A DNA stretch of 39,737 nucleotides, from NCBI GenBank assembly GCA_903879705.1, contig CAIRMO010000042.1:1-39737 (forward strand). Reading direction: 5' to 3'. Every line of letters starts with the position of its first letter. Position 1 is the first letter of the stretch. Below, one piece after another: positions 1 through 39,737 of this stretch. A program made the position numbers and the translations under genes. The notes below the pieces were generated by a model, which made no database searches, was not told where the DNA came from, and worked only from the letters and a program-made list of their open reading frames with translations. This DNA is from an uncultured Candidatus Competibacteraceae bacterium. GTDB taxonomy: Bacteria; Pseudomonadota; Gammaproteobacteria; Competibacterales; Competibacteraceae.

Positions 1-117
1 AGAAAACACAAACAAATTTAAAATCAATATGTTGAATTTAAGGAGGAGTGATTTTATTGGTCGATCCGAGTTTCTCTCGATCCTTATATGCCAATATAAA
101 TCAATGTCTTATGAATA

Positions 118-137
118 CCGGGAACTCCCAAAGAGCC
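118..137. repeat. 20-bp direct repeat, left copy
   Basis: A 20-base string starting CCGGGAACTCCC and ending AAAGAGCC occurs here and again, identically and in the same orientation, at 37159-37178. Both copies are non-coding and sit just upstream of genes: here it precedes the binding-protein gene, and there it lies inside a transposase-like remnant. The flanking bases differ after the match. This suggests a dispersed repeat or mobile-element scar, but two copies in one window cannot define a family. Confidence 0.6.
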
Positions 138-178
138 TTCTTGTCGATTCACCTCAAATGCTCACCGGAGATCGAAGT

Positions 179-1165
179 ATGTTCAGAAAAGTTCTGATCA
201 CCCTAATCACCTTAATCACCCTGACCGCCCTGCTCACCGCCGTTTCCCCGGCACAGGCCGCGCAGAAGCTGATTTTGGGACACGTTGGCGTCAGAGACAG
301 CGCCCACGAACTGGCAGCCACCACGGTCATTACCCAGATCGAACGCCGGCTGCCGGGCCGGTTCAAGATCGAGAACAAGGGCGGCAGCACCTTGGGGGGC
401 GAGGTTGATATTTGGGAAGGCATGAAACTGGGCACGGTGGATCTGGCGATCCTGACCACGGGCGCTATCACCCCCAGCGTGCCACCCTTGGGCGTCCTGA
501 GCGTACCCTTCCTGTTTCGCGACGCTGACCATGCCGGCCAGGTGCTGAACGGGCCGATTGGCCAGGAACTGGGCGTCAGCCTGGAGCCGCACGGCGTCAT
601 TTTTCTTGGCTTTGCCGAGCATGGCTTTCGCCACCTCAGTAATTCCAGGCGTCCGGTGCAGCGCCCCGAAGACATCGCTGGACTGAGAATTCGCGTCATC
701 CCCAACCCGATCTATGAGATGACTTTTAAGGCGCTGGGTGCCGAGGTCGTGCCCATGGCCTGGCCGACGGTGTACGGCGCACTCGACGACGGACGGATTG
801 ATGGTCAGGAAAACCCCCTGCTGACCTTCTCCGGGAGTCACTTTGAGCGGGTGCAAAAGCATCTTACCCTGACCGGGCATATTTATTCCGGCCTGGTCAT
901 CGTGGTCAATGCCGGGATCTACCACAAGATGCTGCCTGATGAGCGCCTGGCGTTGCGCGACGCCGCGCATACGGCAGGCGTGGAGACCCGACCGATCCTG
1001 GTGGCCAGAGATCAAGCGATTGTCGCCGAACTCCGCGAAAAAGGCGTCGCCGTGGTGGAGAGCGTGGATCGCCCCGCTTTTGTCAAAGCGGTGGAATCCC
1101 TGTGGCCGGAATGGGAAAAGCGCTTCGGTGCCAACCTGCTCCAGCGCATCCGTGAAACCCAATAG
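179..1165 (+). CDS. TRAP transporter solute-binding protein (DctP family)
   Basis: Predicted periplasmic binding protein of 328 residues, the usual size for DctP-type TRAP receptors, which bind organic anions such as dicarboxylates or sugar acids. I start it at the ATG at 179 because a classic signal peptide follows at once: basic start, hydrophobic run of Leu/Ile/Thr, then an AQA-A cleavage site near residue 27. A GGAG lies about 9 bases upstream. The frame is open further upstream to 29, but that part is AT-rich and would bury the signal peptide. The family segment around the ligand-binding Arg (LRIRVIPNPIYE) and the later GALDDGRIDGQENP stretch are both present. No DctQ/DctM permease genes adjoin it; a hybrid histidine kinase follows after 13 bases, so it may work as a ligand sensor for that kinase (inference). 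Confidence 0.85.
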   Translation: MFRKVLITLITLITLTALLTAVSPAQAAQKLILGHVGVRDSAHELAATTVITQIERRLPGRFKIENKGGSTLGGEVDIWEGMKLGTVDLAILTTGAITPSVPPLGVLSVPFLFRDADHAGQVLNGPIGQELGVSLEPHGVIFLGFAEHGFRHLSNSRRPVQRPEDIAGLRIRVIPNPIYEMTFKALGAEVVPMAWPTVYGALDDGRIDGQENPLLTFSGSHFERVQKHLTLTGHIYSGLVIVVNAGIYHKMLPDERLALRDAAHTAGVETRPILVARDQAIVAELREKGVAVVESVDRPAFVKAVESLWPEWEKRFGANLLQRIRETQ

Positions 1166-1178
1166 CTCCTAGCCAACC

Positions 1179-3770
1179 ATGTTGAATCGTATCGATCGGG
1201 CTTTGTCGCGGTTGGACATTGCCCGCCGTACCCTGGGCGGATTTTCGGTGGTGGTGGTGCTGATGACCGCGCTCGCCCTGGCCTCCTGGTGGCAATTGAT
1301 GGCGATTGAAGCCGGGATTGTCGAGGCGGAGACCACCATGCAGGCCGAGGTTGCCTTGAACGAAATCAGCATGGGACTGGCAGACTTGAGCGATTCGTCC
1401 CGGCGCTTCCTGCGCTCGCGCAATGTGGCCGACATGGCCGCGGCCCGAGCTGCCAGCGCAGAGATGCGGGCGGCGCTGGATCAGGCGATTGACCGGTTCG
1501 CGGCGGTGGCTATTGTGCGTCAGCAGGGACCGCTGATCCGCAAACGTCTGGCGGCGCAGTTCCTGGCGCTTGAATGGGCCGCTCGGGTAACGGAATATCA
1601 AAGCCGATTTTTCGATGAATTTCTTGCTACAGCTTCGCCATTGGCCAATCTCTTTCGCGCCCTGAGCGATGCCGCGATTAATCTGGGGACGAAGGAAGAC
1701 GCCAGCGTCCTCGTCGATTTGAGTACCAAGTACTACGAAAGCCGGGCGGCGGTGGCCCGTTTTGCCATGACCCTGCAACCGAACGACCTGGAAAGCGCGC
1801 ACCAGGAGCTGGATCGTTTCATCATCGCCCTGGCAGGGTATCAGCCGTCCGGCCCGGCACACGTCGATCAACTGTTTGCCGCCGCTGCCGCCAAAACCCC
1901 CCCTTACACTGCCGCTGCCCACGGGATTTTTACGGCCATTCAATCCAGGCTCAAGGCCGGGGGGGAAGTGATTCAGGCCACCCAGCGCATGGAGGAGGTG
2001 ATGGGCGCTGTCAAAGAGGCGTTTACCACGTTGCGTATCCAGACGACGAACGCCCAGTTGCTCAAGATCAAGGGACTCAAGCACCTGTTCTTGCTGGCGG
2101 CGACCGCGGCCATCCTGCTGGCGGTCGCGCTGACCTGGCTGATTGGCGGGTCGATTTCGCGACCGGTACGGCGCATGACCTCCGCCATGCGCAAACTCGC
2201 CGCCGGCAATCTCATGATCCAGGTGCCGGCGCTGGACCATCAGGACGAAGTAGGAGCGATGGCCGCCGCCGTTGAAGTATTCCGCCAGAGCGCGTTGAAG
2301 CTGGACGCCACGCAATACCAATTGAAGGCCACCACGGAGCAGGCTAAAGCGGCCAACCGCGCCAAGTCAGTCTTTCTGGCCAACATGAGCCATGAAATCC
2401 GTACCCCGCTGAACGCCATTCTCGGCTTTGCTCAAGTGCTGGGACGAGACCCGGGCATGAATAAGACTCAACGGGACAGCCTGACCACCATCCAGCGCAG
2501 CGGCGAACATCTGCTGACCCTCATCAATGACATTCTCGATATGGCCAAGATCGAGGCTGGCCGGATGACTCTCCAGACCGCCCCCTTCGACCTCGCAAAG
2601 CTGCTGACGGAGACTGAGGGGCTTTTCCAGCACCGCGCCCATGACCGCGGATTGATCCTGACCGTCGAAGCGTCAGGACTCCCCCACAGGGTGGACGGGG
2701 ACGAGATGAAGTTGCGCCAGGTCCTCATCAACCTGATCGGCAATGCCGTCAAGTTTACCCATGCCGGGAGCGTAACCCTGCGGGTCGAAGCCGTCGGTAC
2801 TGACAGGATCCGCTTCAGCATCACCGATACCGGGATCGGGATCACTCCGCAGGAATTGCCACGCCTCTTTGTACCCTTCACCCAGACGGAATCCGGTCGG
2901 TCGGTACAAGGCGGAACCGGACTCGGTCTGGCCCTGAGCAGCCAGTTTGTCCGGATGATGCGGGGGGAATTGACCGCGGAAAGCACAATCGGTCGGGGCA
3001 GTTGCTTCTCCTTCTCCGTGCCGCTTCGGGCGGTGGAGACCGTGAAAGAACCGACCTCCCGCCGCAGCGCAGTCCCCGTGATCGGCCTGGTGCCGAATCA
3101 GCCGGTTTGCCGGATTCTGATCGTGGATGACCTGCCGGACAACCGGGCACCGCTCCTCGCATTGCTGAAGGGGTTGAATCCACAACCACCGGTGCTGGAC
3201 TTCCGGGAGGCGGCTGATGGTCAGGAGGCGGTCGCGATCTGGGAAGAGTGGCAACCCCAGGTCATCTTCATGGACATGCGGATGCCGGTACTGTCGGGCG
3301 AGGAGGCGACCCGCCAGATCAAGGCGCGCATGGTGGCCCAGCCTGCGGCAGTCAGGAGCGTCATCGTGGCGCTCACCGCCAGCGCCTTCGCCATCAACCG
3401 CGACCGTTTTCTGGCCTGCGGCTGCGATGAATTTGCCCGCAAACCGTTTGTGGCCGAGGAACTGTTCGCCATTCTGGAACAGCGCGCTGGCCTCCGGTTC
3501 ATCCGGGCCGCTGCATTACCGGTCAACGAGGATCGGTTGTCTCTCGGTGCGCTGGCTACCCAGTTGGCGGCCTGCCCTGATGAATGGCGCACCCACTTGA
3601 AGGATGCCGTGAGGCTGGGTGATTTTGACCGGATCACCGAACTCGTAGAGCAGCTTGGCGACCCTGATGTTGCGCTCCCCGCCGCCTTGGCGCGGTGGGC
3701 CTACGACTACGACCTGGAGGCATTCACGATTCTGTGCAATCGGGCTGAAGGCCAAGGCGACCCAGCGTAG
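1179..3770 (+). CDS. Hybrid sensor histidine kinase, TorS-like
   Basis: Membrane sensor kinase of 863 residues. Order of parts: first membrane helix near residues 22-45, a largely helical periplasmic region to about 300, second helix near 305-330 followed by HAMP, then a HisKA box with the phosphoacceptor His405 in NMSHEIRTPLN, and an HATPase domain with DTGIGI and GTGLGLAL motifs near 550-600. A receiver domain follows at about 645-770 with Asp699 (FMDMRMP) and Lys in ARKPF. The last 90 residues form a helical tail seen in many hybrid kinases; I see no clear HPt His motif. It probably forms an operon with the upstream binding protein, 13 bases away, giving a TorT/TorS-like arrangement with a different receptor family. 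No Shine-Dalgarno is obvious, so translation may be coupled. Its response regulator is not nearby. Confidence 0.85.
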   Translation: MLNRIDRALSRLDIARRTLGGFSVVVVLMTALALASWWQLMAIEAGIVEAETTMQAEVALNEISMGLADLSDSSRRFLRSRNVADMAAARAASAEMRAALDQAIDRFAAVAIVRQQGPLIRKRLAAQFLALEWAARVTEYQSRFFDEFLATASPLANLFRALSDAAINLGTKEDASVLVDLSTKYYESRAAVARFAMTLQPNDLESAHQELDRFIIALAGYQPSGPAHVDQLFAAAAAKTPPYTAAAHGIFTAIQSRLKAGGEVIQATQRMEEVMGAVKEAFTTLRIQTTNAQLLKIKGLKHLFLLAATAAILLAVALTWLIGGSISRPVRRMTSAMRKLAAGNLMIQVPALDHQDEVGAMAAAVEVFRQSALKLDATQYQLKATTEQAKAANRAKSVFLANMSHEIRTPLNAILGFAQVLGRDPGMNKTQRDSLTTIQRSGEHLLTLINDILDMAKIEAGRMTLQTAPFDLAKLLTETEGLFQHRAHDRGLILTVEASGLPHRVDGDEMKLRQVLINLIGNAVKFTHAGSVTLRVEAVGTDRIRFSITDTGIGITPQELPRLFVPFTQTESGRSVQGGTGLGLALSSQFVRMMRGELTAESTIGRGSCFSFSVPLRAVETVKEPTSRRSAVPVIGLVPNQPVCRILIVDDLPDNRAPLLALLKGLNPQPPVLDFREAADGQEAVAIWEEWQPQVIFMDMRMPVLSGEEATRQIKARMVAQPAAVRSVIVALTASAFAINRDRFLACGCDEFARKPFVAEELFAILEQRAGLRFIRAAALPVNEDRLSLGALATQLAACPDEWRTHLKDAVRLGDFDRITELVEQLGDPDVALPAALARWAYDYDLEAFTILCNRAEGQGDPA

Positions 3771-3904
3771 CACGCGCTTCCAGCCCCTGTTGAAACAAGC
3801 AAGGTGCCCATTCCACTGAGAATCACTCTGGCTAAGGCGGCGGTTTGTGTTGAAGCGGAATCCGCTATGCTTGATCGCAACCTCCCTCCCACCGGCTGCG
3901 TTAA

Positions 3905-5257
3905 ATGGACTGGAACCGTCTGCTCTCCCGCGCCCGTCCGGGCTTGTCCCGCCCGCATCCCGACAGCGAAGCCCGCACCGATTTTCAGCGCGATTTTGAC
4001 CGTATCGTGTTTTCCTCGGCGTTCCGGCGCTTGCAGGATAAAACCCAGGTTTTCCCGCTTTCCAAAAGCGACTACGTCCGCACCCGCCTGACCCACAGCC
4101 TGGAAGTGTCCAGCGTCGGGCGCTCGCTCGGCACCATGGTCGGCGACAGCGTCATCCGCCGTCATGACCTGAAGGGCGTCTATCCCCAGGATTTCGGCGC
4201 GGTGGTCGCCGCCGCCTGCCTGGCCCATGACATCGGCAATCCCCCGTTCGGTCACGCGGGGGAAGACGCGATCCGGCTGTGGTTCACCACATCCAGCACC
4301 GGCCAGACCGTGCTGGAGGCGTTGCCCGAAGCGCAACGGCAGGATTTCCAGCGGTTCGAGGGTAACGCCCAAGGGTTCCGCATCATCACCCGCTTGCAAA
4401 GTCCGGATAATCCGGGCGGGATGCAACTGACCTGCGCCCTGCTCGGCGCATTCACCAAATACCCCCGCGCCGCCTGGCTGCCCACCGCCCCGCCGCCGGG
4501 CGTCGCCTTCCGCAAATTCGGCTTTTATCAGGATGATCGTGCGCTGTTCGCCGAAGTGGCTGGCCAACTGGGACTGGACGAGGTGTTGCCCGGAGCCTGG
4601 AGCCGGCATCCGCTGGCGTATCTGGTCGAGGCCGCTGACGATATTTGTTACCGGATTATTGATGTCGAGGACGCTTTCCGGCTGCAACAACTGCGCTTCG
4701 AGGAGGTGCGCGATCTGCTGCTGCCGCTGACCGGCGAAGCTGAACGGGCGGAACAGAAAATGGCGCATCTCACCCGGTCCCGCGAGAAAATCGAGTACCT
4801 GCGGGCCAAAGCGATTGGCGCGATCATTGATCAGGCGCAGCAGTGCTTTATGGACAATGAAGACGCGATTCTGGCTGGCGCTTTTCGTGGGGAACTGCTG
4901 GAGGAGATTCCCGCCGCGGCGGCCATGCAGGCGCTCAAGGACTGCGGCGAGACTCAGGTTTACGTTTCGCGGCCGGTGGTGGAAGTCGAAGCGGCGGGGT
5001 TTGAGGTGCTGGGCGGCTTGCTGGAAGCCTTGATCACCACGGTCAACGACCTCGCTGATCACGGCCCCAATGCTTCATCCAAGAGCCGGATGCTGGTTCA
5101 CCTGATCCCGGAATCGTTTATTGGCCCCGGTCGCCGCCCGGTTGCCGACCTGTACCGGCGTGTGCTGGCGATCACCGACTTCGTTTCCGGGATGACCGAT
5201 TCCTATGCGGTGACGCTGTTCAAGAAACTGACCGGGATTTCCCTCTCGACCGGTTGA
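3905..5257 (+). CDS. dgt: Deoxyguanosinetriphosphate triphosphohydrolase (dGTPase)
   Basis: HD-domain enzyme of 450 residues that hydrolyses dGTP (and probably other dNTPs) to the nucleoside plus triphosphate, in the cytosol. The family signature is intact: FRRLQDKTQVF near residue 40, RTRLTHSLEVS near 60, and the metal-binding HD pair His108-Asp109 in AHDIGNPPFGHAGE. It stands alone, reading toward pcm: its stop codon (5255-5257) touches the stop of the opposite gene (5258-5260) with no spacer. No strong ribosome binding site precedes the ATG at 3905; the ATG fits the usual N-terminus of the family. Confidence 0.9.
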   Translation: MDWNRLLSRARPGLSRPHPDSEARTDFQRDFDRIVFSSAFRRLQDKTQVFPLSKSDYVRTRLTHSLEVSSVGRSLGTMVGDSVIRRHDLKGVYPQDFGAVVAAACLAHDIGNPPFGHAGEDAIRLWFTTSSTGQTVLEALPEAQRQDFQRFEGNAQGFRIITRLQSPDNPGGMQLTCALLGAFTKYPRAAWLPTAPPPGVAFRKFGFYQDDRALFAEVAGQLGLDEVLPGAWSRHPLAYLVEAADDICYRIIDVEDAFRLQQLRFEEVRDLLLPLTGEAERAEQKMAHLTRSREKIEYLRAKAIGAIIDQAQQCFMDNEDAILAGAFRGELLEEIPAAAAMQALKDCGETQVYVSRPVVEVEAAGFEVLGGLLEALITTVNDLADHGPNASSKSRMLVHLIPESFIGPGRRPVADLYRRVLAITDFVSGMTDSYAVTLFKKLTGISLSTG

Positions 5258-5941
5258 TCAGTCCCGATCCTGGATCAACGGCACGAACACCACCGGCAAC
5301 GCGCTGCGGCTGAATACAACACCTTGCGGGTCCTTGTGGATCACCCGCAAATCCTGGGTGTACCCCGGCTCCCCCACCGGAATCACCAGTCGCCCGCCTG
5401 GTTTCAGTTGTCGCACCAAGGCTGGCGGAACGTCCGTCGCCGCCGCCGTCACCATGATCCCATCGAACGGCGCGTACTCTTCCCAACCTTGACCGCCATC
5501 GCCAACCCGGATTGCCACATTCTCAATGCCCATCTCCCGCCAGCGTTGCGCTGCCGCCTCGGCCAGTTCGGGAATCCGCTCGACGGAATAGACCTGCCGC
5601 GCCAGTTGTGCCAGCACTGCGGTCTGATAGCCCGACCCCGCGCCGATCTCCAGAATCGTCATTGCCGGATCAAGGGCCAGCAATTCGGTCATCAGCGCCA
5701 CGATAAACGGTTGGGAAATGGTCTGGCCGCGGCCAATCGGCAACGGCATATCGGCATAAGCCCAGCCCCGCTGTTCGTCCGCCACGAACCGGTGCCGGGG
5801 AACCGTCGCCAACGCTTGGCGTACCGGCGCACTCAAAGCCGGACAGCCGGTGACCGCGCCGGTTTCGCGGATTTCCGCCGCGACCCGGTTTAATAGCGTC
5901 TGCCACGCGGCTTCAAGCCCGGCGGCTAAACCATCGACCAT
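5258..5941 (-). CDS. pcm: Protein-L-isoaspartate O-methyltransferase
   Basis: SAM-dependent repair enzyme of 227 residues that methylates isoaspartyl residues in aged proteins. The SAM-binding motif ILEIGAGSGYQTAVLA lies near residue 95, and the preceding QPFIVALMTELL segment near 79 is characteristic of the family (the IGxGQTISQP region reads IGRGQTISQP). The ATG at 5941 has AGGAG six bases upstream. It overlaps the upstream aspartoacylase-like gene by 29 bases, so the two are very likely cotranscribed. It ends flush against dgt. Confidence 0.92.
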   Translation of the reverse strand: MVDGLAAGLEAAWQTLLNRVAAEIRETGAVTGCPALSAPVRQALATVPRHRFVADEQRGWAYADMPLPIGRGQTISQPFIVALMTELLALDPAMTILEIGAGSGYQTAVLAQLARQVYSVERIPELAEAAAQRWREMGIENVAIRVGDGGQGWEEYAPFDGIMVTAAATDVPPALVRQLKPGGRLVIPVGEPGYTQDLRVIHKDPQGVVFSRSALPVVFVPLIQDRD

Positions 5942-6908
5942 GACGTTCTCCTAATCGCGCTGGCCGGCGCTGAACCGCCACTGCCGGCGTCAAAATCCGG
6001 GCCACCAGATCGCCCCGTCGCAAGAATGGCTGCCGGCGCAGGCTGGCCAGTAAACCCGCAACCGGCGCCAAGACCTGCTTTTGGATCCCGCCGGTGAAGC
6101 TGTCGTAAATTAGCCCCAGAACCTCGCCGGCCTGTATCCAGCGGCCTACCTCCAGGCGCGAGGCCAACAGACCGGACTGTTCCGCCACGACGGTCACCAC
6201 TTGTTGCAAACCGAAATAGCGCAAATCCTCGTCATCATCCACTGGCCGCAGGCCACTGACGGTGCCGGTGCGATCCAGAAACGCCGCCAGGGCACGAAAC
6301 AGGGTTTCGCAATGGCCGGTTTGCAAACGGCCCGCCTGGCCGGCGTGAATCACGAAATTCTCGCCGCCATGCGCCCGCCAGGCCCGCACCAGCCCGGAGG
6401 CGGCATCATCGATCGCTGGCCGTTCGATCACCGCCGGCAAGCCAAACAGACAGGCGCTGGCCCGTTCATCATCGCTGGGCGCATACAACCGCACCTGCGG
6501 CATTTCTTCGATCGCCGGGGCGGACGAGTGAAGATCCACCCGGTAATACGCGGCCCGAATCAGCGCCGCGACCGTATCGGCCATCGCCCCGTCCAGACTG
6601 CGACGACGGGCAACGACTCCCAACTGTTTTTGACGCGGGATTGTAGCTATCGCTGAATGGGCATCCGGCATCGCGGGAATGATCACGACCCGTTCCCGCA
6701 GGCGCAGACCGTCCTGTTCGCCGGACTCGATGCTTTGCAGGAACGCGGCCAAGCGCGTCAGCACGAACATCCCGTTCAGTTCGTTACCATCGAGATTGGT
6801 GACCAAGGCTAATCTTGGCGTGCGCCCGCCTGGACCGAGGTCGCAACAGCGCAGCACATTTTGGTCTGGTATCTGCGCCGCCGGTTTGGAGAACTGGTTA
6901 TTGATCAA
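5913..6908 (-). CDS. Succinylglutamate desuccinylase/aspartoacylase-family protein with altered zinc motif
   Basis: A 331-residue member of the AstE/AspA branch of zinc carboxypeptidase-like proteins. The start is TTG at 6908: GGGAG lies six bases upstream, and an in-frame stop (TGA) lies 12 codons further up with no ATG between. In this family the first zinc ligands are His and Glu in HGxE; here the motif reads Asp40-Gly-Asn-Glu43 in NLDGNELNG, so the His is replaced by Asp. The later ligand His127 (VDLHSS) is kept. The C-terminal third (about 240-310) holds the usual beta domain. Substrate unknown; it may be a zinc enzyme with an Asp ligand or a non-catalytic relative. It forms an operon with pcm (29-base overlap). 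Confidence 0.75.
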   Translation of the reverse strand: MINNQFSKPAAQIPDQNVLRCCDLGPGGRTPRLALVTNLDGNELNGMFVLTRLAAFLQSIESGEQDGLRLRERVVIIPAMPDAHSAIATIPRQKQLGVVARRRSLDGAMADTVAALIRAAYYRVDLHSSAPAIEEMPQVRLYAPSDDERASACLFGLPAVIERPAIDDAASGLVRAWRAHGGENFVIHAGQAGRLQTGHCETLFRALAAFLDRTGTVSGLRPVDDDEDLRYFGLQQVVTVVAEQSGLLASRLEVGRWIQAGEVLGLIYDSFTGGIQKQVLAPVAGLLASLRRQPFLRRGDLVARILTPAVAVQRRPARLGERHGRWFSRRA

Positions 6909-7052
6909 GATCCACTCCCGCCATTTGCATCGTTGTTTGAATCACGAAGCCACCCTCGAAGCATAGTCCAGCCGGCCAGTTTCACAGGATGAATTTCGCA
7001 CGGTGAATGTTGCCACCGGGCCAGCGCCCCGCCACCAAAAACTTTCGTCTTA

Positions 7053-7093
7053 ATGTTGCATCGCAACATAAATCCCGCTATATTGCGCTGCAA
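7053..7093. promoter_or_regulatory. Two TTGC-N3-GCAA palindromes, putative PHA-responsive operator
   Basis: Site 1 at 7053-7069 is a perfect inverted repeat, ATGTTGC-ATC-GCAACAT. Site 2 at 7083-7093 is TTGC-GCT-GCAA. Their centres are 27 bases apart. They cover the -35 and the -10/start region of the predicted phasin promoter, the geometry expected for a repressor. From memory, PhaR of Paracoccus denitrificans binds CTGC-N3/4-GCAG sites in front of phasin genes, so a PhaR-type or analogous regulator is a reasonable guess. No regulator gene is in the window, and the second phasin lacks these sites. Confidence 0.5.
7056..7084 (+). promoter_or_regulatory. Sigma-70-like promoter of the first phasin
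   Basis: TTGCAT at 7056-7061 and TATATT at 7079-7084 with a 17-base spacer, about 45 bases before the phasin start. Both hexamers are embedded in the palindromes described for 7053-7093. Confidence 0.55.
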
Positions 7094-7129
7094 CAAAATT
7101 CATCAACGCTCGACTCAAAGGAATCCGTC

Positions 7130-7483
7130 ATGGTCATCAACCTGTTCAGTAAAGCCCTCGAAACTCCGCAAACCTTGCCCGCATCGGTCGTCAAAGTTAA
7201 TAAGCTGTTCGTCGAGAACCTGGAAAAAATGATGCTGTTCCAGATGAACGCCCTCAAATCCTATCTGGACATCGGCTTTAACCAGATGAAAGCCGCCGCT
7301 GAAATTAACGATGCCAGAAGTCTTCAGGATTTCTACCAGCGCCAAGCCGCGATTGCCCAGACCGTGCAGCATAAAATGATGGGCGATGCCAAGGCCATGA
7401 CCGCGTTGGCGAGTCGCTTCAAGGGTGCAATGGGCGGTCTGACCAAGGCCACCCTTGACGACGTGCTGCTCAAAGCCGCCTGA
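7130..7483 (+). CDS. Phasin family protein
   Basis: Small (117 residues), mostly helical granule-associated protein. Phasins coat polyhydroxyalkanoate granules and control their size and number. The sequence has the family pattern: a helix with VNKLFVENLEKMMLFQMN, then AAAEINDARSLQDFYQRQAAIAQ, then a C-terminal helix with alternating Ala and basic residues. The start at 7130 is set by AAAGGAAT about seven bases upstream; an open frame further upstream would run through the promoter and is ignored. A strong hairpin at 7504-7524 ends the unit. It resembles the second phasin at 10704-11060 over the central segment (AAAEIND / AAADIND), so the two are probably paralogues. Confidence 0.85.
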   Translation: MVINLFSKALETPQTLPASVVKVNKLFVENLEKMMLFQMNALKSYLDIGFNQMKAAAEINDARSLQDFYQRQAAIAQTVQHKMMGDAKAMTALASRFKGAMGGLTKATLDDVLLKAA

Positions 7484-7503
7484 ATGGATTCCCGTCTTCA
7501 CCG

Positions 7504-7528
7504 CCGCCCCGCCTGCCGGGGCGGTTGT
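7504..7528 (+). terminator. Rho-independent-type terminator after the phasin
   Basis: A perfect 8-bp stem, CCGCCCCG (7504-7511) with CGGGGCGG (7517-7524), a five-base loop, and a moderately T-rich tail (TTGTCGTTT). It lies between the phasin stop and the rsmJ start, and would uncouple abundant phasin transcription from rsmJ. Confidence 0.6.
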
Positions 7529-7535
7529 CGTTTCG

Positions 7536-8312
7536 ATGCCTGATTCTCCGGCTCCGCTACCCGTTATCTCCGTTGCCGTTGCCGATCCCCTGCTGGCGGC
7601 GGAATTACAACTCCCCCTGCTGACCGATCCCACCGTGCCCGGTTTTACCCACTGGCTGGTGCTGACCAACGACCGGCTGGAATTGCGGGAACTCGCTCCT
7701 GACGCGCCAGGCCCGGTCTATGTTGATTTTCTCAGCGGAACAGCAGCGCACCGACGCCGGTTTGGCGGTGGCCGCCAGCAGCCGCTAGCCCGGGCAGTCG
7801 GTTTGAAAGGCAACGCCACGCTGTCGGTGATCGACGCCACAGCCGGATTGGGCGGAGATGCCTTCGTCCTCGTTGGTCTGGGCTGTACCGTGCGCCTGGT
7901 CGAACGCTCGCCGATCATCGCCGCACTGCTGCGCGACGGCTTGCGCCGCGCCATGCAGGATCCGGTCATCGGTCCGCTGGTCAAGGAACACCTGAGCCTG
8001 TGCATCGCCGACAGCCGGGATTTTCTCCAGCGGCTGGACGAAACTCAGCGTCCCGAGGTCGTCTACCTTGATCCGATGTACCCACCCCGGCGGAAAACCG
8101 CGCTGGCCGGCAAAGAAATGCGGCTGTTGCGCCAGGTCGCCGGCGCTGATCCGGATGCGCCAGCATTGCTGGACGCGGCGCTGACCTGCGCCCGGCGGCG
8201 CGTTGTGGTCAAACGACCCCGGCGGGCGCCCACCCTGATCGGTCCACCGCCCACCCTGCACATCATCGCCCCCAATACCCGCTTTGACGTGTATCTGCTC
8301 CAGCGCGGCTGA
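7536..8312 (+). CDS. rsmJ: 16S rRNA (guanine-1516-N2) methyltransferase RsmJ
   Basis: SAM-dependent rRNA methyltransferase of 258 residues (E. coli RsmJ is about 250). The SAM-binding motif DATAGLGGDAFVL begins at Asp100, and the catalytic-type motif DPMYPP begins at Asp179, followed by the family's RRKTALAGKEMR segment. I take the ATG at 7536; an upstream extension of the frame would run through the hairpin terminator. The ribosome site is weak. The next gene (EF-G-like) starts 153 bases downstream, so these are probably separate units. Confidence 0.88.
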   Translation: MPDSPAPLPVISVAVADPLLAAELQLPLLTDPTVPGFTHWLVLTNDRLELRELAPDAPGPVYVDFLSGTAAHRRRFGGGRQQPLARAVGLKGNATLSVIDATAGLGGDAFVLVGLGCTVRLVERSPIIAALLRDGLRRAMQDPVIGPLVKEHLSLCIADSRDFLQRLDETQRPEVVYLDPMYPPRRKTALAGKEMRLLRQVAGADPDAPALLDAALTCARRRVVVKRPRRAPTLIGPPPTLHIIAPNTRFDVYLLQRG

Positions 8313-8379
8313 TCCCTGCGCTCAAATACTCCCGCCCGCCTCGCCCATGACAATGGGAAAAGTGAAGAAAAAGATGACG

Positions 8380-8400
8380 GGCGGGCTGAGAAACCCCGCC
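8380..8400 (+). terminator. Weak hairpin downstream of rsmJ
   Basis: GGCGGG (8380-8385) pairs with CCCGCC (8395-8400) around a nine-base loop. The nearest T run comes only about 15 bases later, so it is an imperfect terminator candidate. Confidence 0.25.
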
Positions 8401-8465
8401 TGTTCCTGTAGACTTTTTGTTTTCCCCCAAAGCGACACCAAAAAAACGCATCCGAACAGGAGGCC

Positions 8466-10514
8466 ATGATGGTCAGCTACACTACCGAATCCATCCGCAA
8501 TATCGCCTTGGCCGGGCATGGCGCGGCCGGTAAAACCACGCTGGTGGAATCAATTCTGTACCACGCCGGCAAGCTCGCAGCCCCCGGCGCGGTGGAAAAG
8601 GGCAACACGGTCTGCGATTTCGACCCGCAAGAGAAGGCGCATCAGCATTCGCTGGACTCCGCGCTGGTCCATCTCGACTATCAGGGCGCGCATATCAATC
8701 TGATCGATACCCCTGGTTTTACCGACTTCATCGGCCAGGCGATTGCGGTTTTACCTGCCGTGGAAACGGTAGCGGTCGTGATCAACGCCCAGACCGGTAT
8801 CGAGGTGATGACCCAGCGAATGATGGAACGCGCCGCCGAGCGCCGGCAGTGTCGACTCATCATCGTCAACAAGATCGACGCCGAAAATGTCGATTTGCCC
8901 GGCCTGCTGGAGCAGATCCAGGACAGCTTTGGCAAAGAATGCCTGCCGATTAACCTGCCCGCCAACGGTGGCGCCAGCGTGGTGGACTGCTTTTTCAACC
9001 CCGCTGGTGACAGCGATTTTTCCAGCGTTGCCGCCGCCCACTCGGCTCTGATTGACCAGGTGGTCGAAATGGACGAGGCGTTAATGGCGCTGTATCTGGA
9101 ACAGGGCGATGAATTGCAGCCGGACCAGCTTCATGCGCCGTTCGAGAAGGCGTTGCGCGAAGGCCACCTGATCCCGATTTGCTTCGTCTCGGCCCGCACC
9201 GGGACCGGGGTGAAGGAACTGCTGGAGGTCTTCATCAAGTTGTTGCCCAATCCGCTCGAAGGCAATCCTGAACCCTTGGTCAAGGGCGAAGGCGCAGGGG
9301 TGGAAGCATTGCGGGTGATTCCCGATTCCAGGCAACACGCGGTCGCGCATGTGTTCAAGGTGGTGATTGACCCCTTCATCGGCAAGCTGGGCATTTTCCG
9401 CATTCACCAGGGCAGTATCACCAAGGACAGCCCACTGTTGATCGGTGATGGACGCAAACCATTCAAGGTCAATCATCTTTTTCATCTATACGGCAAGGAG
9501 CATCCCGAAGTCACTATTGGCATTCCCGGCGATATTTGCGCGGTCGCCAAGATCGACGAGATTCATCGTGACGTGGTGCTGCACGAATCCCATGATGAAG
9601 ATGAGCTTCACCTGCGCCCGTCGCACTTCCCAACCCCGTTGTTTGGGCTGGCGATTCGTGCGGCCACCCGGGGCGACGAGCAAAAGCTGTCCGACACCGT
9701 CCACAAGTTGCTGGAGGAAGACCCCTGTCTGGCGCTGGAACACAACGCTCACACCAAGGAAACCGTGCTGCGCGGCCTGAGCGATCTGCACCTGCGCCTG
9801 ACTCTGGAAAAGATGCAGCAACGCTATAACATTCAGGTGGAAACCAAGCCGCCTAAGATTGCCTACAAGGAAACCATCGGCCAGATGGCAGAAGGCCACC
9901 ATCGGCACAAAAAGCAAACCGGCGGGGCGGGGCAGTTCGGCGAGGTCTATCTGCGGGTTGAACCGTTGCCGCGCAACGCCGGCTTTGAGTTCGTCAGCGC
10001 AGTGGTCGGCGGCACCATTCCAACCTCGTTTCTGCCGGCGGTGGAAAAGGGCGTCCGTGAGGCCTTACAGGAAGGCGTGATCGCCGGCTATCCGGTGCAG
10101 GACGTGCGGGCTATTGCCACTGATGGCAAATATCACCCGGTCGATTCCAAGGAAATCGCCTTCATCACGGCCGGGCGGGAGGCGTTCTTTGATGCGGTAG
10201 CCAAGGCCCGGCCACTGGTGCTGGAACCGATCATCAATCTGGAAGTACGGACTCCGGCGGATTGCGTGGGCGCGATTACTGGCGACCTGTCCAGTCGGCG
10301 CGGGCGGATTGCCGGGACCGACGCCGGGCCGCGCGGGATGAGCATCATCAAGGCGCAAGTCCCACTGGCCGAACTGGATGGCTATGAGTCGCAGTTGAAA
10401 TCGATGACCGGCGGCCACGGTTCATACAGCCTTGAGTTGAGTCATTACGATCCGGTGCCCAGCGACATCCAGCAGAAACTGCAAAGTGCGTACAAGAAAC
10501 AGCAGGAAGGTTGA
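8466..10514 (+). CDS. Elongation factor G-like GTPase (EF-G2 type)
   Basis: A 682-residue translational GTPase with EF-G layout: G domain (about 1-270), domain II, then domains III-V ending near 675. G motifs are GHGAAGKT at residues 17-24 (canonical EF-G reads AHIDAGKT), DTPG at 81-84 and NKID at 135-138. The altered P-loop and the absence of rpsL, rpsG and tuf neighbours mark it as the divergent EF-G-like family rather than the housekeeping fusA. Its exact role is not established to my knowledge. Two ATGs are adjacent: AGGAGG at 8458-8463 is only two bases from the first, so the second (8469) may be the real start. A possible terminator follows at 10591. Confidence 0.85.
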   Translation: MMVSYTTESIRNIALAGHGAAGKTTLVESILYHAGKLAAPGAVEKGNTVCDFDPQEKAHQHSLDSALVHLDYQGAHINLIDTPGFTDFIGQAIAVLPAVETVAVVINAQTGIEVMTQRMMERAAERRQCRLIIVNKIDAENVDLPGLLEQIQDSFGKECLPINLPANGGASVVDCFFNPAGDSDFSSVAAAHSALIDQVVEMDEALMALYLEQGDELQPDQLHAPFEKALREGHLIPICFVSARTGTGVKELLEVFIKLLPNPLEGNPEPLVKGEGAGVEALRVIPDSRQHAVAHVFKVVIDPFIGKLGIFRIHQGSITKDSPLLIGDGRKPFKVNHLFHLYGKEHPEVTIGIPGDICAVAKIDEIHRDVVLHESHDEDELHLRPSHFPTPLFGLAIRAATRGDEQKLSDTVHKLLEEDPCLALEHNAHTKETVLRGLSDLHLRLTLEKMQQRYNIQVETKPPKIAYKETIGQMAEGHHRHKKQTGGAGQFGEVYLRVEPLPRNAGFEFVSAVVGGTIPTSFLPAVEKGVREALQEGVIAGYPVQDVRAIATDGKYHPVDSKEIAFITAGREAFFDAVAKARPLVLEPIINLEVRTPADCVGAITGDLSSRRGRIAGTDAGPRGMSIIKAQVPLAELDGYESQLKSMTGGHGSYSLELSHYDPVPSDIQQKLQSAYKKQQEG

Positions 10515-10590
10515 TTGACCAGCCACGGGCCGGGTATCGCCCCGGCTTGCCGGCTGAAACCTTGTACAACGCTGGGTTGCAAAAACGGGT

Positions 10591-10609
10591 AACGACCACG
10601 GTCGTTTTT
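10591..10609 (+). terminator. Short hairpin terminator after the EF-G-like gene
   Basis: AACGAC (10591-10596) and GTCGTT (10601-10606) enclose a CACG loop, and the T run continues to 10609. It lies 77 bases after the EF-G-like stop and 95 before the second phasin. It could alternatively be an operator palindrome for that phasin. Confidence 0.45.
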
Positions 10610-10703
10610 ATACCGAATATCTGTTAGGCTTGCATCAAAGTGTTCTATAGGGTGTAGTGGAATCCCGATTTTAAGCCCCTCAATATTTTTGGAGAAACTC
10701 GCT

Positions 10704-11060
10704 ATGAGCAACAACGTGCTGGCTAAACTGGTGGAGCAGTATCAAAACTTCCTGGAATCGGCAATCAAGGCTAATCAATTGTCCGTCGCTAACATGGAAG
10801 CCTTGATCAAGTTTCAGATGAATGCATCGGTATCGCGTCTGCAATCCTATATGACCTTGGCGAAAGCCGCCGCTGATATCAACGATATGGCTTCTTACCA
10901 GACGTTCCTGGCCAGTCAGGCTGAAACCGCTTCAAGCCTGCAACACAAATTCAGCGACGACGCCAAGACCCTGGCTGACCTGATGGGCGAATTCAAGGCT
11001 GAATACGAGCAACTGATGCGGGACCGTTCGCCTGCCACCGACGAGAAACAGCGTTCCTGA
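10704..11060 (+). CDS. Phasin family protein (second copy)
   Basis: A 118-residue helical protein of the phasin family, predicted to sit on polyhydroxyalkanoate granules. Features: VANMEALIKFQMNASVSRLQSYM, then AKAAADINDMASYQTFLASQAETASSLQHKF, the same order of helices as the first phasin. The start at 10704 follows GGAGA at the right spacing. The C-terminus is charged (RDRSPATDEKQRS). Transcribed alone: the upstream hairpin closes the EF-G-like unit, and the next gene is on the opposite strand three bases away. It lacks the TTGC-N3-GCAA sites of the first phasin, so the two may be regulated differently. Confidence 0.83.
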   Translation: MSNNVLAKLVEQYQNFLESAIKANQLSVANMEALIKFQMNASVSRLQSYMTLAKAAADINDMASYQTFLASQAETASSLQHKFSDDAKTLADLMGEFKAEYEQLMRDRSPATDEKQRS

Positions 11061-11062
11061 TC

Positions 11063-11584
11063 TCACTTTCCAGCCAGCGCCTGTTCACAGGCCTGGCGCA
11101 CCTTATCATCAAAGCAAACCAGATAAACCGTTTCAATCTGCTCATCAGTCGCCAGAAAGCGGCGCACCTCCCGCACTGCAATCCGCGCCGCATCCGGCAA
11201 CGGGTAGCGGTACACCCCGCAACTGATGGCAGGAAAGGCGATGCGGCGGACTTTATGCGCCACCGCCAGTTGCAGGCTGTTGCGATAGCAGGCCGCCAGC
11301 CATTCCGGCTCGCCCCGGTCGCCGCCCTGCCAAATCGGACCGACCGTATGGATCACATATCGGGCTGGCAAACGATAGCCGCGGGTGATTTTGGCCTGTC
11401 CGGTGTCACAACCGCCCAAGGTGCGGCATTCGGCCAGTAATTCCGGCCCCGCAGCGCGATGAATGGCCCCGTCTACTCCCCCGCCGCCTAACAGCGAACG
11501 GTTGGCGGCATTCACAATGGCGTCCACCGCCAATGCGGCGATGTCCCCCGAAGTGAGCTGGATTCGGTCGGAATTCGCGCTCAT
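11063..11584 (-). CDS. Macrodomain protein, O-acetyl-ADP-ribose deacetylase-like
   Basis: A 173-residue single-domain macrodomain of the YmdB/MacroD class. The ADP-ribose-binding motifs are clear: [23 protein letters not shown] (residues about 16-38) contains the catalytic-type NAAN and [10 protein letters not shown] loops, and VIHTVGPIW plus [13 protein letters not shown] form the second half of the site. Such enzymes remove ADP-ribose or acetyl groups from ADP-ribosylated substrates in the cytosol. It begins one base after the rubredoxin stop, so it is the last gene of the ubiB-like/rubredoxin/macrodomain operon. Confidence 0.9.
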
Positions 11585-11585
11585 C

Positions 11586-11750
11586 TCAAATCTCGATCAA
11601 ATCAAAATCGCTCTTGGACGCGCCGCACTCGGGACAAACCCAGGTCGACGGCACCTCCTCCCAGCGGGTGCCCGGCGCAATGCCGTCTTCGGGCCAGCCC
11701 TTTTCCTCGTTGTAGATCAACGCGCAAATCAGACAGATATATCTTTTCAT
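11586..11750 (-). CDS. Rubredoxin
   Basis: A 54-residue iron protein carrying one Fe(SCys)4 centre, an electron carrier. The two ligand pairs are Cys6/Cys9 in YICLIC and Cys39/Cys42 in VCPECGA. The first knuckle lacks the usual Gly after the second Cys (CLICALIY rather than CxxCGxxY), whereas the second has it (CPECGA). The aromatic and acidic residues expected around the site (Tyr13, Trp19-Pro-Glu-Asp-Gly, Trp37) are present. The ATG at 11750 is preceded by a weak GAAGG. It lies 47 bases after the UbiB-like gene and one base before the macrodomain gene. Its redox partner cannot be told from the sequence. Confidence 0.9.
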
Positions 11751-11797
11751 CGGACTTTGCCTTCAGGTTGAAACAGGTTGAAGTAAGGGGAGCGGCG

Positions 11798-13462
11798 TCA
11801 ACCCGCCCCACGCCGGTATAACCAGACCGCGACCAGCAACAACCCGTTCCCGGTCAGCCAGGCATCAGTTTGCGCCAAGATCAGCACCCCACCCACGAGG
11901 CAAGCGGCAGCAACAATCGCGCTGCGCAACCCGGCCAGCGGATTCACGGTCGCCGGAGCCGGACGCTCCAGCAACCGGGCTGATTGCGCCAGCCATTCCG
12001 GCAACCGGCTGACAAAATCCAGCAATTCCGGGCCATTGCGCCACAGTTCGCGGGTCAGCCGTCCCACTTTGAACTGGGCGCGGAAAATGGCCACGATATG
12101 GGTCCGCGATAGCGCCACCACGTCCAGCTCCGGATCGACCATCCGCCCGACGCCCTCAAACGTCACCAGCGCCTTGACCATCAGCACCAGCTCCACCCGG
12201 AAATATATCCGGTAGCGCCCACCCAGTTGCATCGATTCCAGAATCAGCCGGGCGATACTGAAATCACCGCGATGGGCGCGGAGCAGGAACCGCCGCGACA
12301 GTTCCACCACCGCCCGCCGAAACTCGTCCGGATGACCGCCCGGCCCAACCCGGGCCATCCCGCCAAGATGCTGCGCCGCCTTTTCGACATCACCGCTGAC
12401 CAGCGCATGGTAGTAATACAGCAACCGCCGCCGGGTCTCGTCCTCAAACCGCCCGACCATCCCTAGGTCCACAAAGCCGATCCGCACCGACGGGCCGGGC
12501 AGAATCAGCAGGTTACCGGCATGCAGATCGGCGTGAAAAAACCCGTATTGATACAGCATCCGCAAAATCGCCTGCGCCCCCAAGTTGACTACCTGCGCCC
12601 GATCCAGCGCGCTGAGGTCGAAAGTCGCCGGCGCGCCGGGCTTGAAGCCGTCCAGAAACTCCATCGTCAACACGCTGACGCTGCTCAATTCCCGGTACAT
12701 GCGCGGAAACACAATCGCCGGGGTGGCGTGAAAACAGGCGGTAAAAATCTCGCCGTTATCGGCCTCGGTGGTCAAATCCAGTTCCCGCACCGTGTAACTG
12801 CGAAATTCCTCGATGATGGCCACCGGCTGATAATGCGGCAGCAGCCAGTTCAATACCGCGCCCAAGCCACGCAGCAATTTCAGATCGGCCAGCACCGTCT
12901 CGCGCACCCCCGGCTTCAGCACCTTGATCACCACCGCCTGACCAGCGTGAGTCGTGGCCCGATGCACCTGCGCCAGCGAAGCCGAACCGAGCGGCTGCTC
13001 CTGAACGGCGCTGAATAACTCCGTCAGGGGCCGCCCCAGTTCCGCTTCGATCAAACCCCGAAGGATCGGAAAAGCCACGGCGGGAGCCTGATCGAACAGA
13101 TTTTTCAACTCATCCGTGACCGGACGCGGTAACAGATCCTCGCGCACCGCCATAATTTGGCCTAACTTTATATAGGTCGGACCCAACCGCTCGAGCCGGC
13201 GGCGCAATTGCGCGGCAAACGGCAAGTGAGCCAGCGCCGGATCCAGCCGGCGTTCTGCCAGAGTGGCGGCGATGTTCAGCAGGCGGTGCCCGCGTTGTTG
13301 CTCCGGCGGCAGACTGCGCAAATACGCAATCGCGCCGCCCGCCAGCAGCCCGAGTAATTGGCCGTTGACCGTCAGCCAGCGCTGCCATAACCGCCGCCCG
13401 GACGCCAGCGGCTGAAACAGCGGAACGACGGGCGTGGCGGTGGGCGGACGATCATCGGCCAT
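11798..13462 (-). CDS. ABC1/AarF/UbiB-family atypical kinase
   Basis: A 554-residue membrane-associated protein-kinase-like protein, related to UbiB, which is needed for ubiquinone synthesis. The family KxGQ motif (YIKLGQIM) lies near residue 98, the Ala-rich nucleotide loop reads GSASLAQVHRA, and VVIKVLKPG carries the ATP-site Lys. FHADLHAGN gives the catalytic Asp and metal-binding Asn, and FVDLGM the DFG-like Asp. Two hydrophobic helices close the C-terminus (about 510-550), as in UbiB. No ubiE or ubiJ is nearby, and rubredoxin plus macrodomain genes follow, so it may be a paralogue rather than the housekeeping UbiB. It is divergent from the WS/DGAT gene, with 95 bases between the two starts. 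Confidence 0.85.
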   Translation of the reverse strand: MADDRPPTATPVVPLFQPLASGRRLWQRWLTVNGQLLGLLAGGAIAYLRSLPPEQQRGHRLLNIAATLAERRLDPALAHLPFAAQLRRRLERLGPTYIKLGQIMAVREDLLPRPVTDELKNLFDQAPAVAFPILRGLIEAELGRPLTELFSAVQEQPLGSASLAQVHRATTHAGQAVVIKVLKPGVRETVLADLKLLRGLGAVLNWLLPHYQPVAIIEEFRSYTVRELDLTTEADNGEIFTACFHATPAIVFPRMYRELSSVSVLTMEFLDGFKPGAPATFDLSALDRAQVVNLGAQAILRMLYQYGFFHADLHAGNLLILPGPSVRIGFVDLGMVGRFEDETRRRLLYYYHALVSGDVEKAAQHLGGMARVGPGGHPDEFRRAVVELSRRFLLRAHRGDFSIARLILESMQLGGRYRIYFRVELVLMVKALVTFEGVGRMVDPELDVVALSRTHIVAIFRAQFKVGRLTRELWRNGPELLDFVSRLPEWLAQSARLLERPAPATVNPLAGLRSAIVAAACLVGGVLILAQTDAWLTGNGLLLVAVWLYRRGAG

Positions 13463-13557
13463 GCGGTGGGCAACTACGGCAGGTGGGCGTTTAGGAAGTT
13501 GGGATCAACACGAAATTTGACCGTGGTTGGCAGTATAGCAACCAGGGAGGCGCAAAC

Positions 13558-14913
13558 ATGACGGCGCAATCGAATACGGTCCGAGCGGCATTGCCGATCA
13601 GCAGCGAGTCGCGGGAATGGGTGAACTATCGCGATGTGACCTGGGCGCGAATGGATACCCCGGAACAGCCAATGGTCGTCAACCTGGTCCTGCTGCTGAC
13701 CGCGCCGGTGGATCGGGAACGGTTCACCGCACTGCTGCGCGACCGACTGCTGCGCTTCGCCCGGTTCCGGCAACGGCTGGTCCCGCATGGCAACCGCTAT
13801 CTCTGGATCGAAGACCCGGCGTTCAATCTGGATGCTCATCTGCATTGGTTGCGCCTGCCGGAACCTGCCGATCAACGGGCTTTAGAGGAACGGGTGGGCG
13901 AGTTATCCAGCGAACCGCTGGATTTCAGTCGGCCGCTGTGGCGGTGCGTCGTATTGGAAAATTACGGTGCGGGCGGGGCGCTGGTGTTCCGGATTCACCA
14001 CTGCATCGCCGATGGCGTGGCCCTGCTGCGGGTGTTCCTGACCCTGGCCGACCGGGGGCCGGAACCGGCTTCGCCAGCGGAAACGCTGGAACAGCAGCGG
14101 GAACAAGCCCGCTTGGCGGCCAAGACGACCAAAGCCCTGGTTTTACCCACCGGCTGGCGACAACGCCTGCACTGGAGCGCCGCCTTCGCTGGGGCGTTGC
14201 TGCGGCAAGCCGTCATGGGACCGGATCGGCGCACCGCGCTGCGCGGGCGACTGACCGGGCACAAACGGGTCGCCTGGGCGGCGCCAATCCCGCTGGCTGA
14301 CATTGCGGCGCTTCGTCAGCGTTTGGGTGGACGTGTCAACGATGTGCTGCTGACCGCCCTCGCCGGGGCGCTGGGACGCTATCTGCGGGCGCATGGCGAA
14401 CTGCGGCCCCACCTGACGGTGCGGCTGGTCGAGGCGGTCAATCTGCGCCCCTATCAGGAAGAAATCCGCCTTGGCAACGAATTCGCCGTGATTTTCCTCA
14501 AAGCGCCACTGGGCATCGCCGATCCCGCCGAACGGCTGACGGCAGTGCGCGCGCAAACCGATCGGGTTAAAGCCTCCCCGGAAGCGGTAGCGAATCTGGC
14601 GCTGATCGATTTCATTGGCCGGCTGCCCACCGGGCTGGAACGGTGGGTACTCCGGCTCTACGGGATGAGAGCCAGCCTGGTGATGACCAACGTGCCGGGG
14701 CCGGAATACCCGCTTTATCTGGCCGGGGTGCCGGTGGATCGGGTGCTGGCCTGGGTACCGCAAATTGCCGGCATCGGCATCGGCGTTTGCATCCTGAGTT
14801 ACGCTGGATCGATCACCGTAGGGATTGCCACCGACAGCGGGGTTGTTGCCGATCCGTGGGAACTGATCGCCGGTTTCGAGGCAGAAATGACCGAATGGTG
14901 CGTCATGCCTTAA
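13558..14913 (+). CDS. Wax ester synthase/diacylglycerol acyltransferase (WS/DGAT)
   Basis: A 451-residue bifunctional acyltransferase family member that makes wax esters or triacylglycerol from acyl-CoA. The catalytic HHxxxDG motif is intact at residues 147-153 (HHCIADG). The C-terminal NVPGPEYPLYLAG motif near 375 and the VNDVLLTALAGALGRYL segment near 260 are also diagnostic. A GAGG precedes the ATG at 13558. Together with the phasins this suggests a second storage lipid besides PHA. The next gene (ExeA-FHA) follows after 38 bases with its own strong ribosome site, and may be cotranscribed. Confidence 0.88.
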   Translation: MTAQSNTVRAALPISSESREWVNYRDVTWARMDTPEQPMVVNLVLLLTAPVDRERFTALLRDRLLRFARFRQRLVPHGNRYLWIEDPAFNLDAHLHWLRLPEPADQRALEERVGELSSEPLDFSRPLWRCVVLENYGAGGALVFRIHHCIADGVALLRVFLTLADRGPEPASPAETLEQQREQARLAAKTTKALVLPTGWRQRLHWSAAFAGALLRQAVMGPDRRTALRGRLTGHKRVAWAAPIPLADIAALRQRLGGRVNDVLLTALAGALGRYLRAHGELRPHLTVRLVEAVNLRPYQEEIRLGNEFAVIFLKAPLGIADPAERLTAVRAQTDRVKASPEAVANLALIDFIGRLPTGLERWVLRLYGMRASLVMTNVPGPEYPLYLAGVPVDRVLAWVPQIAGIGIGVCILSYAGSITVGIATDSGVVADPWELIAGFEAEMTEWCVMP

Positions 14914-14951
14914 AATGCGGGGGTTCGCCGGCGATCAGGAAGGAGTAAGGA

Positions 14952-17627
14952 ATGTACGCTGCCTTTTTCGGGTTTGAGCGCAAACCTTTCAAGCCGAAAG
15001 ATCCGAAAGACTTTTATCGCAACGCTAATTTTGACACCGCTTGCGCTGATCTCCGGGATGCGATTCGGGAACAGCGCGGTTTTGCGCTGCTCACGGGTGA
15101 AACCGGGGTTGGCAAGACCTGCCTCCTGCGCCGCTGCATGGCCGAGGCAAGCGATCTCCGGTTGATTCTGCTCCCCGGCGCCGGCCTCGATTTTCCCGGC
15201 ATCCTGAAGTCATTGTGCGTCAACCTGCAACTGCCGGCTGAATCGCTCAACCCTGAGCAGCAGCAACAACAGGTGCTGAAAACGCTGACCGCACCGACGC
15301 GACACCGGCAGATCATCGCCCTGCTCATCGATGATGCCCATCATTTGCGCACCGACGTCCTCGGCCAGTTATGGGAATTTGCACAAACCCCAACGCTTCC
15401 CCGCCAGCGCCTGCAGATCGTGCTGGCGGGGTTGCCAGACATCGAGGGCAAGCTGCGCCAGCCCGGACTCCAACCGCTACATGCCGGCATTCGGACCCGC
15501 TGCCGTCTCGACCGATTGAGCGATAACGAGATCGGGCTGTATATCGCCCATCAATTTAAAGTCGCCGGTTGCCACCACGACCTGCTATCGCCTGCCGCTA
15601 TCGAGCGGATTGCCCATCACACCCGGGGAGCGCTGCGTTCCATCGCCCTGCTGGTTGATGCGATCCTGATGCTGGCCAGCCTGTATGCCGAACAACTGAT
15701 CACTCCGGATCTGGTGGATGAAGCCGCCCTGAACTGTTTTCTTGGCGACCGGACCGGCGCAGCCAAAACCGATGCTAACAAGACCTCAACCGGGATCAGT
15801 GCGATGGAAACCCCGACAACGCCGCATGTGGTCAGCCCCGATTTCGATCCGGGCTACAGCGAAACAGGCGTTGCCGAGGATGAAACAGCGCTGGACAAGT
15901 TTGACTTCGCGTTCGATTTCGATTTTGATTTGGAGGCCACCGCATTCGACGAAGTGCTGGCGCATGCGGCTGCAGTCCCCAAAGCCGCGCCCCTCTCCCC
16001 CGCTTCACCGCTACCCCCTGAATCACCGCATTTGGGTCAATTGATTCAGGTACTCAAGGAAATCATTGAAAAATCGGCGCATCGTAACGCCCGGGATCGG
16101 GCAGCGCTGCACTATTTTCATCAGCGCTACACCCGGCTGGCCCAAGGCGGCACGGCTGGACAAGTGGCGGAATGTGAACAGCGTTTGGCGCGGCTGGCCG
16201 AACGTCAGGCCCCGGCTCTCGTGCATCTGGCGGCGGTTTGGCAACCATCGCCGGGACGACAAGGCTTGTTTTGCGCCCTGCTGCTCAACCCGGGCTGGTG
16301 GCAGTGCCGGGAAATCCGTTTGCGGCTGCACGGTTCCGATCTGGCGTTCGCCAATAAGGGGCAACTGCCGCCGTTACGGCTGCTGGATGGCCGGGACGCC
16401 CAACCGGTTTACCTGAACTTTCAGACATCTGATGCCAGTTGCGCTTCAACCGCGCTGTATCTGGAGCTTGATCTGCGCGATCACCGGGGCGAATGGCGCG
16501 CATTCAATAGTCAGAGTGGGATCAGGCTGGATTTTTCCGGGCGGACGGAAACCGATCCCGTCGTTGCCGGACCCGCCTTTGATCAGTTCTGTCCAGAGTC
16601 GCCAGCGGAAGCGGATGCCGCTGGATCATGGGCTGCGCCCGATCTGAGGGACCCTGGTGGTCTCGCGAGTACCCTGCCGCTGGAGTTGACGACCGATCCA
16701 GAGCGAACGGGCCAATTACAGACCAGCGCTGTGCCCGGCGAAGGCATTGAACGCGGGACGCTGTTGACCCGCGCCTTACTGCTGGCCGCCGATCCGGCCC
16801 AGACGCCGGCCCGGATCGAGCTGGTGTCGCGCCCCTTTATGGTCTTCGGTCGTCATGGCGCCGGGATGCAGGCCGGATTCGGCGATTTTACGCTGGGTTT
16901 CGTCCCCGAATATGGCCGGATCTCTCGCCTGCACTGTGTGATTTGCGCGTTGGGCGACCAGTTGGCGCTGATGCCGGCCAGTGACCAGGGGCAGACGTTT
17001 ACCGGACACAATGGTCAGCGGATCGAGCGGGGCCGTTGGGAATTACTGGCGACGGACGATAGCCTGGAGATTGGCAATCTGTACCGGCTGAAGCTGACTC
17101 TGGCATGGGATCGCAAGGGCGAGAGCGAACCGCCGGTTTGGGATATCTGCGAGCCGCGTGACAAATTTGGCCACTATCTGCTGGATTTGATTAAAGTGTT
17201 GCGGCAACGCGACCAACAATCAAAAAATGAGGAACTGCGGACAGTGCTGGGAACCCGCTATGCCCAATTATTACGGATGCAGGATCGGGTCGCGGCGCTC
17301 AACGGGATCGGCAATCCGGGCGCTTTGATTTACGCCCGGTTTGAGCGCGATGATGCCGCCCAGCGGCAGATCGTCCATTACTATGTGCCCAAGTGGCTGC
17401 CGATCGGTAATTCCGCCCAGGCCGGCTTGCGGATCGATGCCCGGGGGGTCGCGCCCCACCACGCCGATCTGTTGTTCCGGGACGGGATGTACTGGATTCA
17501 GAACCTGGCGGCACCCGGTTCGGTTCAGGTGGGCTGTCATGTGTTGGCCACTAATGAAACGCTGGCGCTGGAAGCGGGTGATGCCCTGACGGTGGGCTCG
17601 GCGCAATTCACTTTCGAGGCCTATTGA
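14952..17627 (+). CDS. ExeA-like AAA ATPase fused to FHA domains
   Basis: An 891-residue multidomain protein. Residues 1-270 match the ExeA/MshM-type ATPase: the MYAAFFGFERKPF opening, Walker A GETGVGKT at 49-56, Walker B LLIDDAHH near 123-130 and the arginine-finger region IRTRCRLDRLSDNE near 180. A linker with an odd Phe-Asp run (about 316-330, FDFAFDFDFDLE) and a Pro-rich stretch follows. Residues 360-560 form a helix then a beta-rich region I cannot name. Residues about 625-720 are an FHA domain (VFGRHG, then GRISRLHCVI), which normally binds phosphothreonine. Residues about 805-891 look like a second, degenerate FHA fold. GGAAGGAGTAAGG precedes the ATG. ExeA partners (ExeB, type II secretion genes) are absent here. 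Confidence 0.8.
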   Translation: MYAAFFGFERKPFKPKDPKDFYRNANFDTACADLRDAIREQRGFALLTGETGVGKTCLLRRCMAEASDLRLILLPGAGLDFPGILKSLCVNLQLPAESLNPEQQQQQVLKTLTAPTRHRQIIALLIDDAHHLRTDVLGQLWEFAQTPTLPRQRLQIVLAGLPDIEGKLRQPGLQPLHAGIRTRCRLDRLSDNEIGLYIAHQFKVAGCHHDLLSPAAIERIAHHTRGALRSIALLVDAILMLASLYAEQLITPDLVDEAALNCFLGDRTGAAKTDANKTSTGISAMETPTTPHVVSPDFDPGYSETGVAEDETALDKFDFAFDFDFDLEATAFDEVLAHAAAVPKAAPLSPASPLPPESPHLGQLIQVLKEIIEKSAHRNARDRAALHYFHQRYTRLAQGGTAGQVAECEQRLARLAERQAPALVHLAAVWQPSPGRQGLFCALLLNPGWWQCREIRLRLHGSDLAFANKGQLPPLRLLDGRDAQPVYLNFQTSDASCASTALYLELDLRDHRGEWRAFNSQSGIRLDFSGRTETDPVVAGPAFDQFCPESPAEADAAGSWAAPDLRDPGGLASTLPLELTTDPERTGQLQTSAVPGEGIERGTLLTRALLLAADPAQTPARIELVSRPFMVFGRHGAGMQAGFGDFTLGFVPEYGRISRLHCVICALGDQLALMPASDQGQTFTGHNGQRIERGRWELLATDDSLEIGNLYRLKLTLAWDRKGESEPPVWDICEPRDKFGHYLLDLIKVLRQRDQQSKNEELRTVLGTRYAQLLRMQDRVAALNGIGNPGALIYARFERDDAAQRQIVHYYVPKWLPIGNSAQAGLRIDARGVAPHHADLLFRDGMYWIQNLAAPGSVQVGCHVLATNETLALEAGDALTVGSAQFTFEAY

Positions 17628-17642
17628 TTCAGGCGTGCAGGG

Positions 17643-18983
17643 CTAATTTTCACGCGGACAGGGGATCGTCGCCTCAGCCAGAAATCCGCCCAGCTCCGCA
17701 GAATGGCCGAGTTGCAACGTCCCGCCATACTGGCTGACGATATCGCCGACAATCGCCAGCCCCAGTCCGTAGCCGGCCCGGGATTCATCGATCCGGGTCC
17801 CACGTTGCCGGAGCAGTTCCAGTTGTTCCGGGGGACAGCCCGGCCCGTCGTCTTCAACCCCCAGTCGAAGCTGTTCCCGGTCGGCGTCAACCGTCAGCCG
17901 TACCGTGGTCGTGGCCCACTCGCAGGCGTTGTTGAGCAGGTTACCCAGCAGTTCCAGCAAATCATCGCGGTCGCCGGGAAAGGCGCTGTCCGCCGGGACC
18001 TGCGCCTCGATCTGCAAATTCCAGCCGCCATGAATCAGGTGCAGGGTCGCAATCAGATCGGCGACCTCCTGATTGAGCAGTACCCGCTGACCGGGAGTGC
18101 CCCCGCCGACGATCCGCGCCCGTTTCATTTCGCGTTCGGTCAGTGTGCGAATCTGCTGAATCTGTTGACGCAGGTCCGGCCACCAGGCGGCAGCCGCTTC
18201 GGACGGGGGCGGTTGTTCAGCCAGTTGAGTGAGTGCGGTCAACGGCGTTTTTAGCGCATGCGCCAGGTTGCCGAGTGCGTGTCTGGCCCGTTGCTGCCGG
18301 TGGCCTAACAGCTCCAGCAACCGGTTGAGTTCCGCTACCAGTGGTCGCACCTCGTCCGGCACAGTGACCGGCAATTGCGGAATTTCCCCTCGCGCCAGCC
18401 GGGCCAGTTCACGGCGAATCTGCTCCAGCGGAGCCAGCCCGCGCCGCACGATCAACCGCTGGATCAGGAGCAACCCGCCAAACAGGATCAGCGCCATCAG
18501 GCCAAATTGCAGCAACAGCCGGCGGAGACCCGCACTGACCGGGCTGAAGTCCTCGGTGACCAGCAAGGTGACTGACTGGCCCTGCACCGCGACAGCGCGA
18601 CCAACCAGCAACAGGTCCTGGCTCTGCGGTCCAGTCGCAAAGCTCCGGGTGAAGCGGTCGGCGACGAAGGGCGGCAGCGGCAGCTCAGCATCCCACAGCG
18701 ACCGGGAATAAATCTCGACCCCAGCGCCCTCGATCCGGTAATAGTGGCCGGAATAGGGTTGGCGAAAAATGGCGCTGATCCGGTCGGTGGCCAGTTGCGG
18801 GTGGCCAGCAGCGTCAAATTCCAGCGCCACCAGCAGTGTTTCCAGATCGTGTTCTACCCGGCTGGCGACAAAATCCTCGGCCAGTTGCCGTAGCGAGTAG
18901 CCGCCAATGGCGACCGCCAGCACCGTCAGCATCGCCAACACGACGATCAGGCCGGTGGACAGCCGGGTTTGCAGCGAGGTCAT
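17643..18983 (-). CDS. Sensor histidine kinase, PhoQ-like
   Basis: A 446-residue inner-membrane kinase: helix near residues 10-30, periplasmic sensor to about 160, second helix near 165-185, HAMP, then the H-box with His242 in LAHALKTPL, which follows the PhoQ style (HxLKTPL) rather than the common HELRTPL. The N-box is [11 protein letters not shown], followed by EDDGPGCP and GYGLGLAIV. It overlaps the response-regulator gene by four bases (ATGA) and is the last gene of the PepSY/b561 operon. The periplasmic domain lacks an obvious acidic Mg-binding patch, so the stimulus is unknown. Confidence 0.88.
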
Positions 18984-19651
18984 CCGGCGTCGTCCCCGAA
19001 GACATAGCCCTGGCCGCGCCGGGTGGCGATCAAATCACGGCCCAGTTTGCGCCGCAGCCGGTTGATGTAAACCTCCAGCACATTGCTGTCGCGCTCGGTG
19101 TCGAAATCGTAGACATGTTCCGCCAGTCGGGATTTAGACAGCACCCGGCCGGGGTGCAGCATGAAGTAGCGCAATAAGCGAAATTCGGTCCCAGTCAGAT
19201 CAATCGCTTCGCGGGTAGCGAGAATCCGCACGGTTTGCGCGTCCTCGTCCAGTTCCAGCCCGGCCACCCGCAACGGGCCATGTGGCCGGGCAACGCCGCG
19301 CCGCAGCAAGGCTTGTAGCCGGGCGATCAATTCGGCGGTGTGGAACGGTTTGCTGAGGTAGTCGTCGGCACCGGCCTTGAAACCGTCCACTTTTTCGTGC
19401 CAGGCATCGCGGGCAGTCAGAATCAATACCGGCAGCGGGTTGCCCGCCGCCCGCCAGTGGCGCAGCACCTCCAGTCCGGGCCGGCCCGGCAAGCCCAAAT
19501 CCAGGACCGCGACGTCGTAGGGTTCGGAGCCGCCCATAAATTCGGCATCCACGCCATCAGCGGCGACATCCACCGCAAAGCCGGTTTTTTCCAGTTCGAG
19601 CCGCAGACGGTCGCTCAGCCCGGCATCGTCTTCAACCAGCAGCAGGCGCAT
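18980..19651 (-). CDS. OmpR/PhoB-family response regulator, PhoP/QseB-like
   Basis: A 223-residue DNA-binding regulator. The receiver has acidic residues Glu7-Asp8-Asp9, phosphoacceptor Asp51 (VLDLGLPG), Thr in LTARD and Lys in SKPF. The winged-helix output domain covers about 125-220 ([13 protein letters not shown], then [15 protein letters not shown] and the wing RGQGYVF). It overlaps its kinase by four bases and follows the second PepSY gene by 14, so it is probably part of the operon starting at 21026 and may control it. Confidence 0.9.
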
Positions 19652-19665
19652 GGCGGATTTTCCGG

Positions 19666-19986
19666 TTATTTCTGTTCAAGGCGCTGTAGCTCACCGGTGC
19701 GGGCATCGTATTCAAATTCCCGCACCGCGCCATCTTCACCCAGCAGTTTGAGGTCGTAGACATAGCGGCCCTGTTCAACTTCCAGTTTCGCTTCCAGCAA
19801 CTGGCCGTGTGGGTACTGGCGACGATGATTGGCGAGGATGGTTTCCAGCGACAGGATTTGGCCGGCGTTGCGTAACTGACGCAATTGGTGAATTTCGTCG
19901 TGATCGCGATCGGCAACCACCGGCCCCGCTATGAACAGGCCGACCGCCAGCAACACTCTGGCGGCGGATTTGAGGAGGAGGCGCAT
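19666..19986 (-). CDS. PepSY-domain periplasmic protein
   Basis: A 106-residue exported protein. The signal peptide ([24 protein letters not shown]) ends near residue 26. The remainder is one PepSY domain: [15 protein letters not shown], then [36 protein letters not shown]. The start at 19986 is chosen for the signal peptide and a GGAG eight bases upstream; a longer open frame upstream is ignored. It lies between cytochrome b561 and the response regulator, and may modulate the kinase or the cytochrome; PepSY domains are often linked to inhibition or to ferric-reductase-like electron transfer. Confidence 0.82.
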
Positions 19987-20015
19987 GGATGCGGCTCCGC
20001 AGACCGGCCCGGGTT

Positions 20016-20630
20016 TCAGCCCCGTTTGCGGCCGGTGATCATGGCGAGGGCCAGATTTTCGCGATGCAGCAGGCTTTCCCAAACCACCCCGGTCAAATGG
20101 CCGACGACCAGAACCACGGTGAAGTTGGCGAAAAGCTCATGCACCTCTTTGAAAGCGTCAATGGCACTGTCGCTGCTGTCGATCAGCAGACCGGCCAGCG
20201 GCCCCAAGCCTTTGTCAGCGCCATACAGCATCAGGCCGGCGCTGACTGTAATGGCCAGACTTAGTAGCAGAACGATGATCATGGCGCCGCCGGCGGGGTT
20301 GTGACCGAGATGACGCGGCGCTTGCAGGGTCAGCACCGCTTTGGTGTAAGCAAAGATGGCGCGTGGTCCATACACGAAGTCGCTGAACCGGGCATAACGC
20401 GGTCCGACCAAGCCCCAGATCAAGCGGAACAGCAACAGGCCAACGATCGTATAGCCGGCCCAGATATGAAGGGTTTGCAGCGATTCCTCAGACAGGAGCG
20501 GCTCGCGGATTTTTTCAAACCAGCCGCTCTGGCTGCAAAAGGCAAAAACAAAGGCGAGAACCAGGGTCCAATGAAACAGGCGGACCAGCGGATCCCAAAC
20601 CGTGATTTCGGGCGTGGCGCGATCAGTCAT
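20016..20630 (-). CDS. Cytochrome b561-family membrane protein
   Basis: A 204-residue integral membrane cytochrome of the bacterial b561/Ni-hydrogenase b-subunit family, with four helices and haem-ligand His residues: LFHW (His20), LHIWAGY in helix 2, and VVGHLTG plus VHELF in the last part. VWDPLVRLFHWTL at the start is the family's hallmark. It probably moves electrons between quinol and a periplasmic partner. PepSY genes flank it on both sides, a pairing seen in several proteobacteria; the partner acceptor is not encoded here. Confidence 0.88.
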   Translation of the reverse strand: MTDRATPEITVWDPLVRLFHWTLVLAFVFAFCSQSGWFEKIREPLLSEESLQTLHIWAGYTIVGLLLFRLIWGLVGPRYARFSDFVYGPRAIFAYTKAVLTLQAPRHLGHNPAGGAMIIVLLLSLAITVSAGLMLYGADKGLGPLAGLLIDSSDSAIDAFKEVHELFANFTVVLVVGHLTGVVWESLLHRENLALAMITGRKRG

Positions 20631-20652
20631 GGAGTTAACACTTTCGGTAGGG

Positions 20653-20681
20653 CCTCCGCCGCCAGGTCGCAGCGGCGGAGG
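20653..20681 (-). other. Intergenic 10-bp stem-loop
   Basis: CCTCCGCCGC (20653-20662) and GCGGCGGAGG (20672-20681) are perfect complements around a nine-base loop, in the 78-base gap between the first PepSY gene and the cytochrome b561 gene. There is no T run, so it is more likely an mRNA-stabilising or partial-termination element that raises the PepSY to cytochrome ratio. Confidence 0.5.
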
Positions 20682-20708
20682 GTAAGGCGTGGAGCTGTAG
20701 CTCAGGGA

Positions 20709-21026
20709 TTACTCGCTCTTTTCGCCAACCAGAGCGCCGTTGGCAATCTCGTAGTACACCTCCCACTTCTTGCCATCATCGCCGGTGATTCTGACTTCCC
20801 AGGTCTTCTTGCCCTTATAGGTGTCCCCATAGACCTTGGTCACTTTGCCCGGATGCGCCTTAAGCGCCATAGCCGTGGCGTGTTCCTGGGTCATGGTCAT
20901 GGGCGCGGCTGGAGCAGCGACCGCAGCCGGTGCGGCAACGGGTGCCTCGCCGGCAGCAAAGACGGCAGGCGTGGCAAAGACCGCAACAAGGGCGATGGCG
21001 GCGAATAGCGGTTTACGGACGATCAT
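20709..21026 (-). CDS. PepSY-domain exported protein, first gene of the operon
   Basis: A 105-residue protein with a signal peptide (cleavage after VFAA near residue 25), a 20-residue Ala/Pro/Val spacer, then a PepSY domain (MTQEHATAMALKAHPGKV followed by KKTWEVRITGDDGKKWEVYYEIANG). The ATG at 21026 follows AGAGG. Predicted periplasmic. It begins the run PepSY, b561, PepSY, regulator, kinase. The paired PepSY proteins are not closely alike, so this is not a recent duplication. Confidence 0.82.
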   Translation of the reverse strand: MIVRKPLFAAIALVAVFATPAVFAAGEAPVAAPAAVAAPAAPMTMTQEHATAMALKAHPGKVTKVYGDTYKGKKTWEVRITGDDGKKWEVYYEIANGALVGEKSE

Positions 21027-21117
21027 CGAGTAAGCCTCTTCAGGGTGGGTTTGGGGAAAAATCGGCGGGCCGTCGATGTGAACAGGTATTTCTGCCACTG
21101 CGACGACCTTGCTGCCC

Positions 21118-21147
21118 ATTATCATAGGTTGTTCGCCTTAACCCAAA
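21118..21147 (-). promoter_or_regulatory. Candidate promoter of the PepSY/b561/two-component operon
   Basis: Reading the minus strand, TTTGGG (21142-21147) and GATAAT (21118-21123) are 18 bases apart, and the -10 is preceded by TAT. It lies about 90 bases before the first PepSY gene. No clear PhoP-type direct repeat was seen. Confidence 0.3.
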
Positions 21148-21233
21148 CTGAAAAGACGGACGTGGCGCAATGGTGCAGTTGCGCGCAGACTTCTCTGACC
21201 AATGAAACCACTAGCCGGCTTGAAATCTTGCCC

Positions 21234-22040
21234 ATGTCCAGCATACAACCTGATAACCAATGTTCATTGTTCCCACCGCTCTATGCTCGCACCATCGGTT
21301 CCGGGCCGGACGTGGCGCTGGTCCATGGCTGGGGGATGCACTCCGGCGTTTGGGAGGACGTGGTCGAGGCGCTGATCGACGACTACCGGGTGACGGTCAT
21401 GGATCTGCCCGGCCACGGTTATAGCCGGGGGATTGATGCCGGCCAGACCTTCCCGGAACTGGCTGAGGCGGTCGCCGCGGTCGTTCCTGCGCCGGCAGTC
21501 TGGATCGGTTGGTCGCTAGGCGGGCTGATCGCCCAGCAAGTGGGTGTCTCCATGCCGAAGCGAATCAGCCGGCTGGCGCTGGTTAGCAGCACCCCGTGTT
21601 TTGTGCAACGCCCAGACTGGCCGCACGCCGTCGCTTTGCCGGTGCTGCGCCAGTTCGCCGAGGAGTTGCGCCAGAACCACCGGGCCGTACTCAAACGGTT
21701 TGTTGCCCTGGAAGTCCACGGCAGTGACCATGCCAACGATCAGTATCGCCAACTCAAGGCGCTGCTGTTTCAGCACGGCGAGCCAGACCCGGTGGCGCTG
21801 GGCAAGGGCCTGGCGATGCTGGAAAGCGTCGATCTGCGGGCCGAGTTGCCCCGTATCGCCGGTTCGACTCTGCTGTTGATGGGTCAGCGCGATCAACTGA
21901 CCCCGGCAGCAGCGGGCGAGGCCATGCTGAAATTACTGCCTGACGCCCGGTTGCGGATTTTCGAGCGGGCCGGTCATGCGCCGTTCTTCTCCCACCTGCC
22001 GGACTTCATGGCCGAACTGCGGGCGTTTCTCGATGCGTGA
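21234..22040 (+). CDS. bioH: Pimeloyl-ACP methyl ester carboxylesterase BioH
   Basis: A 268-residue alpha/beta hydrolase that frees pimeloyl-ACP from its methyl ester at the end of BioC/BioH chain building in biotin synthesis. HGWGMHSGVW gives the oxyanion region, the nucleophile Ser sits in GWSLGG (about residue 92), Asp in GQRDQLTP and His in AGHAPFFSH complete the triad. I start at the ATG at 21234, since upstream codons lie in a non-coding stretch; the ribosome site is weak. It overlaps bioC by eight bases, which supports the name over a generic hydrolase. Confidence 0.9.
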   Translation: MSSIQPDNQCSLFPPLYARTIGSGPDVALVHGWGMHSGVWEDVVEALIDDYRVTVMDLPGHGYSRGIDAGQTFPELAEAVAAVVPAPAVWIGWSLGGLIAQQVGVSMPKRISRLALVSSTPCFVQRPDWPHAVALPVLRQFAEELRQNHRAVLKRFVALEVHGSDHANDQYRQLKALLFQHGEPDPVALGKGLAMLESVDLRAELPRIAGSTLLLMGQRDQLTPAAAGEAMLKLLPDARLRIFERAGHAPFFSHLPDFMAELRAFLDA

Positions 22041-22926
22041 TAACCACGAAGGCCAGCCGTTTGATCTGGACTTGACCTTGCGGCAGCAGGCGTTGCACCG
22101 GGCAGCGGCCCATTATGATGAGGCTGCTTTTCTGCACCGCGAAGTGGGCGGACGGCTGCTGGAGCGGCTGGATTGCCTCAAGTGTACCCCGGAGGTGATT
22201 CTCGACGTGGGCTGTGGCACCGGCCAGATTACCGTGGCGTTGATGAAGAAGTACCGCAAGGCGCGAATGATCGGGCTGGAGCTGGCCCCGGCGCTGGTGA
22301 GGAAAGCCGGCCAACGGGGATCGTGGTTCCGCACCCTGCATGGCGCGGTCGCCGCCGCCGACGCATTACCCATTACCGAAGCTGGTTGCGACCTGATTTT
22401 CTCCAACCTGACCTTGCCTTGGTACCCCGATCTGGATCAGGTCTTCGCCGAGTTTCGCCGGGTGCTTAAACCGGGCGGGGTGCTGCTGTTCAGCACCCTG
22501 GGGCCGGACACCTTGATCGAGTTACGGCGCAGTTGGGCCGCCGCCGACCGCTACACCCACATCAACGCCTTCTTTGACCTGCACGATATTGGTGATGCGC
22601 TGCTGCGGGCGGGGCTGGCCGAGCCGGTGATGGATGTGGAGCGGCTGACCTTGACTTACCCGGAGGTGGCCGGGTTGATGCGCGATTTGAAGAAGCTGGG
22701 GGCGGGCAATGTCACCGCTGGCCGCACCCCCGGTCTGACCGGCAAGGGTCGGTTGCAGGCGATGCAAGCCGCCTATGAGCGGCTGCGCCGTCCCGACGGC
22801 TTGCTGCCAGCCAGTTGCGAACTGGTGTACGGCCATGCTTGGGGGCCATTCGCCCATTCGTCCCGCGCCCAGGCTGAAGGCCCGGCGTTTTTCCCATTGT
22901 CGCAGTTACGCCGCGGGTCGCCATAA
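22033..22926 (+). CDS. bioC: Malonyl-ACP O-methyltransferase BioC
   Basis: A 297-residue SAM-dependent methyltransferase that methylates the free carboxyl of malonyl-ACP to prime pimelate synthesis. The SAM motif DVGCGTGQIT lies near residue 60, and FSNLTLPWYPDLDQVFAEFRRVLKPGG around 125-150 is the BioC-type post-motif region. The start ATG (22033) is inside bioH, and the last eight bases of bioH overlap it, so translation is coupled. The length is slightly above E. coli BioC (251) owing to a longer C-terminus. Other bio genes are not in the window. Confidence 0.9.
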   Translation: MRDNHEGQPFDLDLTLRQQALHRAAAHYDEAAFLHREVGGRLLERLDCLKCTPEVILDVGCGTGQITVALMKKYRKARMIGLELAPALVRKAGQRGSWFRTLHGAVAAADALPITEAGCDLIFSNLTLPWYPDLDQVFAEFRRVLKPGGVLLFSTLGPDTLIELRRSWAAADRYTHINAFFDLHDIGDALLRAGLAEPVMDVERLTLTYPEVAGLMRDLKKLGAGNVTAGRTPGLTGKGRLQAMQAAYERLRRPDGLLPASCELVYGHAWGPFAHSSRAQAEGPAFFPLSQLRRGSP

Positions 22927-22978
22927 CCGACTGTTTTGCAACCCGCACGAAAAGTTCCCTGGCATAAGTCGGTGCTAA

Positions 22979-23008
22979 TTGAATAAACCTTGGAAATTTT
23001 AGTAGAAT
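22979..23008 (+). promoter_or_regulatory. Candidate promoter of the cco operon
   Basis: TTGAAT (22979-22984) and TAGAAT (23003-23008) with an 18-base spacer, about 120 bases before ccoN. I looked for an FNR/ANR box (TTGAT-N4-ATCAA) in the region and did not find one. Confidence 0.4.
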
Positions 23009-23047
23009 ACCGGCGTGACAATTTGCCGCAACCCGTCTGAACTCACC

Positions 23048-23082
23048 CCGACCTGTTTTTCAGTCCCCATTGAACAGGTCGG
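23048..23082 (+). other. Leader stem-loop upstream of ccoN
   Basis: CCGACCTGTT (23048-23057) is perfectly complementary to AACAGGTCGG (23073-23082), with a 15-base loop. It lies between the predicted promoter and the ccoN ribosome site, so it would form in the mRNA leader. No T run follows, which argues against a simple terminator. Confidence 0.5.
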
Positions 23083-23131
23083 AAACCACCACAAAACTCC
23101 TCACTTTATGGCTTGCTAAGGAGACTTGGTT

Positions 23132-24571
23132 ATGTCCCAAAGCTCAGCGTTGCCAGCCGAGCAGTACAACTACAGCATCGTCCGCCGGTTTACGATTATG
23201 GCGATGGTGTGGGCGGTGCTTGGCATGTGCGTTGGCGTCTACCTCGCCAGCGAACTGGCTTGGCCGTTCCTTAATTTCGATATTCCGCAACTGACCTTCG
23301 GGCGGCTGCGCCCGACCCATACCACGATGGTGATTTTCGGCTTCGGCGGCAGCGCCCTGTTCGCCACCTCGTACTACATCGTGCAGCGCACCAGTCAGGC
23401 GCGACTGGCCTTCCCGTGGTTGGCCGAGTTCACCTTCTGGGGCTGGACCGGCGGCGTCGCGCTGGGCGTGTTGAGCTATGTCTTCGGCATCACCCAGGGC
23501 CGCGAATACGCTGAATTTGAATGGCCGCTGGACATCGCGATCACGCTGGTTTGGGTCTCCTACTTCGCGGTCTATGTTGAAACCCTGCGTCGCCGCAATC
23601 AGCCGCATATCTACGTCGCCAACTGGTTCTATCTGGCCTTCATCGTGGCGGTAGCCCTGCTGCACATCTTCAATAATCTGGCGGTGCCGGTCAGCCTGAC
23701 CAAGTCCTACAGCCTGTTTGCCGGGGTGCAGGATGCGATGACCCAATGGTGGTACGGCCATAATGCGGTCGGCTTTTTCCTGACGGCCGCCTTCCTTGGC
23801 ATGATGTACTACTTTGTGCCGAAACAGGCGGGTCGGCCGGTCTATTCCTACCGGCTGTCGATCATCCACTTCTGGGCGCTGATCTTCCTGTACATGTGGG
23901 CAGGCGGGCATCATCTGCACTGGACCTCGCTTCCCGACTGGGTTTCGACTTTGGCGGCCACGTTCTCGGTCATTCTGCTGATGCCCTCGTGGGGCGGCAT
24001 GATCAACGGGATCATGACCCTGTCCGGGGCATGGGATAAATTGCGCTCCGATCCGGTTCTGCTGTTCCTGATCACCTCGCTGTCGTTCTACGGGATGTCC
24101 ACCTTTGAGGGGCCGCTGATGTCGCTCAAGAGCGTCAACGCCCTGTCGCATTACACCGACTGGACGGTCGGCCACGTTCACTCCGGTGCCTTGGGCTGGG
24201 TGGCGCTGGTCAGTTTCGGCTCGTTTTATCACTTGATTCCCCGGTTGTGGGATCGAAAGATGTACAGCGATACCCTGATTTACGTTCATTTCTGGCTCGC
24301 CACCATCGGCATCGTGCTGTACATCACTTCACTGTGGGTCGCCGGCATTGGTCAGGGTTTGATGCTGCGCAGCTTCGATGACTACGGCAATCTCGCTTAC
24401 ACCTTCATCGAGACCGTCGAGTTCATGCATACCCCGTATGTGTGGCGGGCGCTGGGCGGAGCATTCTTTGTCGCCGGCACCCTGGTCATGGTCTATAACA
24501 TGGCGATGACCATCGCCCGGCGCCAAGCGGCGGCTGAAACCCAACTGTCGGCCCAGCCGGCGCACGCTTAA
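23132..24571 (+). CDS. ccoN: cbb3-type cytochrome c oxidase subunit I
   Basis: Catalytic subunit (479 residues) of the high-affinity cbb3 oxidase, which reduces O2 at a haem b3-CuB site in the inner membrane. About 12 membrane helices. Copper-ligand-type residues are His210 (GHNAVGF) and His260-His261 (GGHHLHW), with Tyr254 at the position of the cbb3 cross-linked tyrosine. His348 and His350 sit in [10 protein letters not shown] for the haems. The ATG at 23132 follows AAGGAG by eight bases. First gene of ccoNOQP. Confidence 0.96.
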
Positions 24572-24592
24572 GGCGCGGGGAGAGCGATTGCC

Positions 24593-25330
24593 ATGAGACA
24601 TGAACAGATTGAAACCAACTCCGGCCTGATGCTGCTGTTGATCCTGGTCGTGATCAGCATCGGCGGGCTGGTTGAAATTGTCCCGCTGTTCTACATCAAC
24701 GAGACGGTTGAGGATGTGAAGGGCGCGGTGCGGCCCTACACACCGCTGGAACTGCGCGGACGCGATATCTACATCCGTGAAGGCTGCTACCTGTGCCATT
24801 CCCAGCAGATTCGGCCGTTCCGTGACGAGTGGTTGCGCTACGGCCATTATTCATTGGCGGCGGAGTCGCAATACGATCATCCCTTCCAGTGGGGTTCCAA
24901 GCGCACCGGCCCCGATTTGGCGCGGGTGGGCAACAAATACTCCAATCAGTGGCAGGTGCAGCATCTGAACGCGCCGCGCTCAGTCGTGCCGCAGTCGATT
25001 ATGCCCAACTACCCGTGGCTGTTGCAGACCGATCTGGATTATTCCGATATCGTCGGGCGGATGCGGGCCTTACGCTGGACGGGCGTTCCGTACTCGGTCA
25101 CTCAGGCCGAATATGACGCCAACGTCAAGATCTTCGGCAAAGCTACCGCGGACCTGCTGGACATCAACCAGGCGCAGGACACGCTGCTGAAACAGGCACG
25201 TGACCGGGAATTTGACAGTAACCCGGTCCGCCTTACTGAGATGGACGCGCTGGTGGCGTACCTGCAAGTGCTGGGAACGATGGTGGATTTCACCCAGTAC
25301 GATGAAGGCTACTTCACCAAATTCCGCTAA
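24593..25330 (+). CDS. ccoO: cbb3-type cytochrome c oxidase subunit II (monohaem c)
   Basis: A 245-residue membrane-anchored cytochrome c. One N-terminal helix (about 15-35) is followed by a periplasmic domain with a single haem-c site, Cys65-x-x-Cys68-His69 (CYLCH). The axial Met is probably in [10 protein letters not shown] near residue 140. It follows ccoN by 21 bases and passes electrons from CcoP to CcoN. Confidence 0.95.
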
Positions 25331-25384
25331 AACCTGAACCGCGTCCCCCCGATATCCGGGGGGTCCGAATGGAGGTTTCGCCCG

Positions 25385-25621
25385 ATGTTCGACTGGCTGA
25401 TGTGGTTCACCCGCATGGACAATTCCAAGCCCTTGGCGTTGATCCTGTTCTTTGGCGCATTCTGCGGCATTCTGATTTATGTGTTCGCCGACAAGCGCCG
25501 CGCTCAGCGGCTGGAGTCCTACAAGTACATTCCGCTGGACGATGACAACGATCGGCGCCAATCCGAACCCCGACCGGCGCAACTCCATTCCCAATCCCGC
25601 AAGGTCATGGACAATGAGTGA
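25385..25621 (+). CDS. ccoQ: cbb3-type cytochrome c oxidase subunit CcoQ
   Basis: A 78-residue small subunit with one membrane helix (about residues 16-36, ALILFFGAFCGILIYVFA) and a basic/polar tail beginning DKRRAQRLESYKYIPLDDD, the usual CcoQ pattern. CcoQ stabilises the complex. The last eight bases overlap the start of ccoP. GGAGG lies ten bases upstream of the ATG. Confidence 0.88.
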   Translation: MFDWLMWFTRMDNSKPLALILFFGAFCGILIYVFADKRRAQRLESYKYIPLDDDNDRRQSEPRPAQLHSQSRKVMDNE

Positions 25622-26576
25622 CAATACATTGAATGCAAAACAAAAACCCGGCGCGGTTCAGACTACCGGTCATTCCTGGGATGGTGATCTTCAGGAATAC
25701 ACCAATCCGCTGCCGCGTTGGTGGCTGTGGTGTTTTTACGGAACCGTGGTGTTTTCGATTCTCTACTGGTTCGTCTATCCCTCGTGGCCGATGGGCAAGG
25801 GTTGGCTGAAGGGCTACGGCACGGTTGATTACACCATCACCGACAAGGCGACGGGCAAGCAACTCGAAAAGAAGGATCAGCCCTGGAATACCCGCGCCCT
25901 GTTGCAAGAAGAATTAGGCCAGGCCGCCAATGACCCGAAGCGCAAGGAAATGCTGGCTAAGGTGCAGGCGGCTACTCCCGAGCAAATCGTCCAGAATCCG
26001 CAGATGATGGAATTTGTACGCTCAGTCGGCAAAGGGTTATTCGGCGATAACTGCGCGGCTTGTCATGGTCAAGGTGGGCAGGGCGTGGTTGGACTGTACC
26101 CAAATCTCACCGACAACGACTGGCTATGGGGCGGCAGCACGGCCAGGATTCAGGAGACGCTGACCTTGGGCCGCAAGGGCTTCATGCCGGCATTTGGCAC
26201 GGTCCTCAAGCCTGATCAACTGGATGATGTCGCGGAATATGTCCTGACCCTGTCCAATGAAGCCAAGCCCAGCGAAGCGGTCGAGCGCGGCAAGGCGCTT
26301 TTTCAGGGCCAGGCTGGTGGTTGCTACGCCTGTCATGGCGCGGACGGTAAGGGTCTTGCTGCTCTTGGATCGGCCAATCTGACCGACAAGATCTGGACGA
26401 TCGTCGATGTGTCCGCGCAGAAAACCCTGCAAGACAAAAAGACGCAAATTACGAATTTCGTCGCGGTGGGCGTCAACAATACCCGCGTTATGCCCGCCTG
26501 GCAGAACCGGCTGACTCCGACCGACATCAAACTGCTGGCGGTCTACGTCCATCAGTTGAGCGGCGCCAAGCAATGA
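25614..26576 (+). CDS. ccoP: cbb3-type cytochrome c oxidase subunit III (dihaem c)
   Basis: A 320-residue dihaem cytochrome c. It starts at the ATG at 25614 inside ccoQ. One N-terminal membrane helix (about residues 35-58) is followed by two cytochrome c domains with haem sites Cys147-Ala-Ala-Cys150-His151 and Cys237-Tyr-Ala-Cys240-His241. Axial Met candidates are in GFMPAFG and RVMPAWQ. It accepts electrons from soluble cytochrome c. The unit ends at the strong terminator at 26619. Confidence 0.95.
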   Translation: MSDNTLNAKQKPGAVQTTGHSWDGDLQEYTNPLPRWWLWCFYGTVVFSILYWFVYPSWPMGKGWLKGYGTVDYTITDKATGKQLEKKDQPWNTRALLQEELGQAANDPKRKEMLAKVQAATPEQIVQNPQMMEFVRSVGKGLFGDNCAACHGQGGQGVVGLYPNLTDNDWLWGGSTARIQETLTLGRKGFMPAFGTVLKPDQLDDVAEYVLTLSNEAKPSEAVERGKALFQGQAGGCYACHGADGKGLAALGSANLTDKIWTIVDVSAQKTLQDKKTQITNFVAVGVNNTRVMPAWQNRLTPTDIKLLAVYVHQLSGAKQ

Positions 26577-26618
26577 TCCGTTTTATCCCGGTTTGAAGTT
26601 CACCGGTTTCAATCCATG

Positions 26619-26652
26619 CTCACCCCCCGCGTTTGGGGGGTGAGTTGTTTAT
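26619..26652 (+). terminator. Strong Rho-independent terminator after ccoP
   Basis: A perfect 10-bp stem CTCACCCCCC (26619-26628) with GGGGGGTGAG (26635-26644), a six-base loop and TTGTTTAT after it. It divides ccoNOQP from the ccoG/fixH-like pair, which therefore needs its own promoter. Confidence 0.85.
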
Positions 26653-26834
26653 GGGTCATACGATTTCGGCTATTTTGTTTTCCTTAATCGCTGCCGATGA
26701 CGCCAGATTTCCAGAATTGGTTTCCCAGTGGTAGTCCCAACCCAACGATTGAAGATTTGATTGGATTATCATCCAGATTAGATGCCTATCCCGGTCAAAT
26801 CTCCCGCTGTTCTAATCACCCATCAGGTGAGTCC

Positions 26835-28301
26835 ATGTCTGACCCAATCGTCCCACTTTATCAGAAACGCATCCCGATCCATCCCCGGTCAGTCAAGGGC
26901 CGCTTTCGTCTCCTTAAAACCAGCATTCTGGCGTTAGCGTATATCGTTTATTTCATACTGCCGTGGTTGCGCTGGGATCGGCCCAATGCGCCCGATCAAG
27001 CCGTACTTTATGATCTGCCGGGCCGCCATTTCTACATTTTCAGCCTGACGGTGCAGGTGCAGGATATTTTCTGGCTGGCTGGCGTCCTGATTATTTTTGC
27101 CATTCTGCTGTTTTTTGTCACGGGTTTGGCCGGACGGGTGTGGTGCGGTTATTTCTGCTTCCAGACCTTGTGGACTGATCTGTACATGATGATCGAGCAT
27201 TGGGTGCAGGGTGAACGGCCGGCGCGGCTGCGATTGAGCAAAGGGCCGTGGACCCGTGAGAAGCTGACCAAGGTTGGCGGCACCTACGCGATTTGGCTGC
27301 TGGTGGCGTTCTATACCGGACTGACCTTTGTGATGTACTGGGTGGACGCGCCGACCTTGGTAGTGGATTTCCTGCTAGGCCGGGCCCCTTCCGCTGCTTA
27401 TTACACCGTTCTGTTTCTCACCGCTACCACCTTTGTCATGGCCGGACTGGCGCGGGAACAGGTCTGCGTTTATATGTGCCCCTACGCCCGCTTTCAAAGC
27501 GCGATGTTCGACCATGACACGCTGATCATCTCCTACGATCAGCAGCGCGGCGAAGGGCTGAAAGGTCGGGCCAGACTGGGCAAGGACCTGAAAATCCGCG
27601 AAGATCGGCAAGTGCAAGGGGTGGGCGACTGCATTGATTGCGGCTATTGCGTCCAGGTCTGTCCGGTCGGAATTGATATTCGCAACGGTCTGCAATACCA
27701 GTGCATTTCCTGTGCGCTGTGTATCGATGCCTGTGATGTGGTTATGGACAATCAGAAGTGGCCGCGTGGGCTGGTTAGTTACACCTCGGAAAATGCCCTG
27801 AATGGCAAAAAAACGACCTTGCTGAAACCCAAGACTTTTGGTTACGGCGTGATTTTGACCACTGCAACTGCCGTATTGATTTGGAGCGTTGTGACCCGAT
27901 CGCCCTATACAGCAATGGTGGAGCAGATTCGCCAGCCATTGTTCACCCGGCTATCCGACGGCAGCATCCGTAATGTCTACGAGATCAAGCTAAACAACAA
28001 GCTGACAGCACCAATGACGGTCGGGATTCGCATTGAAGGATTGGCCGGTGCGACGCTGGACATGGATGGCATGGAGCGCGTCCAACTCGCCCCGCAGGAA
28101 CGGCTCAAACTGCTGGCTCGCATTCAGATTCCGCCAGTTGCCATTAAGGGTGACGACGGGCATGAACAACATGAAAAGCATGAAGATGAAAAGAATGACG
28201 TGGAACGCGCCAAGGTCACGTTCATCGTTGAGGCGCTGGAAGGCGCAACAGCGGAACCGATCCGTCGCAAAGTGCCGTTCTACCAGCCGGACAACGACTA
28301 A
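26835..28301 (+). CDS. ccoG: Cytochrome oxidase accessory protein CcoG (FixG/RdxA family)
   Basis: A 488-residue polyferredoxin-like membrane protein needed for cbb3 oxidase assembly, thought to reduce copper for the active site. N-terminal helices (about 35-230) include the NapH-like motifs VWCGYFCFQTLW and VCVYMCPYARFQ. Two 4Fe-4S clusters follow, in CIDCGYCVQVCP and CISCALCIDACD (about 263-297). A last helix (about 340-360) precedes the FixG C-terminal Ig-like domain. I start at the ATG at 26835, which has AGGTGAG upstream and gives the normal N-terminus; the frame is open 46 codons further up. An unusual charged insert, GHEQHEKHEDEKND, lies near 440. One-base overlap with the next gene (TAATG). 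Confidence 0.92.
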   Translation: MSDPIVPLYQKRIPIHPRSVKGRFRLLKTSILALAYIVYFILPWLRWDRPNAPDQAVLYDLPGRHFYIFSLTVQVQDIFWLAGVLIIFAILLFFVTGLAGRVWCGYFCFQTLWTDLYMMIEHWVQGERPARLRLSKGPWTREKLTKVGGTYAIWLLVAFYTGLTFVMYWVDAPTLVVDFLLGRAPSAAYYTVLFLTATTFVMAGLAREQVCVYMCPYARFQSAMFDHDTLIISYDQQRGEGLKGRARLGKDLKIREDRQVQGVGDCIDCGYCVQVCPVGIDIRNGLQYQCISCALCIDACDVVMDNQKWPRGLVSYTSENALNGKKTTLLKPKTFGYGVILTTATAVLIWSVVTRSPYTAMVEQIRQPLFTRLSDGSIRNVYEIKLNNKLTAPMTVGIRIEGLAGATLDMDGMERVQLAPQERLKLLARIQIPPVAIKGDDGHEQHEKHEDEKNDVERAKVTFIVEALEGATAEPIRRKVPFYQPDND

Positions 28302-29101
28302 TGCCTGATCTGCTGTTAAGCCTGGCCGTCGGCGCGGGGTTAATCGTCGCCCTCAATCTGGCGCTGATCCGCTTCACCCGCACCAACGCCAAACTGGCCG
28401 CCGCCGTAACTGCCCTGATCACGGTTGGCCTGTATGTTCCTTACAGCATCATCCGCTGGCCGGGCGGCGATATCTTTGCTATGCATCTAGCAATTTACTT
28501 GCTGGCCGCACTGGTGTGCGGAATGTTGTCAGGCGTCCGCTCCAGCGGCAAGGGCCTGCACTGGGGACCGGCAGCGCTGAGTGGCTTTTTCATCTTCGTG
28601 GTGGTCATCGGCGCGATATTCGTGACGATCGCCGAACGTGGCCTCACCTCGTCGTGGGGGCGATGGTTGTTGCCGGATAGTGAACGTGGGCCAGTCAGTT
28701 CGATGTTTCCGGGAGTAATTTCGCACAATTATCACCAGAAAGAAGAACTGTATAACGACTATCTACAACAGGTAGAGCGGCAGCGGCGACGCGGTTGGCA
28801 AGTGCAGAAAGGCTGGATGACCGATCCAGTAGTGAATCAGCCGGCGATATTCCGGGTGGCGGTGCAAACCCGCGACGGTGAACCGTTGACCGAGGCGACG
28901 GTAGTCGGGCAGTTTCTGCGTTCGTCCAGCAGCAAATTGGATGTCGAGTTTAATCTGAGTGAACGCGCTCCCGGCAGGTATGAAACCGACGTTAAATTGC
29001 CGTTGCCGGGAGCCTGGAATCTGGTATTACAGATTCGCAAAGGCGATGATTTTCACGAAATCCGGGCCAATACCACAGTAGGCGATGTTAAAAGCCCGTG
29101 A
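28301..29101 (+). CDS. FixH-like protein with extra N-terminal membrane helices
   Basis: A 266-residue membrane protein whose second half (about 125-265) resembles FixH/CcoH, the copper-linked assembly factor of cbb3 oxidase: HNYHQKEELYNDYLQQVERQRRRGWQV, then a beta-rich region ending LPLPGAWNLVLQIRKGDDFHEIR. Classical FixH has one N-terminal helix and about 150-170 residues. Here three helices (about 3-22, 32-50, 55-75) are added before the usual one (90-112). The start overlaps the ccoG stop by one base, so the two are cotranslated. Neither ccoI nor ccoS follows. Confidence 0.75.
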   Translation: MPDLLLSLAVGAGLIVALNLALIRFTRTNAKLAAAVTALITVGLYVPYSIIRWPGGDIFAMHLAIYLLAALVCGMLSGVRSSGKGLHWGPAALSGFFIFVVVIGAIFVTIAERGLTSSWGRWLLPDSERGPVSSMFPGVISHNYHQKEELYNDYLQQVERQRRRGWQVQKGWMTDPVVNQPAIFRVAVQTRDGEPLTEATVVGQFLRSSSSKLDVEFNLSERAPGRYETDVKLPLPGAWNLVLQIRKGDDFHEIRANTTVGDVKSP

Positions 29102-29237
29102 TTGTTGATGGGTGCAATGGAAACAGCGGATTAAAATGAACCTAGAAAGGTGAAAATAGAATGGTGTCCAGTGCTGTAAAGCTTGTGGCTACGATAAATT
29201 TTGATCCAACCCTATATCGTCAATCCGGAGGTGTCTT

Positions 29238-30746
29238 ATGGAACGCCGCTGCTTTCTGAAAATCGCTGCTATTTCTTCCGCTGGCGCGGGCCTGTTGACG
29301 CAGACCCATGAGGTTGTCGCCAAAGGTATTTCCTTCCAGGCGTTTCCTGGCAAGACCCAGGGGCAATGCTACGCGCCTCCCGCCAATCCCGTAATTCTCA
29401 CTTCCCTGACCGATTTATTCAAAATCGGCCCTGGCCCATCCAGTTCCCACACCATCGCGCCGTTGCGGATTTCAAGCAATTTTCGCGAAGCCATTGCTGC
29501 GCTGCCGCCAGAAACGCTGAATAAAGCCCAGTCCATTGAGGCGCATCTGTTTGGCAGTCTGAGTGCTACCGGCAAGGGCCACCGGACTGATCGGGCTATT
29601 CTGGCCGGGTTGTTGGGACAGAAACCGGAGACCTGCGATACCGAGTTGATGGACGCGCTGGCGGATACCCGCAAGCAGTACGTCACTACGATTCAGGGCA
29701 AGACCTTCACGGTCGGTAACGACACGATTGTTTGGGACAAAATCGATCACCCATATCCGTTTGCCAATACTCTGGTGATGCGACTGGTTAGCGTGGATGG
29801 AACAACATTGTTCGAGCGGGAGTATTACTCGCCGGGCGGTGGTTTTTTCCAGTGGAAAGGCCAGCCTGCGCCGGATCGGGGCCAGCCGGTTTATCCCTAC
29901 GGCAACATGGCTGATTTCAGGCGACTGGCGCGGGACCGCAACAGGAGTCTGTCCGAAATCATACTGGATAATGAAAAGGCGGTGATGAAAACCGGGGAGG
30001 CTGAGATTTTCACCCACCTCGATTTGGTGCTAAAGACCATGGAGGATGGCGTCACCCAAGGTCTGAGCGAGGAAGGGCTGTTACCTGGGCCGTTCCCGTT
30101 CTACCGCAAGGCCAAACGGGTTTACGAGAGCGCGCGAAACGCCCCGGCTGGGGACGGTTTTATGACGCAACTGAGCAGCTATGCGTTGGCGGTATCGGAA
30201 GGCAATGCCGCTGGCCGGTTGGCGGTCACCGCGCCTACCCTGGGTTCCGCGGGCACCATGCCGGCGCTGGTTTACTTGATGAAAAATCAGTTGAAACTGT
30301 CGCAGGACGCGCTGCGGCACGGGTTGCTGGCGGCGGGGCTGGTCGGGTTTTTGTGCAAAAACAACGCAAGCGTGGCCGGCGCGGAAGTCGGGTGTCAAGG
30401 CGAAATTGGCGTCGCTTCGGCCATGGCGGCGGCGATGTTGACCCATGCGACCGGCGCGCCGCTGGAGGCGACCGAGATCGCGGCCACCATGGCCCTGGAA
30501 CATCATTTGGGCATGTCTTGTGATCCGGTCGGCGGCTTCGTGTTGATCCCGTGCATTGAGCGCAACGCTTTTGGCGCAATCAAAGCTTACAACGCTCATC
30601 TGCTCGCCAAAAACGAGATTGCTGCGCAGCATTGGGAGGATTTGGATCGAGTGATTCTGGCGATGCTGGAAACTGGCAAAGCCTTGCCTACGCCGTTTAA
30701 GGAAATGGGCACAGGTGGTTTGGGTGTAACCATGGTGGATTGCTGA
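29238..30746 (+). CDS. Iron-sulfur L-serine ammonia-lyase with a Tat-type signal peptide
   Basis: A 502-residue protein homologous to single-chain L-serine dehydratases (SdaA type), which convert L-serine to pyruvate and ammonia. The N-terminus reads MERRCFLK followed by a hydrophobic run to about residue 20, matching the RRxFLK twin-arginine signal. The enzyme proper begins near residue 50 (LTDLFKIGPGPSSSHT, the family start). Cluster cysteines 386, 428 and 439 fit the CX41CX10C spacing, and the last residue is Cys502, as in the Legionella enzyme where the terminal cysteine enters the site. GGAGGTG precedes the ATG. If exported, it would act in the periplasm on D- or L-serine-like substrates; this is inference. 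The unit ends at the hairpin at 30803. Confidence 0.85.
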   Translation: MERRCFLKIAAISSAGAGLLTQTHEVVAKGISFQAFPGKTQGQCYAPPANPVILTSLTDLFKIGPGPSSSHTIAPLRISSNFREAIAALPPETLNKAQSIEAHLFGSLSATGKGHRTDRAILAGLLGQKPETCDTELMDALADTRKQYVTTIQGKTFTVGNDTIVWDKIDHPYPFANTLVMRLVSVDGTTLFEREYYSPGGGFFQWKGQPAPDRGQPVYPYGNMADFRRLARDRNRSLSEIILDNEKAVMKTGEAEIFTHLDLVLKTMEDGVTQGLSEEGLLPGPFPFYRKAKRVYESARNAPAGDGFMTQLSSYALAVSEGNAAGRLAVTAPTLGSAGTMPALVYLMKNQLKLSQDALRHGLLAAGLVGFLCKNNASVAGAEVGCQGEIGVASAMAAAMLTHATGAPLEATEIAATMALEHHLGMSCDPVGGFVLIPCIERNAFGAIKAYNAHLLAKNEIAAQHWEDLDRVILAMLETGKALPTPFKEMGTGGLGVTMVDC

Positions 30747-30802
30747 AAGCTCAGTACAAGGATTTCGCTTAGCGTCATTCCGACGAAATTTGACTTTTAG
30801 CG

Positions 30803-30835
30803 GAGTGCGGGTTTCACGACTCGCACTCTGTTTTT
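30803..30835 (+). terminator. Terminator after the serine ammonia-lyase gene
   Basis: GAGTGCG (30803-30809) pairs with CGCACTC (30822-30828) over a 12-base loop, followed by TGTTTTT. The next gene starts at 30847. Confidence 0.7.
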
Positions 30836-30846
30836 AACGATCCGCC

Positions 30847-32385
30847 ATGCCCACCATTATCCTTTCCACTCTGAACGCCCGCTATTTCCATTCTTCGCTT
30901 GGGCTGCGTTATTTGTTCGCCAACCTGGGCGAATTGCAGACCAGCGCCGCAATCCGCGAATTCATCATCACCCAACGCCCACTGGATATTGCTGAACTGC
31001 TGCTGGCCGAACAGCCGCGCCTCATCGGCTTCGGCGTTTACATCTGGAATGCGGAGCAAACTGCCCAAGTTGTTGCCTTGATTAAACAGGTGCGACCTGA
31101 AATCCTGATTGTGCTGGGTGGCCCGGAAGTGAGCCATGAATGGGAAGATCAGCCGATAGTGTGGCTGGCTGATTATCTGATCACCGGTCAGGCTGATTTA
31201 GCCTTCGCGCAATTATGTCGGCAATGCCTGAATGGCAATTCGCCAGCGGAGAAAGTCATTGCTGCTGAACGGCTGCCGCTGGAATCATTGGCATCACCTT
31301 ATCCGTTCTACCACGAAGAAGACATCGCCCACCGGCTGATTTATGTTGAAGCCTCACGCGGTTGTCCATTTCGCTGTGAGTTTTGCCTGTCGGCATTGGA
31401 TAAAACTGCCTGGCCTTTTCCACTAGATCCATTTCTAAATGAAATGGATCAGCTTTATCAGCGTGGAGTGCGCCATTTCAAGTTCGTGGATCGCACCTTC
31501 AATCTCAATCGTGAAATCGGGGTGCGGATTCTGGAGTTCTTTCTGGAACGACTGGATGAGCGGCTATTTCTACACTTTGAGCTGATTCCCGATTATTTGC
31601 CGGAATCGCTTAAAACGCGCATCGTCCAATTTCCGCTGGGAACCCTGCAATTCGAGATCGGCGTCCAGACGTTTAATCCAGCCGTACAGGTGCTGATTAG
31701 CCGCACACAGGACAACCGCAAAACCGAGGAGAATCTCATCTGGCTACGGCAAAACACGCACACTCACCTGCACGCCGATTTGATTGTCGGTTTGCCGGGC
31801 GAAACGCTGGACAGTTTTGCCGCCGGCTTCAACCGACTGGCGGCGCTCGACCCGCATGAAATTCAGGTCGGTATTCTGAAGCGGCTGCGCGGTGCGCCCA
31901 TCGCCCGCCACTCTGTCGCCTTCGATCTGCGTTTTAACCCGTATCCGCCCTATAACCTGCTATGTTCCAGTCTGCTGGACTTCGCCACCTTGCGGCGACT
32001 GGATCGCTTCGCCCGCTACTGGGATTTGATCGGCAATTCCGGGCGATTTCATCATGCCCGTCCGCTACTGATCGGTCACGATCTATTCGGGCGGTTCATG
32101 ACGCTAAGTGACTGGCTGTTTGTCGCCACTGGACAGACCCATCAACTGGCGCTAGATCGGCTGTTTGACCTGCTTTATCGGGGATTGATCGAGGCGCTGG
32201 CGGTCGGGGAACTCGCGGCGCGGGAGGCATTGACTGCGGATTTTCACCAGAGCGGCCTCAAAAGCCGCCCGGCTTTTCTACGGTCGGAGCCAATAGCGCT
32301 TCAGGTCAATAAAGCGGCTAAACACCCCGTTCATCCAGCCCGGCAGACGCGGCATCACCCACCCGACGCTTCAAACCGGATTTAA
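30847..32385 (+). CDS. B12-binding-domain radical SAM protein (DUF4080-type)
   Basis: A 512-residue protein with an N-terminal cobalamin-binding-like domain (about 1-140, with LIVLGGPEVSHE) and a radical SAM core starting at about 165: cluster cysteines 173, 177 and 180 in CPFRCEFC, then the RTFNLN segment and GLPGETLDSF near 320. The C-terminal part (about 380-470) resembles DUF4080. The product is unknown; related proteins are often annotated only as radical SAM. The frame after about residue 480 is rich in His, Arg and Pro and looks less conserved. The start follows a terminator by 12 bases. Confidence 0.82.
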   Translation: MPTIILSTLNARYFHSSLGLRYLFANLGELQTSAAIREFIITQRPLDIAELLLAEQPRLIGFGVYIWNAEQTAQVVALIKQVRPEILIVLGGPEVSHEWEDQPIVWLADYLITGQADLAFAQLCRQCLNGNSPAEKVIAAERLPLESLASPYPFYHEEDIAHRLIYVEASRGCPFRCEFCLSALDKTAWPFPLDPFLNEMDQLYQRGVRHFKFVDRTFNLNREIGVRILEFFLERLDERLFLHFELIPDYLPESLKTRIVQFPLGTLQFEIGVQTFNPAVQVLISRTQDNRKTEENLIWLRQNTHTHLHADLIVGLPGETLDSFAAGFNRLAALDPHEIQVGILKRLRGAPIARHSVAFDLRFNPYPPYNLLCSSLLDFATLRRLDRFARYWDLIGNSGRFHHARPLLIGHDLFGRFMTLSDWLFVATGQTHQLALDRLFDLLYRGLIEALAVGELAAREALTADFHQSGLKSRPAFLRSEPIALQVNKAAKHPVHPARQTRHHPPDASNRI

Positions 32386-32515
32386 TAAGAAATTTTCAGC
32401 AGTTTAAAACAAAAATTACATCGTCCTGCAAATAAATCACACAGAAAAAGCATCAAGCAGTTGATCATGGCTCAGTAAAAATTGCCGGCAAAACTCCTGA
32501 AATACTTCTCGGCCA

Positions 32516-33670
32516 TCACAAGCAATACGTCTTCAATGGAGGAAAGCCATTGAATTCAATGGCGCTGTAAGAAGCGGTATAGGCACCAGTGGAAAGCCAA
32601 TAAATTCGGTCGCCAATTTGCAATGACAACGGCAGTTGATATTTGAAATGTTCATACATAATGTCCATGCTGTCGCAGGTTGGCCCAGCCAAAATGACAT
32701 CACCGGTTTCCCCGGTCTTATCGGTATAGGCCGGGTATTTAATCGATTCTCCCAGCGTTTCCATCAAGCCATTAAAAATACCAACATCGGTATAAACCCA
32801 GCGGTTTAAATCTGGCTTGGATTTTTTTGAAATCAGGACGATTTCACTGACCAATACTCCCGCTTCCCCGACCAGACCACGGCCTGGCTCCAGGTAAATT
32901 TCGGGGATGACATTGCCAAAATGGAAGTCGAGATAACGGTTGATTTCTTCCGCGTACACCGACAGCGGATTGGATTTAACCAGGTAATCTGCCGGAAACC
33001 CGCCGCCCATATTCATCGCTTTCAGATGAATCTGCTTTTTTTCCAGCGACTCGATCAGGTACTTTGCTTGGGCAATTGCTGCATCCCAAGCAGATATTTC
33101 GCGTTGTTGCGATCCAACGTGAAATGAAAGGCCATACGGCTCCAGTCCCAACTCAGTAGCCAGCAACACCAAATCAGTGACCATGCGGGGTTGGCAACCG
33201 AACTTACGCGACAATGGCCAATCGGCATCAGAGGTAATGGCATCCATCAGGATGCGGAAAAACACCCGCGAACCCGGAGCTTCTTTAGCGAGATTGCGAA
33301 TATCGGCCTCGCTGTCGCTGGCAAACAACCGGACGCCTTTTTTATAGGCTTCATGGACATGCCGCGCTTTTTTGATGGTATTGCCGAAACTCAACCGTTC
33401 GGGCGATACCCCCAGTTCAAGTACATCATTCAGTTCATAAATCGAAGCAATATCAAAATAGGAGCCGAGATCCCGCAACAAACTCAATACGGCGAAATCG
33501 GGATTCGCTTTGACTGCATAATAGATTTTCGCCTGAGGAAAACCCGTGCGAAACTCCCAGAATTTTTGCCGAATTTTATCAAGGATTACAACCAGAAATG
33601 GCGTCTCTTTAGTTTTAGAAAAAGCTATGATTTTTTCCCATTCTACGGAGGAATAATAATCACGGTGCAT
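32516..33670 (-). CDS. Type III PLP-dependent decarboxylase, ornithine decarboxylase-like
   Basis: A 384-residue alanine-racemase-fold decarboxylase, probably making putrescine from ornithine. The PLP lysine is Lys54 (YYAVKAN), the phosphate-binding glycines are in MNMGGGFP, EPGRG binds the cofactor and Cys332-Asp333 lie in GPTCDSMDIMYE, the signature of eukaryotic-type ODC. The length is nearer to ODC than to the longer arginine or diaminopimelate decarboxylases. GAGG lies about ten bases before the ATG. A bidirectional hairpin (33730-33768) separates it from the upstream dehydrogenase gene, so it may be transcribed by readthrough or from its own promoter. Lysine as an alternative substrate cannot be excluded. 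Confidence 0.88.
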   Translation of the reverse strand: MHRDYYSSVEWEKIIAFSKTKETPFLVVILDKIRQKFWEFRTGFPQAKIYYAVKANPDFAVLSLLRDLGSYFDIASIYELNDVLELGVSPERLSFGNTIKKARHVHEAYKKGVRLFASDSEADIRNLAKEAPGSRVFFRILMDAITSDADWPLSRKFGCQPRMVTDLVLLATELGLEPYGLSFHVGSQQREISAWDAAIAQAKYLIESLEKKQIHLKAMNMGGGFPADYLVKSNPLSVYAEEINRYLDFHFGNVIPEIYLEPGRGLVGEAGVLVSEIVLISKKSKPDLNRWVYTDVGIFNGLMETLGESIKYPAYTDKTGETGDVILAGPTCDSMDIMYEHFKYQLPLSLQIGDRIYWLSTGAYTASYSAIEFNGFPPLKTYCL

Positions 33671-33729
33671 CGGGGTTTTTCCTCATTAATGCATTAAAAA
33701 TAGCAGGAGCCGGTTGAACGACCGCTATT

Positions 33730-33768
33730 AAAAAGCTGTTCAGCATGAAACTGCTGGACAGCTTTTTT
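33730..33768 (-). terminator. Strong hairpin between the dehydrogenase and ODC-like genes
   Basis: A 15-bp stem with one wobble pair (33730-33744 with 33753-33767), an eight-base loop, and A and T runs at both ends, so it could terminate from either direction. It follows the carboxy(nor)spermidine dehydrogenase stop by 20 bases and would limit expression of the ODC-like gene from the upstream promoter. Confidence 0.8.
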
Positions 33769-33788
33769 GGATTATTCTGGCAATAGCG

Positions 33789-35195
33789 TCACTGCTTCTT
33801 CCGCCCTGCTTTCCCGGATCTTTTCGACTTCTCCTGATGATTGCACTGGCTGGCTTCCATCGACTTAGGCGCTAGGGCAATCATCGGGTTGGCCGCTGAA
33901 ACTGTCACTGTAGCTGTCGATTCCACCAGTTCAGTCTCTAACGCCCTGACTGCACCATTAAATGAATTTTTACCGCCAGGTTCGATTTCCTTAATCTCAG
34001 TCGGCAAGCCGATCTGATCGAGCAGAATGATAAATGGCTCCGGATCTAGTTCTTCAACATTCACCATGGTTTTTGGATCCCAAACGCCTTGAGCAATCAG
34101 CATTGCCGCTGCAACCGGAGGAACTCCAGCGGTATAGCTAATGCCCTGTGACTCGACTTCTTCAAAGCACTTTTTGTGATCAGAAACTTGATAAATCAAC
34201 AGTTCCCGCGCTTGTTCGTCTTTCCAACCCTTGACGAAGTTGCCAATACAGGTTTTACCGGTATAATCGGGCGCAAGCATTTGCGGATCGGGCAATAGCG
34301 CCTTGACGACTTTAAGCGGAACTACCGCTTGCCCGGTAGTTAGCATGACCGGCAGATGCGAAAGAAACCCCAAGGTCCGCAATACCGTGAAGACATTAAT
34401 ATAGTGGTCGCCAAATCCCATCCAGAATCGAATGCTGCTCGCGTCGATATTCTTCGACAGCGAGTGCAACTCGTCATGTCCATTCAGATAAATCGGACAA
34501 GGACCAACCACCGGAAAATCGTAAATACGCTTGACAGAATGGGTTGGGAATTCTTGCCACTGGCGGTCAATCCAAGTCCAGACTTTAATGAATTCACGGA
34601 AATTAATCTCCGGATCAAAGTTGGTAGCGAAATACTTGCCGTGGCTTCCAGCATTCACATCCAGGATGTCGATCGTATCAATCTTGTCGAAATAGCGTTT
34701 AGCCGCCAAGGCGCAATAAGCATTGACCACACCCGGATCAAAGCCCGCGCCAAGAATAGCCGTCAATCCTTTTTCGGCGCAACGATCTTTGCGCTTCCAT
34801 TCATAATTGGCATACCACGGCGGGGTTTCACAGACCTTATCGGGTTCCTCGTGGATAGCGGTGTCGATATACGCGGCTCCGGCTTCCAGACAGGCTTCCA
34901 GCACTGACATATTGATGAAAGCGTTGCCAAGATTAATCACAATTCCGGAATGAGTATCGTTAATCAGCTTAATAGTCGCTGGAATGTCCAGTGCGTCGAT
35001 CTGTCGTGAACAGATCTGGTTAACAGTATCCTTGATATGCCCTTTCCGGTTGATGCTGGCGATAATCTCATCGCACTTTGCCAGGGTCCGCGATGCAATG
35101 CAGATGTCGCCCAAGATGTCGTTATTCATCGCCGCTTTGTGAGCCGCAACATGGGCAACTCCGCCTGCGCCAATGATCAGTACATTCTTTTTCAC
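33789..35195 (-). CDS. Carboxy(nor)spermidine dehydrogenase, saccharopine dehydrogenase family
   Basis: A 468-residue NAD(P)H-dependent enzyme that condenses a diamine with aspartate semialdehyde to carboxy(nor)spermidine. The Rossmann motif IIGAGGVAHVAAHKAA starts at residue 6, and GAGFDPGVVNAYCALA near 165 is typical of this subgroup. The start is GTG at 35195, with AAAGGA eight bases upstream. The C-terminal 55-60 residues are an extension beyond the usual length of about 400-415, low in complexity and ending in a Lys/Arg-rich run (EKSKRSGKAGRKKQ). It is 16 bases after nspC in the same operon. Confidence 0.88.
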   Translation of the reverse strand: MKKNVLIIGAGGVAHVAAHKAAMNNDILGDICIASRTLAKCDEIIASINRKGHIKDTVNQICSRQIDALDIPATIKLINDTHSGIVINLGNAFINMSVLEACLEAGAAYIDTAIHEEPDKVCETPPWYANYEWKRKDRCAEKGLTAILGAGFDPGVVNAYCALAAKRYFDKIDTIDILDVNAGSHGKYFATNFDPEINFREFIKVWTWIDRQWQEFPTHSVKRIYDFPVVGPCPIYLNGHDELHSLSKNIDASSIRFWMGFGDHYINVFTVLRTLGFLSHLPVMLTTGQAVVPLKVVKALLPDPQMLAPDYTGKTCIGNFVKGWKDEQARELLIYQVSDHKKCFEEVESQGISYTAGVPPVAAAMLIAQGVWDPKTMVNVEELDPEPFIILLDQIGLPTEIKEIEPGGKNSFNGAVRALETELVESTATVTVSAANPMIALAPKSMEASQCNHQEKSKRSGKAGRKKQ

Positions 35196-35211
35196 TGCTA
35201 TTTCCTTTTGT

Positions 35212-36318
35212 TCAAGAAAGGCTGTGTTTAAAGTCTTGGTAGCCGAAAGTTCGGACCATTTCTACGGTTCCGTTCAACCGACGTACCACGATGGCTGGCA
35301 TGGCGATCCCATTAAACCAGTTTTTTTTGACCATTGTGTATCCGGCGACGTCAGCGATGCGAACTTCGCTGCCGATCTCCAACCGGGCGTTCAGGTCATA
35401 TTCGCCAAGGACATCGCCAGCGAGGCAGGTGCGTCCAGCGATCATGATGTGGTGTAATCCGGGTTGGGGAGCAGCAATCCTGGGGGTGGTGTGGTAGATC
35501 AAGTGATCTAGCAGGTGCGCCTCAACCGATGCGTCGATAATAGCAATGTCGATTTCATTGTGAATCACATCCAGCACCGTAGTCACCAGTTCTGCACAGT
35601 TTGTGATCGCCGATTCACCCGGTTCCAGATAAATCTGGACGCTGAATTTTTCGCCGAATTGCTTGAGTTTTTGGCAGAACTGATCGAGTGAATAGCCGTC
35701 CTTAGTGAAGTAAATGCCACCGCCAAAACTGACCCATTCCATTTTTTCCAGTAGGGCGGTATAGCGTTCTCCGATCATATCAATGGCGGCGCAAATGTTA
35801 TCAGCGTCATCATTTTCACAGTTAAAATGGAACATGAGTCCACTCAACAAGGACAAAACTTTGCTGATCTCCTTTTGATCAGAAACGCCCAATCTTGAGT
35901 ATCTCCGTGCTGGATCAGCCAGGTCGAAGTGCGAATAACTGATGCCCGGATTAACTCTCAATCCGAGTTTTATCTCACGAACGTATTGGGAGTAAGCCGT
36001 CAGTTGTGATAGAGAGTTGAAAATCACTTTACTGGCAAATTTCTTGACTTTTTTAATGTCATCTTTTGAAAAACCGACGCTGTAAGCATGAACTTCTTTA
36101 CCAAATTTTTGATATCCTAACTGGGCTTCAAACAACGAACTGCTGGTGGTACCATCAAGATATTTTCGCATCAAATCAAATACACCCCAAGTTGAAAAGC
36201 ATTTCAGTGCCAGCACTGATTTCGCACCAGATGCTTCGCGCACCTGTTGAATAATTTTCAGGTTTATTTCGAGTTTGCTTTCGTCGATTAGGTAATAAGG
36301 TGTGGTCAATTTTTTCAT
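35212..36318 (-). CDS. nspC: Carboxynorspermidine/carboxyspermidine decarboxylase
   Basis: A 368-residue PLP enzyme that decarboxylates carboxyspermidine or carboxynorspermidine to the polyamine. The PLP lysine is Lys39 (LALKCFS). WVSFGGGIYFTKDGY, EPGES and GRTCLAGDVLGEY are NspC hallmarks. The neighbouring dehydrogenase makes its substrate, and the ODC-like gene can supply putrescine, so spermidine is the likelier product here than norspermidine (no diaminopropane synthesis gene is seen). The ribosome site is weak (GGAAA). Confidence 0.9.
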   Translation of the reverse strand: MKKLTTPYYLIDESKLEINLKIIQQVREASGAKSVLALKCFSTWGVFDLMRKYLDGTTSSSLFEAQLGYQKFGKEVHAYSVGFSKDDIKKVKKFASKVIFNSLSQLTAYSQYVREIKLGLRVNPGISYSHFDLADPARRYSRLGVSDQKEISKVLSLLSGLMFHFNCENDDADNICAAIDMIGERYTALLEKMEWVSFGGGIYFTKDGYSLDQFCQKLKQFGEKFSVQIYLEPGESAITNCAELVTTVLDVIHNEIDIAIIDASVEAHLLDHLIYHTTPRIAAPQPGLHHIMIAGRTCLAGDVLGEYDLNARLEIGSEVRIADVAGYTMVKKNWFNGIAMPAIVVRRLNGTVEMVRTFGYQDFKHSLS

Positions 36319-36380
36319 GATTTCCGGGGTCGATTAAAGGTTTTAAATCAGGGCTGGCTTCTGCTCACTTACCTTGTTCC

Positions 36381-36452
36381 ATCATACCCGTGAATACGGG
36401 TGCCCAGTCTTTTCAAAGAATCACTGGATTCCCGCTTATGCGGGCATGACGA
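36381..36452. repeat. REP-like pair of small hairpins
   Basis: Two short palindromes about 45 bases apart: ACCCGT-GAAT-ACGGGT (36386-36401) and CCCGC-TTAT-GCGGG (36432-36445), the second inside an ACTGGATTCCCGC...GCGGGCATGACG context common to extragenic repeats in proteobacteria. They lie in the 164-base gap between the deacetylase and nspC genes and could also act as weak terminators. Confidence 0.55.
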
Positions 36453-36482
36453 AAAACGAAAATCCTATAAATGAAAGCAAGT

Positions 36483-37136
36483 TCATTGAGTAAATAATGT
36501 TTCGAGACTAGCCCATTTTGCTATTGGATCGGCGCTAATCCGGGCTATTTTAGCTTCCAGATCAGCCCACATGATCTCATTCATCAACTCGTAGCTATGG
36601 CCCCAGAATAAGAATACGCCGTTTATTACTCTAGCCCGTTGGTAACAAATCCAGAATTCCGGATCGGCAAACCAGCAATTTGCACCAAACTCCAGCGGAT
36701 CGGCGGGCGGAAATACCGGATCAATTTTAGTCACAGTGCGGGCATAAACATGTCCAGCGGTGCGAATGACCTCTTTGACAGCGGCATTAAATCCGCCAAA
36801 GGGATAACAGAATCCCCGCACCGGTTGTTGAAACCAGTCCTGTAAGATCAAGCGACTATCCCGTACTTCCCGCGTTAAATCCGCTAGCGATAAATCCGGC
36901 AGATAAGGGTGAGTCAATGAATGATTTGCAATTTCAAAGCCGGCGTAAACAGCAGCCAGTTCATCGCGTCCGAGTCGCCAAACTTCCTTGTTGCCATAGC
37001 GCCAACTGAATGAGCGATAGGGTTGGTGCAGACCGGGATTCAAATTAAAAGTCGCAGTGGCTTGGTAGCAGCGCAGTAATTCAGTCAGCCGCACATCATC
37101 GACCACACCGTCATCCCAACTTTGAACAATTTTCAT
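36483..37136 (-). CDS. Polysaccharide deacetylase-family (NodB-like) protein
   Basis: A 217-residue NodB-fold protein with the metal and catalytic residues Asp8-Asp9 (SWDDG), His72 and His76 (HSLTHP), and FCYPFGGFN near 110; GHSYEL provides a late His. There is no signal peptide or membrane helix, so it is probably cytosolic, unlike peptidoglycan or chitin deacetylases. It precedes nspC by 164 bases on the same strand, with REP-like hairpins between. The substrate is unknown; an N-acetyl sugar intermediate is the family norm. The start overlaps the tail of the transposase-like remnant region. Confidence 0.82.
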   Translation of the reverse strand: MKIVQSWDDGVVDDVRLTELLRCYQATATFNLNPGLHQPYRSFSWRYGNKEVWRLGRDELAAVYAGFEIANHSLTHPYLPDLSLADLTREVRDSRLILQDWFQQPVRGFCYPFGGFNAAVKEVIRTAGHVYARTVTKIDPVFPPADPLEFGANCWFADPEFWICYQRARVINGVFLFWGHSYELMNEIMWADLEAKIARISADPIAKWASLETLFTQ

Positions 37137-37142
37137 GGATTT

Positions 37143-37238
37143 TCACCAATGCAAGATCCCGGGAACTCCCAAAGAGCCGGCTTTGTTCCATTGGAAGTAC
37201 AGATTCAGCATGTTCGTGAGTTCGGCAATTGGTTGCAT
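37143..37238 (-). pseudogene. Transposase-like N-terminal remnant (IS4-type, tentative)
   Basis: A 31-codon frame with GGGAGG five bases before its ATG. Its first 20 residues (MQPIAELTNMLNLYFQWNKA) resemble, from memory, the start of IS4-family transposases (xLTxxLxxxFxWNKAR). The likeness stops there; the remaining residues are encoded by the 20-bp repeat (37159-37178) and run to a stop. I read it as a scar left by an insertion sequence. The match is short and I could not test it, and a short chance frame is possible. Confidence 0.35.
37159..37178. repeat. 20-bp direct repeat, right copy
   Basis: Identical to 118-137 at the other end of the window. It begins exactly where the transposase-like similarity ends, which suggests a junction between a mobile-element fragment and a dispersed repeat. 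Confidence 0.6.
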
Positions 37239-37497
37239 ACTGGCCTCCCATTTTGCAAGAATGTATATTATATCAGTTATTTCAAATATTTATTTTTTTG
37301 TCGTGTACAGAGCCGCACCCCATAATGCCCCCGCCCACAACCTTCACCCCTCCGCGACGAGCTATATCAGCTTATCCCCTGAAAAACGCAATGCGTCCCT
37401 GCAGAGAATCCTCCTGGTCGTTTACAAACAAGGGTAAAAGTGGACGGTGCCCTCCCCCGATGGCAGGAGAGAGGCAGAGGAGAGGGTGGTTTCCCGT
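37239..37497. other. Rest of the 361-base gap before the AAA ATPase gene
   Basis: The gene-free stretch runs from 37137 to 37497. After the remnant it holds an AT-rich part (37260-37310) and then, at 37450-37487, a run of CCCTCCCCC...GAGAGGCAGAGGAGAGGG type that looks like a degenerate copy of a common purine/pyrimidine-rich extragenic hairpin. It lies at the 3' end of the ATPase gene and could end its transcript. No coding region is convincing. Confidence 0.4.
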
Positions 37498-39708
37498 TTA
37501 GGCGTAGTTGGTGGTCCGCCGACCGGTGGTTCTAGTCTCCATCGCTGTCACCCTCTGCTCCTTGCGCTTCGCAGCGACCTCGACGCACAGGCGGTCATAG
37601 AACTCCCTAGCGCTGGGGGTTTCATCCCACAGTTCGTATTGGCGAACTACCGCAGCGAAATCACCCGGCGTCAGTTGCTCCAACGCCCCAATATCGGCCT
37701 TCCAGTCCGCTGCCTCGGCTAAATCGCCGCCTAACCGTGCCAGTTCCTGGGCAAACAAGGCCCAGCGTTGCGCCGGTTTCAGCCAGTCAAAACCAATCTT
37801 CCACGGGAAGCGCCGCAAACTGGCCGCATCCAGGCTCTCCATCAGGTTGGTGGTGGCGATGAAAATCCCTTCAAATGCCTCCATTTGGGTCAGCAGTTCA
37901 TTCACCTGGGTCACTTCCCACGACTGATGAGCGCTGCGCCGATCCCGCAGGAACGAATCTGCTTCATCCAGCACCAGCACCGCATCGCGCTGGCGGGCGT
38001 CGTTAAACATCGCGGCGATGCGCTGCTCCGTCTCGCCAACGTACTTATCCAGCAGGTCGGACGCCCGTTTCACCAGCAACGGCTTTTGCAACTCGTCGGC
38101 GAGATAGCGAGCCAGTTCCGACTTGCCGGTGCCCGCTGGGCCGTGGAAACAGAAGATGCCTTGCGGACGGCGTTGCAGCGCGGCCACCAGCTTCGGGAGG
38201 TTCTGATCGGTGTTGAGATAACGCAGGTTGTAGCCGGTCGGGACAATATTGCGGGCCGGCGCGCGCTTTTGCCCGAGCAGCGTGACGGAGCGATCCAGCG
38301 TTTGCAGCACCAGCGCCCGGGGGGCGTCTGGATCGCTGTCGTCGGCATGGCGGGCCAATTTCGCCGCCCGCTCCAGTTGTGCCGGAGTTAAATGCTCTTG
38401 GGCGGCGATCCGCGCCAGCCAATCGTCCTCCCCGGCCCAGTCGCCGAGATGGTGGCGGGCAATCTCCAGCCGCACCGACTGCGGCGGAGTCGAAAACCGG
38501 ATCGAATAGTCGAAGCGTCGTAGATACGCGCCGTTCATGGACTCGGCATCATTGGTAATCCAGATCGCCGGAGCCGGATTATTTTCCAGCGTGCGGTTGA
38601 TCCAGGCTTTGCCTCCCGCCGCCCGGCCCCGCCCGCCGCCGAACAGGTCGGCGAACGGATCACGCTCAAACACATCCTCAACCTCATCAAACAGCAGCAC
38701 GGCGTTATTCTGTTGGGCCAGCATCCGCTGACACAGGTTGAACGCCCGCAACCGCCGCTCGCCTTCGATTGGATCGCCATCTTCGTCAGCGTAATTCACT
38801 TCATACAGGTTGGCACTGACGGTCTCGGCCAGCACGGCTGCATACTCGGTCTTGCCGACGCCGGGCGGTCCGTACAGCAGCAGATTGGTCCCAGGGATTT
38901 TGTTCTGCAACGCCGCCCGCAACAATTGAATCACCGCCGCCGTGTCCCGATTCAGGTGCGGAAAATTGGCTAAAGTTAGCGTCCGTTGGGGCGAGCGCTT
39001 GAAAAAACACGCCATCAATGCCTCGGCGTCCGGGTGCGACAGCAGCAGGATGTGCGGCAAATCCTTCCGCGGTTCAATTTTATCCTCCAGATCCGCCGCA
39101 TTGGTGCGAATTGAGATTAAGTCGGTAGACATCAGGACGCCATTGGCATCGAGGGCTATCTGTACATCTTTGAGTGGGACGCCCGTCAACTGGGCCAATA
39201 TCTCGAACAGCATGGTAGTGGTGGTGCTATGGGCACATTCGGCAATCACCTGCTTAAAACAGCGATCAGTGTCCAGTAACACGGCGAAACACAGGATCGC
39301 CTGCTCGGTCAGGTTCAGATTCAGCAACTTAGCCAGCAGTCCTAAGTTGTTCAGCAGCGGCAGATTCGGTTCCAGTGGCATTGCTGCTAACACTGACCGG
39401 CGCTGATGGAGGGTCTGAGTGAACCGCTTTTCCCGTGTCAGATAGCGATCTTTTTTTTCCTTGGGCGTTTCTTCGTCGTCCGGCTCATCATCATTGACTC
39501 GATGAATTCCAGTGAGGGCCAGAAAATCGTCATTTTCCCACAGTGGGTCACGTCGCCGTTGCCGATCCTTGCAGATATGCTGCCAATCCAGCATCAGGGT
39601 CAGATCGATCAACCAGCGGCCGAGCAAGGTTCGGTAGGCAGCGGCCTCGTCATCCTTCAGAGGCATAGCGGGATGGGCGCTGGCTTGCAGAAAATGGGAA
39701 AGGTTCAT
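37498..39708 (-). CDS. Tandem AAA+ ATPase of unknown role
   Basis: A 736-residue protein with an N-terminal helical region of about 250 residues (a very acidic, Lys-containing stretch lies near 70-90) and two AAA+ modules. Module 1 has Walker A GPPGVGKT (280-287) and Walker B LLFDEVED, with LRRFD at sensor/arginine positions. Module 2 has Walker A GPAGTGKS (523-530), Walker B LVLDEADS and LRRF. The KYVGETEQ stretch in module 2 is the pore-loop/substrate-contact region of Cdc48/FtsH-type unfoldases. There is no protease motif. AGGAG precedes the ATG by seven bases. No partner gene lies on either side within the window, so its target is unknown. Confidence 0.82.
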   Translation of the reverse strand: MNLSHFLQASAHPAMPLKDDEAAAYRTLLGRWLIDLTLMLDWQHICKDRQRRRDPLWENDDFLALTGIHRVNDDEPDDEETPKEKKDRYLTREKRFTQTLHQRRSVLAAMPLEPNLPLLNNLGLLAKLLNLNLTEQAILCFAVLLDTDRCFKQVIAECAHSTTTTMLFEILAQLTGVPLKDVQIALDANGVLMSTDLISIRTNAADLEDKIEPRKDLPHILLLSHPDAEALMACFFKRSPQRTLTLANFPHLNRDTAAVIQLLRAALQNKIPGTNLLLYGPPGVGKTEYAAVLAETVSANLYEVNYADEDGDPIEGERRLRAFNLCQRMLAQQNNAVLLFDEVEDVFERDPFADLFGGGRGRAAGGKAWINRTLENNPAPAIWITNDAESMNGAYLRRFDYSIRFSTPPQSVRLEIARHHLGDWAGEDDWLARIAAQEHLTPAQLERAAKLARHADDSDPDAPRALVLQTLDRSVTLLGQKRAPARNIVPTGYNLRYLNTDQNLPKLVAALQRRPQGIFCFHGPAGTGKSELARYLADELQKPLLVKRASDLLDKYVGETEQRIAAMFNDARQRDAVLVLDEADSFLRDRRSAHQSWEVTQVNELLTQMEAFEGIFIATTNLMESLDAASLRRFPWKIGFDWLKPAQRWALFAQELARLGGDLAEAADWKADIGALEQLTPGDFAAVVRQYELWDETPSAREFYDRLCVEVAAKRKEQRVTAMETRTTGRRTTNYA

Positions 39709-39737
39709 GGTGCGCTCCTGGGGTTGAAAAACGATGC

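Follow-up and report, generated by a model that had tools for sequence, protein, structure and literature searches.

On the forward strand of the stretch of DNA analysed here (39,737 nucleotides from an uncultured Candidatus Competibacteraceae bacterium; hereinafter the window), positions 29238–30746 code for a 502-residue protein which, by its sequence, belongs to the single-chain [4Fe-4S] serine dehydratases and appears to represent a new, exported variant thereof. We posit, with a probability of roughly 0.7, that it acts in the periplasm as a [4Fe-4S] amino-acid lyase exported via Tat, the most likely reaction being the conversion of L-serine to pyruvate and ammonia. A periplasmic serine lyase had been proposed earlier from the window sequence (the original prediction), and the proposal now draws support from the conservation of the signal, the retention of the active site and the presence of genes for predicted extracytoplasmic partners next to the lyase in related genomes. 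Against it stands the general expectation that a labile [4Fe-4S] hydro-lyase would not be found in the periplasm.

The ORF opens with an ATG, which was also the start picked at 29238 by our start-scoring script, and combines the SDH_beta and SDH_alpha domains on one chain (Table 1), with the marker motif of its group, GPGPSSSHT, lying inside SDH_beta at residues 64–72. Against the L-serine ammonia-lyase model TIGR00720 it scores 378.6 bits, the cut-off being 345.1. The GC content is 0.58 for the gene and 0.58 for the window; thus, the composition carries no sign of recent transfer. The cysteines on which the original prediction had relied, namely Cys386, Cys428 and Cys439 with the spacing CX41CX10C along with Cys502, are all in place. 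Likewise, the N-terminal MERRCFLK, the hydrophobic run and the roughly 30 extra residues that it had reported ahead of the catalytic part correspond to an uncharged run at residues 9–23 and a tail at 29–55, with cleavage predicted after Ala28 (VVA/KG, residues 26–30).

Table 1. Positions in the window of the lyase gene features.
Feature	Position	Strand	Basis or remark
GGAGG ribosome-binding site	29227..29231	+	Read from sequence; six bases 5' of ATG
Predicted Tat signal peptide, residues 1-28 (MERRCFLK...VVA)	29238..29321	+	RR.FL motif and uncharged run
Twin-arginine motif RRCFLK, residues 3-8	29244..29261	+	RR 100% pairwise identity, clade A
Mature N-terminal tail, residues 29-55 (27 aa)	29322..29402	+	Not in ordinary serine dehydratases
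SDH_beta domain, residues 56-207	29403..29858	+	Pfam PF03315, 133.8 bits
His115	29580..29582	+	Counterpart of LpLSD His61, matched by hand on phmmer alignment
SDH_alpha domain, residues 235-495	29940..30722	+	Pfam PF03313, 221.4 bits
Cluster ligand Cys386	30393..30395	+	Alignment rows
Cluster ligand Cys428	30519..30521	+	Alignment rows
Cluster ligand Cys439	30552..30554	+	Alignment rows
C-terminal Cys502	30741..30743	+	Counterpart of Legionella Cys458

Both pattern and conservation predict the N-terminus of the window protein to be a Tat signal with an RR motif, a hydrophobic region and a signal peptidase site. We searched for RR.[FGAVML][LITMVF], which we take to be the TatP-type Tat signal pattern, in the first 45 residues, followed by at least 11 uncharged residues. 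Of the 22 signal-bearing rows 21 show this combination, the exception being L137, which matches the pattern and has an uncharged run of 9 residues, as compared to none of the 24 signal-free relatives sharing the GPGP motif and none of the 64 ordinary dehydratases. Among all 424 predicted ORFs of the loci 31 display it, 20 of these being the lyase and 11 other ORFs. Six further copies from one of the lineages described below (clade D) match the RR pattern, which was the sole criterion applied to them, within the first 60 residues. The N-terminus is also long: the window lyase has 66 residues before PSSSH, while the ordinary enzymes (64 read) mostly start 13–14 residues before it. In clade A, the 12-row clade of the window protein, the two arginines are identical in all pairs despite differing Arg codons; pairwise identity is 80% for FLK, 31% for residues 9–27, 88% for the A[KR]GI cleavage region and 70% for the catalytic part. 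An invariant RR followed by a variable stretch and a retained cleavage region is the conservation pattern of a signal peptide. In a seven-row alignment of this clade R3, R4, K8, A28, G30 and I31 are invariant. The mature tail holds a Cys44-Tyr45 pair (window 29367–29372), with the cysteine found in 11 and CY in 10 of the 12 clade A rows. A TatC is encoded in the window genome (229.1 bits) and in total was found in 21 of the 22 signal-bearing hosts tested (of 27 hosts), the search returning none in host G314, a MAG.

Rather than starting near residue 50, the closest homologues share this N-terminus: the six loci recovered by the first search (64–80% identity) align from residue 1 or 3, all begin with M[DNY]RR and all bear the signal. 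Wider searches of selected groups for family members with the same N-terminus brought the count to 28 intact signal-bearing copies, including that of the window, in 27 genomes and four lineages. These are clade A (12 rows including the window; support 100/100), clade B (8 loci, mostly of the WAGFDP type; 100/100), a third lineage in which L139 stands alone apart from a related fragment, L151, and clade D (7 loci with DRR.FLMR...EARAQ; 100/100 for the six placed in the tree). All seven clade D copies resemble one another between DRR and EARAQ. Their starts (L148 and L201–L206), like that of L147, were assigned manually to the ATG preceding the RR motif; for L148 the scoring script preferred an ATG 13 residues before PSSSH. 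All signal-bearing copies fall inside the GPGPSSSHT group, which a 100/100 branch parts from the ordinary enzymes and which also has signal-free members (24 read, including 19 from the G808 class). On the tree the signal trait takes 3 changes under parsimony, yet a single clade of signal-bearing copies gives a p-AU of 0.243, so that one origin is not rejected and we do not claim separate gains of the signal.

The third tree, which holds 24 of the 28 signal-bearing and 21 of the 24 signal-free rows, was the last of three successive trees with 34, 15 and 8 ordinary rows. The ordinary set comprised 65 loci for start calling, of which L045, which had no motif, was dropped to leave the 64 used; for L058, L063 and L069 the called N-terminus was trimmed manually. 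L163–L165 are duplicates of L184, L147 and L185, and the fragments L115/L153, L116/L154, L151, L152 and L155–L157 were left out of the 28. Two of the fragments, each from a different genome, are decayed lyases, though assembly error is possible: L154 (6029–8120) is cut after about 95 residues, directly before a C69 gene, and L153 displays frame changes and truncation. Matches to the lyase were obtained in 99 of 274 genomes sampled from the class, in 199 of 398 from the phylum and in 98 of 199 from another order; as these samples were chosen around matches, the frequencies are not abundances. Among the matches listed, those lacking a signal mostly have about 36–43% identity and start near residue 50. 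We also considered whether a long tblastn match would imply a signal and rejected this: H1, H3 and H5 from the plasmid collection, with matches beginning at residues 3–7, lack a signal and belong to the ordinary GIGP enzymes.

A signal-bearing copy coexists with a signal-free one in at least eight genomes. In G1369, G1504 and G1414 the latter is a GPGP copy and in G808, G889, G775 and G837 an ordinary copy, while G316 has one signal-bearing and two ordinary copies. G1647 codes for two signal-bearing copies (L202 and L203), and the SDH_alpha search of the window genome, G311, G313, G314 and G315 gave the signal-bearing copy only.

The genes lying on the same strand within 1500 bases of the lyase offer a further contextual line of evidence. 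A C69 dipeptidase is found beside the lyase in 8 of the 28 signal-bearing loci (L132, L135, L144–L147, L182 and L183) and a porin in 7 of the 28, all in clade D, whereas neither occurs there in any of the 88 controls (24 signal-free and 64 ordinary), of which 23 of the 24 and 56 of the 64, respectively, have at least 1000 bases on both sides. The resulting contrast (15/28 versus 0/88) has a Fisher p of 1.4e-11 with shared ancestry ignored; since the queries derive from signal-bearing loci and most control flanks extend 1.5 kb, where control genes may be partial, the finding of partners is somewhat favoured in the signal-bearing set. Counted by lineage, the C69 genes occur in two clades, with different gene orders, and the porins in a third. 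The C69 gene lies downstream of the lyase in L132, L135 and L147, whereas the remaining five loci, near-identical members of clade B, have it upstream. In the three C69 proteins scanned (L132, L144 and L147) Pfam PF03577 is over the cut-off, while L132 scores below that of the NCBIfam C69 dipeptidase model; in L132, L135, L145, L146 and L182 the start, examined by eye, resembles a secretion signal ending just before Cys-Thr. The clade D porin is an OprD protein directly downstream of the lyase in 5 of the 7 loci (by Pfam in the two scanned, L148 and L201), with another porin beside the lyase in L202 and L203 (Pfam Porin_4 in L202). The remaining 13 of the 28 loci, the window among them, have neither partner beside the lyase.

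Beyond these, the cluster at L148 (6658–15064) includes a PFL and its activase, both over the cut-off, and an AspT-like exchanger, and 2-oxoacid:ferredoxin oxidoreductase-type genes lie near L136 and L132, where among four subunits scanned only the PorB of L132 is over the cut-off. These pyruvate-using genes near L148, L136 and L132 fit pyruvate as the product. L138 (5721–11294) has on one strand a C45 hydrolase, the lyase, an arginine deiminase-type protein and a CtlX-type citrulline hydrolase. By eye, their N-termini are signal-like in the C45 hydrolase, a hydrophobic segment in the arginine deiminase-type protein and lipoprotein-like in the CtlX-type protein, and the run is possibly a whole exported amino-acid-degrading set. 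Several further associations were observed. AspT-like matches were listed near the lyase in 4 of the 28 loci, one of them a putative match 96 nt from L132. L187 (5110–12426) codes on one strand for a glycyl radical enzyme of the PFL2-3 subfamily, its activase, the Tat lyase and a panF-type sodium symporter, and a formate/nitrite transporter gene is found near L204. Two signal-free GPGP enzymes adjoin an amino-acid permease fused to SBP_bac_3, at L143 (3169–5349; domains scanned) and L149 (5282–7384; by similarity).

In the window itself the lyase is preceded by cco-type genes and followed by a B12-type radical SAM protein and polyamine-type genes; these neighbours are uninformative and lend no support to the exported-lyase reading. 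The nearest relative, L131, shares no neighbour with the window and its surroundings are equally uninformative. Among the window genes there is a carboxynorspermidine synthase-like gene at 33789–35195, below its model cut-off, flanked by a decarboxylase-like gene (32516–33670) and an ORF at 35212–36318.

The active site appears to be that of a working enzyme, as the original prediction had surmised from the cysteines, with the catalytic His and all four cysteines kept. The residue corresponding to His115 is histidine, and the three cluster cysteines are invariant, in all 22 signal-bearing, 24 signal-free and 64 ordinary rows; the C-terminal Cys is present in 22/22, 24/24 and 58/64 of these, respectively, and all four cysteines are in place in the six further clade D copies. 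Superimposed on this conserved frame are substitutions characteristic of clade A, at positions showing little variation in the other rows: R116, directly after the catalytic His, in 11 of 12 rows and in 0/24 signal-free and 0/64 ordinary rows; G322 in 12/12, where E occupies the position in 24/24 signal-free and 62/64 ordinary rows; S427, adjoining the cluster ligand Cys428, in 12/12, with T in all 88 others; L335 in 12/12, with N in all 64 ordinary rows; T417 in place of E in 11/12; and A482 in place of D in 12/12. Their location near catalytic residues tentatively suggests a changed substrate, and as some are beside the catalytic His and a cluster Cys, the assignment of L-serine as substrate is less secure than that of export.

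Accordingly, the strongest competing explanation, which we regard as unlikely while still a real contender, is that the enzyme is exported and that the window clade has shifted from serine to another substrate, such as a negatively charged β-substituted amino acid or a short peptide. The gain of an arginine beside the catalytic His and the loss of a glutamate from a conserved motif (G322), along with S427 and L335, speak for such a shift; against it, the catalytic base and the ligands are unchanged, the score is still above the TIGR00720 cut-off and the pyruvate-using neighbours of some relatives fit a pyruvate product. The closeness of R116 and S427 to catalytic residues is read from the sequence; an AlphaFold2 model from seven rows, with a pLDDT of 57.8, was too low in confidence to place the clade A changes.

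It is improbable that the Tat system reads the segment with no cleavage ensuing, leaving the enzyme tethered to the inner membrane on its periplasmic side. Membrane-anchored Tat proteins exist and the uncharged stretch after the RR could serve as such an anchor, but besides the invariant A28, the -3 position of the seven-row alignment is a small residue (A, V, T or S) in 6 of 7 rows and L in one, and the ARA or WAG-type ends in other clades resemble signal peptidase sites. Still more improbable is a fortuitous extension or wrongly called start on an enzyme that is cytosolic like its relatives. Signal-free relatives indeed start 10–38 residues before PSSSH; yet, the only other in-frame start listed for the window upstream of GPGPSSSHT, a TTG, lacks a ribosome site, as compared to the good site of the ATG, and on this ground we rejected a wrong start codon. 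Moreover, the full conservation of RR with varied codons versus 31% identity for residues 9–27, and the exported partners in relatives, speak against a chance extension. Least probable of all is that the exported protein is now a sensor or scavenger, e.g., of serine or iron, rather than an enzyme: periplasmic oxygen and the C-terminal Cys could conceivably hold it inactive, as against the retention of the catalytic His and the four cysteines across the 22 rows and of those cysteines in clade D's six further copies.

Under the preferred reading of a Tat-exported lyase, the protein would fold and gain its cluster in the cytoplasm and be exported in the folded state by the Tat translocase via a cleavable twin-arginine signal. 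In the periplasm it would act on L-serine, or a close β-hydroxy or β-substituted amino acid, most likely releasing pyruvate and ammonia. The substrate might be supplied by peptides cut by exported peptidases or by entry via outer-membrane porins. Uptake would then deliver the pyruvate to enzymes that cleave it. The C-terminal Cys may cap the open iron and thereby shield the cluster during and after export. We further propose, tentatively and at somewhat below even odds, that in several lineages an extracytoplasmic amino-acid catabolic module is built around the Tat-exported [4Fe-4S] lyase, with a new substrate in the window clade. In this module an outer-membrane porin or an exported Ntn dipeptidase would supply the amino acid, the periplasmic lyase would cut it and only the keto acid and ammonia would reach the cell.

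Thus, as judged from these genes, some bacteria probably rely on a fragile metal-cluster enzyme to degrade amino acids extracytoplasmically. If so, the periplasm can house labile [4Fe-4S] catalysis, the Tat substrates come to include a cofactor enzyme of an unexpected kind, and periplasmic deamination combined with exported peptidases or porins becomes a testable way of using nutrients or releasing ammonia. The plain L-serine ammonia-lyase annotation obtained from the family model hides this exported branch. The ready loss of their open iron is the usual reason for regarding labile [4Fe-4S] hydro-lyases as cytosolic. To our knowledge, no earlier catalytic [4Fe-4S] hydro-lyase is known to work outside the cytoplasm, and the window lyase, if the reading holds, would be the first; among the literature matches listed, none concerns an exported serine dehydratase.

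Sequence searches recovered a single full-length relative of solved structure, LpLSD of Legionella pneumophila (PDB 4RQO; phmmer E 4.6e-86 over lyase residues 56–502), which like the window lyase is a single chain with three cluster cysteines, a C-terminal Cys and a catalytic-base His. PMC12647591 presents His61 of LpLSD as the likely catalytic base and its C-terminal Cys458 as binding the fourth iron. The two differ in that the match begins at residue 56 of the window lyase, leaving the N-terminal part with no counterpart in the alignment, and in that LpLSD has GIGP where the window lyase has GPGP, the latter also bearing the clade A substitutions. Closer are the GPGP-type signal-free dehydratases, which share GPGPSSSHT and the 100/100 branch from the ordinary enzymes; in contrast, the 24 read start 17–38 residues before PSSSH and have neither an RR signal nor a C69 or porin neighbour. 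According to PMC12647591, the L-cysteine desulfidase CyuA is distantly homologous to the family, has three cluster cysteines and uses analogous chemistry. No CyuA or cysteine desulfidase model is among the window matches at E<=1 in Pfam and NCBIfam, and, unlike CyuA, the window lyase keeps the serine-type catalytic His. For export itself, the comparison is with the Wolinella SdhABE, whose hydrophilic subunits are, according to PMC2680327, Tat-exported, unlike those of the earlier characterized members of the superfamily. While this methylmenaquinol:fumarate reductase is a redox complex and not a lyase, it offers a precedent for the principle of export.
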